Shown here piece by piece: positions 1 through 64,000 of a stretch of DNA of 64,000 nucleotides. A program made the position numbers and the translations under genes. This DNA is from Lachnospiraceae bacterium. Lineage in GTDB: Bacteria > Bacillota > Clostridia > Lachnospirales > Lachnospiraceae. The stretch spans positions 1-64,000 of the forward strand of contig JAGAIZ010000044.1 in the NCBI GenBank assembly GCA_017626325.1, given 5' to 3'. The notes beneath the pieces are model-generated. The model did no database searches, was not told the DNA's origin, and was given only the letters and a program-made list of their open reading frames with translations. Each line of letters opens with the position of its first letter. Position 1 is the first letter of the stretch.

Positions 1-1
1 A

Positions 2-1219
2 GAAAAAAGGGAGAAACAGAAAAAAGAAAGGAAAGCAAAGAAGGGCAGAAAAAAGAAAGGCTCGGACGAGACGGCAGATGAGATAAAAGAGCAAGACGCA
101 GATACATTGGAAAGTCTGCTGGAAGGAACGGAAGGCGAGGAGAAGCCGACTAAAAAGCCTGGATTATTCGCCAAATTGCTGGCATTCTTATTAGAAGAGG
201 ATGAAGACGAAGCCGTATTGATTGATAATCCTGAGGAAGGAAGTGCAACAGAAGATCTGTCGATCGGCAGTCTTTCGGACGAAAATAAGCAGCTTCTGGA
301 GGAACTTAAAGAAGAGGATAAGAAGAACGCTAAGAAGAAGGGCAAGAAAGAGAAGAAAAAGAAAGAGAAGAAGAAAAAGGGAAAGAAAGGCGCCGAAGAA
401 GCACAAGAGGGCGAAGAGGCGGAAAATCAGGAAGAAAATAAAGGAAAGAGCAAGCGCAAAAAGCCAAAGAAGAAAAAGAAAGAGAAGAATCCGGAAGAGG
501 AAGTACATAGCGAGCCTGAGAAAAAGCTTTCTAAAAAGAAGGTAATTTCTGTATTCCTGTTCTGTGCGACACTGGCGGCCTGCATTGTGGTGATCGATAT
601 GATTCTCCCGAATAGCATGCAGAAACGAGATGCGCGGATAGCCTATGATTATCAGAAATATGACGAGGTGTATGATCTTCTGTATGGTAAGAAATTAGAT
701 GAAGAGGATCAGCAGCTTCTTGAGAAGAGCAGCATTATTCTGCAAATGGAGCGTAAGCTTGATTCGTATGAGAATTACGCCAAAATGGATATGCCTCTGG
801 AAGCGCTTGACGCCCTGCTTTCCGGTGTAGAGCGTTATCAGACGCTTTCGTTAAAAGCACAGGAGTATCATGTCACGGATGAAGTGCAGAAGGTTTACGA
901 ACAGATTCTTGAGCAATTATCGTCCTACGGAGTATCTGAGACAGACGCGCTGGATATTATTGCGTCGGAAGATAATGTGACTTATTCTCAGAGACTGGAA
1001 AGCATCGTCTATGGAGATGGTGTTTCTACAGAAGAAGGGACAGAGCAGCTCCAGGATGTCTTGCCGGAGGAGGAAGAAATACTTGACCGGCTGGAAAACG
1101 CTGAAGAGATCCCGGGTAATGAACAGGAGATGGATTTAGCAGGGGACGGCAGCGGAGAGGCTGACTCAGAAAGCAGCAGCGACGATAGTACGAATCATAC
1201 AGAAGCAGAGCAGGAGTAA
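2..1219 (+). CDS. Lys/Glu-rich single-pass membrane protein, 5' end outside window
   Basis: The reading frame is open to the first bases of the window, so the true start lies upstream; a TTG at 107 is only the first internal start-like codon. About 405 residues are visible. The N-terminal half is extremely rich in Lys and Glu, with long KKKEKKKK-type runs and no predicted fold. One hydrophobic segment (VISVFLFCATLAACIVVIDM, nt about 542-601) follows, then a soluble, probably helical C-terminal domain and an acidic Ser/Asp/Glu tail. The expected topology is a cytoplasmic charged tail, one membrane pass and an outer domain. It ends 3 bases before hisH, whose ribosome binding site overlaps its stop, so the two may be translationally coupled. 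I do not recognise the family, and no function is proposed. Confidence 0.75.
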   Translation, partial: EKREKQKKERKAKKGRKKKGSDETADEIKEQDADTLESLLEGTEGEEKPTKKPGLFAKLLAFLLEEDEDEAVLIDNPEEGSATEDLSIGSLSDENKQLLEELKEEDKKNAKKKGKKEKKKKEKKKKGKKGAEEAQEGEEAENQEENKGKSKRKKPKKKKKEKNPEEEVHSEPEKKLSKKKVISVFLFCATLAACIVVIDMILPNSMQKRDARIAYDYQKYDEVYDLLYGKKLDEEDQQLLEKSSIILQMERKLDSYENYAKMDMPLEALDALLSGVERYQTLSLKAQEYHVTDEVQKVYEQILEQLSSYGVSETDALDIIASEDNVTYSQRLESIVYGDGVSTEEGTEQLQDVLPEEEEILDRLENAEEIPGNEQEMDLAGDGSGEADSESSSDDSTNHTEAEQE

Positions 1220-1222
1220 ACG

Positions 1223-1834
1223 ATGATAGCGATAATAGATTATGATGCCGGTAATATCAAGAGTGTGGAGAAAGCGGTAAATGCTCTGGGATATGATGCT
1301 GTGGTCACAAGAGATAAGGATGTTATATCAGGCGCTGATCATGTCATTCTGCCGGGAGTGGGCGCATTCGGAGATGCCATGGAGAAGCTGCATCATTACG
1401 GACTGGTTGATATCATCAGGAAGGTCGTGGAAAATAAGGTTCCGTTACTGGGAATCTGTTTGGGACTGCAGTTGATGTTTGAGAGCAGCGAGGAAGCGCC
1501 GGGGGTCGAAGGACTTGGTCTGTTAAAAGGCAGAATCATATTGATTCCGCATGGAGAGGACCTGAAAATTCCGCATATCGGCTGGAATTCATTGCAATAT
1601 CCGAATCAGGGCAGATTGTTTGCGGGGATTCCGGAGAATTCGTATGTGTATTTTGTACATTCCTATTATCTGCAGGCGCAGGAAGCGGATATTGTGAAAG
1701 CAACGACTCAGTACGGCACATTGATTCATGCGTCCGTGGAGAAAGATAATGTCTTTGCCTGCCAGTTCCATCCAGAGAAAAGTTCGGATGTCGGCATGAA
1801 AATATTAGAGAATTTCCTGAAGATTGAGGGGTAA
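1223..1834 (+). CDS. hisH: Imidazole glycerol phosphate synthase, glutaminase subunit HisH
   Basis: This class I glutamine amidotransferase supplies ammonia to HisF in the fifth step of histidine synthesis. The 203-aa protein carries the nucleophile elbow GICLGLQ with Cys79 and the partner dyad in FHPEKS (His183, Glu185). The N-terminal start [11 protein letters not shown] is typical of HisH, and the length is normal. The AGGAG ribosome binding site sits at the end of the preceding gene. hisF follows after 5 bases, so the two subunits are co-translated. No other his genes are in the window, so the pair is either split from the rest or ends a his operon lying upstream. Confidence 0.97.
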
Positions 1835-1839
1835 AAGAA

Positions 1840-2601
1840 ATGCACACAAAGCGAATTATTCCTTGTCTGGACGTTAAAAACGGCAGGGTAGTCAAGGGCG
1901 TTAATTTTGTAAATTTTAAGGACGCGGGGGATCCGGCGGAGGTCGGCGCCGCCTATGATAAATCGGGTGCGGACGAGCTGGTATTCTTAGACATTACAGC
2001 GTCTTCCGATGCCAGGGCGACGGCGGTTGAGATGGTTCGGAAAGTAGCCGAGAAAGTGTTTATTCCTTTTACGGTGGGAGGCGGTATCCGTACTGTGGAG
2101 GATTTCAAGGCAATCCTGCGGGAAGGCGCGGATAAGGTGTCCGTTAATTCCGCGGCTATTATGAATCCGCAGCTTATCAGTGACGCTGCGGATAAGTTCG
2201 GCAGTCAGTGCGTGGTGGTGGCAATTGACGCCAAGCGCAGGGCGGACGGAACCGGCTGGAATATATATAAGAACGGCGGCAGGATCGATATGGGAATCGA
2301 CGCTGTAGAATGGGCGATGCAGGCGGATCGTCTGGGAGCCGGAGAGATTCTTCTTACCAGTATGGACGGTGACGGAACCAAAGCTGGATATGATCTGGAG
2401 CTGACAAGAGAGATTTCTGAAAATGTGTCGATTCCGGTAATTGCTTCCGGAGGCGCGGGGACGATGGAGCATTTCTACGAGGCGTTTACGGTTGGAAAAG
2501 CGGATGCGGCGCTGGCAGCTTCATTATTTCATTTTAAAGAGCTGGAGATTCGTGATTTGAAGCAATATCTGAGACAGAAAGGTATCTCGGTTAGAATATA
2601 G
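1840..2601 (+). CDS. hisF: Imidazole glycerol phosphate synthase, cyclase subunit HisF
   Basis: HisF is the TIM-barrel cyclase that uses ammonia from HisH to turn PRFAR into imidazole glycerol phosphate and AICAR, the latter feeding purine synthesis. The 253-aa length is standard. The catalytic aspartates are visible as Asp11 ([15 protein letters not shown]) and Asp130 (VVVAIDAKR). Phosphate-binding glycine motifs FTVGGGIR and ASGGAG are also present. It lies 5 bases after hisH, with a GAGGGG ribosome binding site overlapping the end of that gene. A strong intrinsic terminator follows its stop codon, so it is the last gene of its transcript. Confidence 0.97.
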
Positions 2602-2612
2602 GGGCAAAGAAG

Positions 2613-2640
2613 CGCCGGGACGAAGCACCCGGCGTTTTTT
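2613..2640 (+). terminator. Intrinsic terminator after hisF
   Basis: A 7-bp GC stem, CGCCGGG (2613-2619) paired with CCCGGCG (2628-2634), closes an 8-base loop and is followed directly by six T. It starts 11 bases after the hisF stop codon. Confidence 0.93.
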
Positions 2641-2661
2641 CGGGAAAGGAAGTAATGTACC

Positions 2662-3339
2662 ATGGCGATGTTAAGTAATGATTGGGCGGCTGCCTTGCAG
2701 GATGAGTTTCGCAAGCCGTATTATAGGGAATTGTATACGTTTGTGAGGGAAGAATATAGCAAAAGGGTGATTTATCCGTCTTCAGAGGATATTTTCAACG
2801 CCTTTCATTTTACGCCTTTGAATAAAGTAAAGGTGCTTTTGTTAGGACAGGATCCCTATCATAATGAACATCAGGCACACGGCATGAGTTTCTCTGTCCT
2901 GCCGGACCAAAAGGAGATTCCCCCGTCTTTGCAGAATATCTATAAGGAGCTGGAGGACGATCTGGGCTGTTATATTCCGAATAATGGATATTTACAGAAA
3001 TGGGCGGATCAGGGTGTACTGCTTCTGAATACTGTGCTGACGGTGCGTGCCCATCAGGCGAATTCCCATCAGGGAAAGGGCTGGGAAGAGTTTACGGATG
3101 CGGTAATCAGGGCGGTCAATGAGCAGGACAGGCCTATTGTGTATTTATTATGGGGAAGACCGGCGCAGAGTAAGATTCCGATGCTCACAAATCCGAAGCA
3201 TTTGATCCTGAAAGCGCCTCATCCAAGTCCGCTCTCCGCATATCGGGGATTCTTCGGCTGCAGGCATTTCAGCCAGTGCAACGATTTTTTAAAAGCGAAT
3301 GGGGTAGAGCCGATAGACTGGCAGATTGAGAATATATAA
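2662..3339 (+). CDS. ung: Uracil-DNA glycosylase (family 1)
   Basis: Ung removes uracil from DNA as the first step of base excision repair. The 225-aa protein has the catalytic water-activating motif GQDPYH (Asp64), the LLLNTVLTVR segment and the C-terminal HPSPLSA loop that binds DNA. Its size matches bacterial family 1 enzymes. The start at 2662 has GGAAAGGA 11-18 bases upstream. It follows the hisF terminator and is followed by the lysA promoter only 2 bases after its stop, so it is probably transcribed alone. I saw no clear promoter in the short gap upstream. Confidence 0.97.
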   Translation: MAMLSNDWAAALQDEFRKPYYRELYTFVREEYSKRVIYPSSEDIFNAFHFTPLNKVKVLLLGQDPYHNEHQAHGMSFSVLPDQKEIPPSLQNIYKELEDDLGCYIPNNGYLQKWADQGVLLLNTVLTVRAHQANSHQGKGWEEFTDAVIRAVNEQDRPIVYLLWGRPAQSKIPMLTNPKHLILKAPHPSPLSAYRGFFGCRHFSQCNDFLKANGVEPIDWQIENI

Positions 3340-3341
3340 GG

Positions 3342-3370
3342 TTGACAAAGGGAGCGATACGCTTTATTAT
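3342..3370 (+). promoter_or_regulatory. Sigma-A type promoter of lysA
   Basis: TTGACA (3342-3347) and TATTAT (3365-3370) are separated by exactly 17 bases. Transcription should start near 3377. This argues against the longer lysA frame beginning at 3326, because that start would lie upstream of the promoter. Confidence 0.88.
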
Positions 3371-3409
3371 GCTAATTGTTTAAAGAGTACGAGAGGAGAA
3401 ATGTGTGTT

Positions 3410-4681
3410 ATGAGTAAACTACCGTTTGTAACGAAGGAACAGGTGGAAGAGATCGCAAAGACTTATCCTACCCCGTTTTACATTTATGATGAGAAAGGGA
3501 TCAGAGCCAATGCGCAGGCTGTGAAAGAAGCTTTTGCATGGAATAAAGGGTTCAAGGAATATTTTGCGGTAAAGGCCTGTCCGAATCCGTTTCTGATTCA
3601 GATTCTTCATGAGTATGGCTGTGGCTGCGACTGCTCATCCCTGACGGAATTGATGCTGAGCAATGCCATTGGAATCAACGGACATGAGATCATGTTTTCT
3701 TCTAATGATACGCCGGCGGAGGATTATGCATACTGTGCCAAGGTAGGAGGCATCATTAATCTGGATGATATCACGCACATTGACTTTGTAGAGAATATTT
3801 TAGGCAGACTGCCGGAGACGATGAGCTGCCGTTATAATCCGGGCGGTGTATTTACGATGAGCAACGGCATTATGGACAACCCCGGCGACGCCAAATATGG
3901 TTTTACGACGGAGCAGTTGTTTGAAGGATATAAAATATTGAAGGAAAAGGGCGTTAAGCATTTCGGCCTTCATGCTTTCCTGGCAAGTAATACGGTAACC
4001 AATGAATATTATCCGAAGCTTGCGAAACAGCTTTTTGAATTGGCGGTAGAACTGAAAGAAAAGATTGGTGTAACGCTGGAATTCATCAATTTATCCGGCG
4101 GTGTGGGAATCGCATATAAGCCGGATCAGACGGCGAATGATATTCGGGAAATCGGAGAAGGCGTGCACAGAGTCTACGATGAGGTTCTGGTACCGGCAGG
4201 TATGGGAGACGTGGCCATTTATACGGAGATGGGACGCTATATGATGGGGCCTTATGGCGCGCTTGTTACGAAGGCGATTCATGAGAAGCATATCCATAAG
4301 GAATACATCGGCGTGGATGCCTGCGCGGTGAATCTGATGCGTCCGGCTATGTATGGCGCGTATCATCATATTACGGTACTGGGGAAGGAAAATGCGCCTT
4401 GTGACCACAAATATGATGTGACAGGTTCTTTGTGCGAGAATAATGATAAATTTGCGATCGACAGGGAACTTCCGGAGATTGCCATGGGTGACTATCTGTA
4501 TATTCATGACACCGGAGCACATGGCTTTGCAATGGGATATAATTATAACGGTAAATTAAAATCTGCGGAGCTTCTGTTAAAAGAAGACGGCAGCGTGCAG
4601 TTGATCAGACGCGCCGAGACGCCGAAGGATTATTTCGCAACGTTTGACGAGTTTGAGATTTACAATAAGTTTGATTTTTAA
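3410..4681 (+). CDS. lysA: Diaminopimelate decarboxylase-like PLP enzyme
   Basis: This is a fold-III PLP decarboxylase that most likely makes lysine from meso-diaminopimelate in the last step of lysine synthesis. Visible family features are the PLP-lysine segment YFAVKACPNP, the HAFLASN strand, the phosphate loop NLSGGVGIAY and the active-site cysteine in GSLCENNDKFA. The start at 3410 (MSKLPF) lies 11 bases after AGGAG; ATG 3401 (MCVMSK) is also possible but only 2 bases from it. The product is 423 aa. It has its own consensus promoter. Related carboxynorspermidine or ornithine decarboxylases share the fold; LysA is preferred on the cysteine motif and length. Confidence 0.85.
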   Translation: MSKLPFVTKEQVEEIAKTYPTPFYIYDEKGIRANAQAVKEAFAWNKGFKEYFAVKACPNPFLIQILHEYGCGCDCSSLTELMLSNAIGINGHEIMFSSNDTPAEDYAYCAKVGGIINLDDITHIDFVENILGRLPETMSCRYNPGGVFTMSNGIMDNPGDAKYGFTTEQLFEGYKILKEKGVKHFGLHAFLASNTVTNEYYPKLAKQLFELAVELKEKIGVTLEFINLSGGVGIAYKPDQTANDIREIGEGVHRVYDEVLVPAGMGDVAIYTEMGRYMMGPYGALVTKAIHEKHIHKEYIGVDACAVNLMRPAMYGAYHHITVLGKENAPCDHKYDVTGSLCENNDKFAIDRELPEIAMGDYLYIHDTGAHGFAMGYNYNGKLKSAELLLKEDGSVQLIRRAETPKDYFATFDEFEIYNKFDF

Positions 4682-4713
4682 ACAAAAACTTTTAGGAAAA
4701 CGGGAATAAAAAC

Positions 4714-4742
4714 TTGCCAACGACCGGATGTTATGATAAGAT
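4714..4742 (+). promoter_or_regulatory. Putative promoter of tRNA-Leu
   Basis: TTGCCA (4714-4719) and TAAGAT (4737-4742) are spaced by 17 bases. The predicted start would fall about 13 bases before the mature tRNA 5' end. Confidence 0.6.
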
Positions 4743-4762
4743 ATATTTCGGTTGTTGGAAAT

Positions 4763-4845
4763 GCTGGTGTGGCGGAATGGCAGACGCATCAGACTCAAAA
4801 TCTGACGAGGGCAACTTCGTGCGGGTTCAAGTCCCGCCACCAGCA
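4763..4845 (+). tRNA. tRNA-Leu, anticodon CAA
   Basis: A class II tRNA folds by hand. The acceptor stem pairs GCTGGTG (4763-4769) with CACCAGC (4838-4844), with discriminator A at 4845. The anticodon stem TCAGA/TCTGA closes the loop CTCAAAA, giving anticodon CAA (reads UUG). A long variable arm (CGAGG GCAA CTTCG) marks it as Leu. The T arm is GCGGG TTCAAGT CCCGC. CCA is not encoded. It stands alone between lysA and a terminator. Confidence 0.96.
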
Positions 4846-4852
4846 TTTAAAA

Positions 4853-4876
4853 AGCTCGGTATTTACCGGGCTTTTT
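4853..4876 (+). terminator. Intrinsic terminator after tRNA-Leu
   Basis: An 8-bp stem, AGCTCGGT (4853-4860) with ACCGGGCT (4865-4872) including one G-U pair, has a 4-base loop and a run of five T. From here to 5136 (about 260 bases) the DNA is AT-rich, and I see no gene or convincing promoter in it. Confidence 0.88.
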
Positions 4877-5136
4877 GTTATGGTGCGTTTCTTTAAAGTA
4901 TTATCTAAGAATTCGTCGCTACGTTGCATAATATCGCGGAACAAATCATAAAAAATCGAAACTTTCAAAAATACTATATACAAGCCATCATAATTATGTT
5001 ATCTTAATGAATGGAATGTTAAGAAAAGTAACAATTTGTAACAAAAATGAAATATATGACATGAGATATCTCTTGTGCAGAAAAGCATTACATTGAAGGC
5101 ATAACAACGAAAGGATAACCTGCCCCGGAAAGGCAG

Positions 5137-6228
5137 ATGGGAATACGGATGAAAAAAAAGAGAACGATTGCGGGAAGATTAAGCAGAAAAGTGATGGCGC
5201 TTTGCGTCGCCGGCGTACTTGCGTTTGTACCGGTACAGCAGGCGCAGGCAATTGGCGCGGGCAGTTCCATTGCAAGAGGAATTGACGTGTCCAAGCATAA
5301 TCTGGCGATTGACTGGAGCCAGGTGCCTTCGTCGGGAGTGAGTTTCGCTTTTATCAAAGCCGGCAGCACGAATTCCGGCGTAGATCCTTATTTTGACGCC
5401 AATATGCGCGGAGCCAATGCGGCGGGAATTAAGACGGGAGTTTACTTATATTCATATGCTACGAATGCGGAGCAGGCGAAGAACGAGGCGGAATTATTAT
5501 TACAGTGGATGAGCAATTATACGGTCAGCTATCCCGTAGTTTATGACGTGGAGGATTCCTGCCATAAGAACATGTCCCAGGCCCAGCTACAGGAGATTAT
5601 CAATACATTCTGCTCTACGATCGAAGCGCAGGGGTATTATCCGGTGGTATATTCCAATAAGAATATGTTTCAGAATAAGATCGGCAATATAGGATATGAC
5701 AAGTGGATTGCGCAGTATGCGGATGCGCTTGAGTATGAGGGCGCTTCCTTCTGGCAGAATACATCCCATGGCAGCGTAGCGGGTATTCCTACCAGAGTGG
5801 ACATGAATTATCAGTTTAAGGATTATTCTTCTATTATTATAGCGGATGGCTTTGCGAGCCGGGGAGAGCATACTGTGTTTTATTCCAATTACAGAATGCA
5901 GCGTGCCTGCTGGGTAAGCTGGGAAGATAAGAAGTATCATCTGGATGAGAACGGTTTCGTGCAGAAGGGCTGCTGGTTTGAGGATGAAACAGGAAGATAT
6001 TTCCTGGCGACGAAGGACGGGCATGCGCTGCGGGAAGATGTAACGATAGAGGGCGTCGAGTATTATTTTGATGAAAATGCCGTGATGCAGACCGGACTGG
6101 TGACCAGACCGGATGGAAATACCTATTATTACGACGCATCCGGCGCGCTGCAGAAAAATGTGACGGTTACGGTGGATAATGTAAATTACGAGGTGGATGC
6201 AAGCGGTATTGCGACGGCGGTACAATAA
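5137..6228 (+). CDS. Secreted GH25 lysozyme with C-terminal wall-binding-like repeats
   Basis: This is a muramidase of glycoside hydrolase family 25, predicted to cut peptidoglycan outside the cell. The N-terminus has a basic stretch (MKKKRTIAGRLSRK), a hydrophobic core and an AQA cleavage-like site, a classic signal peptide. The GH25 domain covers about residues 45-230, with GIDVSKHN and the catalytic DxE motif in YPVVYDVEDS. About 100 C-terminal residues hold Tyr/Gly-rich repeats (YYFDENAVMQTG, YYYDASGALQKN) resembling choline or cell-wall-binding modules. ATG at 5149 is an alternative start. A terminator follows, so it appears monocistronic. Cell-wall remodelling is inferred. Confidence 0.9.
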   Translation: MGIRMKKKRTIAGRLSRKVMALCVAGVLAFVPVQQAQAIGAGSSIARGIDVSKHNLAIDWSQVPSSGVSFAFIKAGSTNSGVDPYFDANMRGANAAGIKTGVYLYSYATNAEQAKNEAELLLQWMSNYTVSYPVVYDVEDSCHKNMSQAQLQEIINTFCSTIEAQGYYPVVYSNKNMFQNKIGNIGYDKWIAQYADALEYEGASFWQNTSHGSVAGIPTRVDMNYQFKDYSSIIIADGFASRGEHTVFYSNYRMQRACWVSWEDKKYHLDENGFVQKGCWFEDETGRYFLATKDGHALREDVTIEGVEYYFDENAVMQTGLVTRPDGNTYYYDASGALQKNVTVTVDNVNYEVDASGIATAVQ

Positions 6229-6276
6229 CGAAGCGGTGCGGCTAAGCATAATATGTGACGGCGAATGTGCGGTGAT

Positions 6277-6313
6277 CCGGAGATTTCGGTTATGAGAAAT
6301 CTCCGGTTTTTTT
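6277..6313 (+). terminator. Intrinsic terminator after GH25 gene
   Basis: A perfect 11-bp stem, CCGGAGATTTC (6277-6287) with GAAATCTCCGG (6296-6306), is followed by seven T. Confidence 0.93.
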
Positions 6314-6322
6314 GTGACAGGC

Positions 6323-6352
6323 TTTTCAAAAACCCCTATTATGGTATATAAT
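6323..6352 (+). promoter_or_regulatory. Putative promoter upstream of the zinc-finger gene and polA
   Basis: TTTTCA (6323-6328) and a perfect TATAAT (6347-6352) are separated by 18 bases, immediately after the GH25 terminator. The -35 box is weak. Confidence 0.6.
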
Positions 6353-6407
6353 AAAATCTATATGGGCACACATAAGCTATGATCTATTGGGAAGAAGTGG
6401 TATCAAT

Positions 6408-6731
6408 ATGAACTGTAAAGAAGCAGAGAAAAAAATACCTTACTTTCTACAGGATGAACTGGATGGAAGAAAACTGGCGGAATTTGTGGAGCATATAGAG
6501 AACTGCCCGGAGTGCAGGGAAGAACTGTCGATTCAGTTCCTGGTTTCAGAGGGCATGGAACAGCTTGAGCAGGGCAATAATTTTAATCTGCAGAAGGCGC
6601 TTTATATGAAACTGCAGAATGCATGGCAAAGAGTCAGGATAAACAGGGCGCTGCGATACACGTTGATATGTCTGGAAGCGGCAGTTGTGGTCGCGATTAT
6701 TATTGCGCTCTGTATCGTGTTCCGTATGTAA
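6408..6731 (+). CDS. Small zinc-finger membrane protein, anti-sigma-factor-like
   Basis: The 107-aa protein begins MNCKEAEKKIPYFLQDELDG and holds an H-x3-C-x2-C pattern (HIENCPECREEL), the signature of the zf-HC2 domain found at the N-terminus of anti-sigma factors. One membrane segment near the C-terminus (ICLEAAVVVAIIIALCIVF) ends just before the stop. ATG 6408 is chosen because GGGAAGAAG lies about 10 bases upstream; the longer TTG-initiated frame from 6387 lacks a site. No sigma factor gene is adjacent; polA follows after 57 bases. By family it could hold a sigma factor at the membrane, but the partner is unknown, and zf-HC2 proteins are not always anti-sigma factors. Confidence 0.75.
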   Translation: MNCKEAEKKIPYFLQDELDGRKLAEFVEHIENCPECREELSIQFLVSEGMEQLEQGNNFNLQKALYMKLQNAWQRVRINRALRYTLICLEAAVVVAIIIALCIVFRM

Positions 6732-6788
6732 GACGGTGCGGTGTGTGGAAGAGAAGACGAAACAGGGAAGCTGAAGGGATAGAGATAT

Positions 6789-9518
6789 ATGGGGCAGAAG
6801 CTTGTATTGATAGACGGACACAGCATATTAAACAGAGCCTTTTACGGGGTGCCGGACTTGACGAACAGTCAGGGACTGCATACGAATGCTGTCTATGGTT
6901 TTCTGAATATATTATTCAAAATTGTGGAGGAAGAGCAGCCGGAGTATCTGACGGTAGCGTTCGATGTACATGCGCCTACGTTCCGGCATGAGTTATATAA
7001 GGAATATAAGGGTACCAGAAAGCCGATGCCGCAGGAACTTCGTGAACAGGTACCGGTCATGAAGCAGATGCTTACGGCGATGGGGATCTGTATCATGGAG
7101 AAGCCGGGACTTGAAGCGGATGATATACTGGGTACGATTGCGAAGCGTGCCGAGAAGGAAGGCATGGAAGTTGCGCTGGTATCCGGCGACAGAGATCTGC
7201 TGCAGATCGCAACGGATCATATTAAGATCCGCATTCCCAAGACGAAGGGCGGCAAGACTGAAATCGAGGATTATTATGCAAAGGATGTGGAAGCGAAATA
7301 TCTGGTAACGCCGCTTCAATTCATCGATTTGAAGGCGTTGATGGGAGATACGGCAGATAACATTCCGGGCGTACCCAAGGTGGGGGAGAAGACAGCCACA
7401 GAACTGATGGTACAGTTCGGTTCTCTGGAAAATATCTATGCGCATACAGAAGAAATCACGAAGAAATCTATCCGGGAATCGCTGACGGCTAATAAGGAGC
7501 TGGCGGATCTAAGCAAAACGCTGGCGACGATCGATGTGAATGCGGAACTGGAATATGATTTTGAACAGGCCAGAATCGGTAACTTTTATACGGAAGACGC
7601 CTATATCTTATGCAAACAGTTAGAATTCAAGAATCTGTTGTCCAGGTTTGAGAAGGATGCTGCGGTTGTAAACGGACAGACGGAATATTTTAAGCAAATT
7701 ACAGAACTTTCCGACGTGGAGGCGTTGTTTGACCGGTGCAGGATACTGGGGGAGCAGTCGGAAGGAAAGCAGGAAATAGGGCTGGCGGTCCTGGCTGATG
7801 GCAAGAAGACCGCAGGGTGTGTGGGAATTGCCATGGCGCTTGCAGAGGACGAAGTCTGGTTCATTCCCTGTCAGGGACTGGTTACGGCACAATATCTGTC
7901 TGATCAACTGATTGCGTTAAATAAAAAAGAATTATGTAAACCAAATGCTTTTGATATTAAGAATTTATATTTTTTTCTGGAGGATGGCACGGACAGTACC
8001 ATGTGGCATACGAAGGATGGGGACTGTGACGTTATGCGGCCGTACAGACAGGAACGCTATTTCGACATCCTTCTGGCGGCGTATCTGCTCAATCCTTTGA
8101 AAAATGATTATACTGCGGAGGATATCGCCAACGAATATCTGGGGCTTACGATTCCTGACCGCAATCAGGTCTGCGGTAAAATGACTTATGCCGCGGCTTA
8201 CGACAAAGCGCCTCGGGAGATAATGGAATTTGCCTGCTTCGGCGCTTATGTGTGTCTGATGGCGGCGCCGATTCTTAAGGCAAAGCTTCAGGAGCAGGGG
8301 ATGCTTGCCCTGATGAATGAGATTGAGATGCCTCTTACCAGGGTATTGTCTGATATGGAGCAGTATGGCGTGCTGGTAAAGCCGGATGAACTGAAAGCAT
8401 ATGGGCAGGCGCTTGAAGGCAGGATCGCCGAATTGGAGGCTTCTATCTATGAGCAGGCAGGCTGTGAATTTAATCTCAATTCTCCTAAGCAGTTGGGAGA
8501 AGTGCTCTTTGGCAGAATGGGTCTGCAGGGCGGTAAGAAGACGAAGACAGGTTATTCGACGGCGGCGGATGTGCTCGAGAAGTTAGCGCCGGAATATCCG
8601 ATCGTATCGGATATTTTGGAATACAGAGGGCTTGCCAAATTGAAGTCCACCTATGCGGATGGGCTTGCGGCATATATTGATGAGTCCGGCAGGATTCACT
8701 CAACCTTCAACCAGACGATTACCGCAACGGGACGTATCAGTTCCACGGAACCGAATCTGCAGAATATTCCGATGCGCATGGAACTTGGCAGGAGAATACG
8801 CAAGGTATTTATTCCCCAGGAGGGCTATGTGTTTATGGATGCGGATTATTCGCAGATTGAACTGAGGGTCCTGGCTCATATGTCGGAGGACCAGCAGTTA
8901 ATAGAGGCGTATAAGATGGATGAGGATATTCACCGTATTACGGCATCCAAGGTATTCCATACGCCCTTCGAAGAGGTTACGGATCTGCAGAGGCGTAATG
9001 CCAAGGCGGTGAATTTTGGTATTGTATATGGTATCAGTTCTTTTGGACTAAGTCAGGACTTAAGTATATCCAAGAAAGAAGCGGCAGCGTATATTGAGCA
9101 GTATTTTGAGACATATCCGCAGGTGAAGAAATTCCTGGACACTACGGTGGAGAATGCGAAAAGGAACGGATATGTGACGACTATGTTCGGGCGAAGACGT
9201 CCTATACCAGAGCTGTCCTCCAGCAATTTTATGCAGCGTTCTTTCGGAGAACGCGTGGCGATGAATTCCCCGATACAGGGAACAGCGGCAGATATCATGA
9301 AGATTGCCATGATCCGGGTGTGGGAGAGACTGCACAGGGAGAGGCTCAAGTCAAGACTGATTCTGCAGGTGCATGACGAGCTGCTGATTGAAACACTGGC
9401 AGAGGAAACAGAGCAGGTGCGGCGGATTCTCACGGAAGAAATGCAGCATGCGGCACAGCTTGCGGTGACGCTGGAAATAGACCTGCATACCGGAGAGAAT
9501 TGGTATGAAGCCAAATAA
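6789..9518 (+). CDS. polA: DNA polymerase I, proofreading site apparently lost
   Basis: Pol I fills gaps in repair and removes RNA primers. The 909-aa protein has an N-terminal 5' flap nuclease domain (about 1-290, LIDGHSILNRAFYG, SGDRDLLQ, GDTADNIPG), a middle 3'-5' exonuclease-like domain (about 300-490) and the family A polymerase domain. Polymerase motifs are intact: A (DADYSQIELR), B (RRNAKAVNFGIVYG) and C (LQVHDELLIE). In the middle domain the DxE motif is replaced by IGLAVLA and the YxxxD motif by FACFGAYVCL, so proofreading is probably absent, as in Bacillus Pol I. coaE follows, the usual Gram-positive pairing. Confidence 0.96.
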   Translation: MGQKLVLIDGHSILNRAFYGVPDLTNSQGLHTNAVYGFLNILFKIVEEEQPEYLTVAFDVHAPTFRHELYKEYKGTRKPMPQELREQVPVMKQMLTAMGICIMEKPGLEADDILGTIAKRAEKEGMEVALVSGDRDLLQIATDHIKIRIPKTKGGKTEIEDYYAKDVEAKYLVTPLQFIDLKALMGDTADNIPGVPKVGEKTATELMVQFGSLENIYAHTEEITKKSIRESLTANKELADLSKTLATIDVNAELEYDFEQARIGNFYTEDAYILCKQLEFKNLLSRFEKDAAVVNGQTEYFKQITELSDVEALFDRCRILGEQSEGKQEIGLAVLADGKKTAGCVGIAMALAEDEVWFIPCQGLVTAQYLSDQLIALNKKELCKPNAFDIKNLYFFLEDGTDSTMWHTKDGDCDVMRPYRQERYFDILLAAYLLNPLKNDYTAEDIANEYLGLTIPDRNQVCGKMTYAAAYDKAPREIMEFACFGAYVCLMAAPILKAKLQEQGMLALMNEIEMPLTRVLSDMEQYGVLVKPDELKAYGQALEGRIAELEASIYEQAGCEFNLNSPKQLGEVLFGRMGLQGGKKTKTGYSTAADVLEKLAPEYPIVSDILEYRGLAKLKSTYADGLAAYIDESGRIHSTFNQTITATGRISSTEPNLQNIPMRMELGRRIRKVFIPQEGYVFMDADYSQIELRVLAHMSEDQQLIEAYKMDEDIHRITASKVFHTPFEEVTDLQRRNAKAVNFGIVYGISSFGLSQDLSISKKEAAAYIEQYFETYPQVKKFLDTTVENAKRNGYVTTMFGRRRPIPELSSSNFMQRSFGERVAMNSPIQGTAADIMKIAMIRVWERLHRERLKSRLILQVHDELLIETLAEETEQVRRILTEEMQHAAQLAVTLEIDLHTGENWYEAK

Positions 9519-9520
9519 AA

Positions 9521-9540
9521 GGGCGAAATAAATTTCGCCC
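9521..9540. repeat. Perfect inverted repeat between polA and coaE
   Basis: GGGCGAAAT (9521-9529) and ATTTCGCCC (9532-9540) form a 9-bp stem with a two-base centre, 2 bases after the polA stop. There is no T run on the + strand, so it is not a normal terminator for polA. Read on the - strand it is followed by TTTTA. A role in mRNA processing or stability is possible but unproven. Confidence 0.7.
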
Positions 9541-9557
9541 TGAGAAAGCGGGATGTT

Positions 9558-10163
9558 ATGAAGGTAATAGGCATTACGGGAGGCGTGGGCGCCGGAAAGT
9601 CGGAGATCCTGACGTATTTGAAGGAGCGCTGCAACTGCCGCGTTATTATGGCTGACCGCCTGGCTGAAACACTGGAAGAACCGGGGCAGAAATGCTACAG
9701 GCAGCTTGTGGCTCTGCTGGGCGGGGAAATCCTGCAGGCAGATGGCAGAATAGACAGACAGAAGATGGCGGCAAGGATTTTTGCGGACAGCAAACTGCTC
9801 ACAGCGGTGAACGAAATTATACATCCTGCTGTGAAGGAATATATTCTGAAGACGATTGAGACAGAAAAGGCGGCGGATGCGCTGGAGTATCTTTTCATAG
9901 AGGCGGCGCTTCTGATTGAGGACGGATATGACAGGATCGTGGACGAACTCTGGTATATCCATGCGGACGTGGACGTACGGCGGCAGAGGCTTAAGGACGC
10001 CAGAGGCTATTCTGATGAGAAAATTGACAGTATTCTAAAGGGACAATTGTCTGAGGAAGCGTTTTACAGACATTGCCCTGTGGTAATAGAAAACAGCGGA
10101 ACATTGGAAAGCGTTTATCAGCAAATTAATGAGAAATTGGGGGAAGGTTCGTGTCAGAAGTAA
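9558..10163 (+). CDS. coaE: Dephospho-CoA kinase
   Basis: CoaE phosphorylates the 3' hydroxyl of dephospho-CoA, the final step of coenzyme A synthesis. The 201-aa protein begins with the P-loop GITGGVGAGKSEIL and contains the family segments MADRLAE, the IIHPAVKEYI stretch and the lid-region arginines (VRRQRLKDARG). Its length is normal. It follows polA after a hairpin and overlaps the next gene, consistent with a polA-coaE-ftsA-like operon. One oddity is MADRLA where many homologues have DAD; the aspartate is kept. Confidence 0.94.
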   Translation: MKVIGITGGVGAGKSEILTYLKERCNCRVIMADRLAETLEEPGQKCYRQLVALLGGEILQADGRIDRQKMAARIFADSKLLTAVNEIIHPAVKEYILKTIETEKAADALEYLFIEAALLIEDGYDRIVDELWYIHADVDVRRQRLKDARGYSDEKIDSILKGQLSEEAFYRHCPVVIENSGTLESVYQQINEKLGEGSCQK

Positions 10164-12385
10164 TGAAATTTCCAGGACAATTAGTATTTGGTCTTGATAT
10201 CGGAACGAGAAGTATCGTAGGGACTGTCGGTTATCGTGTGGGAGAGAAATTCTATGTGGCGGCCCAGAGTATCAGGGAGCATGATACCCGGTCTATGCTG
10301 GACGGACAGATACACGATATCTATAAGGTGGGCAAAACCATCAGCGATGTGAAAGCGGAACTGGAAGATAAGCTGGGAAGAACGTTGAAAGACGTCTGTA
10401 TCGCGGCTGCCGGACGTGTGCTCAGGACAGTGAATGTCAGAGTGGACCAGGAACTGGAAGAAGACAGGGAAATCGGCGGCGAAGATATCTATGCGCTGGA
10501 TTCCATGGGCGTAGAAAAGGCTTATGAAGAATTCTCAGAGCACAATGAGCTGGACATGAAATTCTACTGCGTTGGATATTCTGTAGTGCGGTATTACATG
10601 AACGGCTATACGATCAGCAATCTGGAGGGACACAAGGCCAGAACCATTGGTGCGGATATAATTGCGACCTTTCTGCCGGAGGACGTTGTGGACGGTTTAT
10701 ATAAAGCAGTCGGCGTGGCAGGACTGGAGGTCGTCAATCTGACGCTGGAGCCGATCGCCGCTATCCGTGTCGCCATCCCGGAGATGTACCGGATGTTGAA
10801 TATTGCACTGGTAGATGTGGGTGCGGGTACGTCGGATATTTCGATTACCAGGGATGGCAGCATCATTGCTTACGGCATGATCCCCATTGCGGGAGACAGT
10901 CTGACGGAGGTCATTGCGAAGCATTGTCTGGTGGATTTCGCTACAGCGGAGCATATTAAGAGAGAGACGGGCGTTAAGGATCAGATCGAATACAAAGATA
11001 TTATGGGACTGACACAGACGATTACCACAGAAGAAGTAGAGCATGTGACGGCCCAGGTGATAGCCGACATGACGAAGCAGGTGGCGGATAAAATCAAGGA
11101 ACTTAACGGCGATAAGTCCGTCAGCGCCGTGTTCGTAGTAGGAGGAGGAGGCAAGCTGCCCGGCTATACGCAGGCGCTTGCAAAGGAACTGGATATTCAG
11201 AAGGAGAGAGTCGCTGTCCGGGGAGAAGAAGTGATGCTGAATATAGAGTTCCTGGATCAGAATGCCCGGAGAGATTCGCTGATGGTGACGCCGATCGGTA
11301 TTTGTTTAAGCTTCTATGAGCAGAGCAATAATTTTATCTTTGTCTACTTTAATGAACAGCGTATTAAGATCTATGACAACAATAAAGTAGCGGTCGTGGA
11401 TGCGGCGATGCAGGCGGAATTCCCGAATGACGGTCTCTTCCCGAAACGGGGCAAGGAGCTGAACTATTATGTCAATGGCAGGCAGCGTATCGTTCGGGGC
11501 GAATTGGGAGAAGCCGCCGTTATTACGGTGAATGGCAATGAAACGGATATCTATGCGCCGATTCATGCCAACGACCAGATTAAGGTAATAGAATCGACTG
11601 CAGGCAGGGCGGCGCAGTTGGACATTAATCAACTGCCGGAATTCGGCAGCACGATGCGTGTGGAGGTCAACGACAAGAAAATCGATCTTCCGAAGTTCGC
11701 CAGTGTAAATGGTGAACTGCAGTCCGGTTATTACAGCATCAAAGAGAATGATAATATCGAGATATTAAGCTATTATACCGTGCGCCAGATTGCGGAGTTT
11801 ATGGATGTGATTATCAATCAGGAGATGAACATCTATGTGAATAACAAGCTGGCGGATATGGATACCAAGGTCTATGAGAACTTCTCCGTGATCTGGACGA
11901 TGGAAGAACTGCAGCTCTCCGACAGAGATAAGTATGATCAGGCGGTCAGCTATAACGAACTGCCGGAGGATGACGGTACATATGTGAAACAGGAAAAGGA
12001 AGAAAATTCTGAGGCTGCCGCATCAGATACTGCGGGCACGGATGCGGTGCGGACAGCGCAGGAAGCAGATACGCCGGGAAGAGCAGAGTACGGTGAGACA
12101 GAACCGGATCCTGCCGTGCAGGAGCAAGCCGGCGCGGCAGAAAATTCTGCGGATGAGCAGAAGACCGACGGCGATCCTTTCGCAATACATGTGACCGTAA
12201 ACGGTCAGGCGGTTCATCTAAGCGGTAAGAAGGAGTACGTCTTCGTGGATGTATTCGGGTATATTGATTTCGACCTGTCCAGACCGCAGGGCAGCGGCAT
12301 CGTCACTATGCTGAACGGCAGACCCGCGCAGTATATGGAACAGATTCGCAACGGTGATGTGATTCAGATATACTGGAAGCATTAA
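10151..12385 (+). CDS. Long FtsA-like actin-fold ATPase
   Basis: The N-terminal 400 residues match the FtsA/PilM actin-fold family: phosphate-1 loop FGLDIGTRSIVG, phosphate-2 loop VDVGAGTSDIS and adenosine loop VVGGGGKLPGY. At 744 aa it is much longer than FtsA (about 420). The extra C-terminal half holds beta-rich segments with repeated VNG motifs (YYVNGRQRIVRG, VTVNGNETDI, VTVNGQAVHL) separated by an acidic, Ala-rich linker (nt about 11960-12170). The GTG start follows GGGGAAGG, and ATG 10163 overlaps the coaE stop as TAATG. Such polA-coaE-linked paralogues occur in Clostridia. A cytoskeletal or envelope role is inferred; it need not be the divisome FtsA. Confidence 0.82.
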   Translation: MSEVMKFPGQLVFGLDIGTRSIVGTVGYRVGEKFYVAAQSIREHDTRSMLDGQIHDIYKVGKTISDVKAELEDKLGRTLKDVCIAAAGRVLRTVNVRVDQELEEDREIGGEDIYALDSMGVEKAYEEFSEHNELDMKFYCVGYSVVRYYMNGYTISNLEGHKARTIGADIIATFLPEDVVDGLYKAVGVAGLEVVNLTLEPIAAIRVAIPEMYRMLNIALVDVGAGTSDISITRDGSIIAYGMIPIAGDSLTEVIAKHCLVDFATAEHIKRETGVKDQIEYKDIMGLTQTITTEEVEHVTAQVIADMTKQVADKIKELNGDKSVSAVFVVGGGGKLPGYTQALAKELDIQKERVAVRGEEVMLNIEFLDQNARRDSLMVTPIGICLSFYEQSNNFIFVYFNEQRIKIYDNNKVAVVDAAMQAEFPNDGLFPKRGKELNYYVNGRQRIVRGELGEAAVITVNGNETDIYAPIHANDQIKVIESTAGRAAQLDINQLPEFGSTMRVEVNDKKIDLPKFASVNGELQSGYYSIKENDNIEILSYYTVRQIAEFMDVIINQEMNIYVNNKLADMDTKVYENFSVIWTMEELQLSDRDKYDQAVSYNELPEDDGTYVKQEKEENSEAAASDTAGTDAVRTAQEADTPGRAEYGETEPDPAVQEQAGAAENSADEQKTDGDPFAIHVTVNGQAVHLSGKKEYVFVDVFGYIDFDLSRPQGSGIVTMLNGRPAQYMEQIRNGDVIQIYWKH

Positions 12386-12468
12386 GAGACGTCAGGTTCT
12401 ATTAAAACCGGGGAAACAATTCGCCCGGCGAGCGGCAAAGAAATTACAGAAAGAAAAGTAAGGAAATT

Positions 12469-13269
12469 ATGAGATTATGTAGTATAGCCAGCGGAAGCAG
12501 CGGCAACTGTGTCTATGTGGGAAGCGATACTACCCATCTGTTAATCGATGCGGGAATCAGCGGCAGGCGGGTGGAAGCGGGCATAAAAGAGCTGGGCCTG
12601 AAGATGAATGAAATTGACGGCATCTTTGTCACCCATGAACATGCGGACCATATAAACGGTCTGGGAGTCATCGCCAGAAAATACGGTATTCCCATCTATG
12701 CGACGAAGGGGACAATAGAAGCAATCAAACACGCCTCTGCGGTGGGAGTAATCGAAGAAGAGCTTTTCCAGACGATCAGACCGGATGAGAAATACATTGT
12801 CAAGGACATGGCGCTGTACCCCATCCATACCTCACACGACGCGGCGGATCCGGTGGCGTACCGGGTGAGTCACGGGACGCAGTCGGCGGGCATTATCACA
12901 GACCTGGGCTGTTATACGGATTATACTGTGGAGTGCCTGCGGAAGCTGGATGTCCTGTATCTGGAGGCGAATCACGACGTGCATATGCTGCAGGCGGGGC
13001 CTTACCCTTATTATCTGAAACAGAGGATTCTGGGAGAGCGTGGGCATCTGTCCAATGAAACGGCGGGGAAGCTTCTCACCAGACTTCTGCATGACGATAT
13101 GCAGGCCATCGTCTTAGGGCATCTGAGCAAGGAGAACAATTTGCCTGAGCTTGCCTACGAGTCGGTGCGGGTGGAAGTAACCATGTCCGACACGAAGTAC
13201 GACGGCAATGATTTTCCGCTCTATGTGGCAAAGCGAAGCGAGGTGTCGGAGGTCATTGAGGTGAAGTGA
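12469..13269 (+). CDS. WalJ/YycJ-like metallo-beta-lactamase fold hydrolase
   Basis: The 266-aa protein begins with the YycJ-type signature MRLCSIASGSSGNCVYVG and has the metal motif THEHADHINGL (HxHxDH), with later ligands near SHDAADPVAY, ITDLG and a final GHLSKENN. These are hallmarks of the WalJ/YycJ family, suggested in other Firmicutes to link cell division with DNA replication. WalJ usually sits with walRK, but here it follows the FtsA-like gene after 83 bases, so it may be the last member of the polA-coaE-ftsA-like group. It has no signal peptide, so it is cytoplasmic. The substrate is unknown; nuclease activity is proposed for relatives. Confidence 0.88.
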   Translation: MRLCSIASGSSGNCVYVGSDTTHLLIDAGISGRRVEAGIKELGLKMNEIDGIFVTHEHADHINGLGVIARKYGIPIYATKGTIEAIKHASAVGVIEEELFQTIRPDEKYIVKDMALYPIHTSHDAADPVAYRVSHGTQSAGIITDLGCYTDYTVECLRKLDVLYLEANHDVHMLQAGPYPYYLKQRILGERGHLSNETAGKLLTRLLHDDMQAIVLGHLSKENNLPELAYESVRVEVTMSDTKYDGNDFPLYVAKRSEVSEVIEVK

Positions 13270-13294
13270 GCCGGTGAACTTCCTTTCCCGTATA

Positions 13295-13323
13295 TTGACT
13301 TTCCCCCATCCCCTTGCTAGAAT
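13295..13323 (+). promoter_or_regulatory. Promoter of the UPF0237/UPF0210 operon
   Basis: TTGACT (13295-13300) and TAGAAT (13318-13323) are spaced by 17 bases. The start point should be near 13330, giving a leader of about 86 bases that contains a terminator-like hairpin. Confidence 0.82.
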
Positions 13324-13359
13324 GGAAATGCATTGGAAGCAGTCTGGCCGAAAGTTCAG

Positions 13360-13387
13360 TCCTTCGCCATAAAGCGGAGGATTTTTT
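13360..13387 (+). terminator. Terminator inside the leader of the UPF0237 gene, candidate attenuator
   Basis: TCCTTCGC (13360-13367) pairs with GCGGAGGA (13374-13381) around the loop CATAAA, followed by six T. It sits between the promoter at 13295-13323 and the start codon at 13416. An alternative stem pairs TGGC-GAA (13345-13352, C13349 bulged) with TTCGCCA (13363-13369) and would break it. It could also simply stop read-through from the hydrolase gene upstream. Confidence 0.75.
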
Positions 13388-13415
13388 CAAGTCTATCAAT
13401 AGAGAAAGGCATGGT

Positions 13416-13694
13416 ATGCATATGAAAAAAACAATTATTACTGTAGTAGGTAAGGACACAGTGGGAATTATTGCGAAGGTGTGCACTTATCTGGCCAACA
13501 ACCAGATTAATATTCTGGATATTTCCCAGACGATTGTGCAGGGCTTCTTTAACATGATGATGATCGTGGATACGAACCAGACAGATAAGGATTTCGGCGC
13601 GATTGTGGATGAACTGGCGAAGTTGGGCGAGGAAATCGGTGTTGTCATCCGGTGTCAGAAGGAAGAAATATTCGATTCCATGCACCGCATATAA
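13416..13694 (+). CDS. UPF0237 ACT-domain protein
   Basis: The 92-aa protein is one ACT domain (KKTIITVVGKDTVGIIAKVC, then NINILDISQTIVQGFF-like strands) of the UPF0237 family. ACT domains bind small ligands, often amino acids, and regulate partners. The following gene is its standard neighbour UPF0210, so the pair likely works together. The start at 13416 (MHMKK) has AAAGG 7 bases upstream; ATG 13422 (MKK) is the alternative. The longer frame from 13314 is rejected because it runs across the promoter and leader terminator. Possible control by leader attenuation is noted separately. The biochemical role is unknown. Confidence 0.88.
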   Translation: MHMKKTIITVVGKDTVGIIAKVCTYLANNQINILDISQTIVQGFFNMMMIVDTNQTDKDFGAIVDELAKLGEEIGVVIRCQKEEIFDSMHRI

Positions 13695-13790
13695 ATAGAA
13701 GAAGCTAAACGGCGCAAGCAGCCTGGCACGTGTTATACAGGCGTCGCCTGCAGGAACGATTGAGACAGAAGAAAGGCATGGTTTAATACA

Positions 13791-15155
13791 ATGATTAATT
13801 TATACGAGGTGGCGGAAACCAACGAGATGATTGCCAAGGAGAATCTGGATGTCAGGACAATTACGCTGGGAATCAGCTTGCTGGACTGCGTCGACGCCGA
13901 TTTGCGGAAAGTGAATGAGAAGGTTTACCGCAAGATTACAGAGACGGCGAAGAAGCTGGTGAAAACCGGTGAGGAAATCGAGAAAGAATTCGGTATTCCG
14001 ATTGTGAACAAGAGAATTTCGGTGACGCCGATGGCATTGATCGGCGGCGCGGCATGCAGGACATCCGAGGATTTTGTGACGCTGGCACAGACTATGGACC
14101 GGGCGGCGAAGGATGTGGGCGTGAACCTGATTGGCGGTTATTCCGCGCTGGTCTCCAAGGGCATGACGAAGGCGGATGAACTGCTGATCCGTTCTATTCC
14201 GAAAGCGCTGCACACCACGGAGCGGGTATGCAGTTCCGTGAACCTTGGTTCGACCAAGACGGGCATCAACATGGACGCGGTGCGTCTCATGGGCGATATC
14301 ATCAAAGAGACGGCTCTCATCAGCAAGGACAATGACAGCATGGACTGCATGAAGCTGGTGGTATTCTGTAACGCGCCGGATGACAATCCTTTCATGGCGG
14401 GCGCGTTCCACGGTGTAACGGAGGCGGATGCGGTGATTAACGTGGGCGTCAGCGGTCCCGGCGTGGTGAAGACGGCTCTGGAGAAGGTAAGAGGCGAGAA
14501 CTTCGAAGTATTATGCGAAACGATTAAGAAGACTGCTTTTAAGGTAACGAGAGTGGGACAGTTGGTGGCGCAGGAAGCTTCCAGAAGATTGGGGATCCCC
14601 TTTGGTATCGTGGATTTGTCTCTGGCGCCTACGCCTGCAATCGGCGACAGCGTGGCGGATATTTTGTGTGAGATCGGCTTAGAATACGCCGGTGCGCCGG
14701 GAACGACGGCGGCTCTTGCCCTGTTAAATGATCAGGTGAAAAAGGGCGGTGTGATGGCGTCCTCTTATGTGGGCGGCTTAAGCGGCGCGTTCATTCCGGT
14801 CAGTGAAGATCAGGGCATGATCGACGCGGTGACGGCAGGAGCGCTGACCCTGGAGAAATTAGAGGCTATGACCTGCGTATGTTCCGTGGGCCTTGACATG
14901 ATTGCCATTCCGGGAGATACGCCGAATACGACGATTGCGGGTATCATTGCGGATGAGATGGCAATCGGTATGGTGAATCAGAAGACCACGGCGGTACGCA
15001 TCATTCCGGCGATTGGCAAGACGCTGGGCGATAAGGTGGAGTTCGGCGGCTTATTCGGTTATGCGCCGATCATGCCGGTGAATTCGTTCTCCTGCGAAGC
15101 CTTCGTCAACCGCGGCGGCAGAATTCCTGCGCCCATACATAGCTTTAAGAATTAA
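13791..15155 (+). CDS. UPF0210 (PFL family) protein
   Basis: This 454-aa cytoplasmic protein belongs to UPF0210/DUF711, a family related in fold to pyruvate formate-lyase-like barrels. It is recognised from [14 protein letters not shown] at the start, long Gly/Ala-rich barrel strands, [17 protein letters not shown] and the [17 protein letters not shown] segment. It contains several cysteines but no obvious glycyl-radical motif. It follows the ACT protein by 96 bases, and the two are found as neighbours in many bacteria, suggesting the ACT protein senses a ligand for it. The start is preceded by GAAAGG 14 bases upstream, rather far. Activity is not known to me. Confidence 0.9.
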
Positions 15156-15256
15156 ATGAGGTGTGTTGAGAGCGATATATCTGAGATAAACAGATAAGAC
15201 GCAGTGACAGGATATTGCAAAGATATTGTAAATAAGATAATGCAGAGAGGGCGTCT

Positions 15257-15928
15257 ATGGAGAAGAAACCAAAAGCACAGTTTGCTTCCAATACATCGGA
15301 CCGCACGGTAAGCCAATGGATTAAGGCGCTGCTTGTGCTGTTCACAGGACTGGTTATTGCACATCTGGGGGTGGCGTTGTTTCTGCTTTCCGAGATGGGC
15401 ACAGATACATTCACAGTCTTTATTCAGGGACTTGCCAGAACCTTTGGGCTGACGGTAGGCACAATGCATGTGATCGTGCTGATTGCGCTGATGGCGGTTA
15501 TGCTGCTTACGACCAGGGGATATATTAAGCCGGGCACGGTGGTATGCGCTTTCTGCGGCGGCCCGATTATTGATTTGTTCACCTGGATGTTCGGGGATAT
15601 CATCAATGAGCAGGCGGCGCTGCCTGTACGGATTGTCAGCGTAATAGCGGGCTGTGTGATCCTCTCCCTTGGGATGTCCGTGGTGATCAACAGCAACGCG
15701 GGTACAGGACCCAATGACCTGGTGGCGATTATTCTGTCAGATAAATGCAGGAAATTACAGTTTCGATGGGTGCGTGTTTTGTGCGATCTGTTTTTCGTGC
15801 TGTTGGGCTTCATACTGGGCGGTACGGTAGGAGCAGGTACGATTATCGCGGTGTTCTTAACGGGGCCGCTTGTGCAGTTCTGGCTGCCGAAGACGAAGCG
15901 GATCATACAGAGCATATTGCGGGAATAG
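15257..15928 (+). CDS. YczE-like multi-pass membrane protein
   Basis: The 223-aa protein has five or six hydrophobic segments, including WIKALLVLFTGLVIAHLGVA, VGTMHVIVLIALMAVMLL, a segment near residue 130 and LCDLFFVLLGFILGGTVGAG. The polar motifs SEMGTDTFTVF and NAGTGPNDLVAI are typical of the YczE/YyaS family related to YitT. Function in the family is poorly defined; Bacillus YczE has been linked to surfactin production. It follows UPF0210 by 101 bases and precedes the epimerase by 55. GAGAGGG lies about 8 bases before the ATG. The assignment rests on topology and motifs. Confidence 0.8.
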   Translation: MEKKPKAQFASNTSDRTVSQWIKALLVLFTGLVIAHLGVALFLLSEMGTDTFTVFIQGLARTFGLTVGTMHVIVLIALMAVMLLTTRGYIKPGTVVCAFCGGPIIDLFTWMFGDIINEQAALPVRIVSVIAGCVILSLGMSVVINSNAGTGPNDLVAIILSDKCRKLQFRWVRVLCDLFFVLLGFILGGTVGAGTIIAVFLTGPLVQFWLPKTKRIIQSILRE

Positions 15929-15983
15929 AATAAGGAGTGGATTGCGCTGCCCGTTGCGTAAAAGCTTAAGAAGAGGAGAATCT

Positions 15984-17003
15984 ATGAAAATATTGGTATT
16001 AGGCGGCAGCTATTTCTACGGCAGGGTGTTTGTAATGCTGGCTTCCCGGACTGGGAAGGAAAGAGAGAATGCCGCCGGAGCGTGCGCGGCAGATGCCGGC
16101 AGACAGGCAGGGACGGAAGATTCTTTCAGCTATATGGAGGAGGAAGATAACGGCGGCATAGAGATTACCGTGTTAAATCGGGGCACCTATTCCATGGAAG
16201 ACTTCGGGGTAAGACAGGTGACCGGAGACAGGCACGATGCACAAGCGCTTAACGCCTGTAAGGGCGATTATGACGCGGTAGTGGATTTCTGCGCGTACGG
16301 CGCGGGCGATGTGGAATTTGTGCTGGAGCATCTTCATGGCAGAATCGGTCAGTATATCCTGATTAGCACGGTGGACGTCTACCGGCGCGGGACAGGAGAC
16401 GTGAAGACGGAAGAGGCGGCGTTCGAATACCGCCAGTTTCCGGGAGAAGCGGGCGCTTATATCTCGGGCAAGGTCGCTTTAGAGGAAGAGGTCAGACAGG
16501 CATGCGGGCAGCGTAAGATTCCCTATACAGTGCTTCGCCCGGCGATTCTGTACGGCCCTTACAACTATGCGCCCAGAGAGTCCGCCTACATACAGCTCAT
16601 GCTGGTGAATCATGTGCTGCCGCGGTTTACGGATGCGGACGGCAGGTTTCAGTTCGTCTATGTGAAGGACGCGGCGCAGGCGATTCTTAATTGTATGGGC
16701 AATGAAAGGGCGTACGGGCAGGCGTATAATCTCTGCCAGGACGAGGCGACGACCTATGACAGCTTCTTAGAGACCTTAAAGCAGGCGGCTGAACCGGAAG
16801 TAAGGGAAAGCCTGCAGGAGATAGAGATGCCTGTTGATGTGGCAATGGCACAGGGCGTGCCGGTTCCTTTTCCGGCATCGGAAGAGGAGACGGAACTGTG
16901 CGGTAATCAGAAGAGCAAGGACGAGATCGGGATGGTCTATACGGATTTTGGAATCGGTATGCAGAAGACATACCGTGCTTTTCGGAATGTATGGACAAAG
17001 TAA
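15984..17003 (+). CDS. NAD-dependent epimerase/dehydratase family protein
   Basis: This 339-aa extended short-chain dehydrogenase-like protein begins MKILVLGGSYFYGRVF, a Rossmann fold with a GGSYFYGR loop in place of the usual GxxGxxG. Further features are VVDFCAYG, STVDVYRRG and the substrate-binding segment LRPAILYGPYN. The catalytic YxxxK is not clear; a Tyr and Lys occur in AYISGKVALEEEV. The start at 15984 has AGAGGAG about 6 bases upstream; the longer frame from 15870 overlaps the previous gene and is rejected. An Ala/Glu-rich insertion at nt about 16060-16145 looks lineage-specific. The substrate is unknown. Confidence 0.82.
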   Translation: MKILVLGGSYFYGRVFVMLASRTGKERENAAGACAADAGRQAGTEDSFSYMEEEDNGGIEITVLNRGTYSMEDFGVRQVTGDRHDAQALNACKGDYDAVVDFCAYGAGDVEFVLEHLHGRIGQYILISTVDVYRRGTGDVKTEEAAFEYRQFPGEAGAYISGKVALEEEVRQACGQRKIPYTVLRPAILYGPYNYAPRESAYIQLMLVNHVLPRFTDADGRFQFVYVKDAAQAILNCMGNERAYGQAYNLCQDEATTYDSFLETLKQAAEPEVRESLQEIEMPVDVAMAQGVPVPFPASEEETELCGNQKSKDEIGMVYTDFGIGMQKTYRAFRNVWTK

Positions 17004-17061
17004 AAGGACTGTGTATACAGACAGAGCGGTTTATAGTATAACTGCTTTGACAGGGGGCGGC

Positions 17062-17277
17062 ATGTTCAGGCGTAAGATAATACAGGAGCCGTATGACAGA
17101 GAAAGGCAGATACCTGTTATACGGGCAAGCATTTGTACCGGAGAGCGCGTGGCGGGATTTAAGGATATACAGACAGGCAGATTTACGGAGGTGGCGGCTA
17201 TTTGCAGCCGCAGAGATCTGGACAGCTTCCTGGAGAAGTATGCGGTGGAAGAGACAGAGATTAAGAAAGAGTGGTAA
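17062..17277 (+). CDS. Small conserved-looking protein of 71 aa
   Basis: The frame begins ATG after GGGGG (17053-17057) and encodes a basic, soluble 71-aa protein with no signal peptide or membrane segment. It contains two separated cysteines (RASICTGERVAGFKDIQTG and AAICSRRDL) and ends in KKEW. Similar short proteins with a C-x-GE-VAGFKD core occur, to my memory, in Lachnospiraceae and are sometimes mislabelled aspartate dehydrogenase; the enzyme name is not credible at this size. It lies 58 bases after the epimerase, with AT-rich TATAGT-like boxes upstream that may be its promoter. No function is proposed. Confidence 0.65.
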   Translation: MFRRKIIQEPYDRERQIPVIRASICTGERVAGFKDIQTGRFTEVAAICSRRDLDSFLEKYAVEETEIKKEW

Positions 17278-17356
17278 GTGGAATGATATTGTCGAGGCTT
17301 CGTAAATAATAAGAGTGTCTGTTAAGAATTAATAAGAAACAAATGCGGAGGATACC

Positions 17357-17385
17357 TTGAAAAGAAGAATAAAATGTACTAAAAT
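17357..17385 (+). promoter_or_regulatory. Promoter of the cheW-mcp pair
   Basis: TTGAAA (17357-17362) and TAAAAT (17380-17385) are spaced by 17 bases, about 110 bases before the cheW start. Confidence 0.72.
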
Positions 17386-17494
17386 AAATACAATCATGTT
17401 TTGATGATATGAAAGATACTATGTAGAAGAGTAAAGCGGCAAACAAAGACAGACTGACAGCAGGAGGATGCAGGATAAGGAAAGGAGTCAGTAT

Positions 17495-18004
17495 ATGGCG
17501 GATGAAATTATGGAGGAAGAGCTGGAAGAAGCTTCTCCAAAGGGAAAATACATGACATTTCGAACCGGGAAGGAATATTTCGGAATCGGCATCAGTTACG
17601 TGAATGAGATTGTCGTCATGCAGCCGATTACAGCGGTACCCAGGGTCGAGGATTATATTAAAGGGCTGATTAATCTTAGGGGCAAAATTATTCCTGTGAT
17701 TGACGTTCGGGTAAGGTTTAAGATGGAACCTGTAGAGTATACAGACAGGACATGCATTATCGTCATTAATGTAAAATCTACGGTGGTAGGATTGATTGTG
17801 GAGAAGATTGCCGAGGTGGACGAAATCGGAGAAGAGGATATTATACCACCGCCCACCATTGGACATAAGGAGCATGAGCATAATAAATACGTATACGGGC
17901 TTGCGAAGACAGGAGATACGGTGAAGCTCCTTCTGGATCCTGAGAAGCTGATTAAGGATGAGGATCTGGAAGTACTGGAAGAAGTAAAAGAGGAAGAACA
18001 ATAA
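17495..18004 (+). CDS. CheW-like chemotaxis coupling protein
   Basis: CheW couples chemoreceptors to the kinase CheA. The 169-aa protein contains a full CheW domain after an acidic N-terminus: YMTFRTGKEYFGIGISYVNEI, the motif VEDYIKGLINLRGKIIPVID with its conserved NLRG, and VGLIVEKIAEV. It ends in an acidic tail. ATG 17495 is preferred because AAAGGAG is 7 bases upstream; ATG 17468 would abut AGGAGG with no spacing. A methyl-accepting receptor follows after 70 bases and probably shares the transcript. No cheA, cheY or motility gene is seen in the window. Confidence 0.94.
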   Translation: MADEIMEEELEEASPKGKYMTFRTGKEYFGIGISYVNEIVVMQPITAVPRVEDYIKGLINLRGKIIPVIDVRVRFKMEPVEYTDRTCIIVINVKSTVVGLIVEKIAEVDEIGEEDIIPPPTIGHKEHEHNKYVYGLAKTGDTVKLLLDPEKLIKDEDLEVLEEVKEEEQ

Positions 18005-18074
18005 TTTACATCCTGCGCAAGTGCGGCGAAGGCACATTCTGTTTGCAGGCTGAAAGAAAGGCATGGTTATAAAT

Positions 18075-19880
18075 ATGAAGAAAAAATTTCGATTCAGAGA
18101 TTTACCGGTAAGGAACAAATTATATCTTTTTAGCAGTTGCCTGTTAATTGTAACTATTATTATTGCGGCGGCGGGACTGGAAGTCGTATCTCTTACCAAC
18201 AGGGCGCATACGTCCCGCTATAACAACTATGGCGAAGGACAGATTGAGTTAAGCGACGCGTTCAGCAACTTTAATGAAGTTAAGGTTCACCTGCGCAATA
18301 TGCTTTATCTGTATGCGGACGACGAAGCGAGACAGCAGTCGGAGATTGAATCGATTAACAAAGCAATAGAAGACGCGAACGATAATCTGAATGCTTTTGC
18401 ACAGAAATTGGACCGATACGACGCATCCATTGCCCAGACCTATGAAGAGTGCGTTGCGTATATAGACGAATACGAAGCGTCGGTGGAACGGGCTGTTTCC
18501 TATGTCAGCAGCGGACAGATTGAAGAGGGAAGAACGGAGCTTCTGACGACGGGCGTTACTTCAGCCAACAATGCGGAGAATAAATTTGACATTGTGATGG
18601 CGGATATGAAGGAAGCATCCATAGAAGCAAGCGATTTGATTGAAACGCAGATCAGCGGGCTTCGTATTATCGTGATTGCAATCTGCGCCGTAAGTATTGT
18701 AATTGCTTCCATATGCTGTATCATTCTGATTAAGTCTATTACGGGTCCTGTAAATAAGCTGTCGGAAGCTTCAAAGAAGCTGGAAGTCGGTGATGTGGAT
18801 GTGGACTGCAAGAAGATCAATGATGATGATTTGGGAGCGTTGATGGATAATTTCGCTAATATGGCGACGGCAATCAGAGAGCAGGCGAGAATCGCGGAGG
18901 TGATTTCTCAGGGCGATCTGACGATCAAGGTAGAGCCGCGCGGAGAGAAAGATATTCTTGGCAAGGCGTTACAGAGACTGGTCAGAGATAACAATATTAC
19001 GCTTGGTCATATTAAGGAATCTACCATGCAGGTAACACTGGGCGCAGAGCAGGTTGCGAATGCAAGCCAGGCATTAGCGCAGGGATCCACGGAACAGGCC
19101 AGCGCCATTGAAGAGGTAACTGCTTCCATGGATGAGATTGCGGAGCGTACCAAGGCGAACGCCACAGAGGCGGCTGAAGCCAACAGCTTAGTACATAGCG
19201 TGAAGGATATGGCTGTGGACGGCAATGGACAGATGAAGTCCATGATTGAGGCCATGAACGATATTAATGAGTCTTCTCAGACGATCTCCAAGATTATTAA
19301 GGTAATTGACGATATTGCATTCCAGACGAATATTCTGGCGCTGAATGCTGCGGTAGAGGCGGCTCGTGCGGGCGAACACGGCAAGGGCTTCGCAGTTGTA
19401 GCGGAGGAAGTCAGAAATCTGGCGGCCAAGAGCGCTTCTGCGGCCAGTGAGACAGCAGAGATGATAGAGGATTCGATCCGGAAGGTAGGAAACGGTACGC
19501 AGCTTGCGGAAACAACGGCGAAATCTCTGGATGAAATCGTGGAGCGTATCGATAAAGTTGCGACTATCATCAATGAGATAGCAGTAGTTTCCAACGATCA
19601 GGCTACGGCAATTTCGCAGATTGACCAGGCGATCGGACAGGTATCCACAGTCGTACAGACGAATTCTGCAACAAGTGAGCAGTGCGCGGCAGCAAGTGAG
19701 GAAATGTCCAATCAGGCGGCTAATTTAAGAAAATTAATGGCGAATTATAAACTGACGGCAGGAATGCAGAACGGATATATGAATGGAATATCCGGAAATA
19801 CACAGAATGCAGCTTACAGTGCGTCAGAGTATAATAACACACCGGTCATTTCTCTGGATGGAGACATGGGAAAATATTAA
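18075..19880 (+). CDS. Methyl-accepting chemotaxis protein
   Basis: This transmembrane receptor signals through CheW and CheA. The first membrane helix ([17 protein letters not shown]) is near residues 15-35. A four-helix ligand domain of about 150 residues follows, then a second helix near 190-215 ([20 protein letters not shown]), a HAMP domain and a long cytoplasmic coiled coil. The signalling tip ([20 protein letters not shown], then [14 protein letters not shown]) is intact. The total is about 601 aa. ATG 18063 is an alternative start, only 1 base from the AAAGG motif. It lies next to cheW and before a strong terminator. The ligand is unknown; the sensor resembles the 4HB type. Confidence 0.95.
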
Positions 19881-19904
19881 GAGCGTGTTCGGATGATAAG
19901 GGAG

Positions 19905-19949
19905 CCGTCGTATGAATGAGAAAAGGAATCATTCATACGGCGGTTTTTT
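19905..19949 (+). terminator. Intrinsic terminator after the chemoreceptor gene
   Basis: A 15-bp stem with one G-U pair, CCGTCGTATGAATGA (19905-19919) and TCATTCATACGGCGG (19929-19943), is followed by six T. Confidence 0.95.
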
Positions 19950-19957
19950 ATAATGTC

Positions 19958-19986
19958 TTGACAATATACAAAGGTTAGAGTAGACT
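19958..19986 (+). promoter_or_regulatory. Promoter of feoAB
   Basis: TTGACA (19958-19963) and TAGACT (19981-19986) are spaced by 17 bases. A Fur-type box begins 7 bases further on. Confidence 0.75.
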
Positions 19987-19992
19987 AACAAC

Positions 19993-20007
19993 TGATAAAA
20001 ATTATCA
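19993..20007 (+). promoter_or_regulatory. Fur-type operator before feoA
   Basis: TGATAAAAATTATCA is a palindrome with arms TGATAA and TTATCA around AAA. Against the Bacillus-type 7-1-7 Fur box (TGATAATNATTATCA) it differs at one position. It lies over the expected transcription start of feoAB, where bound Fur would block transcription when iron is plentiful. Confidence 0.78.
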
Positions 20008-20067
20008 TTTAATACATTTCATGATAAAAAGCGTCGGAACTGTTTGGGAGCAGGGAACCGACCGGAA

Positions 20068-20304
20068 ATGAGGAAAGATATGACATTAGATAAGGCAGCC
20101 ATCGGCAGAGAGGTTAAGATTGTAAAAGTAGGTGGTGAGGGAGAACTCAGGAACCGTCTGTTGGATATGGGTATTATACCCAGAACCATCGTGAAGGTGC
20201 AGAAGGTTGCTCCCATGGGAGATCCGATCGAGATACACCTGAGAGGATATGAACTGACAATACGGAAAGAGGATGCCGGGAAATTCGAGGTGATGGAATT
20301 ATGA
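20068..20304 (+). CDS. feoA: Ferrous iron transport protein FeoA
   Basis: FeoA is a small SH3-like cytoplasmic protein that supports the FeoB ferrous iron transporter. The protein shows the usual pattern: a start near MTLDKAAIGREVKI, the core LRNRLLDMGIIPRTIVKV, then MGDPIEIHLRGYELTIRKEDA. The start is uncertain: ATG 20068 has AGGGAA 10 bases upstream (78 aa), while ATG 20080 has AGGAAAG only 2 bases upstream. Its stop overlaps the feoB start as ATGA, so the two are coupled. Regulation by Fur is indicated by the operator in front. Confidence 0.93.
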   Translation: MRKDMTLDKAAIGREVKIVKVGGEGELRNRLLDMGIIPRTIVKVQKVAPMGDPIEIHLRGYELTIRKEDAGKFEVMEL

Positions 20305-22310
20305 TTTATGCGCTTGTAGGCAATCAGAACTGTGGCAAGACGACTCTTTTTAACCAGCTTACAGGATCCAATCAGCATGTGGGGAATTTCCCGGGCGTCA
20401 CGGTAGACTCTAAGATGGGTGAAATACGCGGTGAGAAAGGCGACGCGGTGGTGGATCTGCCGGGTATTTATTCGATCAGGCCTTATACTAACGAAGAGAT
20501 TGTGACGCGTAAGTTTATCCTGCAGGAGAAACCGGACGGCATTATTAATATTGTGGATGCTACCAATATTGAGCGGAATCTGTATCTGACACTGCAGCTT
20601 CTGGAAATGAAGATTCCTATGGTAGTTGCGCTTAATATGATGGATGAAGTGCGTAATAACGGAGGTACCATAGACCTGGAGAAGATGGAGCAGGCGTTGG
20701 GAGTTCCGGTTGTTGCAATCAGCGCGGTGAAGAATGAAGGGATCGATGATCTGATACGCGCTGTCAGAGAGACGGCGAGGAAGAGAAGCTATCCCAGAGT
20801 CAGGGATTTCTGCGAAAAAGGTCCCGTACATAGATGTATTCATGCAGTCAGCCATCAGGTAGAGGATCATGCGGACCGGATCGGTATGTCGCCGAGATTT
20901 GTGGCGACTAAGATCGTAGAGGGAGACCAGGATATTATAGACAGGCTGGATTTATCAGAGAACGAACTGGATCTGATGGAGCACAGCATCGTGGAAATGG
21001 AACGGGACAGCGAGATGGATCGTAATGCGGCGCTTGCCGATATGCGTTATACGTTTATTGAGAAGGTATGTGAGCAGGCAGTCATCAAGTGTCAGGAGAG
21101 CAGGGAACACAGAAGAAGCGTACGCATAGACAATGTGCTGACGAACAAATATCTTGCCGTTCCGGTATTTCTGGCGATTATGCTGTTGATCTTCTGGCTG
21201 ACTTTCGGTGTGATCGGCAGTGCGTTAAGTGATCTGATGAGTCTGGGAATAGATATGCTATCCGGTGTGACGGAGCGCGCGCTTGTCCGTTATGGTATTA
21301 ATCCGGTGGTGCAGAGTCTCGTGATAGACGGTATTTTCGCCGGCGTAGGCAGCGTGCTCAGTTTCCTGCCGATTATCGTGGTGCTTTTTTTCTTCCTGTC
21401 CATTCTGGAAGATTCAGGATATATGGCGCGGATTGCTTTTGTGATGGACAGGCCGCTTCGTAAGATCGGGTTGTCGGGCAAGAGCTTTGTCTCGATGCTG
21501 ATTGGTTTTGGGTGCAGCGTGCCGGCGGTTATGTCTACGAGGACGTTATCCTCCGAACGGGATAAGAAGATGACGATTATGCTGATCCCTTTCATTAGCT
21601 GCTCGGCCAAAATACCGATTTACGCTTTGTTTACGGCGGCATTTTTTCAGAGATATCAGGCGCTTGTGATGATGGGGCTGTATGTGTTCGGCATTCTGGT
21701 CGGACTGCTGTGTGCCGTCGTGCTTAAGAAGACGCTGTTTCACGGCAAGCCGATGCCTTTTGTGATGGAGCTTCCCAATTACCGTTTCCCTTCTGCTAAG
21801 AGCGTGCTGCTCTTGATGTGGGATAAGGCGAAGGATTTTATTCAGAAGGCGTTTACCGTTATTTTCCTGGCAACGCTGATTATCTGGTTCTTGCAGACTT
21901 TTGATACGAGGCTTAACGTGGTGGATCATTCGGCGGACAGTCTTCTTGCGCTGGTCGGCAAGCTGATCGCGCCCGTTTTTGCGCCGCTTGGCTTCGATGA
22001 CTGGCGGGCGGCTACCGCGTTAATCAGCGGTTTCACGGCGAAAGAGGCTGTGGTGAGTACCTTAAGCGTGTTGACAGGCACTTCCATGTCCGATCTGGGG
22101 GAAACGCTGGGAACAATTTTCACGCCTCTTTCGGCGGGAAGCTTTCTCATTTTTACGCTGCTGTATACGCCGTGCGTAGCGGCTGTGGCGACCATTAAAC
22201 GGGAGATGAATTCGGCGTGGAAGACAATCGGAATCATTATCATGCAGTGCGGCGTTGCGTGGGCGGCGGCATGTGTTTTCTATCAGGCGCTGAGTATGAT
22301 GATCGGTTAA
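20301..22310 (+). CDS. feoB: Ferrous iron transporter FeoB
   Basis: FeoB is the inner-membrane Fe(II) transporter with an N-terminal GTPase. G motifs are visible: GNQNCGKTTLFNQLTG (G1), VDLPGIYS (G3) and NMMDE (G4). A helical spacer follows to about residue 280. The membrane part has gate-type segments, including GFGCSVPAVMSTRTL with the conserved Cys, SCSAKIPIYALF and FTAKEAVVSTLSVL. The 669-aa length is slightly below many FeoB proteins but contains all main regions. It overlaps feoA by 4 bases. A GCAGCGA/TCGCTGC hairpin just after the stop lacks a T run. Confidence 0.97.
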   Translation: MIYALVGNQNCGKTTLFNQLTGSNQHVGNFPGVTVDSKMGEIRGEKGDAVVDLPGIYSIRPYTNEEIVTRKFILQEKPDGIINIVDATNIERNLYLTLQLLEMKIPMVVALNMMDEVRNNGGTIDLEKMEQALGVPVVAISAVKNEGIDDLIRAVRETARKRSYPRVRDFCEKGPVHRCIHAVSHQVEDHADRIGMSPRFVATKIVEGDQDIIDRLDLSENELDLMEHSIVEMERDSEMDRNAALADMRYTFIEKVCEQAVIKCQESREHRRSVRIDNVLTNKYLAVPVFLAIMLLIFWLTFGVIGSALSDLMSLGIDMLSGVTERALVRYGINPVVQSLVIDGIFAGVGSVLSFLPIIVVLFFFLSILEDSGYMARIAFVMDRPLRKIGLSGKSFVSMLIGFGCSVPAVMSTRTLSSERDKKMTIMLIPFISCSAKIPIYALFTAAFFQRYQALVMMGLYVFGILVGLLCAVVLKKTLFHGKPMPFVMELPNYRFPSAKSVLLLMWDKAKDFIQKAFTVIFLATLIIWFLQTFDTRLNVVDHSADSLLALVGKLIAPVFAPLGFDDWRAATALISGFTAKEAVVSTLSVLTGTSMSDLGETLGTIFTPLSAGSFLIFTLLYTPCVAAVATIKREMNSAWKTIGIIIMQCGVAWAAACVFYQALSMMIG

Positions 22311-22410
22311 GCGGCAGCGAAAATCGCTGCGGATTACAGGCTGCAAATCAGGAATTGTAGTGATAGGCAATATGTACATATTTGACTCGTGAATTGAGCG
22401 AAAAAGGAGA

Positions 22411-22447
22411 AAATCAAGCGGAAGATGAAATTCTGCTTGATTTTTTT
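22411..22447 (+). terminator. Intrinsic terminator upstream of the GH13 gene
   Basis: A 13-bp stem with one G-U pair, AAATCAAGCGGAA (22411-22423) and TTCTGCTTGATTT (22431-22443), is followed by a T run to 22447. It probably ends the feo transcript about 100 bases after feoB. Confidence 0.88.
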
Positions 22448-22465
22448 AGTAAATTTTAGTATGAT
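22437..22465 (+). promoter_or_regulatory. Promoter of the GH13 gene, -35 box inside the terminator arm
   Basis: TTGATT (22437-22442) and TATGAT (22460-22465) are spaced by 17 bases. The -35 box is part of the 3' arm of the preceding terminator. The start would be near 22472. Confidence 0.72.
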
Positions 22466-22477
22466 GAAAGCATAAAA

Positions 22478-22491
22478 GGAAAACGTTTTCC
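22478..22491 (+). promoter_or_regulatory. CG-centred palindromic operator, LacI-family type
   Basis: GGAAAACGTTTTCC is a perfect 14-bp palindrome with a central CG, the form bound by LacI/GalR-family repressors. It lies about 6-20 bases after the predicted start of transcription of the GH13 gene, a repressing position. A second, looser GGAAA-ATA-TTTCC element is at 22517-22529. Confidence 0.7.
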
Positions 22492-22573
22492 GGAAAAAAC
22501 AGAATAGATAAAAGGAAAATATTTCCATGAAGAGAAGCGTGATTTTAATCTTATAGCAAAACGGAGGTATCTT

Positions 22574-24331
22574 ATGGATTTTAACGCGGTATATCACAGA
22601 GCGAACGATAATTATTGTTATCCGCTGGATGAAGAGCAGCTTGTCATCAATATCAGGACAGGATATGACGTTAAGTATGTGAATATTATTCAGGGGGATC
22701 CTTTTAAGTCCGGTATTCTGGGCGGCGGCGAGAGCTGGAGCGGAGATGCGGTGAACATTCCGTTCAAGAAGCGGCTTAAGAATCAGTTGTGGTGGACAAC
22801 TACCATGAAACCGGAATATAAGAGGCTGAAATATTATTTCGAGTTACAGACGGAGAATGAGAAATGGTTCTATTTCGAGGACGGCTTTGTCTCTGAGTCC
22901 CAGATGCAGTTGGAGGGAAGGAGCCGTCAGTGCTTCGTATTTCCGTGGATGAATCCGGCGGATATTCCGGTGACGCCCGCCTGGGTCAACGATACGATCT
23001 GGTATCAGATTTTTCCGGAAAGGTTCTGCAACGGAGATCCTTCCATCAATCCGGAGGGAACGCTTCCGTGGCGTAACAGAGGGAGCGTGACGAATGAGGA
23101 ATTCTTCGGCGGAGATCTGCAGGGAATTATCAACAGGCTTGACTATATTAAGGGATTGGGGATATCGGGTCTGTATCTGACTCCGATTAACGAGGCGCCC
23201 ACCTCACACAAGTACGATACGACGGATTATACGAAGATTGATCCGCATTTCGGAACAGAGGAGACGATGGTAAAGCTTGTCCGTGAGGCGCACAGCAGAG
23301 GAATCCGGGTTATGCTGGATGGTGTTTTTAACCATTCCGGCAAGTCTTTTGCACCCTGGCTTGACGTGAAGGAGAAGGGACCGGAATCGGAATACTGGGA
23401 CTGGTTTATGGTGAATGAGTGGCCTTTTCTGGAAGAGGGCGGATGTGCTTATGCAAAGCAGTACTATACCTTCGCTTTCTTTGACAGCATGCCGAAATTA
23501 AACACCAATAATCCGGAGGTGCGGGAGTATCTGATCGGTGTCTGTGAGAACTGGGTAAGAAATTACGATGTGGACGGAATCAGGCTGGATGTGGCGAATG
23601 AGATATCGCACGCATTCTGTAAAGAGCTGAGGTCTCATTTAAAGGCGATCAAACCGGATATCTATATTCTGGGAGAGATATGGCATGACGCGATGCCCTG
23701 GCTGAGAGGAGATGAGTTTGACGCTGTCATGAATTATCCGCTGGCGGAGAGCATCAAGGATTTCTGGATTGACAAGAGTCTGACCAATGAAGACTTCGAG
23801 TATACGATTAACCGCTGCTATACGGGATATATGCAGCAGACGAACGACGTGCTGTTTAACCTGCTGGATTCTCACGATACGAAGCGGCTTCGGTCGGATG
23901 TCAAGAACCTGGATGAGTATTTCCAGCAGCTTGCCGTTCTGTTTACGATGCCTGGTTCGCCCTGTATCTTTTATGGCACGGAGATTGCCATGGAGGGAGG
24001 ACACGACCCGGACTGCCGCCGGTGTATGCCCTGGGACGATATCGACAACGGCGTATATGACGAGCGGATAGAGATTGTCAGAAGCCTTCTGCATCTTCGT
24101 ATGGAAGAACCGCTTCTTAAGAGCCGTAATTTCCATTTCCCGAACCGGATTAACAGACCGAGGGTAATCGAGTTTAATAAGATGGGCTGGCTGGATAATT
24201 ATGTGGAAGTGATTATCAACTGTGAAGAAGAGGACATCGAGATAGAGAGAGAAGGAGAACTTCTTTTCTCCAGACATTATATAGATAATACGCTGTTGCG
24301 CAATGGAATTGTCATCCGTAAGATGCACTGA
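22574..24331 (+). CDS. GH13 alpha-glucan hydrolase (neopullulanase/cyclomaltodextrinase type)
   Basis: This 585-aa enzyme should cleave alpha-glucosidic bonds in maltodextrins, cyclodextrins or pullulan. An N-terminal beta domain (about 1-130) precedes the barrel, as in the GH13_20 group. The four family regions are present: DGVFNHSG, GIRLDVANEI (nucleophile Asp), ILGEIWHD (acid/base Glu) and LLDSHDTKRL. There is no signal peptide, so it is cytoplasmic and acts on imported oligosaccharides. ATG 22574 follows CGGAGG. The promoter and CG-centred operator suggest repression by a LacI-type maltose regulator that is not in this window. The exact substrate cannot be read from sequence. Confidence 0.92.
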   Translation: MDFNAVYHRANDNYCYPLDEEQLVINIRTGYDVKYVNIIQGDPFKSGILGGGESWSGDAVNIPFKKRLKNQLWWTTTMKPEYKRLKYYFELQTENEKWFYFEDGFVSESQMQLEGRSRQCFVFPWMNPADIPVTPAWVNDTIWYQIFPERFCNGDPSINPEGTLPWRNRGSVTNEEFFGGDLQGIINRLDYIKGLGISGLYLTPINEAPTSHKYDTTDYTKIDPHFGTEETMVKLVREAHSRGIRVMLDGVFNHSGKSFAPWLDVKEKGPESEYWDWFMVNEWPFLEEGGCAYAKQYYTFAFFDSMPKLNTNNPEVREYLIGVCENWVRNYDVDGIRLDVANEISHAFCKELRSHLKAIKPDIYILGEIWHDAMPWLRGDEFDAVMNYPLAESIKDFWIDKSLTNEDFEYTINRCYTGYMQQTNDVLFNLLDSHDTKRLRSDVKNLDEYFQQLAVLFTMPGSPCIFYGTEIAMEGGHDPDCRRCMPWDDIDNGVYDERIEIVRSLLHLRMEEPLLKSRNFHFPNRINRPRVIEFNKMGWLDNYVEVIINCEEEDIEIEREGELLFSRHYIDNTLLRNGIVIRKMH

Positions 24332-24516
24332 TGTAAGAGGCTTCATGCCGGCATCCGGCTGCTGTTTGGACAATAACTGAAATGCCTCTGCGGCATATGT
24401 TTTTAAGTATGGTAAATTGTACAATTATAAGGTATACTATAGACAGGATAGTATCAATCTGTAATTGAAATGGTAAACATATCAACAGGGGTTTCATGTA
24501 TTGGCAGGGATGAAAT

Positions 24517-26385
24517 ATGAAGAAAATAGCAATGATATCCGACGGCTGGAAGCGGCTGATCACGTATGCGTGGATAGACGGCATTATGCGGTATATTCGT
24601 GAATCTGGAGAAGATATATGCCTGTACCAGTATAATTGTCATGGCAACTGGAGCAAGGATGAGAAGCATAATCATGGTGAGTACAATATTTATCAGCTTC
24701 CTGATCTGAGCGAGTTTGACGGTATTATTATGGACTGCATTAATATTATCGACAGCAAGCAGTTTGATAAGACCGTTGAGATGATCAGAGCAAGCCATGT
24801 GCCTGTAGTGAGTATTGCCAGCGATGTGGAAGGCTTTTACTATGCGGGAATCGACAATAAGAAGACGATCGCCGAGGTTATGGAACATCTGTTTACCGTT
24901 CATAACTGCAGGAGGTTTATTTTTGCGGGAGGACCGGAGGAAAATTTCGAGAACGGGCTGCGCGTGCAGTCATACCTGGAGAGTCTGGACGCTTTCGGGC
25001 TGTCCAGAGAGGACAATCCGGTCTGGTACGGCGATTATGATTTCTCAACAGGCGTGAAATATTTTAATAAAATGCGTAAGGAGCTGAAAGCCGGCGCCGC
25101 GTCTTTGCCGGATGTGTTCGTCTGTGCCAATGATAATATTGCGGCGGGACTTATCTACAAAGCGCAGAGATTCGGCTATTCGGTTCCGCGGGATTTCAGG
25201 GTGACCGGATTTGATAATCTGGACAAAGCCGTGTATTTCGATCCGCAGATTACTACGGTCGGGCTGGTGAGAGAAGTGATCGGGCATAAATGTATGGATA
25301 TTCTAATGGAAATCTGGGAAGGCAAGGATGTGCCGAGGAACCATTTTATCCCTTCTTCCTGTGTCTTTACAGAAAGCTGCGGATGTCCCAACAGCGGACT
25401 TCTTGATTATCGCGAGTACGCCAGGAATCAGATTATCGGCGACGTTGAGAAGCTCAGGAATGAAGAGAATCTGATTATTTTTCAGAGTGAAATCGTTCAA
25501 TACGATACTTATGAGCAGATCTTCCATAAAATAGCGGAGTACTTTATGAACCTGGAATGCGACGGGTATTTCGTTGTAGTCGATAAGCAGCTTTATGAGG
25601 GTGACAACGAAGATTCTTTTTCCGTTGACGGATATGATATGGAGCGAATGGTGGTAGCATGCGCGGCTGACCATAAGCAGTTCCTTGAGATGAAGGACGT
25701 ACGGGAACTGATGGACTATCTGGAACAGAACGGGAGCGGCAGCGCCTATATGTTCACACCGATTCATTTCCGTGAGCACGCGGTAGGATTCACCGTGATG
25801 AAGAATGGCAGGTTCCTGTATGATAATCCGTATTTCTATGATATACACAGTACGATTACGCAGACAATAGAGAATGTCTATAAGAAGCTGCAGCTCGAAA
25901 ATGCCAATAAGAAATTACGGGATATTTATAACAGGGATCAGATGACCGGATTGTATAACCGTATTGCGTACACGGAGATGATTGAACCGGAGTATCGTAA
26001 ATATTGCGCGCATAATCAGCGGTGCGCCCTGACTTTCCTGGACGCCGACTGCTTTAAGGAAATCAATGACCAGTATGGTCATGAGAAAGGCGACGAGATC
26101 CTGAAGCGTATCGCGCAGGTGCTGACGGAGCATTGTCCGGAGAACGGGTACGTTTACCGGTTTGGCGGCGATGAGTTTATCGTATTTTTTACTTGTGAAG
26201 ACGAGACGGAGCCGATGCGGTTCCGTGACCGGGTCAATGAAGCGCTGCATACATATGACATAGGTGTCAGTATGGGAATCGCTGTGACAGATCCTTCCTC
26301 CGGCAGGCGTCTGGATGATTATCTCAGGATGGCTGATCAGGACATGTATCGTATTAAGATGACGAAAAAGACATCGAGACATTAA
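24517..26385 (+). CDS. LacI-type sugar-sensor domain fused to GGDEF diguanylate cyclase
   Basis: Residues about 1-295 match the periplasmic-binding-like effector domain of LacI/XylR regulators (MKKIAMISDGWKR, DVFVCANDNIAAGLIYKAQR, VTGFDNL), but there is no helix-turn-helix before it and no signal peptide, so it is a cytosolic sensor. A middle region of about 130 residues may be GAF-like. The C-terminus (from about residue 467) is a GGDEF domain with DQMTGLYNR, FLDADCFKEIND and intact FGGDEF at about 549-554; no RxxD inhibitory site was seen. It should make cyclic di-GMP in response to a small ligand, perhaps a sugar given the GH13 neighbour 185 bases upstream. Confidence 0.88.
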   Translation: MKKIAMISDGWKRLITYAWIDGIMRYIRESGEDICLYQYNCHGNWSKDEKHNHGEYNIYQLPDLSEFDGIIMDCINIIDSKQFDKTVEMIRASHVPVVSIASDVEGFYYAGIDNKKTIAEVMEHLFTVHNCRRFIFAGGPEENFENGLRVQSYLESLDAFGLSREDNPVWYGDYDFSTGVKYFNKMRKELKAGAASLPDVFVCANDNIAAGLIYKAQRFGYSVPRDFRVTGFDNLDKAVYFDPQITTVGLVREVIGHKCMDILMEIWEGKDVPRNHFIPSSCVFTESCGCPNSGLLDYREYARNQIIGDVEKLRNEENLIIFQSEIVQYDTYEQIFHKIAEYFMNLECDGYFVVVDKQLYEGDNEDSFSVDGYDMERMVVACAADHKQFLEMKDVRELMDYLEQNGSGSAYMFTPIHFREHAVGFTVMKNGRFLYDNPYFYDIHSTITQTIENVYKKLQLENANKKLRDIYNRDQMTGLYNRIAYTEMIEPEYRKYCAHNQRCALTFLDADCFKEINDQYGHEKGDEILKRIAQVLTEHCPENGYVYRFGGDEFIVFFTCEDETEPMRFRDRVNEALHTYDIGVSMGIAVTDPSSGRRLDDYLRMADQDMYRIKMTKKTSRH

Positions 26386-26489
26386 TTGGGGGCTGTACAA
26401 AATTTGTCAGATGACATAAAATATTTATAAGGGAATTCATGCCAATGCAGGGCTTTTAAGAAATATCAGAAGAGGAAGGCGTGAGAGAA

Positions 26490-26726
26490 ATGAAAAGTTA
26501 TATTTTGGATTTGAATTCTATCGAGAAGGTAAAGGGCTTTGTGAAAGCAATAGAAGGGTTTGACGGATATTTCGATCTGGCGTCCGGCAGATATGTAATA
26601 GACGCGAAGTCTATAATGGGTATTTTTTCTATGGACTTGTCCAAGAAGGTGGAGTTCAGAATCCTGGAGACGAATCAGAGAATTTCCGAAGTGGAAGCGG
26701 CGATTGCTCCCTACATATTCAACTAA
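26490..26726 (+). CDS. HPr-like protein without the phospho-histidine (Crh-like)
   Basis: The 78-aa protein has the size and fold pattern of HPr, the PTS phosphocarrier, with the HPr regulatory-serine region preserved as DAKSIMGIFSMDL. The segment that should carry the active histidine reads LNSIEKVKGFV, and the whole protein has no His, so it cannot carry PTS phosphate. Bacillus Crh has the same logic: no His15 but Ser46, working with CcpA. ATG 26490 is chosen because GAGGAAGG is 10 bases upstream; GTG 26481 is too close. A possible promoter (TTGTCA-N16-TATAAG, 26404-26431) and a terminator bracket it. Confidence 0.78.
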   Translation: MKSYILDLNSIEKVKGFVKAIEGFDGYFDLASGRYVIDAKSIMGIFSMDLSKKVEFRILETNQRISEVEAAIAPYIFN

Positions 26727-26736
26727 CTTACCAGAC

Positions 26737-26772
26737 TGCCGATATGTGAGTGAATCATATATCGGCAATTTT
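26737..26772 (+). terminator. Intrinsic terminator after the HPr-like gene
   Basis: A 13-bp stem with one G-U pair, TGCCGATATGTGA (26737-26749) and TCATATATCGGCA (26755-26767), is followed by ATTTT. Confidence 0.85.
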
Positions 26773-26814
26773 CGTTGTAACAGATACCAGTCAAACAGGA
26801 AGAGGACGGCGGAT

Positions 26815-27963
26815 ATGAGATTAATGCATCTGGCGGATTTGCATATAGGGAAGAGAGTGAATGAATTTTCCATGCTGGAAGATCAGAAGGATATTTTGGA
26901 GCAGACGCTTACGATTGCCCGTAAGCAGAAGGTGGACGGCGTATTGATTGCGGGAGATGTCTATGACAAGGCGATTCCTTCTGTGGAGGCAGTTTCTTTG
27001 TTTGATGCGTTCTTAACAAAGCTTTCTGAGCAGCGTATCCCTGTCTATATGATCAGCGGTAATCATGATTCCGCACAACGCATTTCTTTCGGAGCAAGGC
27101 TCATGGAGAAGAGCGGTGTGCATGTGGCGGCGGAATATACAGGGGAACTAAAGAAGATCAGCGTAAGGGATGAATATGGAATTCTGGATATTTATCTGCT
27201 GCCTTTTATCAAGCCGGCTTATGTCAGAGCAGTCTGGGGAGAAGAAGCGGAGAAGGTCAGAACTTATCAGGAAGCTGTGGCTTTCGTGATGGACAAAGTC
27301 GTATTGGAGGAAGCGCACAGGAATCTTCTGGTGGCGCATCAGTTCGTAACGGGGGCATCCACCTGTGACTCGGAGGAGCATTCGGTGGGAGGAATGGATC
27401 AAGTGGAGGCCGCCTGTTTTAACGGATTTGATTATGTGGCGCTGGGGCATCTGCACGGACCGCAGACGGTGGGCTGCGATACGGTCAGATACGCGGGAAC
27501 TTTGCTGAAATACTCCTTTTCGGAGGTGAACCATGAGAAAAGCGTGACGATTGTTGATTTGAAGGAAAAGGGGAACGTAACGGTAGAAGCGTATCCTGTA
27601 AAGCCGCTGCATGATATGAGGAAAATCAGGGGAACTTATGAAGAGGTTACGAGGAAAAGCAGCTATGATCATACCGATACGGAGGATTATGTGCAGATTA
27701 CGCTGACGGATGAAGAGGATGTTTTCGACGCCGTAGGCAAGCTGCGGGTGATCTATCCGAATCTGATGCGGCTGGAGTACGATAATATGAGAACCAGAAG
27801 AAATGTTCAGATCAGTCTGTATGAGGCAGAAGAGGACAAGACGCCGATGGAGCTTGTGGAGGAACTATATAAGCTGCAGAACAATAAGCCCATGCGGGAA
27901 GAACAGAGACGGTATATGAAGGCTCTGATTACGGAAATATGGGAGGAACAGGAGCAAAGATGA
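26815..27963 (+). CDS. sbcD: Exonuclease subunit SbcD
   Basis: SbcD is the Mre11-like nuclease of the SbcCD complex, which opens hairpins and protein-blocked DNA ends. The 382-aa protein shows the metallophosphoesterase motifs LADLHIG, IAGDVYD, SGNHDS and GHLHGPQ. Many internal residues match the family (VAHQFVTGA, YAGTLLKYSFSE). The frame opens earlier, but the real start is ATG 26815 (MRLMHLADLHIG), preceded by AGAGGA. Its last codon overlaps sbcC as ATGA, so the two subunits are coupled. The preceding HPr-like gene is separated by a terminator, so a promoter should lie in the 40-base gap, though none is obvious. Confidence 0.96.
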   Translation: MRLMHLADLHIGKRVNEFSMLEDQKDILEQTLTIARKQKVDGVLIAGDVYDKAIPSVEAVSLFDAFLTKLSEQRIPVYMISGNHDSAQRISFGARLMEKSGVHVAAEYTGELKKISVRDEYGILDIYLLPFIKPAYVRAVWGEEAEKVRTYQEAVAFVMDKVVLEEAHRNLLVAHQFVTGASTCDSEEHSVGGMDQVEAACFNGFDYVALGHLHGPQTVGCDTVRYAGTLLKYSFSEVNHEKSVTIVDLKEKGNVTVEAYPVKPLHDMRKIRGTYEEVTRKSSYDHTDTEDYVQITLTDEEDVFDAVGKLRVIYPNLMRLEYDNMRTRRNVQISLYEAEEDKTPMELVEELYKLQNNKPMREEQRRYMKALITEIWEEQEQR

Positions 27964-30770
27964 GACCGCTGACATTGATTTTATCCGCATTCGGACCCTA
28001 TGCGGAAGAGACGCGTATTCCGTTTGATCAGTTGGGCACAAAAGGGTTGTATCTGATCACGGGAGATACCGGAGCAGGAAAAACATTTCTGTTTGACGCT
28101 ATCGTGTTCGCTCTGTATGGAGAGGCGAGCGGCAATGCCAGGGAGACTTCCATGTTCCGTTCCAAATATGCCGGGCAGGATACGGCGACTTATGTCACGC
28201 TGCGTTTCCGGCATCATGGGCAGGAGTACGAGATCACGAGAAGTCCCGAATATATGCGCCCCGCGAAACGGAGAGGCGGCATGACGCTTAGCCGTGCGGA
28301 GGCCGTACTGACATATCCGGACGGACATGTGGTGACGAAAAGCAAGGATGTGACGAGAGCGGTAATCGATCTGCTGGGGATTGACAAGAATCAGTTTACC
28401 CAGATCTCCATGCTGGCACAGGGAGAATTCCTGCGCCTGCTGTATGCGAAAACCGAAGAGCGAAGTAAGATTTTCAGAGAGATCTTTCATACGAAGGAAT
28501 ATATGATTCTGCAGGAAAAGCTTAAGAACGAATCCGGGCTTCTGCGGCAGAAGTGTGAGGAGAACAGCAAAAGCATAGAGCAGTACCGCGAGGGTATCCT
28601 CTGGGAGACGGAATGTCTGCCGCAGCAGGAGGATATTGCAATGACGCAGGGGCTGCTGGAAGCATTGGATGGAACAATTGACTGGGAGTGTCTGAGATTG
28701 TCAGAGATCAGCACCGGCCTGACAGAGACAGAGCGTGCCATGGAAGAGAATCAGAAGGCGCTGGGGAAGCTTCAGACACAGAAGAAGCTGCGGGAAGAAC
28801 TGGATAAGGCCGTTGCGGAGGCGGACAGACTGCAGCCATGTCTTCTGCCGCTTCGTGAAGAACTTGACGCACTTAAGCGGCAGAAGGAGCCGATGGAGGC
28901 GCTGAAAACGAAGATCCGTATGGAAGAAGAGAGGCTGTCCTCGTATGACGAGGCGGAGGTATTGGAGAAGCGGCAGGCACATACGCTGGAGAAACTTGCG
29001 CAGAAGGAACAGGAGCTTGCAGCGCGGCAGGAAAATGTCAGACAGATGCAGGAACGATACAAGGAAGCTAAGGAGCAGACAAAACTGCTGCAGAGCGAGG
29101 ATTTGCAGATGGTAAAAGTCCAACAGCAACTGGAGCAGGAAACCCGGCAGCATACGATGTGGCAGGAACTTCTGACGCAGTTGAAAGAAGCGGAGAGATT
29201 ATATCTGAAACTGAGGCAAAAGCAGGAGGAGTACCGGAAAGCTTACGCCCTGTATGAGAAGAGAAAGAAGTCCTACGAGCAGATGCAGCAGCATTATCTG
29301 GATGAGCAGGCCGGGGTACTGGCGCAGTCATTACAGGAAGGAAAGCCTTGTCCTGTCTGCGGCGCGACGCATCATCCCATGCCTGCTGCGGGTACAGAGA
29401 ACGCGCCGGACAAAGAGCAGGTGGCACAGGCGAAGGCGGGCTGGGAGAAAAGCAGTCTGACTATGCAGGATGCGAGCGCGGCGGCAGGCCGCGCCAGAGG
29501 AGCCTGGGAGAGCGCCGCACAGACGCTGCGCGTCCGTCTGGATGCTGCCGGAATCTGCCGTACTGCCGCAGAGACGGAAGGAATGGAAGCGGAAGAGAAT
29601 GAGAACCGGCTTCCTGCAGCATGGGATGGCGTAGAAGCGGAGCTGTCAGATAAGCTGCGCCTGAGCGGAGATAATATGGATGCGCTGCGGGAAAGCATTA
29701 CACAACTGCAGGAGAAGCAGCAAAAGGCAGACGCGCTGCAGAAGGCGCTGCCCGAAATGGAGCAGAAGATAAAAGAGGCGGAAGAGCAATGCGGTATAAG
29801 GGAAACCGAGATCCGGGACCTGAAAGTTGAAAAGGAAGTGTTGGCCGGGAAACTGCGGGACGTATACAGGGCGCTTCCCTGCGAGAGTAAGGAACAGGCC
29901 AAAGAGCAGATAAGAACCTGCAGAAGCACACTTACCGTATATGAAGAGAAGCTTATGAAAGCGGAGCAGGGTTACAGGGAGAAAGAGCGCGCCTGGCTGG
30001 ATGCCCTTCAGAAGCAGGAAACGCTGCGCCAACAGGTGGAACAGGAGCAGGCGGCAGCGAATCAGGAAACGCTTACGGCACAGCGCGGCGAGCTGCTTGC
30101 GCGTAAGCGTGCTTTGCAGGCAAAACAGCAGGAAATCACGCACCGGTATGAAACGAACAAAAAAGTCAAAGCTTGTATTGAGCAAAGAAGTAAGGAACTG
30201 TGCAGTCTGGAGAAACAGTGGAATCTTGTCCGGGAATTGTCGGATACGTGCGGCGGCAGCCTTTCGGGAAAGGATAAGATTATGTTGGAGACGTATGTCC
30301 AGATGCAGTACTTTGACCGGATCATCAGGCGCGCCAATACCAGATTCATGATTATGTCTGCGGGACAATATGAACTGGAACGCTCCAGGCAGGCTGAGAA
30401 TATGAAGAGTCAGAGCGGGCTGGAACTTGACGTAACAGACCACTATAATGGCACAAGGCGCAGCGTAAAGACTCTGTCCGGCGGCGAGGCTTTCCTGGCC
30501 TCCCTGTCTCTGGCGCTCGGACTTTCCGATGAGATTCAGTCTGTATCCGGCGGCATAGAACTGGATACCATGTTCGTGGACGAAGGCTTCGGTTCCCTGG
30601 ATGAGACTGCCCTGGATCAGGCGGTATACGCGCTTCAGAATCTGACGGAAGGAAACCGGCTGGTGGGAATCATATCTCATGTGAGTGAACTGCAGGAGCG
30701 GATCGATAAGAAGCTGATTGTGACGAAGGATGCCGCAAACGCAAGCAGAGTCCGTTTGGTGGCGGACTGA
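27960..30770 (+). CDS. sbcC: Exonuclease subunit SbcC
   Basis: SbcC is the Rad50-like ATPase that partners SbcD. The 936-aa protein has the Walker A motif GDTGAGKTFLFDAI near the N-terminus, two long coiled-coil arms rich in Glu, Gln and Lys, a zinc hook CPVCGATHHP in the middle, the ABC signature LSGGEAFLASLSLALGLSD and a Walker B FVDEGFGSLDE. The start ATG 27960 overlaps the sbcD stop and has AGGAG 5 bases upstream; the in-frame ATG at 27939 is less likely. Length and order are typical of Firmicute sbcDC operons. Confidence 0.97.
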   Translation: MRPLTLILSAFGPYAEETRIPFDQLGTKGLYLITGDTGAGKTFLFDAIVFALYGEASGNARETSMFRSKYAGQDTATYVTLRFRHHGQEYEITRSPEYMRPAKRRGGMTLSRAEAVLTYPDGHVVTKSKDVTRAVIDLLGIDKNQFTQISMLAQGEFLRLLYAKTEERSKIFREIFHTKEYMILQEKLKNESGLLRQKCEENSKSIEQYREGILWETECLPQQEDIAMTQGLLEALDGTIDWECLRLSEISTGLTETERAMEENQKALGKLQTQKKLREELDKAVAEADRLQPCLLPLREELDALKRQKEPMEALKTKIRMEEERLSSYDEAEVLEKRQAHTLEKLAQKEQELAARQENVRQMQERYKEAKEQTKLLQSEDLQMVKVQQQLEQETRQHTMWQELLTQLKEAERLYLKLRQKQEEYRKAYALYEKRKKSYEQMQQHYLDEQAGVLAQSLQEGKPCPVCGATHHPMPAAGTENAPDKEQVAQAKAGWEKSSLTMQDASAAAGRARGAWESAAQTLRVRLDAAGICRTAAETEGMEAEENENRLPAAWDGVEAELSDKLRLSGDNMDALRESITQLQEKQQKADALQKALPEMEQKIKEAEEQCGIRETEIRDLKVEKEVLAGKLRDVYRALPCESKEQAKEQIRTCRSTLTVYEEKLMKAEQGYREKERAWLDALQKQETLRQQVEQEQAAANQETLTAQRGELLARKRALQAKQQEITHRYETNKKVKACIEQRSKELCSLEKQWNLVRELSDTCGGSLSGKDKIMLETYVQMQYFDRIIRRANTRFMIMSAGQYELERSRQAENMKSQSGLELDVTDHYNGTRRSVKTLSGGEAFLASLSLALGLSDEIQSVSGGIELDTMFVDEGFGSLDETALDQAVYALQNLTEGNRLVGIISHVSELQERIDKKLIVTKDAANASRVRLVAD

Positions 30771-30773
30771 CGG

Positions 30774-30802
30774 TTGCTATGCGTCGGATTTTATGTTATT
30801 AT
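30774..30802 (+). promoter_or_regulatory. Promoter of the sufC operon
   Basis: TTGCTA (30774-30779) and TATTAT (30797-30802) are spaced by 17 bases, 4 bases after the sbcC stop codon. Confidence 0.68.
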
Positions 30803-30857
30803 GATCTATTATGGGATAGCTGATTAAGAGATAATCCCAGCCGTGTAAGGCGGCGGA

Positions 30858-31592
30858 ATGAGAGGAAATATGCTTGAATTGAAGAATATCTGTTTCTCGG
30901 CAGAGGACAGCAGCAAAGAGATAGAGATCCTGAAAAATGTCAGTGTTAAGATAGAGGAACGCTTCGTGGCGGTGACAGGTCCCAACGGCAGCGGCAAGTC
31001 GACGCTTGCCAAGATCGTGGCGGGCATCCTTAAGCCGGATTCCGGGCAGATTCTGTTAGACGGCGTGGACATCACGGATCTTTCCATTACGGAACGGGCG
31101 AATATGGGAATCAGCTTTGCGTTCCAGCAGCCGGTCCGGTTTAAGGGAATTCTGGTCAAGGATCTGTTGTCGATAGCATTGGGCAAGGACGCTACGATGG
31201 CGGAAATATGCGAGATGCTCTCGGAGGTGGGACTCTGCGCAAGAGATTATGTGAACAGGGAAGTAAACGGAAGTCTCTCGGGAGGCGAACTGAAAAGAAT
31301 TGAGATTGCCATGATTATGGCGCGCAAGACGAAGGTATCTATTTTCGACGAACCGGAGGCGGGCATTGATCTGTGGAGCTTCCAGAATCTGATCCGCGTG
31401 TTTGAGAAGATGTATGCGGCGACGAATGGCTCTATTCTGATCATATCGCATCAGGAACGTATCTTAAACATTGCGGACAAGATTATTCTGCTGGCTGACG
31501 GAGAGATCAGACAGATTGGCACGAAGGATGAAATTATGCCGGCGCTGTTGGGAAGCGGGCAGCCATGCAGGACATTAACGGATAAATTATAG
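30858..31592 (+). CDS. sufC: SufC-like Fe-S assembly ATPase
   Basis: SufC is the ABC-type ATPase that drives the SUF scaffold for iron-sulfur cluster assembly. The 244-aa protein has Walker A (GPNGSGKSTLAK), the Q-loop AFQQPVRFKG, the signature LSGGELKRIEIA, Walker B with FDEPEAGIDLW and the switch ISHQE. It is followed after 20 bases by a SufB/D-like gene and nothing else of the suf set, so it belongs to the minimal two-gene SUF-like layout (SmsC). ATG 30870 (MLELKN) is an alternative start with AGAGG 4 bases upstream. Transcription is likely from the promoter at 30774-30802. Confidence 0.92.
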   Translation: MRGNMLELKNICFSAEDSSKEIEILKNVSVKIEERFVAVTGPNGSGKSTLAKIVAGILKPDSGQILLDGVDITDLSITERANMGISFAFQQPVRFKGILVKDLLSIALGKDATMAEICEMLSEVGLCARDYVNREVNGSLSGGELKRIEIAMIMARKTKVSIFDEPEAGIDLWSFQNLIRVFEKMYAATNGSILIISHQERILNIADKIILLADGEIRQIGTKDEIMPALLGSGQPCRTLTDKL

Positions 31593-31612
31593 AAACAGAG
31601 GTGACGCTGTCA

Positions 31613-32530
31613 ATGGACGCAATACAACAAAGCTTATTGGAGCAGGTGGCAGGACTGCATGAGATTCCTGCCGGCGCGTACAATATCCGCGCCAACGGAC
31701 AGATGGCAGGCAGGAATACAACGGCCAATATCGATATTGTCAGCAAAGAGGACAGGTCGGGCATCGACATCAGGATCAAACCGGGAACGAAGAAGGAGAG
31801 CGTGCATATTCCCGTAGTCTTAAGCCAGAGCGGGTTGAAGGAAAGCGTGTACAATGATTTCTTCGTGGGTGAGGACTGCGACGTTACGATCATTGCGGGC
31901 TGCGGTATCCATAACGGAGGGGACGCGGCCTCGGAACATTCGGGAATCCACAGGTTTTTCATAGACAAGAACGCCAAAGTCAGATATGTGGAGAAGCATT
32001 ACGGCTCCGGAGACGGTCTCGGCGAGCGTGTGATGAATCCGACGACGGAGATACATCTTGCAGAGGGCGCGTCGCTGGAAATGGAGACGGTGCAGATCAA
32101 AGGAATCGATTCCACGAAGAGGGTGACGAAGGCGGAAGTGGCAGCGGGCGCTTCCTTAGTGATTCACGAGAAGATCATGACGCATGGGAAACAGTATGCC
32201 GAGACGGACTTCGTAGTGAATATGGAGGGGGAAGACTCCAGCGTGAATCTGGTGTCGCGGTCCGTGGCGAAGGAGCGTTCGAGCCAGTTATTTAAGAGCC
32301 GGATTATCGGCAACAGCAGATGTCAGGGGCACAGCGAGTGCGACGCGATCATCATGGATGAAGCCAGCGTCAGCGCCATACCGGAGCTTACTGCCAACAA
32401 TATCGATGCAAATCTGATTCACGAGGCAGCGATCGGCAAGATCGCCGGGGAACAGTTGATTAAGCTTATGACTCTGGGACTCACCGAGAAAGAAGCGGAA
32501 GAACAGATCGTAAACGGGTTTTTGAAATGA
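31613..32530 (+). CDS. SufB/SufD-like Fe-S scaffold protein
   Basis: This 305-aa protein is a short SufB/SufD homologue, lacking most of the N-terminal region of classical SufB (about 480 aa). The conserved C-terminal block is present: GHSECDAI with a cysteine, then AIPELTANN and LIHEAAIGKIAGEQL with the His-Glu pair. These correspond to the cluster-assembly region of SufB/SufD. With only sufC beside it, it resembles SmsB of the SUF-like minimal system described in archaea and anaerobes. ATG 31613 has GAGGTGA 8 bases upstream; the GTG at 31601 lies inside that site. Its stop overlaps the next gene as ATGA. Confidence 0.88.
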   Translation: MDAIQQSLLEQVAGLHEIPAGAYNIRANGQMAGRNTTANIDIVSKEDRSGIDIRIKPGTKKESVHIPVVLSQSGLKESVYNDFFVGEDCDVTIIAGCGIHNGGDAASEHSGIHRFFIDKNAKVRYVEKHYGSGDGLGERVMNPTTEIHLAEGASLEMETVQIKGIDSTKRVTKAEVAAGASLVIHEKIMTHGKQYAETDFVVNMEGEDSSVNLVSRSVAKERSSQLFKSRIIGNSRCQGHSECDAIIMDEASVSAIPELTANNIDANLIHEAAIGKIAGEQLIKLMTLGLTEKEAEEQIVNGFLK

Positions 32531-34059
32531 GAAAAGTATTTCAATACGCATTTAACAGATTGATTATTACAGGGATTATTGTCGTGATGCAGGTGGGGTT
32601 TTTCCTGCTGGAGATATTCAAGTGGGGTAATCATTATGCCCAGATTGCGTTTGCGCTGCGCCTGATAACATTCTTTGCTGTGGTTTATATTATCTGGCAG
32701 CCCAATAATCCAGCGGTAAAGCTGGCCTGGGTCGTGCCGATTCTGACATTCCCCCTGCTTGGCGGGGTACTGTATCTGTTTTTTGGACATGTACTGATAC
32801 CGCGGAAGCTGCGGGACAGCATGCAAAGGACTGACGGACTTGTGAAGAAAAATCTGAAACAGGATGAAGCGGTGCTCCGTAGGATCGAGGGAGAAAACCC
32901 TTCGGTGGCGAACCAGAGCAGCTATCTGTACTCTTATGCGGACACGCCGGTATGGGCTGATACGGCGACGCGGTATTATTCCGACGGGGAGTCATGGTGG
33001 AAACAGCTTCTTCAGGATCTGGAGACGGCCCGGCACTTTATCTTCCTGGAGTTCTTTATTCTGGGAGAGGGCGAGATGTGGAGTCCGGTACTGGAGATTC
33101 TGGAACGCAAGGCGAAGGAAGGCGTGGAGGTCAGGCTGATCTATGACGATATCGGAAGTGTCTTTATCCTGCCGAAGAATTATCAAATGATGATAGAAGA
33201 GAAGGGGATCAAGTGTGAAGCCTTTAACAGGCTGATTCCGTTGATGTCTTTGATTCTCAATAACAGAGATCACAGGAAAATAGTCGTCATTGACGGCAAA
33301 ATCGGATATACGGGCGGCATTAATATGTCGGACGAGTATATCAATTATACCCATCCCCATGGAGAGTACTGGAAGGATGCGGGAATCCGCCTGGAAGGAG
33401 ATGCCGTATGGAACTTCACCGTGATGTTTCTGCAGATGTGGAATATGTCCCGGTATACGGAAGAGGATTACAAACGGTTTTATTATCATTTTGATCATAA
33501 GCCTGCGGCGTCGGGCTATGTGCAGCCATACAGAGATACGCCCTTAGACAATGAGGTAGTGGGAGAGAATGTCTATCTGAATATCCTTGGATATGCAAGG
33601 CGTTATGTCTATATTTTAACCCCTTATCTGGTGCTGAATTATGAGATGCAGACGGCATTGGAACTGGCGGCGAAGCGCGGCGTGGATGTGCGGATTGTTC
33701 TGCCGGGCGTGCCGGATAAGAAGACGATCTACTGGCTGTCTCAGTCTTATTATCAGACGTTAATTCAGGCAGGCGTCAGGATCTATCAGTATACGCCGGG
33801 ATTTCTGCATTCAAAGTGCGTACTTTGTGACGATGAGATTGCAACCGTCGGTACCATTAACTTTGATTACAGAAGCTTTTACCATCATTTCGAGTGCGGT
33901 GTGTTTCTGTATCGGGCGGATGCGATTGCGGATATTAAGAAGGACATGGAAGAAACCTTTGCGGAATCGGAACTGATCACGATGGAATGGTGCAAGAAGA
34001 AATTTGTGAAAACCAATGTGATTGGTCCGGTTTTGAAATTGTTCTCTCCCTTGTTGTAA
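32527..34059 (+). CDS. cls: Cardiolipin synthase
   Basis: Cls joins two phosphatidylglycerol molecules to make cardiolipin in the membrane. The 510-aa protein has two N-terminal membrane helices (ITGIIVVMQVGFFLLEIF and a second near residues 60-80, ending LYLFFGHVLIP) and two phospholipase D motifs: HRKIVVIDGKIGYTGG and HSKCVLCDDEIATVGTIN. Its size and layout match Firmicute Cls. The start overlaps the SufB/D stop by 4 bases, so it is probably in the same operon although the functions differ. An acyltransferase of lipid metabolism follows 41 bases later. Confidence 0.95.
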   Translation: MRKVFQYAFNRLIITGIIVVMQVGFFLLEIFKWGNHYAQIAFALRLITFFAVVYIIWQPNNPAVKLAWVVPILTFPLLGGVLYLFFGHVLIPRKLRDSMQRTDGLVKKNLKQDEAVLRRIEGENPSVANQSSYLYSYADTPVWADTATRYYSDGESWWKQLLQDLETARHFIFLEFFILGEGEMWSPVLEILERKAKEGVEVRLIYDDIGSVFILPKNYQMMIEEKGIKCEAFNRLIPLMSLILNNRDHRKIVVIDGKIGYTGGINMSDEYINYTHPHGEYWKDAGIRLEGDAVWNFTVMFLQMWNMSRYTEEDYKRFYYHFDHKPAASGYVQPYRDTPLDNEVVGENVYLNILGYARRYVYILTPYLVLNYEMQTALELAAKRGVDVRIVLPGVPDKKTIYWLSQSYYQTLIQAGVRIYQYTPGFLHSKCVLCDDEIATVGTINFDYRSFYHHFECGVFLYRADAIADIKKDMEETFAESELITMEWCKKKFVKTNVIGPVLKLFSPLL

Positions 34060-34100
34060 TGAATTGATCTAATAGTGTGAAGAGAAGAAAGTGAGAAATT

Positions 34101-34817
34101 ATGCTGCGTTTTATACAGGTCATAGTGTGCAATCTGCCAAGAATCTATATGATTCCCAAGATGGCATATATGGCCAAACATACAGAGAAATATACAGAGA
34201 CGGATTGTTACGAATATGCCAGGCTTGCGATTCTGAGAATGATGAAGTCCGGGCATATCACGACGAAAAGGTTCGGCGTGGAGAATCTGCCCAGGGAAGG
34301 CGGATATATGATGTTTCCGAATCATCAGGGGAAATATGATGCGCTGGGGATTATGTATGCTCATGACAAGCCCTGTTCCGTGGTAATAGACGACGCGAAA
34401 TCCCATCAGATTCTGACGTCGCAGTTTATTGATCTTGTGAAAGGCAAGAGAATGGTGAAGGACGATTTAAGACAGTCCATCGGCATTATCAAAGAGCTGG
34501 CTGAGGATAGCAGGAACGGACGTAAATTCATTATCTTTCCGGAGGGAGGATACAGCAACAACCACAATACTTTAGGAGAATTTAAGGCGGGATGCTTCAA
34601 GAGTGCCGTGAAAGCAAAGGTGCCGATTATACCGGTCGCCTTAATCGATTCTTATAAGGTGTTTGAGGAATGGACGCTGAAGAGAGTAGAGACGCAGGTA
34701 CATTTCTTAAAAGCGATTCCTTTCGAGGAATATAAGGAAATGACTACCGTTGAGATTGCAGAGCTTGTCAAAGAGCGAATCAACAATAAGATCAGCGAGG
34801 TATTAAGCTTTGCATGA
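34101..34817 (+). CDS. 1-acyl-glycerol-3-phosphate acyltransferase (PlsC-like)
   Basis: The 238-aa protein is a membrane-associated acyltransferase that should add the second acyl chain to lysophosphatidic acid. The catalytic NHQGKYD block (HxxxxD) and the FPEGGYS substrate motif are clear, as are the later IPVALIDSYK strand and a hydrophobic N-terminal stretch. It follows cardiolipin synthase, a plausible lipid pair. Its stop overlaps an ATG of the next gene as ATGA. The family also includes acyltransferases for other lipids, so the substrate is by homology only. Confidence 0.9.
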   Translation: MLRFIQVIVCNLPRIYMIPKMAYMAKHTEKYTETDCYEYARLAILRMMKSGHITTKRFGVENLPREGGYMMFPNHQGKYDALGIMYAHDKPCSVVIDDAKSHQILTSQFIDLVKGKRMVKDDLRQSIGIIKELAEDSRNGRKFIIFPEGGYSNNHNTLGEFKAGCFKSAVKAKVPIIPVALIDSYKVFEEWTLKRVETQVHFLKAIPFEEYKEMTTVEIAELVKERINNKISEVLSFA

Positions 34818-34834
34818 ATATTAGAGGAGGCGGT

Positions 34835-37015
34835 ATGCAGTTAATCTGGTTGGGAATCCATATAGTGGGCGTTATTGTATGTTTTATTCTGCTGATATCC
34901 GTCATGCGCACACGAGAGAAAGCATATAAAAGTCCGCTGTTATTGACGGTTGTCTGCGGCATCATCATTTTTGTCGCCAGATGTCTGTATATTCAGGCGG
35001 ATACGATGGATGCGCTTCTGGCGTATGGTAAGATGGAATATCTGGGTAAGTGCTTTGCGAATTTCTGTATGGTCGCTTTTATTATCCTCTATTGCGATAT
35101 CAAGACGCCGAAGTGGTTTCTGGGCGCGCTGGGGGGTATCAACTGTTTTATGTGCGCGGTTATCCTGACCTGTGAGTATCATCAGCTATACTATACATCC
35201 ATGAGGCAGGAGCTTACGCCTGTAGGGTATACGCTTGTTTTAGGGAAAGCGCCTCTTTATTATTTCTATATGATATTCTGTATGGCGGAGCTTCTTCTGT
35301 TTTTCTATTATTGCGTCAGACCTCTGGAGCAGCAGTACCGGTTTAAAAACGCGAGGATGCTCAGGCTGGTGCTTAGCGTTGCGGCAATGGCGCCGGTGAT
35401 TATGCTGGCGCTCTCTGTATTCGGCGTTACGGGCAGAGTGGATCTGACGCCGCTGGGCGTTTTGATGTCCGCTGTCTTTCTGGTACTGGCAGTCAGATGC
35501 TATGGATTGTTCGATACGGTAAGCAGTGCGAAGGAGCTGCTGGTTGAAAGCATGCAGGAGGGAATTATCGTATCTGACGGCGATATGAATTTCCTCTATG
35601 CCAATCGGGCGGCGCGCGAACTGCTTCCGGAGATGAAATGCGGGGAAAACATGGTCAGTGATTCGGAGATTCAGGCGCTCTATGAGCAGTCGGGAACGAT
35701 CATTGATTTACAGAATAAAAGTTACGAAATCAGAAATACAGAGATACGCGACAATGTGCAGGTGCGCGGATATATGATATCTATTGTGGATGTGACCGAT
35801 GTAGTGTCGCAGGCCAAGCTGATGCGGGAACTGAAAGAAAAGGCTGAACATGCGGTGGCGGTGAAGTCCGCGTTTCTTGCGAATATGAGCCACGAGATCA
35901 GAACGCCTATGAACGCTATCTTAGGAATGGCGGAGATGGCGCTTCGCGGCAGGCTGGATGATGAAGAGAAGGATTACATAGAACAGATACAGATCGCAAG
36001 CGAAGGGCTTCTGACAATTATTAACGATATTCTGGACTTCTCCAAGATGGAATCCGGCAAGCTGCAGATCGTGGAGAATGAGTATGAAATATTGAATATG
36101 ATTAAAGAAGTGGGCAATCTGGTGCAGGGCAAGGTGAAGGATAAAGGTCTTGCGCTTGTGATTCAGGTGGAGCCGGATATTCCCAGAAGTCTTTTCGGCG
36201 ATGAGATACGGATTAAGCAGGTGTTGATTAATCTGGTGAATAACGCCGTTAAGTTTACCGATGAAGGAACGATAACGATCCGGGTTGACTGTGAGAACGG
36301 GCCGGAAAGCGTTCTGCTTAAAATAGCGGTCAGGGATACGGGAATCGGTATCAAAGAGGAGGATTTGGAGCGTATCTTCAATTCTTTTGAACAGTCTGAC
36401 ACCTTCCGCAACCGGAAGAAAGAGGGAAGCGGGCTTGGGCTGACGATATCCAGACAGCTTCTGCATCTGATGGGCGGTGAGATCTACGTGGAAAGCGTCT
36501 ATCAGAAGGGCAGTTGTTTCTCCTTCGAAGTACCGCAGAAAGTGGTGGATGCGGCCCCCTGCGGAGCCTATGAAGATACGGGGAGCAGACGGAACAGAAA
36601 ACAGGAATACAGTAAATTCAAGGCGCCGGGGGCAAAGGTACTGGTGGTCGACGACAACAGAGTGAATCTCCGTGTCGCTGTCGGACTGATGAAACCCTTC
36701 GGCATGCAGATCGATACGGCTCAAAGCGGCATGGAGGCTCTTTCCAGGGTACGGGAGAAGGAATATCATTTGATTTTTATGGATCATATGATGCCGGAGA
36801 TGGACGGCGTCGAGACGGCTCAGAAAATCCGCGCATTGGAGGGAAGCTATTATCAGGAAGTGCCGATTATCGCGTTGACTGCCAATGCCATAAGCGGTGC
36901 AAAGGAAATGTTCGTGGAAGAGGGAATGAATGATTTTATTGCCAAACCGATCAATATGAAGGAATTAAGCGACAAGATATTAGAGTGGCTTCCGCTGGAG
37001 CTGCTTGAGGAATAA
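34835..37015 (+). CDS. Hybrid sensor histidine kinase with 7TM-type N-terminus and receiver
   Basis: The 726-aa protein has about seven hydrophobic segments in residues 1-225, a pattern of the N-terminal 7TM histidine kinase sensor. A short PAS-like region follows (SMQEGIIVSDGDMNFLYANR), then the HisKA box MSHEIRTPMNAILGM, an ATPase domain with N (NLVNNAVKF), G1 (RDTGIGI) and G2 (EGSGLGLTIS) boxes, and a C-terminal receiver (VLVVDDNRVN, FMDHMMPEMDG, ALTANA). ATG 34835 is chosen because AGAGGAGG lies 4 bases upstream. No separate regulator is adjacent, so output probably goes through an unlinked phosphotransfer protein. The ligand is unknown. Confidence 0.92.
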   Translation: MQLIWLGIHIVGVIVCFILLISVMRTREKAYKSPLLLTVVCGIIIFVARCLYIQADTMDALLAYGKMEYLGKCFANFCMVAFIILYCDIKTPKWFLGALGGINCFMCAVILTCEYHQLYYTSMRQELTPVGYTLVLGKAPLYYFYMIFCMAELLLFFYYCVRPLEQQYRFKNARMLRLVLSVAAMAPVIMLALSVFGVTGRVDLTPLGVLMSAVFLVLAVRCYGLFDTVSSAKELLVESMQEGIIVSDGDMNFLYANRAARELLPEMKCGENMVSDSEIQALYEQSGTIIDLQNKSYEIRNTEIRDNVQVRGYMISIVDVTDVVSQAKLMRELKEKAEHAVAVKSAFLANMSHEIRTPMNAILGMAEMALRGRLDDEEKDYIEQIQIASEGLLTIINDILDFSKMESGKLQIVENEYEILNMIKEVGNLVQGKVKDKGLALVIQVEPDIPRSLFGDEIRIKQVLINLVNNAVKFTDEGTITIRVDCENGPESVLLKIAVRDTGIGIKEEDLERIFNSFEQSDTFRNRKKEGSGLGLTISRQLLHLMGGEIYVESVYQKGSCFSFEVPQKVVDAAPCGAYEDTGSRRNRKQEYSKFKAPGAKVLVVDDNRVNLRVAVGLMKPFGMQIDTAQSGMEALSRVREKEYHLIFMDHMMPEMDGVETAQKIRALEGSYYQEVPIIALTANAISGAKEMFVEEGMNDFIAKPINMKELSDKILEWLPLELLEE

Positions 37016-37052
37016 CAGTTGGTGCGGGGCTTAGACCCGTACCAACTGTTTT
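37014..37052 (+). terminator. Terminator of the kinase gene lying within the tmcAL 3' coding end
   Basis: A 15-bp stem with one G-U pair, AACAGTTGGTGCGGG (37014-37028) and CCCGTACCAACTGTT (37036-37050), ends in a TTTT run. It starts within the kinase stop codon, and its right arm codes for the last residues of tmcAL on the other strand. Confidence 0.85.
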
Positions 37053-38275
37053 CTATATTCATTATGTTCACAAAGAGCCGCAGTTTGGAACTTGTGCTGT
37101 GTGGTGAGCTGATAAATGTGGCTTGCAAAAATATCTTTGGTCAGCATTTCCCTGCCTGTGGGAGTCAACAGGGCATCAGCGTCGGCAAGCTTGGAGATCA
37201 GCGGACCAGCGCTGTTTTCTTTGATGGCGGATAACAGGGGTTTGGCATCCTTGCGGAAGCCGAGCATTCTTGCGTAGAAGATATAATCTTCCTCACAGTA
37301 TGTCGTCATTTCTTCTCTTTGTATGTGAAGCAGTATATGCATCATACTGCGCGCAATGCGGGTATATGTACGGTTCTTGGTGTTGAGCAATTCACAGAAA
37401 GTATGGAAATCCTGATATTGCGGCAGCATTTTGGCTATGCGGTCCGACAGCTTCTGATCAATATCCGGATGGCTGGTATACCCCTCCGGCAGCTCCGATA
37501 GAAGCTGATAATGCAGAAGAGTCGATAAATCATCCGAGAAAATCGGGTAGTCGGCGCCGTAATGGTCCTCCATCAGCGTATAAGCGGAAAGCGGAACCTG
37601 ATCCTGTATGGAGGAAAGTTCTCCGGTAGCCGCTAACGCGCTGCGGATGGCGAGGGCGGAACTGTAGCCGGCATCCAGGCTGGCATCGTGATAGCAGGCG
37701 CCTGTGCGGCGGATGGTATAGGGTACGATAGAGCTTGCCCGTCTGGAAAGAGCTTTGCAGTATTCGATACCAAGAATGTTGTTAGGGCTTAACATGACGC
37801 CTATCTGGGAAGCCAGATGCGGTGCGGAAGCCTGCAGGGCCATATTTCTGGCATTAGGATAGGACATACCGCTTCTCAAATGGAGATTGAGGACCGATTT
37901 GAATTTCTTGCTTTCCGATAGTAACTGGGATGCAAATTCAGAAAGGAGCTTGATATCGCCGCATTCGCTGCCAAAGCACAGCGTATCCGTGACGCCCAAT
38001 TTATCTAAGAGCGCAACGGCGCCGGAAGCATAATATTCCGCACTGCTTAAAGAGTAGCAGACGGGAAGCTCCAATACGATGTCCGCGCCGTTTCGCAGAG
38101 CGATTTCAGTGCGCAGATATTTATTCATCAGAGCGGGAGCGCCCCGCTGTACAAAATCGCCGCTCATGACTACGATGCAATAGTCGGCGCCGGTTACTTC
38201 TTTTGCCTTAGAGAGCAGATAGGCATGTCCGTTGTGAAATGGGTTGTATTCTGCAATTATGCCGACAGTTTTCAT
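37031..38275 (-). CDS. tmcAL: tRNA(Met) cytidine acetate ligase TmcAL
   Basis: TmcAL (formerly YlbM) uses acetate and ATP to make N4-acetylcytidine at the wobble base of elongator tRNA-Met. The 414-aa protein starts MKTVGIIAEYNPFHNGHAYL with the nucleotidyltransferase HNGH motif and has VVMSGDFVQRGAPA and LPVCYSLSSAEYYASGAV typical of the family. The start at 38275 has AGGAGG 7 bases upstream on this strand; the ATG at 38281 is only 1 base from it. It is the only clear - strand gene and is convergent with the histidine kinase. Use of acetate fits the pta-ackA genes next door, although that may be coincidence. Confidence 0.95.
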   Translation of the reverse strand: MKTVGIIAEYNPFHNGHAYLLSKAKEVTGADYCIVVMSGDFVQRGAPALMNKYLRTEIALRNGADIVLELPVCYSLSSAEYYASGAVALLDKLGVTDTLCFGSECGDIKLLSEFASQLLSESKKFKSVLNLHLRSGMSYPNARNMALQASAPHLASQIGVMLSPNNILGIEYCKALSRRASSIVPYTIRRTGACYHDASLDAGYSSALAIRSALAATGELSSIQDQVPLSAYTLMEDHYGADYPIFSDDLSTLLHYQLLSELPEGYTSHPDIDQKLSDRIAKMLPQYQDFHTFCELLNTKNRTYTRIARSMMHILLHIQREEMTTYCEEDYIFYARMLGFRKDAKPLLSAIKENSAGPLISKLADADALLTPTGREMLTKDIFASHIYQLTTQHKFQTAALCEHNEYRKQLVRV

Positions 38276-38410
38276 TTGCATTCCTCCTTTGCATCATTTC
38301 GCATCATCATAGAATCACATGCTGTGAAACCGAAATGTAAATATAATATTATTCTATCATAAAAAGAGCATTTTGTATGTGGTTTTGAACAAAAAATAAA
38401 AGAAAGTATC

Positions 38411-38439
38411 TTGTATACAAACAGCTAATTTTGTAAAAT
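38411..38439 (+). promoter_or_regulatory. Promoter of pta
   Basis: TTGTAT (38411-38416) and TAAAAT (38434-38439) are spaced by 17 bases. The -35 box is part of the palindrome TTGTATACAA (38411-38420). A second pair, TTGAAC (38385-38390) and TATCTT, is weaker. Confidence 0.68.
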
Positions 38440-38492
38440 AAGAACAGAGCATTTCAGAAGATACATGATTCATATAATTGGGAGGGTAAGTT

Positions 38493-39494
38493 ATGTCTTA
38501 CATTGATTTGATGAAAGAAAAAGCGAGAGCGGATAAGAAGACGATTGTTCTGCCGGAGACGAATGACAAGAGAACGCTTATTGCCGCCGCGAATATTCTC
38601 AAGGAAGGGATCGCCGACATTATCATGGTCGGCAACGAAGAGAAGATTATGGACGGCGCTGGCTGGCTGGAGGTAGATCTGGACGGCGTGACCATTATCG
38701 ATCCCGAAACAACGGATAAGCTGGATGATTATGTAAATCTGCTGTATGAAACCAGAAAGAATAAGGGAATGACGCCGGAGAAGGCGAAAGAGATTCTGCT
38801 GCAGGATTATCTTACATTCGGCGTGATCATGGTAAAGGCTAACGATGCGGACGGCATGGTAGCGGGAGCCTGTCATGCTACGGCGGACACCTTAAGACCT
38901 GCGCTGCAGATTCTGAAGACAGCGCCGGGCGTGAAGCTGGTCTCCGGTTTCTTTATATTGGATGTGCCGGATTGTGAATACGGTGAGCACGGAACCTTCC
39001 TGTTTGCGGACTGCGGACTGAATCAGGATCCGACCGCGGAGGAACTGGCGGCCATCGCGGATACTTCCGCGAAGAGCTTCAAGAGTCTGGTAGGTGCGAA
39101 GCCGATCATTGCCATGCTGTCCCATTCCACCAAGGGCAGTGCGAAGCATCCTCTCGTGGATAAGATGGTAGAGGCGACCAGAATTGCCCATGAACAGTAC
39201 CCGCATTTGTGTATTGACGGAGAACTGCAGTCTGACGCTGCCCTTGTTCCGTCAGTAGCCAAATCGAAAGCGCCTGGAAGCGATGTTGCGGGCAAGGCGA
39301 ACGTGCTTATTTTCCCGAATCTTGACTGCGGCAATATCGGCTATAAGCTGGTACAGAGACTTGGCAAGGCAGAAGCCTATGGACCGATGCTTCAGGGAAT
39401 CGCGAAGCCGGTTAATGATCTGTCGCGCGGTTGCTCCTGGGAGGATATTGTGGGTGTAGTAGCCCTGACAGCCGTTCAGGCGCAGCTTGCGTAA
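38493..39494 (+). CDS. pta: Phosphate acetyltransferase
   Basis: Pta converts acetyl-CoA and phosphate to acetyl phosphate, the first step of acetate formation. The 333-aa protein is the short form. Family segments include IVLPETNDKRTLIAA, DGMVAGACHATADTLRP, IAMLSHSTKGSAKHPLV and LIFPNLDCGNIGYKLVQRL. GGGAGGG lies 8 bases before the ATG. ackA follows after 33 bases, giving the usual pta-ackA operon for ATP from acetate production in a fermenting anaerobe. Confidence 0.97.
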   Translation: MSYIDLMKEKARADKKTIVLPETNDKRTLIAAANILKEGIADIIMVGNEEKIMDGAGWLEVDLDGVTIIDPETTDKLDDYVNLLYETRKNKGMTPEKAKEILLQDYLTFGVIMVKANDADGMVAGACHATADTLRPALQILKTAPGVKLVSGFFILDVPDCEYGEHGTFLFADCGLNQDPTAEELAAIADTSAKSFKSLVGAKPIIAMLSHSTKGSAKHPLVDKMVEATRIAHEQYPHLCIDGELQSDAALVPSVAKSKAPGSDVAGKANVLIFPNLDCGNIGYKLVQRLGKAEAYGPMLQGIAKPVNDLSRGCSWEDIVGVVALTAVQAQLA

Positions 39495-39527
39495 GGCACA
39501 GAACCGAGACGGAAAAGAGGAGTTATT

Positions 39528-40736
39528 ATGAATATTCTAGTGATTAACTGCGGCAGTTCCTCCCTGAAATTTCAATTAATCGACGCAGAGACGGAACGCC
39601 TTATTGCCAAAGGACTGTGTGAAAGGATAGGCATTGACGGCAGCCAGATCGTCTATCAGCCCACGGGCGGCAGCAAAGAGAAGAAAGAGGTACCGATGCC
39701 TGATCATACCAAAGCGATCGAACTGGTATTAGAGGCATTGACGAATGATAAGACAGGGGTCGTGAAGTCGCTTGACGATATCGGCGCGGTAGGACACCGT
39801 ATTGTGCATGGCGGTGAGCAATTCGCGGCTTCCACGATCATTACAAAGGAAGTCATACAGGCAATTGAGGAATGCGGTGAACTGGCGCCGCTCCATAATC
39901 CGGCTAACCTGATCGGCATTGACGCCTGCAGGAAGCTGATGCCGAACACACCCATGGCGGCGGTGTTCGATACGGCGTTTCATCAGACGATGCCGGAGGA
40001 AGCATATCTGTATGCGCTTCCCTACGAGTATTATGAGAAGTATAGGGTAAGAAGATATGGTTTTCACGGAACCAGCCATTCTTATGTGTCAAAGAGGGCG
40101 GCCCAGGTGCTGGGGAAGGCATATGAGGATTTAAGGATTATCGTATGTCATCTGGGCAATGGCGCGAGCGTTTCCGCCGTTCAAAACGGCAGGTGTATCG
40201 ATACGTCTATGGGTCTGACACCCCTGGAAGGGCTGATTATGGGAACCCGTTCCGGAGATATTGATCCGGCGATCATAGAGTTTATCGCGCACAAGGAGAA
40301 TATCGGTATCGACGAGATCATGGATATTCTGAACAAGAAGTCGGGCGTATTGGGATTGTCGGGGAATTTCTCTTCTGATTTCAGAGATCTGGAAGACGCT
40401 TATCTTGAAGGAAGAGAAGAAGGCGTCCGCGCGATGAAGGCGTTTGCCTATCGCGTGGCGAAGTATATCGGCGCTTATACGGCGGCGATGAACGGCGTGG
40501 ATGCGGTCTGTTTTACGGCAGGACTGGGCGAGAATAGTCCGCTGATACGGAATATGATATGCGAGAAACTAGGATTCCTGGGCGTTACGCTGGATCAGGA
40601 GCAGAATAACAGGCGGGGAGAGGATCTGGTGATTTCCACGGCGGATTCCGGCACAAAAGTACTGGTCATCCCGACCAACGAGGAGCTTGCCATAGCCAGA
40701 GAAACCTATGCGCTTGTTGGGAAGAATATAGGTTGA
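39528..40736 (+). CDS. ackA: Acetate kinase
   Basis: AckA transfers phosphate from acetyl phosphate to ADP, yielding acetate and ATP. The 402-aa protein has the family signatures MNILVINCGSSSLKFQLID at the N-terminus, RYGFHGTSHSYVSKRA, the catalytic GLTPLEGLIMGTRSGDIDP and FTAGLGENSPLIR. The length is typical. It is 33 bases after pta with AGAGGAG before the ATG. A Nim-like flavoprotein gene starts 96 bases later without a clear promoter or terminator between. Confidence 0.98.
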   Translation: MNILVINCGSSSLKFQLIDAETERLIAKGLCERIGIDGSQIVYQPTGGSKEKKEVPMPDHTKAIELVLEALTNDKTGVVKSLDDIGAVGHRIVHGGEQFAASTIITKEVIQAIEECGELAPLHNPANLIGIDACRKLMPNTPMAAVFDTAFHQTMPEEAYLYALPYEYYEKYRVRRYGFHGTSHSYVSKRAAQVLGKAYEDLRIIVCHLGNGASVSAVQNGRCIDTSMGLTPLEGLIMGTRSGDIDPAIIEFIAHKENIGIDEIMDILNKKSGVLGLSGNFSSDFRDLEDAYLEGREEGVRAMKAFAYRVAKYIGAYTAAMNGVDAVCFTAGLGENSPLIRNMICEKLGFLGVTLDQEQNNRRGEDLVISTADSGTKVLVIPTNEELAIARETYALVGKNIG

Positions 40737-40832
40737 GAAATTGCTCTGACATGGAAGATCAGGTTGAATAATCACTCTGAAACAGGATCAGGATAAGATA
40801 CAGGTTGATTCAGAAAAGCAGGATAATATTAT

Positions 40833-41312
40833 ATGAGACGTTCAGACAGAGAAATTACGGATTTTCAGGAGATTGTAGCAGTAATAGAGAAATGCGAAGT
40901 GTGCAGGCTGGCGATGCATGATGAGGAATATCCCTATATCGTTCCGGTGAATTATGGCATGCGGTTAGAGGATGGCAGAATCGTGCTCTATTTCCATGGC
41001 GCTATGGAGGGGAAGAAATATGAACTGATGGAACGTGATCCGAAGGTCTGTTTCGAGGTGGACTGCAACCACGGACTCTATACCAGCGAAGAGAAGGGCA
41101 ACTGCACTATGGCGTATGAAAGTGTCATCGGTTTCGGTATGATACGGCAGATTCCGGACGAAGAGAAATATGAGGCGCTCCGTATTCTGATGGCGCATTA
41201 TCACAAAGAGGATTTCACGTTTAATCAGGCCGTGATGCCCAATACAAGAGTCTGGAAGCTGGAAGTGGAAAGCTGCACGGGAAAGCGCAGGGTTGTGAAG
41301 CAGCATTCCTAG
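40833..41312 (+). CDS. NimA-like / pyridoxamine phosphate oxidase family flavoprotein
   Basis: This 159-aa protein has the split-barrel FMN-binding fold of the PNPOx-like superfamily. Motifs include RLAMHDEEYPYIVPVNYGM near the N-terminus, LYFHGAMEGKKYELM and the C-terminal WKLEVESCTGKRR seen in NimA relatives. Some Nim proteins reduce 5-nitroimidazole drugs, but most chromosomal relatives have unknown substrates, so resistance should not be assumed. It lies between ackA and the rpmF cluster. The start is ATG 40833, with only a weak ribosome binding site visible. Confidence 0.85.
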   Translation: MRRSDREITDFQEIVAVIEKCEVCRLAMHDEEYPYIVPVNYGMRLEDGRIVLYFHGAMEGKKYELMERDPKVCFEVDCNHGLYTSEEKGNCTMAYESVIGFGMIRQIPDEEKYEALRILMAHYHKEDFTFNQAVMPNTRVWKLEVESCTGKRRVVKQHS

Positions 41313-41343
41313 AGCTGTTACAAAAGGGGTAGGAAAGTTGTTT

Positions 41344-41369
41344 CTATATAAAATTCCTATATAAAATTC
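41344..41369. repeat. Two perfect 13-bp tandem repeats before the rpmF promoter
   Basis: CTATATAAAATTC occurs at 41344-41356 and again at 41357-41369, ending 4 bases before the -35 box at 41374. The AT-rich repeat could act as an UP element or as a tandem binding site. Confidence 0.85.
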
Positions 41370-41373
41370 CCAG

Positions 41374-41402
41374 TTGACAAACTACCCCTTCCTATGTATA
41401 AT
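41374..41402 (+). promoter_or_regulatory. Consensus promoter of yceD-rpmF
   Basis: A perfect TTGACA (41374-41379) and perfect TATAAT (41397-41402) are separated by 17 bases, the strongest promoter in the window, suited to a ribosomal protein operon. Transcription should start near 41409, about 20 bases before the yceD ATG. Confidence 0.95.
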
Positions 41403-41428
41403 TGTTTGAGTGTGGATAGGAGTCAACT

Positions 41429-41956
41429 ATGTTCGTGAACTTAACTGACGTGTTAATTAACGAGGGCAAGGTGTTATCACAGCAGGTAGATACGGAGTTT
41501 GCGCAGATATCTATTGGTGGAGAGAACTTCCGTGTGGTTGATAAATCGCCGGTTCAGCTTACTTTTACTAATATCGGTAAGGGGCGGGCGCGAATCGACG
41601 GAACCGGGGAGTTTGTCTTTGCGATGAACTGCGACAGATGCTTAAAGCCTGTGAAAGAGAAGCTTGTGCTTACATTTGGCAGAGAAGTGTTTGCGCCGGA
41701 TCAGATTGATGAGACGTCGGATGAGCATGATGACCAGCGGTTCATGGATGGTTACCAGTTGAATGTGGAAGACTTGCTAGAGAATGAAATCGTGATTAAC
41801 TGGCCTATGAAGGTTCTTTGCAAGCCTGACTGCAAAGGGATTTGCCGACAGTGCGGAAAGGATCTGAATACGGGAACATGCGGTTGTGATACTTTTGTTC
41901 CTGATCCAAGGATGGCAGTAATAAAAGATATCTTTGACGCGAATAAGGAGGTGTAA
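41429..41956 (+). CDS. yceD: YceD family protein (DUF177)
   Basis: The 175-aa protein belongs to the YceD/DUF177 family, nearly always found just before rpmF. It carries paired cysteines: CDRC in the middle and a C-terminal cluster (CKPDCKGICRQCG, then a lone GTCGCD), probably zinc sites. In plants and bacteria relatives have been linked to 23S rRNA accumulation. It has no signal peptide or membrane segment. AGGAG lies 6 bases before the start, and rpmF follows after 2 bases. The consensus promoter and tandem repeats lie directly upstream. Confidence 0.92.
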   Translation: MFVNLTDVLINEGKVLSQQVDTEFAQISIGGENFRVVDKSPVQLTFTNIGKGRARIDGTGEFVFAMNCDRCLKPVKEKLVLTFGREVFAPDQIDETSDEHDDQRFMDGYQLNVEDLLENEIVINWPMKVLCKPDCKGICRQCGKDLNTGTCGCDTFVPDPRMAVIKDIFDANKEV

Positions 41957-41958
41957 CG

Positions 41959-42138
41959 ATGTCTATTTGTCCTAAGAACAAATCTTCTAAAGGTAGAAGA
42001 GATAAGAGAAGAGCAAACTGGAAGATGACTGCTCCTACATTAGTAAAATGTAGCAAATGCGGTGCTTTAATGGTACCTCACAGAGTATGTAAGAAATGCG
42101 GCACATACAACAAAAAAGAAATTATCGCAGTTGATTAA
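41959..42138 (+). CDS. rpmF: 50S ribosomal protein L32
   Basis: The frame from ATG 41959 to TAA 42138 encodes 59 residues, the normal size of L32. It begins MSICPKNKSSKGRRDKRRAN and has a zinc ribbon with CSKCGALM and CKKCGTY. AAGGAGG is 6 bases upstream and overlaps the end of yceD, so the two are coupled. A terminator follows 21 bases after the stop. Confidence 0.97.
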   Translation: MSICPKNKSSKGRRDKRRANWKMTAPTLVKCSKCGALMVPHRVCKKCGTYNKKEIIAVD

Positions 42139-42159
42139 TCGCTGTGCGAATGGTTTCAG

Positions 42160-42190
42160 GACTTCCGGGAAGAATTCCCGGAGGTCTTTT
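42160..42190 (+). terminator. Intrinsic terminator after rpmF
   Basis: A 12-bp stem with one G-U pair, GACTTCCGGGAA (42160-42171) and TTCCCGGAGGTC (42175-42186), has a 3-base loop and is followed by TTTT. Confidence 0.88.
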
Positions 42191-42238
42191 CTATTTCATG
42201 GGACTATTTAACGGCAGGCGCGCAATATCGTTTGCACC

Positions 42239-42267
42239 TTGATTTTTATGGGTATTTTTAGTATATT
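42239..42267 (+). promoter_or_regulatory. Promoter of plsX
   Basis: TTGATT (42239-42244) and TATATT (42262-42267) are spaced by 17 bases. It places plsX and downstream genes on a transcript separate from rpmF. Confidence 0.72.
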
Positions 42268-42347
42268 AATATATAATGTCTATGCAGTATAGTCTGCGGA
42301 CAATGGAAATGGAAGATATATGTATTGAATCAGAATGGGAGATATCT

Positions 42348-43379
42348 ATGAGCGAGTATGTTAAAGTGGCGTTAGACGCTATGGGCGGGGACAACGCCCC
42401 GATGGAAACTGTGAAGGGTGCGGTAGAAGCGGTTAATGAAAGCAGTAAAGTGAAGGTTTATCTGACAGGCCCGAAGGATGTGCTTGAACGTGAACTTGCC
42501 AAGTATACATATCAGAAAGAACAGGTGGAGATCGTACCTGCTTCTGAGATCATAGAGACGGCGGAGCCGCCTGTTATGGCGATCCGCAAGAAGAAGGATT
42601 CCTCTCTGGTGAAAGCGTTGAATCTGGTAAAGGACGGTACCTGCGATGCCTATGTATCCGCGGGAAGCACCGGCGCTACTTTGGTGGGCGGACAAGTTAT
42701 CGTGGGCCGTATCAAAGGAGTGGAGAGGCCGCCGCTTGCGCCCCTTATTCCGACGGCGACAGGCTGCTCTCTGTTGATCGACTGCGGCGCGAACGTGGAC
42801 GCCAGACCTTCCCATCTGGTTCAGTTTGCAAAGATGGGTTCCGTCTATATGGAGCATGTTATGGGGGTGAAGAATCCCAAGGTCGGCATCGTCAATATCG
42901 GTGCTGAGGAGGAGAAGGGCAATGCGTTAGTTAAAGAGACGTTCCCGCTTCTGAAGAATTGTCCTGATATCAATTTTATCGGCAGCGTAGAGGCGAGGGA
43001 TATTCCGGCAGGCGCCGCAGATGTGGTAGTTTGCGAGGCGTTTACGGGCAACGTTATTTTGAAAACGTATGAGGGCGTGGGGCTTACGCTGATTAAGAAA
43101 GTTAAGGAGGGCATGATGACTTCCTTAAGAAGCAAGATCGGTGCGCTCTTAGTAAAACCGGCGCTTAAGACGACGCTTAAAGCATTTGACTTAGAACAGT
43201 ACGGCGGCGCTCCTTTACTCGGACTAAAGGGGCTGGTCGTTAAGACGCATGGCAGCTCTAAAGCCAATGAGATCAAGAATTCCATTTTACAGTGCATTAC
43301 CTTTACGGAGCAGAAGATTAATGAGAAAATCAAAGAGAAGCTTCTGGCAGAAGAGGTAATATCCGGACAGGAGGATTAG
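42348..43379 (+). CDS. plsX: Phosphate acyltransferase PlsX
   Basis: PlsX turns acyl-ACP into acyl phosphate, the acyl donor for PlsY in phospholipid synthesis. The 343-aa protein begins with the family signature VKVALDAMGGDNAP and includes SAGSTGATLVGG, PTATGCSLLIDCGANVD, NIGAEEEKGNALVKET and CEAFTGNVILKTYEG. ATG 42348 is preferred over the earlier ATG at 42276, because GGGAG lies 6 bases upstream and the extra residues do not match the family. acpP follows, consistent with the acyl-ACP substrate. The peripheral membrane site is known for the family. Confidence 0.96.
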   Translation: MSEYVKVALDAMGGDNAPMETVKGAVEAVNESSKVKVYLTGPKDVLERELAKYTYQKEQVEIVPASEIIETAEPPVMAIRKKKDSSLVKALNLVKDGTCDAYVSAGSTGATLVGGQVIVGRIKGVERPPLAPLIPTATGCSLLIDCGANVDARPSHLVQFAKMGSVYMEHVMGVKNPKVGIVNIGAEEEKGNALVKETFPLLKNCPDINFIGSVEARDIPAGAADVVVCEAFTGNVILKTYEGVGLTLIKKVKEGMMTSLRSKIGALLVKPALKTTLKAFDLEQYGGAPLLGLKGLVVKTHGSSKANEIKNSILQCITFTEQKINEKIKEKLLAEEVISGQED

Positions 43380-43476
43380 ACGGAGAATCAATCTGATGAG
43401 CTGATTTAAAGGCAATATATCGGTGCACGTGGCATAATACGAAACGGTAGAGAAATCGGAAAGGCTGGCTGTTGTG

Positions 43477-43707
43477 ATGGAACTGGAGAAGTTAAGAGAA
43501 GTAATAGCGGGAGTATTGAGCGTAGATCCCAATGAGATTACGCTTGAAACCACCTTTTTAGAAGATTTGGGTGCGGATTCTTTGGATGTATACCAGATTA
43601 TTATGGGAATTGAAGATGCATTTGAAATAGAGATTCCGGCTGATAAAGTAGAGCAGATCAGTACCGTGGGCGAAGCGGTTATGTTAATTAAGGATTCCAG
43701 GGAATAA
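43477..43707 (+). CDS. acpP: Acyl carrier protein
   Basis: ACP carries growing fatty acids on a phosphopantetheine arm. The 76-aa acidic protein has the attachment motif LGADSLD and the ITLETTFLEDL helix lead-in; helices 2 and 3 (IEDAFEIEIPADKVE) are normal. GTG at 43474 would add one residue and is better spaced from GGAAAGG, so the start is not certain. It lies 97 bases after plsX and before rnc, the standard Firmicute order. Confidence 0.94.
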   Translation: MELEKLREVIAGVLSVDPNEITLETTFLEDLGADSLDVYQIIMGIEDAFEIEIPADKVEQISTVGEAVMLIKDSRE

Positions 43708-43714
43708 GGTAGAC

Positions 43715-43741
43715 AGCCCTTTCTGAAAGGAAGGGGCTTTT
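43715..43741 (+). terminator. Probable weak terminator after acpP
   Basis: A 10-bp stem with two G-U pairs, AGCCCTTTCT (43715-43724) and GGAAGGGGCT (43729-43738), has a GAAA loop and a short TTTT. The T run is short, so read-through into rnc is likely. Confidence 0.68.
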
Positions 43742-43771
43742 CCTTGTCTGTAGTGCTGATTGTTCAATCCA

Positions 43772-43865
43772 AAATTTGTGCCGGAGCGTCACAAATTTGT
43801 CTGATGGCAGATGAGAAACCGCCTGCGCGGATTTCTCATCGCCCCGTCGCGTAGAAACGCTCCGG
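43772..43865 (+). promoter_or_regulatory. Structured leader element before rnc, pseudoknot-capable
   Basis: Hairpin 1 pairs AAATTTGTG (43772-43780) with CACAAATTT (43790-43798). Its 9-base loop CCGGAGCGT (43781-43789) is perfectly complementary to ACGCTCCGG (43857-43865). Between them, hairpin 2 pairs GATGAGAAACCGC (43810-43822) with GCGG (43827-43830) and TTTCTCATC (43832-43840), with one bulged A. The last strand ends 4 bases before the rnc ribosome binding site. It may be a cis-regulatory RNA or an extragenic repeat; see findings. Confidence 0.7.
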
Positions 43866-43878
43866 AATGGAGATTAGT

Positions 43879-44574
43879 ATGTTGGAAAATAAAATGTCGC
43901 AGTTGGAGCAGACGATAGGCTATACCTTTCGTGATAAGAGTCTGTTAAAACAGGCGCTTACCCACAGTTCCTATGCCAATGAGCAGAAAATAAATAAAAA
44001 CGGAGATTATGAACGTCTGGAATTTCTGGGAGACGCGGTGCTTGAACTGGTCAGCAGCGATTTTCTCTTTCGGGAATACCCCCAGTTGCCGGAAGGACAG
44101 TTGACGAAGAAACGTTCTTCTATGGTCTGCGAACCGGCGCTGGCATTCTGCGCCAGGGAAATGGCGCTTGAAAGCTATATTCTTCTGGGCAAGGGAGAAG
44201 AAGCGACTGGCGGAAGAATGCGGGATTCCATTATTTCCGACGTGATGGAAGCCACGATCGGCGCGATTTATCTGGACAGCGGAATCGCGGAAGCGAGAGA
44301 ATTCATTCACAGATTTATTTTGTCGGATTTAGATCATAAGGTGCTGTTCTATGACGCCAAGACCATTTTGCAGGAAATCGTGCAGCGAGATAATGAAGGC
44401 GCGCTGCATTATGAACTGGTGAAAGAAGAAGGGCCTGAACATGCCAAGACCTTTACCGTGGAAGCGCTGGTAGGGGAAGAGAAGGTGGGAGTCGGCACGG
44501 GCCATTCCAAGAAAGCTGCTGAACAGCAGGCGGCGTATGAAGCCCTGCTTCGCAGAAAAGGGGAGGGCGTTTAG
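43879..44574 (+). CDS. rnc: Ribonuclease III
   Basis: RNase III cuts double-stranded RNA in rRNA processing and regulation. The 231-aa protein has the catalytic signature ERLEFLGDAVLELV, the second acidic site near SDVMEATIGAIYLDSG and a C-terminal dsRNA-binding domain ending GTGHSKKAAEQQAAYEAL. ATG 43879 is chosen because GGAG is 6 bases upstream; ATG 43867 overlaps that site. smc and ftsY follow, the conserved rnc-smc-ftsY order. A strongly structured leader lies just upstream and could be a substrate of the enzyme itself. Confidence 0.96.
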   Translation: MLENKMSQLEQTIGYTFRDKSLLKQALTHSSYANEQKINKNGDYERLEFLGDAVLELVSSDFLFREYPQLPEGQLTKKRSSMVCEPALAFCAREMALESYILLGKGEEATGGRMRDSIISDVMEATIGAIYLDSGIAEAREFIHRFILSDLDHKVLFYDAKTILQEIVQRDNEGALHYELVKEEGPEHAKTFTVEALVGEEKVGVGTGHSKKAAEQQAAYEALLRRKGEGV

Positions 44575-44642
44575 AAGAGCGTGCAGGCTAAGCTGTATAT
44601 GAGAAGGCTTACAGACGGTGAAATGACGGACGAGAGGTACAT

Positions 44643-47600
44643 ATGTATTTAAAAAGTATAGAGGTGCACGGGTTTAAATCCTTTGCAAACAAGATCAATT
44701 TCAAGTTTCATAACGGTATTACGGGTATTGTAGGTCCTAACGGATCCGGTAAGAGCAACGTGGCGGACGCGGTCAGATGGGTGCTGGGAGAGCAGCGGAT
44801 TAAGCAGCTTAGAGGCGCTTCCATGCAGGACGTTATTTTCTCCGGAACCGAGATGCGTAAGCCGCTGGGGTATGCCTACGTGGCCATTACGCTGGATAAC
44901 GCCGATCATCAGCTCGCAATCGATTATGATGAAGTGACCGTATCCAGACGACTGTATCGTTCCGGCGAAAGCGAATATATGATTAACGGTGCGCCCTGCC
45001 GTCTGAAGGATGTCAATGAGCTGTTCTATGATACGGGTATCGGTAAAGAGGGTTATTCCATCATCGGACAGGGTCAGATCGATAAGATCTTAAGCGGCAA
45101 GCCTGAGGAGCGCCGTGAACTGTTCGATGAGGCGGCTGGTATCGTGAAGTTCAAACGCAGGAAATATGCGGCGCAGAAGAAGCTGGAGAATGAGAAGCAG
45201 AATCTGGTGCGAGTCAACGATATCCTGTCCGAGTTGGAGAAACAGACGGGGCCTTTGGAGAGACAATCTGAGAAAGCTAAGATTTATCTGAAGAAAAAAG
45301 AAGAATTGAAGACTCTGGATGTTAATGTTTTCCTGTTGGAGAATGTGCGCATCAGAGAGCAGCTTTCTGACGTGGACGGGAAACTGCGTATCGCGTCCGG
45401 CGATCTGGAAGAGACCACGACAAAGTATGAAAATATCAAGTCTGAGTACGAGCAGATTGAGAGCCAGATAGAACTTCTGGATCAGGCAATCGAAACAGCA
45501 AGATCGACCCTGACGGATACCGGCGTGATGCGTTCGAAGCTGGAAGGCGAGATCAACGTCTTAAAAGAGCAGATTCGTTCCGCAGAGGGCAATGAGGAAC
45601 ATTTGCAGAACCGGATTCACAGCATCCAGGAGCAGTTGGACGAGAAAAACAGTGAAAAGAGCGGTATTGCCGCTGACAAAAAGGATATCGACGATAAGCT
45701 TTATAAGCTGGAACAGGAAAGAGCGCAGGCAAGGGCGCTTCTGGAAGAAATCCAGGGCAGGATCGCGGAATTAAATAATAATATAGAAAATGGTAAAAAT
45801 ACTATTATCGACGCTTTAAATAATCGTGCTACCATCAAGTCCAAAATGGGCCGGTATGATACCATGCTTGAACAGATCAATATCCGAAAGGCGGAATTGA
45901 ATTCAAGACTGCTGCGTGCCAAATCAGATGAGGCGGAGCAGGCGGAAACGATCAGGCGGCTGGAAGAAGAATTCGAAGCTGTCAATGTAGGGATACGTGA
46001 ACTGAATGAACAGCAGGAAAGCATGGAAGAACAACTGGCACTGATCAGGGAGGAACTTTCATCGAAGGATCAGAAGCTCAGGGATACGCAGGTACTGTAT
46101 CATCAGCAGAAATCCAAGCTGGAAGCGCTGTCTAACCTGACGGAGCGTTATGAAGGCTACGGCGGCAGCGTTAAGGCTGTCATGGAGCAGAAAGAAAAGG
46201 AGAAGGGTATCATCGGCGTCGTCGCCGATATTATTCAGGCGGAGGCCAAATACGAGACTGCCATCGAGACGGCGCTTGGCGGTAACATTCAGAATATTGT
46301 TACGGAGGATGAAGAGACTGCAAAGCGGATGATAGGCTTCCTCAAAAGAGCAAGAGCGGGACGGGCTACGTTTTTGCCGCTTACAAGCATTACCCATCCC
46401 CAGGAATTCAAGAACCCCGAGGCATTGAAGGAGAAGGGCGTTATCGGCATGGCTGATAAGCTTGTCCGAATCGATAAGAAATACCGGAATGTAGCCAAGG
46501 CGATGTTAGGGCGTATCATGGTGGTGGACAATGTAGACAATGCCGTAAAAATCGCCAGGAAATTTGATTACGGTATTCGAATGGTCACGCTGGAGGGAGA
46601 ACTCCTTGTGCCCGGCGGCGCGATCAGCGGCGGCGCGTTCAAGAACAATTCCAATCTTCTGGGAAGACGCCGTGAAATGGAAGAACTGGAGAAGAAGGTA
46701 AAGCAGTATGTCACGGATATCGACCGGATTCTGAATGAGATTGAGGAGACGAAGAAGAGGCGTAACAGGCTGCGGCTGGAGCTGGAAGACACGAAAGGGC
46801 AGCTACAGCGCAAGTTTATTGAGCAGAATACCGCCAGAATGAATGTGATTCAGGCACAGGATAAGAAGAGCGAGACGGAAGAAGGGTTCGGAGCGTTACA
46901 GAACGAGGAACAGGACATTGCGCTCCAGATTAAGGAGATCCAGGTCAATAAGGATGAAATCGTCAGAGAACTGGAAGATTCCGAGAAGCTGGAGAAGACG
47001 GTAGAAGCGCAGATCGCAGAATTCCAGAAGGAATTGGAGGATAAGCGCGCAGAAGAGTCTGAGCAGTCCGCCAGAGTATCCGAATGGGATGTGGAAGTCG
47101 AGAAAATGCGCCAGAGCGCGGATTTCCAGAGACAGAATCTGGAACGTGTGGAGGCTGAAATCGCCAGACACAGTGCGGAACTGACGGAGGTACAGGAAGG
47201 ACTGCATCTGGGCAAGGAGGAAGTGGAACGCAAGCGGGCGAATATCGTAGAACTGGAGAAAACGATCGCGGCTTCCCATACGACGCAGACGGATGCGGAG
47301 AAGAAACTCAAAGAGGATATCGAAGAGAAGGAACATTTATCGGCGAAACAGAAGAATTTCTTTACCACCAGAGAAGAATTGTCTGAACGGATGGCGGCTT
47401 TGGATAAAGAGGTCTATCGTTTAAACAGCCAGAGAGAGCGTATGGAGGAATCCATTGAATCCCAGATCAATTATATGTGGGACGAGTATGAGATTACGCT
47501 TTCCGACGCGGAATCTCTTAAGAATGAGGAAATGACGGACCTTGCTGCCATGAAGAAAGACATCAGCGCATTGAAGGATGAGATTAAGAAGCTGGGCGAC

Positions 47601-48203
47601 GTCAATGTCAACGCTATTGAAGATTACAAGAATCTGATGGAGCGATACACTTTCCTGAAAGCGCAGCATGATGATCTGGTAGAAGCGGAGAAGACTCTGG
47701 TCGGCATCATAGATGAGCTGGATACGTCTATGCGCAAACAGTTCAATGAGAAATTCGCCGAAATCAACAAAGAATTCGATAAGGTATTCAAGGAACTGTT
47801 CGGCGGCGGCAAGGGTACGCTGGAACTGATCGAAGACGAGGACGTATTAGAGGCGGGTATTCGTATCATTGCCCAGCCCCCGGGCAAGAAGCTTGTCAAT
47901 ATGATGCAGATGTCCGGTGGTGAGAAATCCCTGACGGCGATTTGTCTTTTGTTCGCCATTCAGAACCTGAAGCCCTCCCCGTTCTGTCTGTTAGATGAGA
48001 TCGAGGCGGCGCTTGACGAGAACAATGTGGCACGATTTGCCAAATACTTACATAAGCTGACAAAGAATACACAGTTTATCGTTATTACGCACAGACGCGG
48101 AACGATGGAGAAAGCGGACAGGCTGTATGGTATTACCATGCAGGAGAAGGGTGTGTCCACGCTGGTCAGTGTAAATTTAATAGATAAGGAATTGGATGAT
48201 TGA
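44643..48203 (+). CDS. smc: Chromosome partition protein SMC
   Basis: SMC is the condensin ATPase that compacts and segregates the chromosome. The 1186-aa length is standard. The N-terminal head has GPNGSGKSNVADAVRWVLGE (Walker A). Two long coiled-coil arms flank a hinge around residues 510-680 (VADIIQAEAKYETAIETALG, PGGAISGGAF). The C-terminal head has the signature MSGGEKSLTAICLLFAI and Walker B LLDEIEAALDENN. It follows rnc by 68 bases and overlaps ftsY at TGATG. Confidence 0.98.
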   Translation: MYLKSIEVHGFKSFANKINFKFHNGITGIVGPNGSGKSNVADAVRWVLGEQRIKQLRGASMQDVIFSGTEMRKPLGYAYVAITLDNADHQLAIDYDEVTVSRRLYRSGESEYMINGAPCRLKDVNELFYDTGIGKEGYSIIGQGQIDKILSGKPEERRELFDEAAGIVKFKRRKYAAQKKLENEKQNLVRVNDILSELEKQTGPLERQSEKAKIYLKKKEELKTLDVNVFLLENVRIREQLSDVDGKLRIASGDLEETTTKYENIKSEYEQIESQIELLDQAIETARSTLTDTGVMRSKLEGEINVLKEQIRSAEGNEEHLQNRIHSIQEQLDEKNSEKSGIAADKKDIDDKLYKLEQERAQARALLEEIQGRIAELNNNIENGKNTIIDALNNRATIKSKMGRYDTMLEQINIRKAELNSRLLRAKSDEAEQAETIRRLEEEFEAVNVGIRELNEQQESMEEQLALIREELSSKDQKLRDTQVLYHQQKSKLEALSNLTERYEGYGGSVKAVMEQKEKEKGIIGVVADIIQAEAKYETAIETALGGNIQNIVTEDEETAKRMIGFLKRARAGRATFLPLTSITHPQEFKNPEALKEKGVIGMADKLVRIDKKYRNVAKAMLGRIMVVDNVDNAVKIARKFDYGIRMVTLEGELLVPGGAISGGAFKNNSNLLGRRREMEELEKKVKQYVTDIDRILNEIEETKKRRNRLRLELEDTKGQLQRKFIEQNTARMNVIQAQDKKSETEEGFGALQNEEQDIALQIKEIQVNKDEIVRELEDSEKLEKTVEAQIAEFQKELEDKRAEESEQSARVSEWDVEVEKMRQSADFQRQNLERVEAEIARHSAELTEVQEGLHLGKEEVERKRANIVELEKTIAASHTTQTDAEKKLKEDIEEKEHLSAKQKNFFTTREELSERMAALDKEVYRLNSQRERMEESIESQINYMWDEYEITLSDAESLKNEEMTDLAAMKKDISALKDEIKKLGDVNVNAIEDYKNLMERYTFLKAQHDDLVEAEKTLVGIIDELDTSMRKQFNEKFAEINKEFDKVFKELFGGGKGTLELIEDEDVLEAGIRIIAQPPGKKLVNMMQMSGGEKSLTAICLLFAIQNLKPSPFCLLDEIEAALDENNVARFAKYLHKLTKNTQFIVITHRRGTMEKADRLYGITMQEKGVSTLVSVNLIDKELDD

Positions 48204-49156
48204 TGAGTGAAGAGAAGAGAGGTTTTTTTAGTCGGCTCAAAGAAGGGCTGACCAAGACCAGAAATAATATTGTGCGGGGAATTGACTCCGTATTCAGCGG
48301 GTTTTCCAGTATTGACGATGATTTCTATGAGGAACTGGAAGAAATCCTGATCATGGGAGATATCGGCGTTAATGCGACGGAAGCAATCCTGGAGAAGCTG
48401 AAAAGTCAGGTCAGGGAGAATCATATCAAGGAGCCGGCGGCGTGCAAGGAGTTCCTGATTCAGAATATCAAGGAGCAGATGCAGGTGGGAGAGACCGCTT
48501 ATGATTTTGAGAAACAGCAGTCCGTCGTGCTGGTAATCGGCGTCAACGGCGTAGGCAAGACTACCACGGTGGGTAAGCTGGCCGGCAAGCTTAAGGGGCA
48601 GGGCAGGAAGGTGCTTATCGCGGCGGCGGATACCTTCCGCGCAGCGGCAGGCGAACAGTTATCAGAGTGGGCGAACCGCGCGGGCGTCGATATGATTGGC
48701 GGCGTGGAAGGTTCAGATCCCGCAAGCGTTGTTTTTGATGCCGTTCATGCCGCGAAGGCGCGTAATGTGGATGTGCTTCTGTGTGATACGGCGGGCAGGC
48801 TTCATAATAAGAAGAATCTGATGGAAGAGCTTAAGAAGATCAACCGTATCATCGACAAGGAATTTCCGGATGCCCACAGGGAGAATCTGGTCGTATTGGA
48901 CGGCACTACCGGACAAAACGCTTTACAGCAGGCGAAGGAATTCGGCGAGGTGACTGACCTGACCGGTATTATTCTGACGAAGATGGACGGCACGGCGAAG
49001 GGCGGTATCGCGGTAGCGATCCAGTCGGAGCTTCAGATTCCGGTGAAATATATTGGCGTGGGAGAGACGATAGACGATCTGCAGAAGTTTGACGCAGATC
49101 AGTTCGTGGACGCGCTGTTTGATGTAAAGGCTGAGCCCTCGTCTGACGAAGCATGA
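48203..49156 (+). CDS. ftsY: Signal recognition particle receptor FtsY
   Basis: FtsY is the membrane-associated GTPase that receives SRP-ribosome complexes. The 317-aa protein has the helical N domain, then GVNGVGKTTTVGKLAGKLK (G1), AADTFRAAAGEQL, DTAGRLHNKKNLM (G3) and TKMDGTAKGG (G4). It lacks a long acidic A domain, as usual in Firmicutes. ATG 48203 overlaps the smc stop by one base. Its partner ffh is in the window at 55320, in a separate operon. Confidence 0.97.
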   Translation: MSEEKRGFFSRLKEGLTKTRNNIVRGIDSVFSGFSSIDDDFYEELEEILIMGDIGVNATEAILEKLKSQVRENHIKEPAACKEFLIQNIKEQMQVGETAYDFEKQQSVVLVIGVNGVGKTTTVGKLAGKLKGQGRKVLIAAADTFRAAAGEQLSEWANRAGVDMIGGVEGSDPASVVFDAVHAAKARNVDVLLCDTAGRLHNKKNLMEELKKINRIIDKEFPDAHRENLVVLDGTTGQNALQQAKEFGEVTDLTGIILTKMDGTAKGGIAVAIQSELQIPVKYIGVGETIDDLQKFDADQFVDALFDVKAEPSSDEA

Positions 49157-49314
49157 AGCTTAGGAGAAGCGCGCCGGGGAAACGTGCGGGCAAAGACTTG
49201 ACAGAAGGGCTATAATGAAAACAGAGTGTGATTCATTGGAATAAAGCATAGCAATGTCGGTAAAGCATGGCAAATGCGGTAAAGAATGGCGGAATAAGAG
49301 AAAGGTGCAGGAGC

Positions 49315-50538
49315 ATGGGAACGAAAGAATTGACGTTGGACAAATTTGAGGAAGCGTATGAGGTGGTGAAAGAGGTAGCATCGGAGACGAAGCTGGTGTA
49401 CAGCGACTATTTCAGCGCTCAGACAGGAAATAAGGTATATCTGAAGCCGGAGAATATGCAGCTTACCGGTGCGTACAAGCTGCGCGGCGCTTATTATAAG
49501 ATCAGCACGCTGACGGAGGAGGAACGGGCGAAGGGACTGATTACGGCTTCCGCAGGCAACCATGCGCAGGGAGTCGCTTATGCGGCGAAGTGTTATGGCG
49601 TAAAGGCTGTTATCGTGATGCCGACCACGACTCCGCTCATTAAGGTAAACCGTACCAAGAGCTACGGCGCGGAAGTGGTGCTGTACGGAGATGTATATGA
49701 CGAGGCGTGTGCCTATGCTTATCAGCTTGCAGAAGAGAAGGGATATACCTTCGTGCATCCCTTCGATGATCTGGACGTGGCTACCGGGCAGGGAACCATC
49801 GCCATGGAGATTATTAAGGAACTGCCTCTGGTAGATTATATTCTCGTACCGATCGGCGGCGGCGGACTTGCTACAGGCGTTTCCACGCTTGCCAAGCTTC
49901 TGAATCCTAAGATCAAGGTGATCGGGGTGGAGCCTGCGGGCGCAAACTGTATGCAGGAGTCCATGCGTGCCGGCAAGGTTCTTACCCTGGAGCATGTGAA
50001 TACGATTGCGGACGGTACGGCGGTTAAAACACCGGGAGTTAATATATTCCCTTATATCAGTAAGAATCTGGATGATATCATCACGATAGAAGATGAAGAA
50101 CTGGTGGTTTGTTTCCTGGATATGGTGGAAAATCATAAGATGATCGTGGAGAATTCAGGTCTGCTTACCGTGGCGGCCTTAAAGCACCTGGATGTCAGGA
50201 AGAAGAAGATTGTTTCGATCTTAAGCGGCGGCAACATGGACGTTATTACCATGTCTTCTGTCGTACAGCAGGGTCTGGTGCTCAGGGACAGAATCTTTAC
50301 GGTATCGGTACTACTGCCGGATAAGCCGGGCGAGCTTTCCAGAGTGGCGGATGTGATAGCGAAACAGAGCGGTAATGTCATTAAGCTGGAGCACAACCAG
50401 TTCGTGTCGATTAACCGCAACGCGGCAGTGGAACTTCGAATTACCCTGGAAGCATTCGGCACCGAGCATAAGCAGCAGATTATCGATGCCCTGCATACCA
50501 ACGGATATCAGCCCAAGCTGGTGCGCGCAAGTATATAA
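49315..50538 (+). CDS. ilvA: Threonine ammonia-lyase with C-terminal ACT domain
   Basis: This PLP enzyme deaminates threonine to 2-oxobutyrate, for isoleucine synthesis or threonine breakdown. The 407-aa medium form has the PLP lysine in TGAYKLRGAYYKI, the ASAGNHAQGVAYAA loop and the phosphate-binding IGGGGLATG. An ACT domain ends the protein (VSVLLPDKPGELSRVADVI). ATG 49315 has GAAAGG 9 bases upstream; the longer frame from 49267 is rejected for lack of family similarity. TATAAT at 49211-49216 may be part of its promoter. Whether it is biosynthetic or catabolic cannot be decided; a single ACT domain favours the medium form. Confidence 0.93.
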   Translation: MGTKELTLDKFEEAYEVVKEVASETKLVYSDYFSAQTGNKVYLKPENMQLTGAYKLRGAYYKISTLTEEERAKGLITASAGNHAQGVAYAAKCYGVKAVIVMPTTTPLIKVNRTKSYGAEVVLYGDVYDEACAYAYQLAEEKGYTFVHPFDDLDVATGQGTIAMEIIKELPLVDYILVPIGGGGLATGVSTLAKLLNPKIKVIGVEPAGANCMQESMRAGKVLTLEHVNTIADGTAVKTPGVNIFPYISKNLDDIITIEDEELVVCFLDMVENHKMIVENSGLLTVAALKHLDVRKKKIVSILSGGNMDVITMSSVVQQGLVLRDRIFTVSVLLPDKPGELSRVADVIAKQSGNVIKLEHNQFVSINRNAAVELRITLEAFGTEHKQQIIDALHTNGYQPKLVRASI

Positions 50539-50550
50539 TGTGAAGTGATT

Positions 50551-50594
50551 CTGTCCGGCAGATTGTCTTATGATGGCTGCCGGACAGCGTTATT
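50551..50594 (+). terminator. Probable terminator after ilvA
   Basis: A perfect 11-bp stem, CTGTCCGGCAG (50551-50561) and CTGCCGGACAG (50577-50587), is followed by the interrupted T stretch CGTTATTTT. The stem is strong but the tail is imperfect. Confidence 0.72.
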
Positions 50595-50678
50595 TTGTAC
50601 AATAGAAAATCCGCGTAAGTAAACCCTTTCTATTTGGGCAATGCTAATGGAAGAAATGACGTAAAGGCAGGTGTGATA

Positions 50679-51581
50679 ATGGGGTATACAAAGAAAATAG
50701 AAAAAAATGTAAAAAATAACAAAAAAAGCAAGACAGAATTGCTAAAGAAATATATTATAATAACAGCGGCATCTTTTACGTATGCCGTGGGTGTCAGTCT
50801 GTTTACAGACCCGAATGATATGGCGCCGGGCGGTGTGACGGGAATTGCCATTATTTTAAGCAGACTTCTTCCTGTCAGTACCGGAACGTGGATTTTGCTT
50901 TTGAATATACCGATTCTGATCTTCGCCGTATGGAAATTTGGATTTGGCCTGACGGTTTCCTCTATTTACGCCACTACTTTGATTTCCATTTTTACCAATA
51001 TTTTAGCGGTATCAGAGGCGGCGACTCATGATACACTGTTAGCGGCGCTGGCGGGCGGCGTATTGTCAGCGGCCTCCATTGGTTTTATTTTCAGGGTGGG
51101 CGCGACGACCGGAGGGATGGATATCATTGTCAAAGCGGTGAGACTGAAGGTTCCCCACTTAAAGACAGGCAGAATTTTCTTCTTCTCGGACGCTGCTATT
51201 GTGACCTTATCAGGGATTGTTTTTAAGGATATTAACGCTGCCTTATATGCGGCGATCTCGGTGGCAGTCGCATCGATCGTGTTGGATATTGTATTATATG
51301 GCAGGGATGAAGCAAGGCTTTTGTATATCATCAGCAGTAAACCGGAACAGATTGCGGAGCGTATTCTGGACGATCTGGACACGGGTGTGACATATATAAA
51401 CGGGCAGGGCGCATATAGTGGAAATGATAAGAAAGTGATTATGTGCGCCATGAAGAAAACTGCGGCTCCGCGCGTGGAAGAAATCGTAAAGGGCGTGGAT
51501 CCTGATTCTTTTATGATTATTACAAGCGCGACGGAGATTTTCGGAGAAGGATATAAGAGTTACTTCAGCGAAAGGATGTAA
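50679..51581 (+). CDS. YitT family membrane protein
   Basis: The 300-aa protein has a basic N-terminus, about five membrane helices (ASFTYAVGVSLF, WILLLNIPILIFAVW and others) with the family motif DPNDMAPGGVTGIAIIL, a glycine-rich GATTGGMDIIVK segment, and a soluble C-terminal DUF2179-like domain (LLYIISSKPEQIAERILDDLD, then TAPRVEE-type strand). YitT proteins are common in Firmicutes; transport is suspected but the substrate is not established. ATG 50679 is preferred over the longer frame from 50634, because AGGCAGGTG precedes it. The terminator after ilvA makes it a separate unit. Confidence 0.9.
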   Translation: MGYTKKIEKNVKNNKKSKTELLKKYIIITAASFTYAVGVSLFTDPNDMAPGGVTGIAIILSRLLPVSTGTWILLLNIPILIFAVWKFGFGLTVSSIYATTLISIFTNILAVSEAATHDTLLAALAGGVLSAASIGFIFRVGATTGGMDIIVKAVRLKVPHLKTGRIFFFSDAAIVTLSGIVFKDINAALYAAISVAVASIVLDIVLYGRDEARLLYIISSKPEQIAERILDDLDTGVTYINGQGAYSGNDKKVIMCAMKKTAAPRVEEIVKGVDPDSFMIITSATEIFGEGYKSYFSERM

Positions 51582-51598
51582 GTAGGATAGGAGAGCGT

Positions 51599-52720
51599 AT
51601 GCAGGGAAAGTATATACAGGGAAAGAAACATAAGAAGAAGCGCAGAAGGAGCGAGAACGGGACGCTGATCGGGTCGATCATATTGTGTCTTGTTACGCTT
51701 GCGTCCATTACCATATCCCTTGTGATGGTGTTCAAATGCCGTTCCATACAGATGGAGAATACGGTGGTTATGAATGAATTAGAAGCGATCCGTATGGATG
51801 AGGAAATGACCTACACGCAGGGAGAAGTGGATGCGCTGATTGCAAACGCGGTAACGACGGCACAGGACGAGACGAGTGACAAAGTCAGCAGCGAGTTCCT
51901 CAGTAAATTGAAGGAAATGATGATTTCCGGGGAAGGAACTACGGCGATGCTCAGGTATTTCTTCCCGGATGAAATCGTGGTGGCGGATGCCGGCCAGTAT
52001 TATTTCTTCCCGATTTCAGATGAGCTTGCCCATCATACATATGACGCCAGTCAGTTCGCACTGGATGAAGAAGGCGTTCTTGGCTATTATGCCAACGGCA
52101 ATGTGATATCCCATAAAGGAATCGATGTTTCCAAGTATCAGGGAAAGATCAACTGGGAGAAGGTGGCCGCGGATGATGTGGAATATGCTTTTATCAGATT
52201 AGGAATCAGAGGATATACGGAAGGGGAAATCCTGGAGGATGATACCTTTGAAGCCAATATAGAGGGTGCGCTTGATAATGATATCGACGTTGGCGTTTAT
52301 TTCTTTACACAGGCTGTCAGCGTGGAAGAGGCGGAGGAAGAGGCAAGATATGTTCTGGATGCGATAGAGCCGTATTCTGTCAAATATCCGGTGGTGCTCG
52401 ATATAGAGGCGGTATCGAATTCCAAGGCCAGAACGGGTGATTTGACGAAAGAAGAGAGAACGGAGTACTGTATCGCGTTCTGTGAGATGATCCGCAACGC
52501 CGGGTATACGCCGATGATTTATGGGAACCTTAAGACGTTTATGCTGCTGCTTGATCTGGAGAAGCTGGAAGAATATGACAAATGGATTGCGTATTACAGC
52601 GATGAAATTTATTATCCGTATGCGTTTAAAGTGTGGCAGTATTCGGATACAGGCTCTGTAAGCGGTATCAATGGGAATGTAGATCTTAACATCAGTTTTG
52701 AGGATTTGTCGGATGAGTGA
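51599..52720 (+). CDS. Membrane-anchored GH25 lysozyme-like protein
   Basis: The 373-aa protein has a very basic N-terminus (KKHKKKRRRSENG) and one membrane helix (SIILCLVTLASITISLVMVF), then a predicted extracellular linker and helical region. A C-terminal GH25 muramidase domain runs from about residue 175, with GIDVSKYQGKINW and the catalytic motif YPVVLDIEAVS. The helix has no clear cleavage site, so it is probably a signal anchor that keeps the enzyme at the membrane. It differs from the secreted GH25 enzyme at 5137. It overlaps an AraC-type regulator by 8 bases, which suggests co-expression. Confidence 0.92.
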   Translation: MQGKYIQGKKHKKKRRRSENGTLIGSIILCLVTLASITISLVMVFKCRSIQMENTVVMNELEAIRMDEEMTYTQGEVDALIANAVTTAQDETSDKVSSEFLSKLKEMMISGEGTTAMLRYFFPDEIVVADAGQYYFFPISDELAHHTYDASQFALDEEGVLGYYANGNVISHKGIDVSKYQGKINWEKVAADDVEYAFIRLGIRGYTEGEILEDDTFEANIEGALDNDIDVGVYFFTQAVSVEEAEEEARYVLDAIEPYSVKYPVVLDIEAVSNSKARTGDLTKEERTEYCIAFCEMIRNAGYTPMIYGNLKTFMLLLDLEKLEEYDKWIAYYSDEIYYPYAFKVWQYSDTGSVSGINGNVDLNISFEDLSDE

Positions 52721-53564
52721 TAAAGGATTGGAGCAGTACGAGAAAACGGGATATCTGACAGAGCCGTTTAGGGTGTTTCATTTAAGAGACACGAAAGAAC
52801 AGGAATTTGCCTTTCATTATCATGAATTCTATAAGATTATCTATTTCGTGGAAGGTAAGGTGGAATATAAGGTTGAAGGAAAAACCTATCGTTTGAAGCC
52901 CCATGATTTCGTGCTGGTAGGCGCCAATGTGATTCATAAACCGGAGATCGACGCTGCGGTACCCTATAACCGCTATATTATATACCTGTCCGAAGCGTTT
53001 CTGGCGGAAACAAACGAGCGGGGAGAGAGTCTCAAAAGATGCTTCGACGAGGCGCAGAAGTCCCAGATGCGTGTGGTTCATTTTACACCGGAGAGCTATG
53101 AGAAAATTGTAGACTGCCTTCTGCGGATGGTGGAGATCGAGAAGCACAGCGGGGAGTATTTGGGAGATTTGCTCCTGAAAGCCGCTTTTCTTGAATTTAT
53201 GGTTCTGTTCAACAGAAAAATTATAGAACAGCCCAGGGCCTTTATTACTACAGCGGTTTATCATGAGAAGGTTGTGGATGTGATTGCTTATATTGGCGAG
53301 CATCTGGCGGAAGAAATGAATGCGGATATTCTTGCGGAACAGTTCTATATCAGCAAGTATTATCTGATGCGGCAGTTCAAAGAGGCGACAGGGTATTCGA
53401 TTCATCAGTATATCAATGAAAAGAGAATCCAGATGGCTAAACGCATGATTCTGTCGGGAATGCCGGCGCTCAAGGCATGTTATGAATGCGGCTTTCACGA
53501 TTATTCAACCTTTGCCAGAAGGTTCAAGGAAATTATAGGTACGTCGCCGTCGAAGCTGGGGTGA
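52713..53564 (+). CDS. AraC family transcriptional regulator
   Basis: The 283-aa protein has an N-terminal cupin sensor domain (FAFHYHEFYKIIYFVEGKVEY with its histidines, GANVIHKPEID) and a C-terminal pair of helix-turn-helix motifs (LAEQFYISKYYLMRQFKEA and ALKACYECGFHDYSTFARRF). Such regulators respond to a sugar or related small molecule and usually activate nearby genes. ATG 52713 lies inside the end of the GH25 gene and has GAGGA 8 bases upstream. A promoter follows, so the next gene is separate. The target and ligand are unknown. Confidence 0.92.
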   Translation: MSDKGLEQYEKTGYLTEPFRVFHLRDTKEQEFAFHYHEFYKIIYFVEGKVEYKVEGKTYRLKPHDFVLVGANVIHKPEIDAAVPYNRYIIYLSEAFLAETNERGESLKRCFDEAQKSQMRVVHFTPESYEKIVDCLLRMVEIEKHSGEYLGDLLLKAAFLEFMVLFNRKIIEQPRAFITTAVYHEKVVDVIAYIGEHLAEEMNADILAEQFYISKYYLMRQFKEATGYSIHQYINEKRIQMAKRMILSGMPALKACYECGFHDYSTFARRFKEIIGTSPSKLG

Positions 53565-53572
53565 ATTTTGAG

Positions 53573-53602
53573 TTGTCTTAGCATACTGGTTCATGGTACA
53601 AT
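53573..53602 (+). promoter_or_regulatory. Promoter of the DUF1905 fusion gene
   Basis: TTGTCT (53573-53578) and TACAAT (53597-53602) are spaced by 18 bases, shortly after the AraC stop codon. Confidence 0.62.
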
Positions 53603-53651
53603 ACAGGAAATGGGGAAGAACGGATAAGAGAAGAAAGGCGGGTTATTGAAG

Positions 53652-54323
53652 ATGAAATATGAATTCGAGGGTACGGTGGAATTTAGAGAAAATGAGAATA
53701 CCATTGCCGTGCCGTTTAATGTATGGGAAGTGTGCGAGAAGGTGGGAGACGCACCGGTCAGAGTCTGCTTTGACGACGTATGCTTCATCTGTGATCTGGT
53801 GCCGAAAGGCCAGGGGTATTATGACATTCCGGTCAATCAGGACACACTTTCTAAGGTTGAACTTGGTAAGAAATATCTGATCTCTATTGAGATCGTAGGG
53901 AATGTGGCTGGTGTCGGCGGCAACAGCCCGTACAGCGTAGAGCATCCGATCCGCAGGATTGACGGAATCGATCTGGTGACACAGCCCTGGGACGGCTTGT
54001 GCGGACAGTCCTGCATTGCTATGATTGCGGGAACGACGCTGGATGAAGCGAGCGATATTATGAAGTGCAGGGAATGGCAGGCGAACATGAGCAAGATGAT
54101 CATGACGCTGGAATACCTGGGTATCCGCCATGCGGATAAGATTGTGTATACGCTGGGCAAGGAAGTGGAACTGCCTCACTGCTGTATCATCATGGAGCGG
54201 ATGGGACGCTACAGCCATTATCTGGTTGGATTTGACGGGAAATATTATGACCCGAATCTGGGTATCTTGAAGGAGTTTGATCTGACGAAGGTGGTCGGCT
54301 ATCTGGAGATCATCACGGAATAG
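53652..54323 (+). CDS. DUF1905-like domain fused to a cysteine-peptidase-like domain
   Basis: The N-terminal 85 residues (VEFRENENTIAVPFNVWEV, APVRVCFDDVCFI, GYYDIPVNQDTLSK) match the DUF1905 pattern of a small beta-barrel. The C-terminal half (about 110-223) looks like a papain or C39-type fold: QPWDGLCGQSCIAMIAG supplies a Gln/Cys pair, and GRYSHYLVGFDGKYYDPN a His and Asp/Asn. No signal peptide is present. A TTG at 53646 is better spaced from AAAGG than ATG 53652, so the start may be two codons earlier. The gene has its own promoter and terminator. Peptidase activity is inferred from residue order only. Confidence 0.7.
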   Translation: MKYEFEGTVEFRENENTIAVPFNVWEVCEKVGDAPVRVCFDDVCFICDLVPKGQGYYDIPVNQDTLSKVELGKKYLISIEIVGNVAGVGGNSPYSVEHPIRRIDGIDLVTQPWDGLCGQSCIAMIAGTTLDEASDIMKCREWQANMSKMIMTLEYLGIRHADKIVYTLGKEVELPHCCIIMERMGRYSHYLVGFDGKYYDPNLGILKEFDLTKVVGYLEIITE

Positions 54324-54356
54324 CATATAAGGAAGCGGTCAATTGCCATAACATAA

Positions 54357-54391
54357 GGAGATGTATTGCCAGACGGCGTACATCTCTTTTT
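54357..54391 (+). terminator. Intrinsic terminator after the DUF1905 fusion gene
   Basis: GAGATGTA (54358-54365) pairs with TACATCTC (54379-54386), optionally extended within the loop by a GCC/GGC pairing, and is followed by five T. Confidence 0.85.
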
Positions 54392-54457
54392 AAAATAGGA
54401 ACTCTCTGTGATTCTCTAACTGATAGTAAGTTTACTCTATCAAAGGGTATATTGTAA

Positions 54458-54486
54458 TTGTATGAGAAGGAAATGTGTGCTATACT
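54458..54486 (+). promoter_or_regulatory. Promoter of the predicted toxin mRNA
   Basis: TTGTAT (54458-54463) and TATACT (54481-54486) are spaced by 17 bases, with an extended -10 (TGC before TATACT). The start near 54493 gives an 82-base leader. Confidence 0.75.
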
Positions 54487-54542
54487 TCGGACATGGGAAA
54501 CCATAGAGCCGGGCGGCTTACCCTCTTTTTCGGAGGAGCTAA

Positions 54543-54566
54543 CCCTCCAGACGAAAGAAAGGAGGG
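54543..54566 (+). promoter_or_regulatory. Hairpin that masks the toxin ribosome binding site
   Basis: CCCTCC (54543-54548) can pair perfectly with GGAGGG (54561-54566), which is the core of the AAAGGAGG Shine-Dalgarno sequence of the toxin. Sequestered ribosome binding sites are common in type I toxin mRNAs. Confidence 0.65.
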
Positions 54567-54574
54567 CGTTGTCA

Positions 54575-54667
54575 ATGGTTACATATTCTGATTTGATTCA
54601 GTTTTGTATTTTCATTGTTGCCCTTGTCGGATTGTGTTATACAATTTTCAAGGGAAAACGAAAATAG
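54575..54667 (+). CDS. Holin-like small membrane toxin (type I TA candidate)
   Basis: The 30-residue peptide starts MVTYSDLIQF, has one hydrophobic helix of about 17 residues (FCIFIVALVGLCYTIF) and ends in the basic tail KGKRK. This matches the layout of putative holin-like type I toxins (TxpA/BsrG/Fst-like), which insert in the membrane and damage the cell when overproduced. A strong Shine-Dalgarno sequence lies 9 bases upstream but can be masked by CCCTCC. A longer frame from 54458 exists, but its start lies in the promoter. The antisense RNA predicted on the other strand would cover the 3' end. Toxicity is inferred. Confidence 0.75.
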   Translation: MVTYSDLIQFCIFIVALVGLCYTIFKGKRK

Positions 54668-54694
54668 CCGCCACTATTCGCAGTAGTGACGGCT
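54666..54694 (-). terminator. Terminator hairpin of the antisense RNA
   Basis: AGCCGCCACTA (54666-54676) and TAGTGACGGCT (54684-54694) form a stem with one mismatch. Only the - strand has a T-rich tail after it; the + strand continues GAACCG. Confidence 0.68.
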
Positions 54695-54723
54695 GAACCG
54701 TAAAAAGTTTGGCTTAATTATTG

Positions 54724-54754
54724 AGGGTAGCCGCTTCTATGGCTTTCCCTTTTT
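54724..54754 (+). terminator. Probable terminator of the toxin mRNA
   Basis: AGGG and AGCC (54724-54732) pair with GGCT and CCCT (54741-54750) across a small internal loop, followed by a run of five T. It lies next to the start point of the antisense RNA. Confidence 0.6.
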
Positions 54755-54762
54755 ATGCCTTT

Positions 54763-54791
54763 AATATAGCATACTTTGCGGTAGGATTCAA
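54763..54791 (-). promoter_or_regulatory. Promoter of the antisense RNA
   Basis: On the - strand TTGAAT (54791-54786) and TATATT (54768-54763) are spaced by 17 bases, with an extended -10 (TGC before TATATT). Confidence 0.75.
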
Positions 54792-54859
54792 GAACCAAAC
54801 ATATGTTCAAAAAGAAGCGATCGCGGATCGCGAAATGTCAGGTTGTCAAGAAAAAATAC

Positions 54860-54888
54860 TTGACACCGTATCATCGCTATAGTAGAAT
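54860..54888 (+). promoter_or_regulatory. Promoter of the ylxM-ffh operon
   Basis: TTGACA (54860-54865) and TAGAAT (54883-54888) are spaced by 17 bases. The -35 box forms one arm of an inverted repeat, TGTCAAG (54844-54850) and CTTGACA (54859-54865). Confidence 0.88.
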
Positions 54889-54932
54889 AACAAAAGTCGG
54901 ATTGCATTAAGACATCCGGCAGAGGTTAAGTC

Positions 54933-55286
54933 ATGGAGAAAATCGTAGAACAGGGACTGCTGTATGATTTCTATGGAGAACTTTTGACGAAGCATCAGCA
55001 GCAGATATATGAACGCGTTGTGTATGATAACCTTACCCTGGGCGAAATCGCACAGGAGGCAGGCGTCAGCAGACAGGCAGTACATGAGATCGTGAAGCGC
55101 TGCGATAAGATTCTTGCGGATTATGAAGAGAAGCTTAAGCTTGTTGAGAAGTTTACCGCGATTAAGGATAAGGTAGCGCAGATTAATCAGCTATCTGTAT
55201 TGTATGAGCAGGATAAGCTGGAGGACAGAGCAATCTACAGTTCGCAGGTCAGGAAGCTGTCTGCGGAGATCTTGCAGGAATTATAG
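54933..55286 (+). CDS. ylxM: YlxM/p13-like SRP-associated DNA-binding protein
   Basis: The 117-aa protein belongs to the YlxM/p13 family, nearly always encoded just before ffh. It contains a sigma-factor-like helix-turn-helix (LTLGEIAQEAGVSRQAVHEI) followed by a helical C-terminus. In streptococci the homologue modulates SRP GTPase function. ffh starts 33 bases later, so the two are co-transcribed from the promoter at 54860-54888. Confidence 0.94.
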   Translation: MEKIVEQGLLYDFYGELLTKHQQQIYERVVYDNLTLGEIAQEAGVSRQAVHEIVKRCDKILADYEEKLKLVEKFTAIKDKVAQINQLSVLYEQDKLEDRAIYSSQVRKLSAEILQEL

Positions 55287-55319
55287 AGAATGGAACGGCT
55301 TGGAAGGGCGTGAAGGAAT

Positions 55320-56687
55320 ATGGCATTTGAAAGTCTGACAGATAAACTTCAGAATGTATTTAAGAACCTAAGAAGCAAGGGCCGCCTTACCGAAGAAGAC
55401 GTTAAGGTTGCCTTGAAGGAAGTCAAAATGGCGCTTCTGGAAGCAGACGTTAATTTCAAAGTCGTAAAGCAGTTCATTAAATCCGTGGAGGAACGTGCCA
55501 TCGGCGCAGACGTGCTTAATGGATTGAACCCGGGTCAGATGGTGATCAAGATTGTTAATGAAGAGATGGTCTCCCTGATGGGTTCCGATACCACGGAGAT
55601 TACATTACAGCCGGGCAAGGCGGTTACTGTTATCATGATGTGCGGTCTGCAGGGCGCTGGTAAGACGACGACTACTGCAAAGATTGCGGGAAAGCTGAAA
55701 TTAAAAGGCAAGAAGCCTTTGCTGGTGGCATGTGATGTCTACAGACCGGCGGCGATCAAACAGTTACAGATTAATGGAGAGAAGCAGCAGGTGGAAGTCT
55801 TTTCCATGGGAGAGAACCATAAGCCTGTGAATATCGCGAAGGCTGCCATCGAGCATGCGGGCAGGAACGGACACAACGTTGTCATACTGGATACGGCGGG
55901 ACGTCTTCATATTGATGAAGAGATGATGGCGGAGCTGCAGGAGATTAAGGCGAATGTAGAAGTACATCAGACGCTTCTCGTGGTAGATGCCATGACCGGA
56001 CAGGATGCGGTCAACGTAGCGAAGGAATTTGACGAGAAAATTGGAGTGGACGGTGTTATCTTATCTAAGATGGACGGCGATTCCAGAGGTGGCGCGGCGC
56101 TTTCCATTAAGGCGGTGACAGGCAAACCGATTCTTTATATCGGTATGGGCGAGAAGCTTTCCGACTTAGAACAATTCTATCCTGACCGGATGGCTAACCG
56201 TATCTTGGGTATGGGCGATGTGCTGACGCTGATTGAGAAAGCGCAGCAGAACATGGACATAGACGCCGACAAAGAGAAACAGATGGCGGAGCACATGAAG
56301 AAAGGTAAATTCGATTTTGAGGATTACCTGGAAAGCATGAGGCAGATGCGCAATATGGGCGGCATTTCCAGTATCTTAAGCATGATACCGGGCATGGGAA
56401 GCCAGATGGGAGACATTGAGGCGGCGATTGACGAGAAGCAGCTTGCGCGCATGGAAGCGATTGTTCTTAGCATGACGCCTGCGGAACGCCGGAATCCCAA
56501 GCTTCTTAATCCCAGCAGGAAGCACCGTATTGCGAAGGGCGCAGGCGTGGATATCTCGGTAGTCAACCGTTTTATCAAGCAGTTTGAACAGTCCCAGAAG
56601 ATGATGAAGCAGATTCCCGGCATGATGGGCGGCAGGAAGGGCCGCGGCATGTTCGGTAAGATGGGCGGTATGAAATTCCCGTTTTAG
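55320..56687 (+). CDS. ffh: Signal recognition particle protein Ffh
   Basis: Ffh binds signal sequences and the SRP RNA to target proteins to the membrane. The 455-aa protein has the N domain, the GTPase motifs GLQGAGKTTTTAKIAGKL, DVYRPAAIKQL, DTAGRLHID and SKMDGDSRGGAALS, and a methionine-rich M domain with SIPGM-like loops and the RNA-binding segment RRNPKLLNPSRKHRIAKG. The C-terminal tail is Gly/Met/Lys-rich. Ribosomal protein S16 follows after 42 bases. Confidence 0.98.
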   Translation: MAFESLTDKLQNVFKNLRSKGRLTEEDVKVALKEVKMALLEADVNFKVVKQFIKSVEERAIGADVLNGLNPGQMVIKIVNEEMVSLMGSDTTEITLQPGKAVTVIMMCGLQGAGKTTTTAKIAGKLKLKGKKPLLVACDVYRPAAIKQLQINGEKQQVEVFSMGENHKPVNIAKAAIEHAGRNGHNVVILDTAGRLHIDEEMMAELQEIKANVEVHQTLLVVDAMTGQDAVNVAKEFDEKIGVDGVILSKMDGDSRGGAALSIKAVTGKPILYIGMGEKLSDLEQFYPDRMANRILGMGDVLTLIEKAQQNMDIDADKEKQMAEHMKKGKFDFEDYLESMRQMRNMGGISSILSMIPGMGSQMGDIEAAIDEKQLARMEAIVLSMTPAERRNPKLLNPSRKHRIAKGAGVDISVVNRFIKQFEQSQKMMKQIPGMMGGRKGRGMFGKMGGMKFPF

Positions 56688-56729
56688 GGTTTCAAATATA
56701 CAATATAATTTCACATGGAGGCAAAGAAA

Positions 56730-56975
56730 ATGGCAGTTAAAATCAGATTAAGAAGAATGGGAGAGAAGAAACATCCTTTCTACAGAATTATTGTGGCAGA
56801 TTCCAGATCCCCGAGAGATGGAAGATGTATCGATGAGATCGGTACTTACGATCCGAACACAGATCCCAGCACCTACAAGGTAGACGAAGAGGCAGCTAAG
56901 AAATGGCTTGCAAACGGCGCGCAGCCGACAGAGGTTGTCAGCAGAATTTTCAAGAGTGTAGGTATTGAGAAATAA
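56730..56975 (+). CDS. rpsP: 30S ribosomal protein S16
   Basis: The 81-aa basic protein begins [20 protein letters not shown] and contains [19 protein letters not shown], the S16 signature. ATG 56730 has TGGAGG 8 bases upstream; the longer frame from 56715 starts within that site region and is rejected. It sits in the conserved ffh-rpsP-khpA-rimM-trmD-rplS block. Confidence 0.98.
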
Positions 56976-57016
56976 GAAACGGCTAATCTGTGTTACAAGG
57001 CTTTTGGAGGTGAACT

Positions 57017-57244
57017 ATGAAGGAATTAGTAGAAGTGATCGCAAAAGCTCTTGTCGAGAACCCGGATGAAGTGGTTGTAACAGAGAAGGAAGAGGGTAAG
57101 AACATTACCGTAGAGCTTCATGTTGCAGCGTCGGATATGGGTAAGGTGATCGGTAAACAGGGTCGTATTGCCAAGGCAATCCGTTCTGTTGTAAAAGCAG
57201 CATCATCCAAAGACAATAAGAGAGTGGATGTAGAAATCATCTGA
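57017..57244 (+). CDS. khpA: KH-domain RNA-binding protein KhpA
   Basis: The 75-aa protein is a single KH domain with the GxxG loop in MGKVIGKQGRIAKAIRSV. KhpA (YlqC) binds RNA with its partner KhpB and influences cell size and elongation in other Gram-positives. TTTTGGAGGTG lies a few bases before the ATG. It is followed by a terminator-like hairpin, so expression of the downstream rimM-trmD may be reduced relative to rpsP-khpA. Confidence 0.95.
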   Translation: MKELVEVIAKALVENPDEVVVTEKEEGKNITVELHVAASDMGKVIGKQGRIAKAIRSVVKAASSKDNKRVDVEII

Positions 57245-57249
57245 CACAG

Positions 57250-57281
57250 CAGGCTCACGGAGATATCTGTGAGCCTGTTTT
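57250..57281 (+). terminator. Terminator-like hairpin between khpA and rimM
   Basis: A perfect 9-bp stem, CAGGCTCAC (57250-57258) and GTGAGCCTG (57269-57277), can extend into the loop and is followed by TTTT. rimM starts 40 bases later, so it may act as a partial terminator within the operon. Confidence 0.82.
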
Positions 57282-57320
57282 ATCGTAGTTTGTCTGACAG
57301 AGCGCAGAATGGAGACAGGA

Positions 57321-57830
57321 ATGATACAGGAATTACAGGTGGGTGTCATCACCCAGACTCATGGGATTCGGGGAGAAGTGAAAGTTTTTCCCACGACAGA
57401 CGACGCGGCGCGTTTTAAGAGGTTAAAAAAAGTGATATTGGATACGGGCAAAGAACGCCTGGATCTGGAAATTGAAAGCGTTAAGTTCTTCAAGCAGTAT
57501 GCTATTCTTAAATTTAAGGATATTGACTCCATTAATGATGTGGAGCAGTATAAGAACGGAAAGCTGCTTGTTACAAGAGAACAGGCGGTGAAGCTGAGAA
57601 AAGACGAGTATTTCGTGGCGGATTTAATCGGCATGAAAGTAGTGACAGAGGACGGAGAAGATTTCGGTATCTTAAAGGAAGTCCTGCCTACAGGCGCAAA
57701 TGACGTCTATGTGGTGGCGCGTCCTGACAAAACGGAGGTGCTCCTTCCGGCGATCAGGGAATGCATCCTGCATGTGGATCTGGAAGCGGGCGCTGTGACT
57801 GTTCATATTATGGACGGACTTCTGGATTAG
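57321..57830 (+). CDS. rimM: Ribosome maturation factor RimM
   Basis: RimM helps assemble the head of the 30S subunit by binding S19. The 169-aa protein begins with the signature VGVITQTHGIRGEVKV, followed by the PRC-barrel half with YFVADLIGMKVVTEDGEDFG and LLPAIRECILHVDLEAG. ATG 57321 is used because GGAG lies 6 bases upstream; ATG 57309 overlaps it. trmD follows after 71 bases. Confidence 0.96.
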   Translation: MIQELQVGVITQTHGIRGEVKVFPTTDDAARFKRLKKVILDTGKERLDLEIESVKFFKQYAILKFKDIDSINDVEQYKNGKLLVTREQAVKLRKDEYFVADLIGMKVVTEDGEDFGILKEVLPTGANDVYVVARPDKTEVLLPAIRECILHVDLEAGAVTVHIMDGLLD

Positions 57831-57901
57831 AGAGCGGAAGCGTCAGGTATTTCATAAATATCGGATACAGGTTGAAAAAGGATAAAGGATAAAGGCAGCT
57901 C

Positions 57902-58780
57902 ATGATGAACTTTCATATTCTGACATTGTTCCCGGAGATGGTCATGCAGGGACTGCATACCAGTATATTAAAACGGGCGGTGGACAAAGAATATATCAGT
58001 ATAGAAGCAGTAAATATAAGGGATTACACACTGAATAAGCATGGTAAGGTGGACGATTACACTTACGGCGGCGGCGCGGGAATGCTGATGCAGGCGCAGC
58101 CCGTGTACGATGCTTATCGGGCGGTGGAGCAGAGAATCATATCGAAGCGGCAGAGTGGAGCGCAGATGCGGGAGATACGGACGAATGGACGGATACAGTC
58201 CTGCCGCGTTATCTACGTGACGCCTCAGGGAAAGACCTTTAACCAGGAGATGGCCCAGGAGATGGCGCGGGAAGAAGATCTTGTGTTCCTCTGTGGACAT
58301 TATGAAGGTATCGACGAGCGGGTGCTGGAGGAGATCGTAACCGATTATGTCTCTATCGGCGATTATGTGCTGACAGGCGGTGAGCTTCCGGCAATGGTCA
58401 TGACAGACGCTGTCGCAAGACTTGTACCGGGGGTTTTGCACAACGGCGAATCGGCGGCGACAGAGTCATTTTCCGATTATCTGCTGGAATATCCCCAGTA
58501 TTCCAGGCCGGAAGTCTGGCAGGGCAGACAGGTGCCTGAGATCCTGCTCTCCGGTGATCATGCGAAAATAGAAGAATGGCGTCTGGAACAGTCCATTGAG
58601 AGGACGAAGAGGCTGCGCCCGGATTTGTATGAGAAGTGGGCGGCTGCGCACGAAGCATATTTCATGCGGAAAGCGAAAAAAGAAGCCAGAGAGAGAAGAA
58701 AAGCCATGAAACGTCAGAAAGCAGGCAGCCAGACAAACATGGAAGAAACGCAGAAATCAGAAGTGCAGAAAATTGAATAA
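57902..58780 (+). CDS. trmD: tRNA (guanine-N1)-methyltransferase TrmD
   Basis: TrmD methylates G37 of tRNAs to prevent frameshifting. The knot-fold motifs are clear: HILTLFPEM, DDYTYGGGAGMLMQAQP, LCGHYEGIDERV, SIGDYVLTGGELPAMVM and RPEVWQGRQVPEILLSGDH. At 292 aa it is longer than the usual 230-250. The extra length is an insert near residues 78-98 (SKRQSGAQMREIR) and a basic, low-complexity C-terminal tail (nt about 58665-58775). AAAGG is 7 bases before the start. ATG 57905 is the alternative. Confidence 0.96.
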   Translation: MMNFHILTLFPEMVMQGLHTSILKRAVDKEYISIEAVNIRDYTLNKHGKVDDYTYGGGAGMLMQAQPVYDAYRAVEQRIISKRQSGAQMREIRTNGRIQSCRVIYVTPQGKTFNQEMAQEMAREEDLVFLCGHYEGIDERVLEEIVTDYVSIGDYVLTGGELPAMVMTDAVARLVPGVLHNGESAATESFSDYLLEYPQYSRPEVWQGRQVPEILLSGDHAKIEEWRLEQSIERTKRLRPDLYEKWAAAHEAYFMRKAKKEARERRKAMKRQKAGSQTNMEETQKSEVQKIE

Positions 58781-58784
58781 ACGC

Positions 58785-58813
58785 TTGCATTTCCGGTTTC
58801 GATATGGTAAATT
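58785..58813 (+). promoter_or_regulatory. Promoter of rplS
   Basis: TTGCAT (58785-58790) and TAAATT (58808-58813) are spaced by 17 bases, 4 bases after the trmD stop. It gives rplS a leader of about 70 bases; I could not fold a known L19 leader from it by eye. Confidence 0.68.
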
Positions 58814-58888
58814 ATTAATGTTGTGAAAAAAGATGGTCCTCTGTTACAGAATGTATTAAGAACATCCAAGTCATATAGGAGGCAGAAT

Positions 58889-59236
58889 ATGAACGAAATT
58901 ATCAAAGAAATTGAAGCGGCGCAGTTGAAAGAAGGCGTTGGCGGTTTTGAAGTCGGCGATACCGTTAAGGTTTACGGTAAGATTAAGGAAGGTAACCGTG
59001 AGAGAATTCAGGTATTCGAGGGCACTGTATTGAAGATTCAAGGCGGAAGCAACAGAGAGACTTTCACTGTCAGAAAGGTATCTAACGGTGTCGGCGTTGA
59101 GAAGACATGGCCGATGCACTCTCCTAACGTAGAGAAGGTAGAAGTGGTAAGAAAAGGTAAGGTAAGACGTGCGAAACTGAATTACTTAAGAGACCGTGTT
59201 GGTAAGAAGGCTAAGGTTAAAGAATTAGTTAAATAA
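58889..59236 (+). CDS. rplS: 50S ribosomal protein L19
   Basis: The 115-aa protein sits at the 30S-50S interface. It shows the family pattern [33 protein letters not shown] and the basic C-terminus [23 protein letters not shown] 58889 has AGGAGG 6-7 bases upstream; the frame upstream of it is non-conserved. It has its own promoter after trmD and a strong terminator after the stop. Confidence 0.98.
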
Positions 59237-59254
59237 TGCAGGAAATGAAGCGGA

Positions 59255-59288
59255 AGATACCTCGAAGCGATTTGAGGTATCTTTTTTT
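59255..59288 (+). terminator. Intrinsic terminator after rplS
   Basis: A perfect 9-bp stem, AGATACCTC (59255-59263) and GAGGTATCT (59274-59282), is followed by a run of T to 59288. Confidence 0.94.
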
Positions 59289-59291
59289 CGG

Positions 59292-59321
59292 TTGAACAAT
59301 GTACTTTACTCATGCTATACT
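59292..59321 (+). promoter_or_regulatory. Promoter of the lepB-rbgA-lepB-rnhB operon
   Basis: TTGAAC (59292-59297) and TATACT (59316-59321) are spaced by 18 bases, with an extended -10 (TGC before TATACT), just after the rplS terminator. Confidence 0.78.
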
Positions 59322-59362
59322 ATTTAGGTTAAAAGTTTTGGAAAGGTAAGAGGGAAGAGTCT

Positions 59363-59947
59363 ATGGCAAGACGTAAGGGCTTGACTTTTTATCAGAAAAA
59401 GAAGAAATTAAATTCAAATGTGATCAAGGATATATTCGAGATGATTGTCGGCAGTGTGGCGGCGGTTTTTCTCGCGTTTGTGATTGTTTATTCGGTGGGA
59501 ATGCGCACCAGTGTAATCGGGGACTCTATGGAACCTGCGTTATATAACGGACAGGAAATACTGATGAACAGAGTCATTTATAAGCTGTCGTCGCCCAAGA
59601 GAGGCGACGTGGTGGTTTTTTTGCCTAACGGCAATGAAAATTCCCATTATTATGTTAAAAGAGTTGTAGGGCTTCCGGGAGAAACGATTCAGATCAAGGA
59701 CGGCGGCGTGTATGTAGACGGCGTGCTGCTGGATGAGGACGAAGAACTGGATAAGATGATTGACGCGGGGATAGCCCAGAATGAATTGACGCTGGCGGCG
59801 GATGAATATTTCGTATTGGGGGATAATCGTAACAGCAGCGAAGACAGCCGCTCCGGTAACATCGGCGCGATCAATAAGAATAACATCATCGGCAAGGCGT
59901 GGTTTCATATGGCGGCGGAAGATGAGAGCATAGGATTGGTGGAATAA
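59363..59947 (+). CDS. lepB: Signal peptidase I (first of two)
   Basis: This membrane protease removes signal peptides from exported proteins. The 194-aa protein has a basic N-terminus and one membrane helix (VAAVFLAFVIVYSVGM), then the catalytic serine in GDSMEPALY, the general-base lysine in YYVKRVVGLPGET and the signature GDNRNSSEDSR. This is the short, single-pass Gram-positive form. It is followed by rbgA after 20 bases and by a second lepB, forming a lepB-rbgA-lepB-rnhB group. Confidence 0.95.
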   Translation: MARRKGLTFYQKKKKLNSNVIKDIFEMIVGSVAAVFLAFVIVYSVGMRTSVIGDSMEPALYNGQEILMNRVIYKLSSPKRGDVVVFLPNGNENSHYYVKRVVGLPGETIQIKDGGVYVDGVLLDEDEELDKMIDAGIAQNELTLAADEYFVLGDNRNSSEDSRSGNIGAINKNNIIGKAWFHMAAEDESIGLVE

Positions 59948-59967
59948 AGGAAGGGTCAGGTAGACGG

Positions 59968-60828
59968 ATGAATTATCAGTGGTATCCTGGTCATATGACG
60001 AAGGCGAAGCGTATGATGCAGGAAAATATCGGCTTGATTGATCTGGTGATTGAACTGGTGGACGCGAGGATTCCTCTCAGCAGCAGAAATCCCGATATAG
60101 ATGAGCTTGGAAAGAATAAGGCGAGATTAATTCTTTTAAATAAGTCAGATCTTGCGGACCGGAAGGCAAATCAGATCTGGGTAGAATATTTCAAAGCGAA
60201 AGGCTTCCATGTACTGGAAATTAACGCTAAAACCGGGCAGGGGCTTAAGGCGATTCAGGGAATGGTGAAGGAAGCGTGCCAAGATAAAATCGAACGTGAC
60301 AGGAAGAGGGGGATTAAGAATCGTCCTGTCAGGGCGATCGTGGTGGGAATCCCCAATGTGGGTAAATCTACCTTCATTAACTCGTTTGCCGGTAAGGCGT
60401 GTACGAAAACCGGCAATAAACCCGGTGTGACGAAAGGCAAACAATGGATACGGCTGAATAAGGAGTTAGAGCTGTTAGACACGCCCGGTATTCTGTGGCC
60501 TAAGTTCGAGAGTGAAGAGGTAGGCAGGAATCTTGCCTTCATCGGTTCCATGAATGATGAAATCCTGCAGATGACGGAGCTTGCGTCAGATCTGACGGCA
60601 TACCTGTTAAAGCATTACCGTGCAGAACTGCTTGGCAGATATCAGATGGAGGATACAGGAGATGCTGTCACACCTGCCATGGTACTGGAGCATGTCTGCG
60701 AGAACCGTAAATGCTATAAGAAGGGACAGGAGCCTGATTACGAGAAGGCGGCCTCTCTTGTGATCGATGATTTCAGAAGCGGAAGATTAGGCGCGGTTAC
60801 GCTGGAAATGCCGGATGCCGCAGGTTGA
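59968..60828 (+). CDS. rbgA: Ribosome biogenesis GTPase RbgA (YlqF)
   Basis: RbgA is a circularly permuted GTPase needed for late 50S assembly. The permutation is visible: G4 (LNKSDLADR, about residues 54-62) comes before G1 (GIPNVGKSTFINSFAG) and G3 (LLDTPGILWPK). The N-terminus MNYQWYPGHMTKAKRMM is characteristic. The 286-aa length is normal. It lies between two signal peptidase genes and upstream of rnhB, as in other Firmicutes (ylqF-rnhB). Confidence 0.97.
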   Translation: MNYQWYPGHMTKAKRMMQENIGLIDLVIELVDARIPLSSRNPDIDELGKNKARLILLNKSDLADRKANQIWVEYFKAKGFHVLEINAKTGQGLKAIQGMVKEACQDKIERDRKRGIKNRPVRAIVVGIPNVGKSTFINSFAGKACTKTGNKPGVTKGKQWIRLNKELELLDTPGILWPKFESEEVGRNLAFIGSMNDEILQMTELASDLTAYLLKHYRAELLGRYQMEDTGDAVTPAMVLEHVCENRKCYKKGQEPDYEKAASLVIDDFRSGRLGAVTLEMPDAAG

Positions 60829-60859
60829 GCAAAGAGCAGAGAATCGAGGATAATCAGTC

Positions 60860-61399
60860 ATGAAAAGAGTGTTAAAAGAGATATTAAGTACCAGTATCTA
60901 TTTACTGGGCGTTTTATTGGTCACTTACCTTATTATTCATTTTGTGGGACAAAGAACGGAGGTACAGGGGGGGTCCATGGAACCGAAGCTTTATAGTGAG
61001 GATAACCTGATTGTAGACAAGATCAGTTACAGATTCCATGATCCCGAGCGGTTTGATATCATCGTCTTTCCTTATCAGTATGCGGATAATACCTATTACA
61101 TAAAGAGAATCATCGGATTGCCGGGAGAAACCGTCCAGATTGATACGGAGGGCAATATCTGGATTGACGGGGAAATATTAGAAGAAAATTATGGTAAAGA
61201 GGTGATCTTGAATCCCGGCAGGGCATACGAACCGATTGTTCTGGGTGAAGACGAGTATTTTGTTATGGGAGACAACCGAAATAACAGCACTGACAGCAGA
61301 GATCCTTCCGTGGGTAATATCAGAAGAGAGGATATTGTAGGAAGGGCATGGCTGCGCATACTGCCGCTTAATAAATTCGGCTTCATCAGGCACAGGTAA
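60860..61399 (+). CDS. lepB: Signal peptidase I (second of two)
   Basis: A second type I signal peptidase of 179 aa has one N-terminal membrane helix (TSIYLLGVLLVTYLIIHFVG), the serine motif GGSMEPKLY, the lysine in YYIKRIIGLPGETV and GDNRNNSTDSR. All catalytic residues are present, so both copies are likely active. It differs from the first at many positions, so this is old divergence rather than a recent duplication. rnhB follows after 17 bases. Different substrate preference is possible but unproven. Confidence 0.95.
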   Translation: MKRVLKEILSTSIYLLGVLLVTYLIIHFVGQRTEVQGGSMEPKLYSEDNLIVDKISYRFHDPERFDIIVFPYQYADNTYYIKRIIGLPGETVQIDTEGNIWIDGEILEENYGKEVILNPGRAYEPIVLGEDEYFVMGDNRNNSTDSRDPSVGNIRREDIVGRAWLRILPLNKFGFIRHR

Positions 61400-61416
61400 T
61401 CGGAAAGGACAGGAAA

Positions 61417-62175
61417 ATGGCGGAAGCAATCGGAACGATCAGAGAAAAATTACAGGCAGCTACGATAGAAGAGCTGCCTGCTTTATTTGCGCAGTATGAA
61501 CAGGATCCCCGCGCGGGAGTCCGGGCGGCGGTAGAGAAGAGCCGGAAGAGAATAGACGCGTATGAGAGAGAGGTGGCGCGGTGCGAACTGCTGAAGCAAT
61601 ATGAACGGGAGTATGCCGCCTATGCGCATATATGCGGTATTGACGAAGTGGGGCGCGGACCGTTGGCGGGACCGGTCGTGGCGGGCGCGGTTATTTTGCC
61701 GAAAGATTGTGACATTTTATATATCAACGATTCGAAGAAACTGTCCGAAAAAAAAAGAGAAGAATTGTATGACGTTATCATGGAGAAAGCGGTGGCGGTA
61801 GGTATCGGATACAGCTCACCGGATCGGATTGATAAGATCAATATCCTGCAGGCAACTTATGAGGCGATGCGGGAAGCGATCAACAAGCTTGCGGTGGAGC
61901 CGGATCTTCTGTTAAACGACGCCGTTACGATTCCGGAAGTCTCTGTCAGGCAGGTGCCGATCATCAAGGGAGACGCGAAGAGCATATCCATCGGCGCTGC
62001 CAGTATTGTGGCGAAGGTGACAAGGGATCGTCTGATGGTAAAGTATGATGAAATTTATCCGGAATATCAATTTGCGTCGAATAAAGGATACGGGGCGCAG
62101 GTACATATTGAGGCGCTTAAGAAATATGGTCCTTGTCCGATTCACCGGAAGACATTTATCACACATTTTATATAG
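61417..62175 (+). CDS. rnhB: Ribonuclease HII
   Basis: RNase HII removes ribonucleotides and RNA primers from DNA. The 252-aa protein has an N-terminal helical extension, then GIDEVGRGPLAGPVVAGAVI with the catalytic Asp-Glu pair, NDSKKLSEKKREEL, LLLNDAV and KVTRDRLM. These are the conserved acidic and basic residues of the family. It follows lepB by 17 bases and precedes the FliK-like gene by 38. Confidence 0.97.
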   Translation: MAEAIGTIREKLQAATIEELPALFAQYEQDPRAGVRAAVEKSRKRIDAYEREVARCELLKQYEREYAAYAHICGIDEVGRGPLAGPVVAGAVILPKDCDILYINDSKKLSEKKREELYDVIMEKAVAVGIGYSSPDRIDKINILQATYEAMREAINKLAVEPDLLLNDAVTIPEVSVRQVPIIKGDAKSISIGAASIVAKVTRDRLMVKYDEIYPEYQFASNKGYGAQVHIEALKKYGPCPIHRKTFITHFI

Positions 62176-62213
62176 AAGTCAGGGTGTGAAAACGCTCTGA
62201 CACGGAGGGAAAT

Positions 62214-63974
62214 GTGAATCTGGGAAGTGTATTTAAAAGAAGTAATCAGAATATTCGGACCACTGAGAATGTGAAGACATCTGATTCCGTGACCAGAGGC
62301 GAGCGGCTCTATAAGCTGCAGAGCGAGATCCGCAGTATGAAACCGGGACAGACGCTGCAGGGGACTGTGGTCAGCCGGAGCGGAAATACGGTACAGATTG
62401 CATTGAGTCAGGAGCTTAGTGTTAATGCTAAGATAGATCAGAGTATCAGCCTGACGCTGGGACAGTTGATGAGCTTCGAGATCAAGGCTAACAACGGATC
62501 GCTGCTCTCCCTGTCTCCCTTATATACGAATACCGCGAATGCGGAAATGATCATGCGGGCGCTGATAGAAGCGGGGCTGCCGGAGAATGCGGATAATGTG
62601 AAGATGGTGGAAAGCATGATGGAAGAAGGCATGCCTATTGACAGAGAATCTATTCTTAGTGTGAGCAGGCAGTTATTGGAGTTCCCGGGACAGGATCCTT
62701 CGTCCGTCATTCAGATGATCAGACTGGGACTTCCTGTTACGGAGACGGATATTGAACAGTTTGAACAGTACAGAAATGCAAATCATCAGCTTCTTGGCAG
62801 CGCAGAGACGATTATGAATGAGCTGCCGGAGGTATTCACAGAGCTTTTGCAGGAGGGCAAGATGCAGCAGGCGGCAGAACTGTATCGGAATATCCTGGAT
62901 ATTTTCGCGGCAGAGCAGGAAGATCCTGTTATTCTGTACGAGAATGCAGCGCCGGAAGAAATGCCGGATGCGGGGATGAACGGCGCGGAGAGGGAAACAG
63001 TGGAAACGCCGCAGGCTGCAGATAAGGGTACAGAAGCACAGACGGCGCAGGAGATACTGCGGTATGATGCGTCAGGACAGACGGCGCAGACGGAAGCAGA
63101 CGGCGGTATCCTTACGGATGGGAATAAGGCTCTTACAGCCCAGGCAGAGACCTCTCCGCTGACGAAACAGCAGTGGAACGCGTTAAGCGATCTCTTAAAG
63201 GAACTGGGTGTGGAAGAGGCGCAGACAGAACAGATCAGGCAGGGAGAGACGACGACGAAAGAAGTCTTAAGGCTGATCAGAGAATTTATGCCAAAAGACG
63301 GCGCAGGAGCGGCACTCTCCCGTGAATTGGGGCAGGTGCTTCACAGCAGGGAATTTCAGACGCTGTTAAAGGCGGAAATGGAAAATCAATGGCTGATTAA
63401 GCCCGGGGATGTGGCGGATCCGGATAAGGTAAAGCAGCTTTACGAACGGGTAAGGGAGCAGTCGGCGAGGCTTCATGAAGCATTGCAGGCTGTGGATAAG
63501 GGTGGCACTGCGGCCGCCAAAAGCGTGCAGAATCTGCAGAATAACATGGATTTCATGAATAAAATGAATCACGTGTTTACTTATGTGCAGCTTCCGCTTA
63601 AAATGGCGGGGAACAATGCCCACGGTGATTTATATGTCTATACCAATAAGAAGAGTCTGGCGGCTAAGGATGGAAACGTGAGCGCGCTCCTGCATCTGGA
63701 TATGGAACACTTAGGACCGATGGATGTATATGTAACGATGCAGAGCCAGAAAGTGAATACGAATTTCACCTTAAGCGATGAGAGCGCGATCGAGCTGATT
63801 GAACAGCATATCGGACTTCTGGATGAGAGACTTGCGAAGAGAGGATATGATATGAAAGCGCAGTTTCAGGTCAGGGAGACAGAGGAAGATGCGCAGGGGA
63901 TTATGCAGACGATTCTCAATCAGGACAAAAATATTTCCGTGCTGAGCAGGACATCCTTTGATATGAGGGCGTAA
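62214..63974 (+). CDS. FliK-like (YlqG-like) protein
   Basis: The 586-aa protein starts at GTG with GGAGGGA a few bases upstream. The first 100 residues form a beta-rich region (LQGTVVSRSGNTVQIALSQE). A long Glu/Gln/Ala-rich low-complexity middle follows, then a C-terminal domain resembling the flagellar hook-length control C-terminus (VFTYVQLPLKMAG, GDLYVYTNKK, SALLHLDMEHLGPMDVYVTM). In Bacillus the same position after rnhB holds ylqG, followed by the FlhB-like ylqH, and the next frame here fits that. No flagellar genes are seen in the window, so a hook-length role is doubtful. Confidence 0.78.
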   Translation: MNLGSVFKRSNQNIRTTENVKTSDSVTRGERLYKLQSEIRSMKPGQTLQGTVVSRSGNTVQIALSQELSVNAKIDQSISLTLGQLMSFEIKANNGSLLSLSPLYTNTANAEMIMRALIEAGLPENADNVKMVESMMEEGMPIDRESILSVSRQLLEFPGQDPSSVIQMIRLGLPVTETDIEQFEQYRNANHQLLGSAETIMNELPEVFTELLQEGKMQQAAELYRNILDIFAAEQEDPVILYENAAPEEMPDAGMNGAERETVETPQAADKGTEAQTAQEILRYDASGQTAQTEADGGILTDGNKALTAQAETSPLTKQQWNALSDLLKELGVEEAQTEQIRQGETTTKEVLRLIREFMPKDGAGAALSRELGQVLHSREFQTLLKAEMENQWLIKPGDVADPDKVKQLYERVREQSARLHEALQAVDKGGTAAAKSVQNLQNNMDFMNKMNHVFTYVQLPLKMAGNNAHGDLYVYTNKKSLAAKDGNVSALLHLDMEHLGPMDVYVTMQSQKVNTNFTLSDESAIELIEQHIGLLDERLAKRGYDMKAQFQVRETEEDAQGIMQTILNQDKNISVLSRTSFDMRA

Positions 63975-63987
63975 GGAGGCGGAGCAT

Positions 63988-64000
63988 ATGGTGCGGGATG
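63988..64000 (+). CDS. Start of the next gene, probably FlhB C-terminal-like (YlqH-like), cut by window end
   Basis: An ATG at 63988 follows AAGGAGG by 8 bases and opens a frame (MVRD) that runs off the window 13 bases after the stop of the FliK-like gene. The identity as ylqH is inferred only from gene order in Bacillus (rnhB-ylqG-ylqH); four residues cannot support it by themselves. Confidence 0.45.

Follow-up and report, generated by a model that had tools for sequence, protein, structure and literature searches.

The locus at 54458-54791 of the window (the whole 64,000-nucleotide stretch of a Lachnospiraceae contig that was analysed) is very probably a chromosomal type I toxin-antitoxin module, consisting of an mRNA for a Hol_Tox peptide and an antisense RNA with a proposed control of translation. 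As judged from sequence, the predicted antisense RNA gene overlaps the toxin mRNA and has its own conserved promoter and a strand-specific terminator. Comparison of copies indicates that the parts are conserved as one unit, that the leader of the predicted toxin mRNA pairs with its own 3' end, and that selection maintains the antisense terminator on its own strand. The predicted unit recurs as a patchy family, and a hypervariable segment within it may be a recognition cassette, perhaps the private tag of each copy.

A 30-codon ORF is flanked by a DUF1905 gene on one side and, on the other, by genes taken to be ylxM and ffh, names given from the appearance of the ORFs. The locus is ordered as facing promoters, leader, Shine-Dalgarno (SD) hairpin, peptide ORF, antisense terminator and mRNA terminator, and the predicted toxin mRNA is roughly 260 nt long on the + strand, with a predicted start at 54493. 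The mapped parts, with the evidence for each, are as follows.

54458-54486, + strand: toxin mRNA promoter with extended -10, TTGTAT-17-TATACT (sequence; recurrence of the pattern in units).
54495-54524, + strand: 5' leader of the toxin mRNA (covariation in 42 units, strand test on wobbles, repeat on 78 units).
54532-54537, + strand: upstream SD-like copy GGAGGA, an alternative anti-SD partner (sequence, ensemble pairing).
54543-54566, + strand: SD-sequestering hairpin, anti-SD CCCTCC 54543-54548 with SD GGAGGG 54561-54566 (folding; sequence kept in alignment A2).
54575-54667, + strand: Hol_Tox peptide ORF, 30 aa, coordinates including the stop codon (PF16935 score; codon-position identities).
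54666-54694, - strand: antisense RNA terminator hairpin with T-rich tail on - (terminator scan; wobble test).
54692-54721, - strand: hypervariable cassette, carried by both RNAs (6-base block mismatch profile across 47 close pairs).
54724-54754, + strand: toxin mRNA 3' end and terminator (the trailer), complementary to the 5' leader (scan, folding, covariation).
54657-54756, - strand: predicted antisense (antitoxin) RNA, about 100 nt (promoter and terminator positions; model R1).
54763-54791, - strand: antisense promoter with extended -10, TTGAAT-17-TATATT (scan; recurrence of the pattern in units).

A sequence-only reading of the same DNA had placed the ORF, promoters and hairpins, and its coordinates were correct when the sequence was read. 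The terminator scan contained the hairpin at 54666-54694, whose T-rich tail is on the - strand. The + strand hairpin at about 54724-54749, followed by a T-run, was also present, the scan reporting only part of it (54729-54744). The sequence-only reading did not include the pairing between the two ends of the mRNA, the hairpin that sequesters the SD, or a second copy in the same genome. In the surrounding 1.7 kb a simple scan gave 7 terminator-like sites versus 1.1 expected, and 5 promoters versus 3.1 expected, which is within chance; the + promoter, whose -35 is poor, was missed. Since the simple promoter scan alone cannot separate the locus from chance, it was told from chance by comparison with relatives. 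A chance ORF with chance promoters was ruled out, as the whole unit recurs amid unlike flanks.

A DNA search with the 361-bp unit gave matches in 33 of 98 genomes, its own included, where the second copy lies on another contig. The first (genus) set comprised 47 units taken from DNA matches and aligned; their insides are alike and their flanks look unlike by eye. Removal of 5 units, each either partial or with its leader replaced, gave a 42-row set, and removal of 2 units a 45-row set. The second set comprised 101 units obtained from named records with an antisense-terminator pattern, not counting 9 that the first set contains as well, 15 truncated at a locus end and 1 duplicate; 78 of the 101 pass an intact-frame pattern. 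All 101 second-set loci were tested and have no sampled 80-mer in common with the first set; the genomes may overlap.

A covariance model of the antisense RNA (R1) was searched against genome samples, and R2 likewise; presence counts are lower bounds because stricter filters were used in searches over more than 40 genomes. Within the genus, R1 gave matches at E ≤0.001 in at least 39 of the 77 genomes. Of these matches, 60 fall below 1e-12; they are spread over 33 genomes, one of which has 7. In the family sample, matches at E ≤1e-6 were found in at least 62 of 299 genomes (62 of 298 genera). The phylum sample gave 2 of 199 genomes, these being its own and one with a weak match (9.2e-7) in another family, i.e. 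1 of 198 others. The match at the window locus (54658-54762, 102.4 bits) follows by construction, the window copy being in the model. The strict antisense-terminator pattern was found in at least 120 stretches of named records; 37 of the 80 record titles listed say Lachnospiraceae, and other titles among the matches listed name Blautia, Dorea, Eubacteriales, Clostridiaceae, Bacillota and, once, Bacteroidales. The family carrying the unit is inferred to be Lachnospiraceae. Literature searches on Hol_Tox, on Lachnospiraceae type I modules and on antitoxin variability or cross-talk gave, among the matches listed, no title or abstract opening that describes the family. The word Lachnospiraceae was absent from the text covered by a term search of a review of Clostridia type I modules (PMC6563280).

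Several features of the neighbourhood were recorded separately. An inverted repeat, TTGTCAAGAAAAAATACTTGAC, lies at 54843-54864 and overlaps the -35 of the ylxM-ffh promoter, where it may be an operator or a promoter feature. The motif TGTCAA-N-CTTGAC occurs at 26 of 30 ylxM loci of the genus (whole locus, both strands) and adjoins ylxM in the upstream DNA. A 6-bp hairpin, GCGATC/GATCGC, with a T-rich tail on the - strand is present at 54817-54833 between the module and ylxM. The gene at 53646-54323 has an N-terminal DUF1905 domain (PF08922, 30 bits versus a cut-off of 24) and a C-terminal part that, by eye, presumably resembles a C39-type peptidase. Antisense-model matches were seen upstream of ylxM in two other species, at the same distance as in the window (about 170 bp) in G102:C121 and at about 1.1 kb in G105:C146, and at about 4 kb from ylxM in G036 and G051, so that the surroundings of ylxM may be a long-standing site of the module. 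Among the 30 ylxM loci, with upstream DNA viewed by eye, model matches lie only at the window's locus and at L230; the sequence covered for the nearest relative, G046, stops about 190 bp upstream of ylxM.

Both promoters were read in the sequence as the sequence-only reading had described them. The + promoter has TTGTAT (54458-54463), 17 nt and TATACT (54481-54486), and the - promoter has TTGAAT (54791-54786), 17 nt and TATATT (54768-54763), each with TGC before the -10. The + promoter pattern, defined as TTG at -35 plus TGnTAnnnT, was found in 39/47 genus units and 59/78 second-set units, versus 24/940 with shuffled upstream DNA. The - promoter pattern was found in 32/47 and 63/78 units, respectively, versus 1/940 shuffles. 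Genus units without the pattern numbered 8/47 for + and 15/47 for -.

The peptide runs from ATG 54575 to TAG 54667 and has 30 aa, MVTYSDLIQFCIFIVALVGLCYTIFKGKRK. Judged by eye it is a small peptide with a hydrophobic core and, as had been proposed, a basic tail (KGKRK). The proposed likeness to Hol_Tox was borne out by PF16935, which scored 32.7 bits versus a cut-off of 23.3 over profile positions 1-34 of 34. The PepG1 equivalog (NF041589, SprG1/SprF1) scored 19.9 bits (E 4e-4), far under the NCBIfam cut-off of 70. Codon positions were compared in 41 units: over 780 of their pairs, identity was 0.77 at positions 1+2 and 0.73 at fourfold sites, a small difference, and in the 55 pairs with ORF identity ≥0.9 the values were 0.96 and 0.89. 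A 69-aa ORF starting from TTG 54458 was disfavoured, because the upstream frame and sequence vary among related units and its Hol_Tox match is limited to residues 40-69.

The peptide frame is open in 45 of the 47 genus units (the start is altered in one of them and the stop in another), two of the open frames having been missed by the pattern and recovered by reading; one of the other two units is cut by a contig end and one is without the 5' half. The 23 second-set units that fail the pattern were read individually. Two encode a full-length peptide with an earlier stop, 9 are without the 5' half and keep the antisense terminator, trailer and - promoter, 5 are without the DNA on both terminator sides, and 7 have frame damage, deletions, insertions or rearrangement. 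Among named records, the Sporofaciens musculi unit (L133) keeps its frame intact, unlike those of Coprococcus comes and Petralouisia muris. On these counts, relatives with a broken frame in an otherwise conserved unit, which would have spoken against the sequence-only reading, are few. Toxin-only copies could not appear in the second set, as it was fetched with the antisense-terminator pattern.

The order of loss was examined in the genus. Eight of the 60 strong antisense matches (E <1e-12) were without a leader-model match within 250 bases; on reading, one was cut by a contig end and 7 had a toxin half that was lost or badly decayed. Of 56 leader-model matches, 53 had an antisense partner and 3 were at contig ends, one with a partial partner. 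Antitoxin-only loci thus numbered 7/59 and toxin-only loci 0/53 among strong matches (Fisher p 0.014), an asymmetry of 7 cases obtained with two models of unequal sensitivity. It would speak indirectly for neutralisation of the toxin by the antisense RNA. Weak antisense matches were excluded from this count; 20/24 of them were without a leader match and could be remnants, distant whole units or false matches. Two species (loci L238 and L239, in G049:C2 and G106:C5) have a common antitoxin-only locus with flanks similar by eye. Hairpins and a - promoter-like stretch are kept there, a hint that an antisense RNA may be kept even without its toxin.

In the predicted toxin mRNA, leader 54495-54507 is complementary to 54736-54748, and 54513-54524 to 54724-54734. 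Covariation was found across relatives: in the 42 units the leader-trailer helices and the antisense terminator had 97.7% standard pairs, versus 36-51% when slid by 1-3 columns, 9/31 pairs were altered on both sides, and the covariation score was matched by 0/500 shuffles. One pair of this set takes three forms: U-A (21 units), G-C (20) and C-G (1). In the 78 second-set units, which played no part in deriving the leader-trailer helices, 93.3% of leader-trailer pairs were standard, versus 42-58% when slid. Read on the mRNA strand, the leader-trailer helices contained 55 G-U versus 8 A-C cells and 9 other mismatches in the first set, and 120 G-U versus 39 A-C and 65 other in the second set. The wobble counts and the second-set pair count exclude 1/22 leader-trailer pairs (columns 36-277, badly aligned); with this pair restored, the first-set G-U count would be 81 versus 8. 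Read on the - strand, the antisense-terminator hairpin contained 57 G-U, 0 A-C and 3 other cells, 45 of the 57 G-U cells being one invariant U-G pair. Wobbles that are G-U only on the - strand indicate that the terminator hairpin is selected in the antisense RNA, and the opposite-strand patterns indicate that the leader-trailer helix is selected in the mRNA. Because the leader is complementary to the 3' end, the first bases of the antisense RNA would be almost identical to those of the mRNA.

Leader and trailer, with the promoters, might instead be the terminal inverted repeats of a MITE-like mobile element with the peptide as a passenger, an explanation judged unlikely. Dispersed copies (7 strong antisense matches in one genome), patchy presence, flanks that are non-homologous by eye and inverted symmetry at both ends are all in keeping with such an element. 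The nearest relative by YlxM (G046), a 93%-complete assembly, is also without an antisense- or leader-model match. Strand-specific wobbles, however, are unexpected for repeats acting as DNA, and both promoters and both terminators are retained. No match to the unit was found in phage and plasmid records either, though 20 stretches of viral contigs contain the antisense-terminator pattern. The unit could be mobile and a toxin-antitoxin module simultaneously.

It is less likely still that the locus is another kind of peptide gene, for a small membrane protein or an antimicrobial, in which the 3' hairpins stabilise the mRNA and no antisense RNA is made. Hol_Tox is by name a 'putative' toxin family, and the antisense RNA is predicted from sequence, which leaves some room for such a gene. 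Against it are the conserved - strand promoter, the hairpin with wobbles only on the - strand, and the existence of antitoxin-only loci. The proposed type I toxin-antitoxin arrangement is supported by the layout, the promoters and both terminators, which are kept across copies with unlike flanks.

Two partners are available to the SD (GGAGGG), the leader and the CCCTCC a little upstream of it, and the upstream SD copy competes. Ensemble folding was done for 42 units. The probability that the SD is unpaired was <0.2 in 27/42 full-length mRNAs, in 41/42 without the trailer and in 42/42 without the antisense-covered part, and its median was 0.17 in full-length mRNA, which is slightly more open, versus 0.01 without the trailer. 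Median leader-SD pairing was 0.09 when the trailer was present and 0.91 when it was removed, so antisense binding is predicted to move the leader to the SD. In the full-length mRNA of the window copy the anti-SD/SD pairing was 0.97 on folding, and the SD was paired in all three states (unpaired 0.01-0.02); the proposed flip would therefore change the partner of the SD there and leave its access as it is. A simple on/off SD switch in the window copy was unsupported.

In the type I toxin-antitoxin mechanism that is proposed, the + strand would give the mRNA of roughly 260 nt and from it the 30-aa Hol_Tox membrane peptide, and the - strand an antisense RNA of roughly 100 nt complementary to the mRNA 3' end. 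The full-length mRNA would be poorly translated because its SD is paired. Once antisense RNA occupied the 3' end, the freed leader would pair with the SD, and RNase III would then cleave the sense-antisense duplex, as it does for BsrG/SR4 and TxpA/RatA. Loss of the presumably short-lived antitoxin would allow the peptide to be made and the membrane to be damaged.

The module was compared with published systems as these are described in excerpts of the cited papers. The antitoxin of BsrG/SR4 (Bacillus subtilis) pairs with the mRNA 3' end, binding lengthens the SD-sequestering helix, and the first contact of SR4 is made through its terminator loop (PMC6562991). The unit resembles BsrG/SR4 in its 3'-end pairing, in an SD held in a helix and in the predicted re-pairing at the SD (PMC6562991). 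It differs in that the leader is predicted to take the SD once the 3' end is occupied, and in the many dispersed copies and the hypervariable segment of the Lachnospiraceae unit. TxpA/RatA (B. subtilis) has a similar 3'-end overlap with an antisense RNA that, here too, would recruit RNase III; RatA was reported to cause decay only, with no conformational change (PMC6562991). Unlike TxpA/RatA, the module has no Rfam antitoxin family reaching threshold: in a search of the window only a tRNA did so, and the best score at the locus was 22.1 bits for RefA9 (RF02844), versus a threshold of 49 (E 0.41). Like the unit, AapA/IsoA (Helicobacter pylori) has a toxin mRNA whose full-length form shows a long-distance 5'-3' interaction and which has alternative hairpins that sequester the SD, but aapA3 mRNA is activated by 3' trimming, whereas loss of the 3' end is predicted here to close the SD (PMC6733600). 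SprG1/SprF1 (PepG1, Staphylococcus aureus) was compared by peptide, and the likeness is weak (NF041589, see above).

Principles resembling those proposed here are already known from zor/orz of E. coli, where duplicated modules are separated by a variable pairing region, V1 (PMC3919570), and where antitoxin-only loci occur, the reason given being that a toxin lacking its antitoxin is costly (PMC11264685). The zor/orz genes are divergent and share 18 nt of complementarity, and the V1 of OrzO spans 3 nt (PMC3919570), whereas the unit has a cis antisense RNA of about 100 nt and a cassette of about 28 nt.

The cassette was located in 47 close pairs of units (≥90% identity in leader plus ORF), with mismatch counted in 6-base blocks. 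Block mismatch along the transcript was ≤0.17 outside three variable spots: the block around the predicted start, 54488-54493 (0.25), the cassette, 54692 to 54721 (0.33 to 0.68), and, as the second variable spot, the antisense terminator loop, 54680-54685 (0.26). At core identity ≥0.9, cassette identity was 0.63 in the 38 between-genome pairs and 0.65 in the 9 within-genome pairs; the flanks of the cassette in those 47 pairs had 0.93 and 0.91, and shuffled cassettes 0.57. The cassette was kept (identity >0.8) in 13% of the 38 between-genome and 11% of the 9 within-genome pairs.

The comparison was repeated on 64/78 second-set units, 14 being left out because they had no recognisable trailer anchor. 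In 52 pairs at 0.90-0.95 core identity the cassette had 0.66 versus 0.91 and 0.93 for the flanks, and 10% of pairs kept it; in 8 pairs at ≥0.95 the values were 0.77 versus 0.90 and 0.96, and 38% kept it. Antisense terminator loops were identical in 6% of 63 close second-set pairs. Fourfold sites of the ORF were 0.89 identical in comparable pairs, so the cassette diverges faster. Two tandem copies in one genome were 99.4% identical in the core and had unlike cassettes (0.62), and another pair of copies on one contig had the same cassette.

The cassette lies in the middle of the sense-antisense overlap and adjoins the terminator loop. In the antisense RNA of many copies it can fold into a short hairpin; this tendency is modest overall: the shuffle P was ≤0.1 in 22% of 45 units, and the hairpin of the window copy is weak (4 bp, shuffle P 0.885, z -0.26). 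The mean z over the 45 units was -0.8 for the first segment and -1.5 after its ends were shifted and the next bases added, post hoc. A strong cassette hairpin as a general rule was only partly supported, the better z coming from a segment picked after the first result.

It is tentatively suggested that the cassette, which is replaced much faster than neutral sites and sits between conserved flanks, serves as a private tag, by which copies in one cell would avoid cross-silencing and antitoxin-only loci would guard against incoming modules with the same tag. The cassette and the terminator loop might then make the first contact of the two RNAs, and the cassette might keep copies in one cell from silencing each other; both steps are less certain than the rest of the mechanism. 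Non-cognate antisense RNAs have long complementary flanks too, so specificity would have to be kinetic. With similarly guarded expectation, the cassette may have no recognition role and be a spacer free of constraint, a hotspot of mutation or a patch spared by homogenising gene conversion. The weak hairpin of many copies, the window copy included, agrees with this, as do the close pairs that retain the same cassette, and conversion between copies is possible. Divergence faster than at the fourfold sites of the adjacent ORF argues the other way, as do the position in mid-overlap, the variability of the terminator loop, and the fact that 38/47 close pairs are from different genomes.

As a putative tag, the cassette offers a handle on what keeps near-identical antisense systems apart within a cell, with 42 full-length and 78 intact natural variants of the unit already identified. 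Should the predictions for the family hold, about one in five of the sampled Lachnospiraceae genera (62/298) would be carriers of such a module, some genomes in multiple copies.
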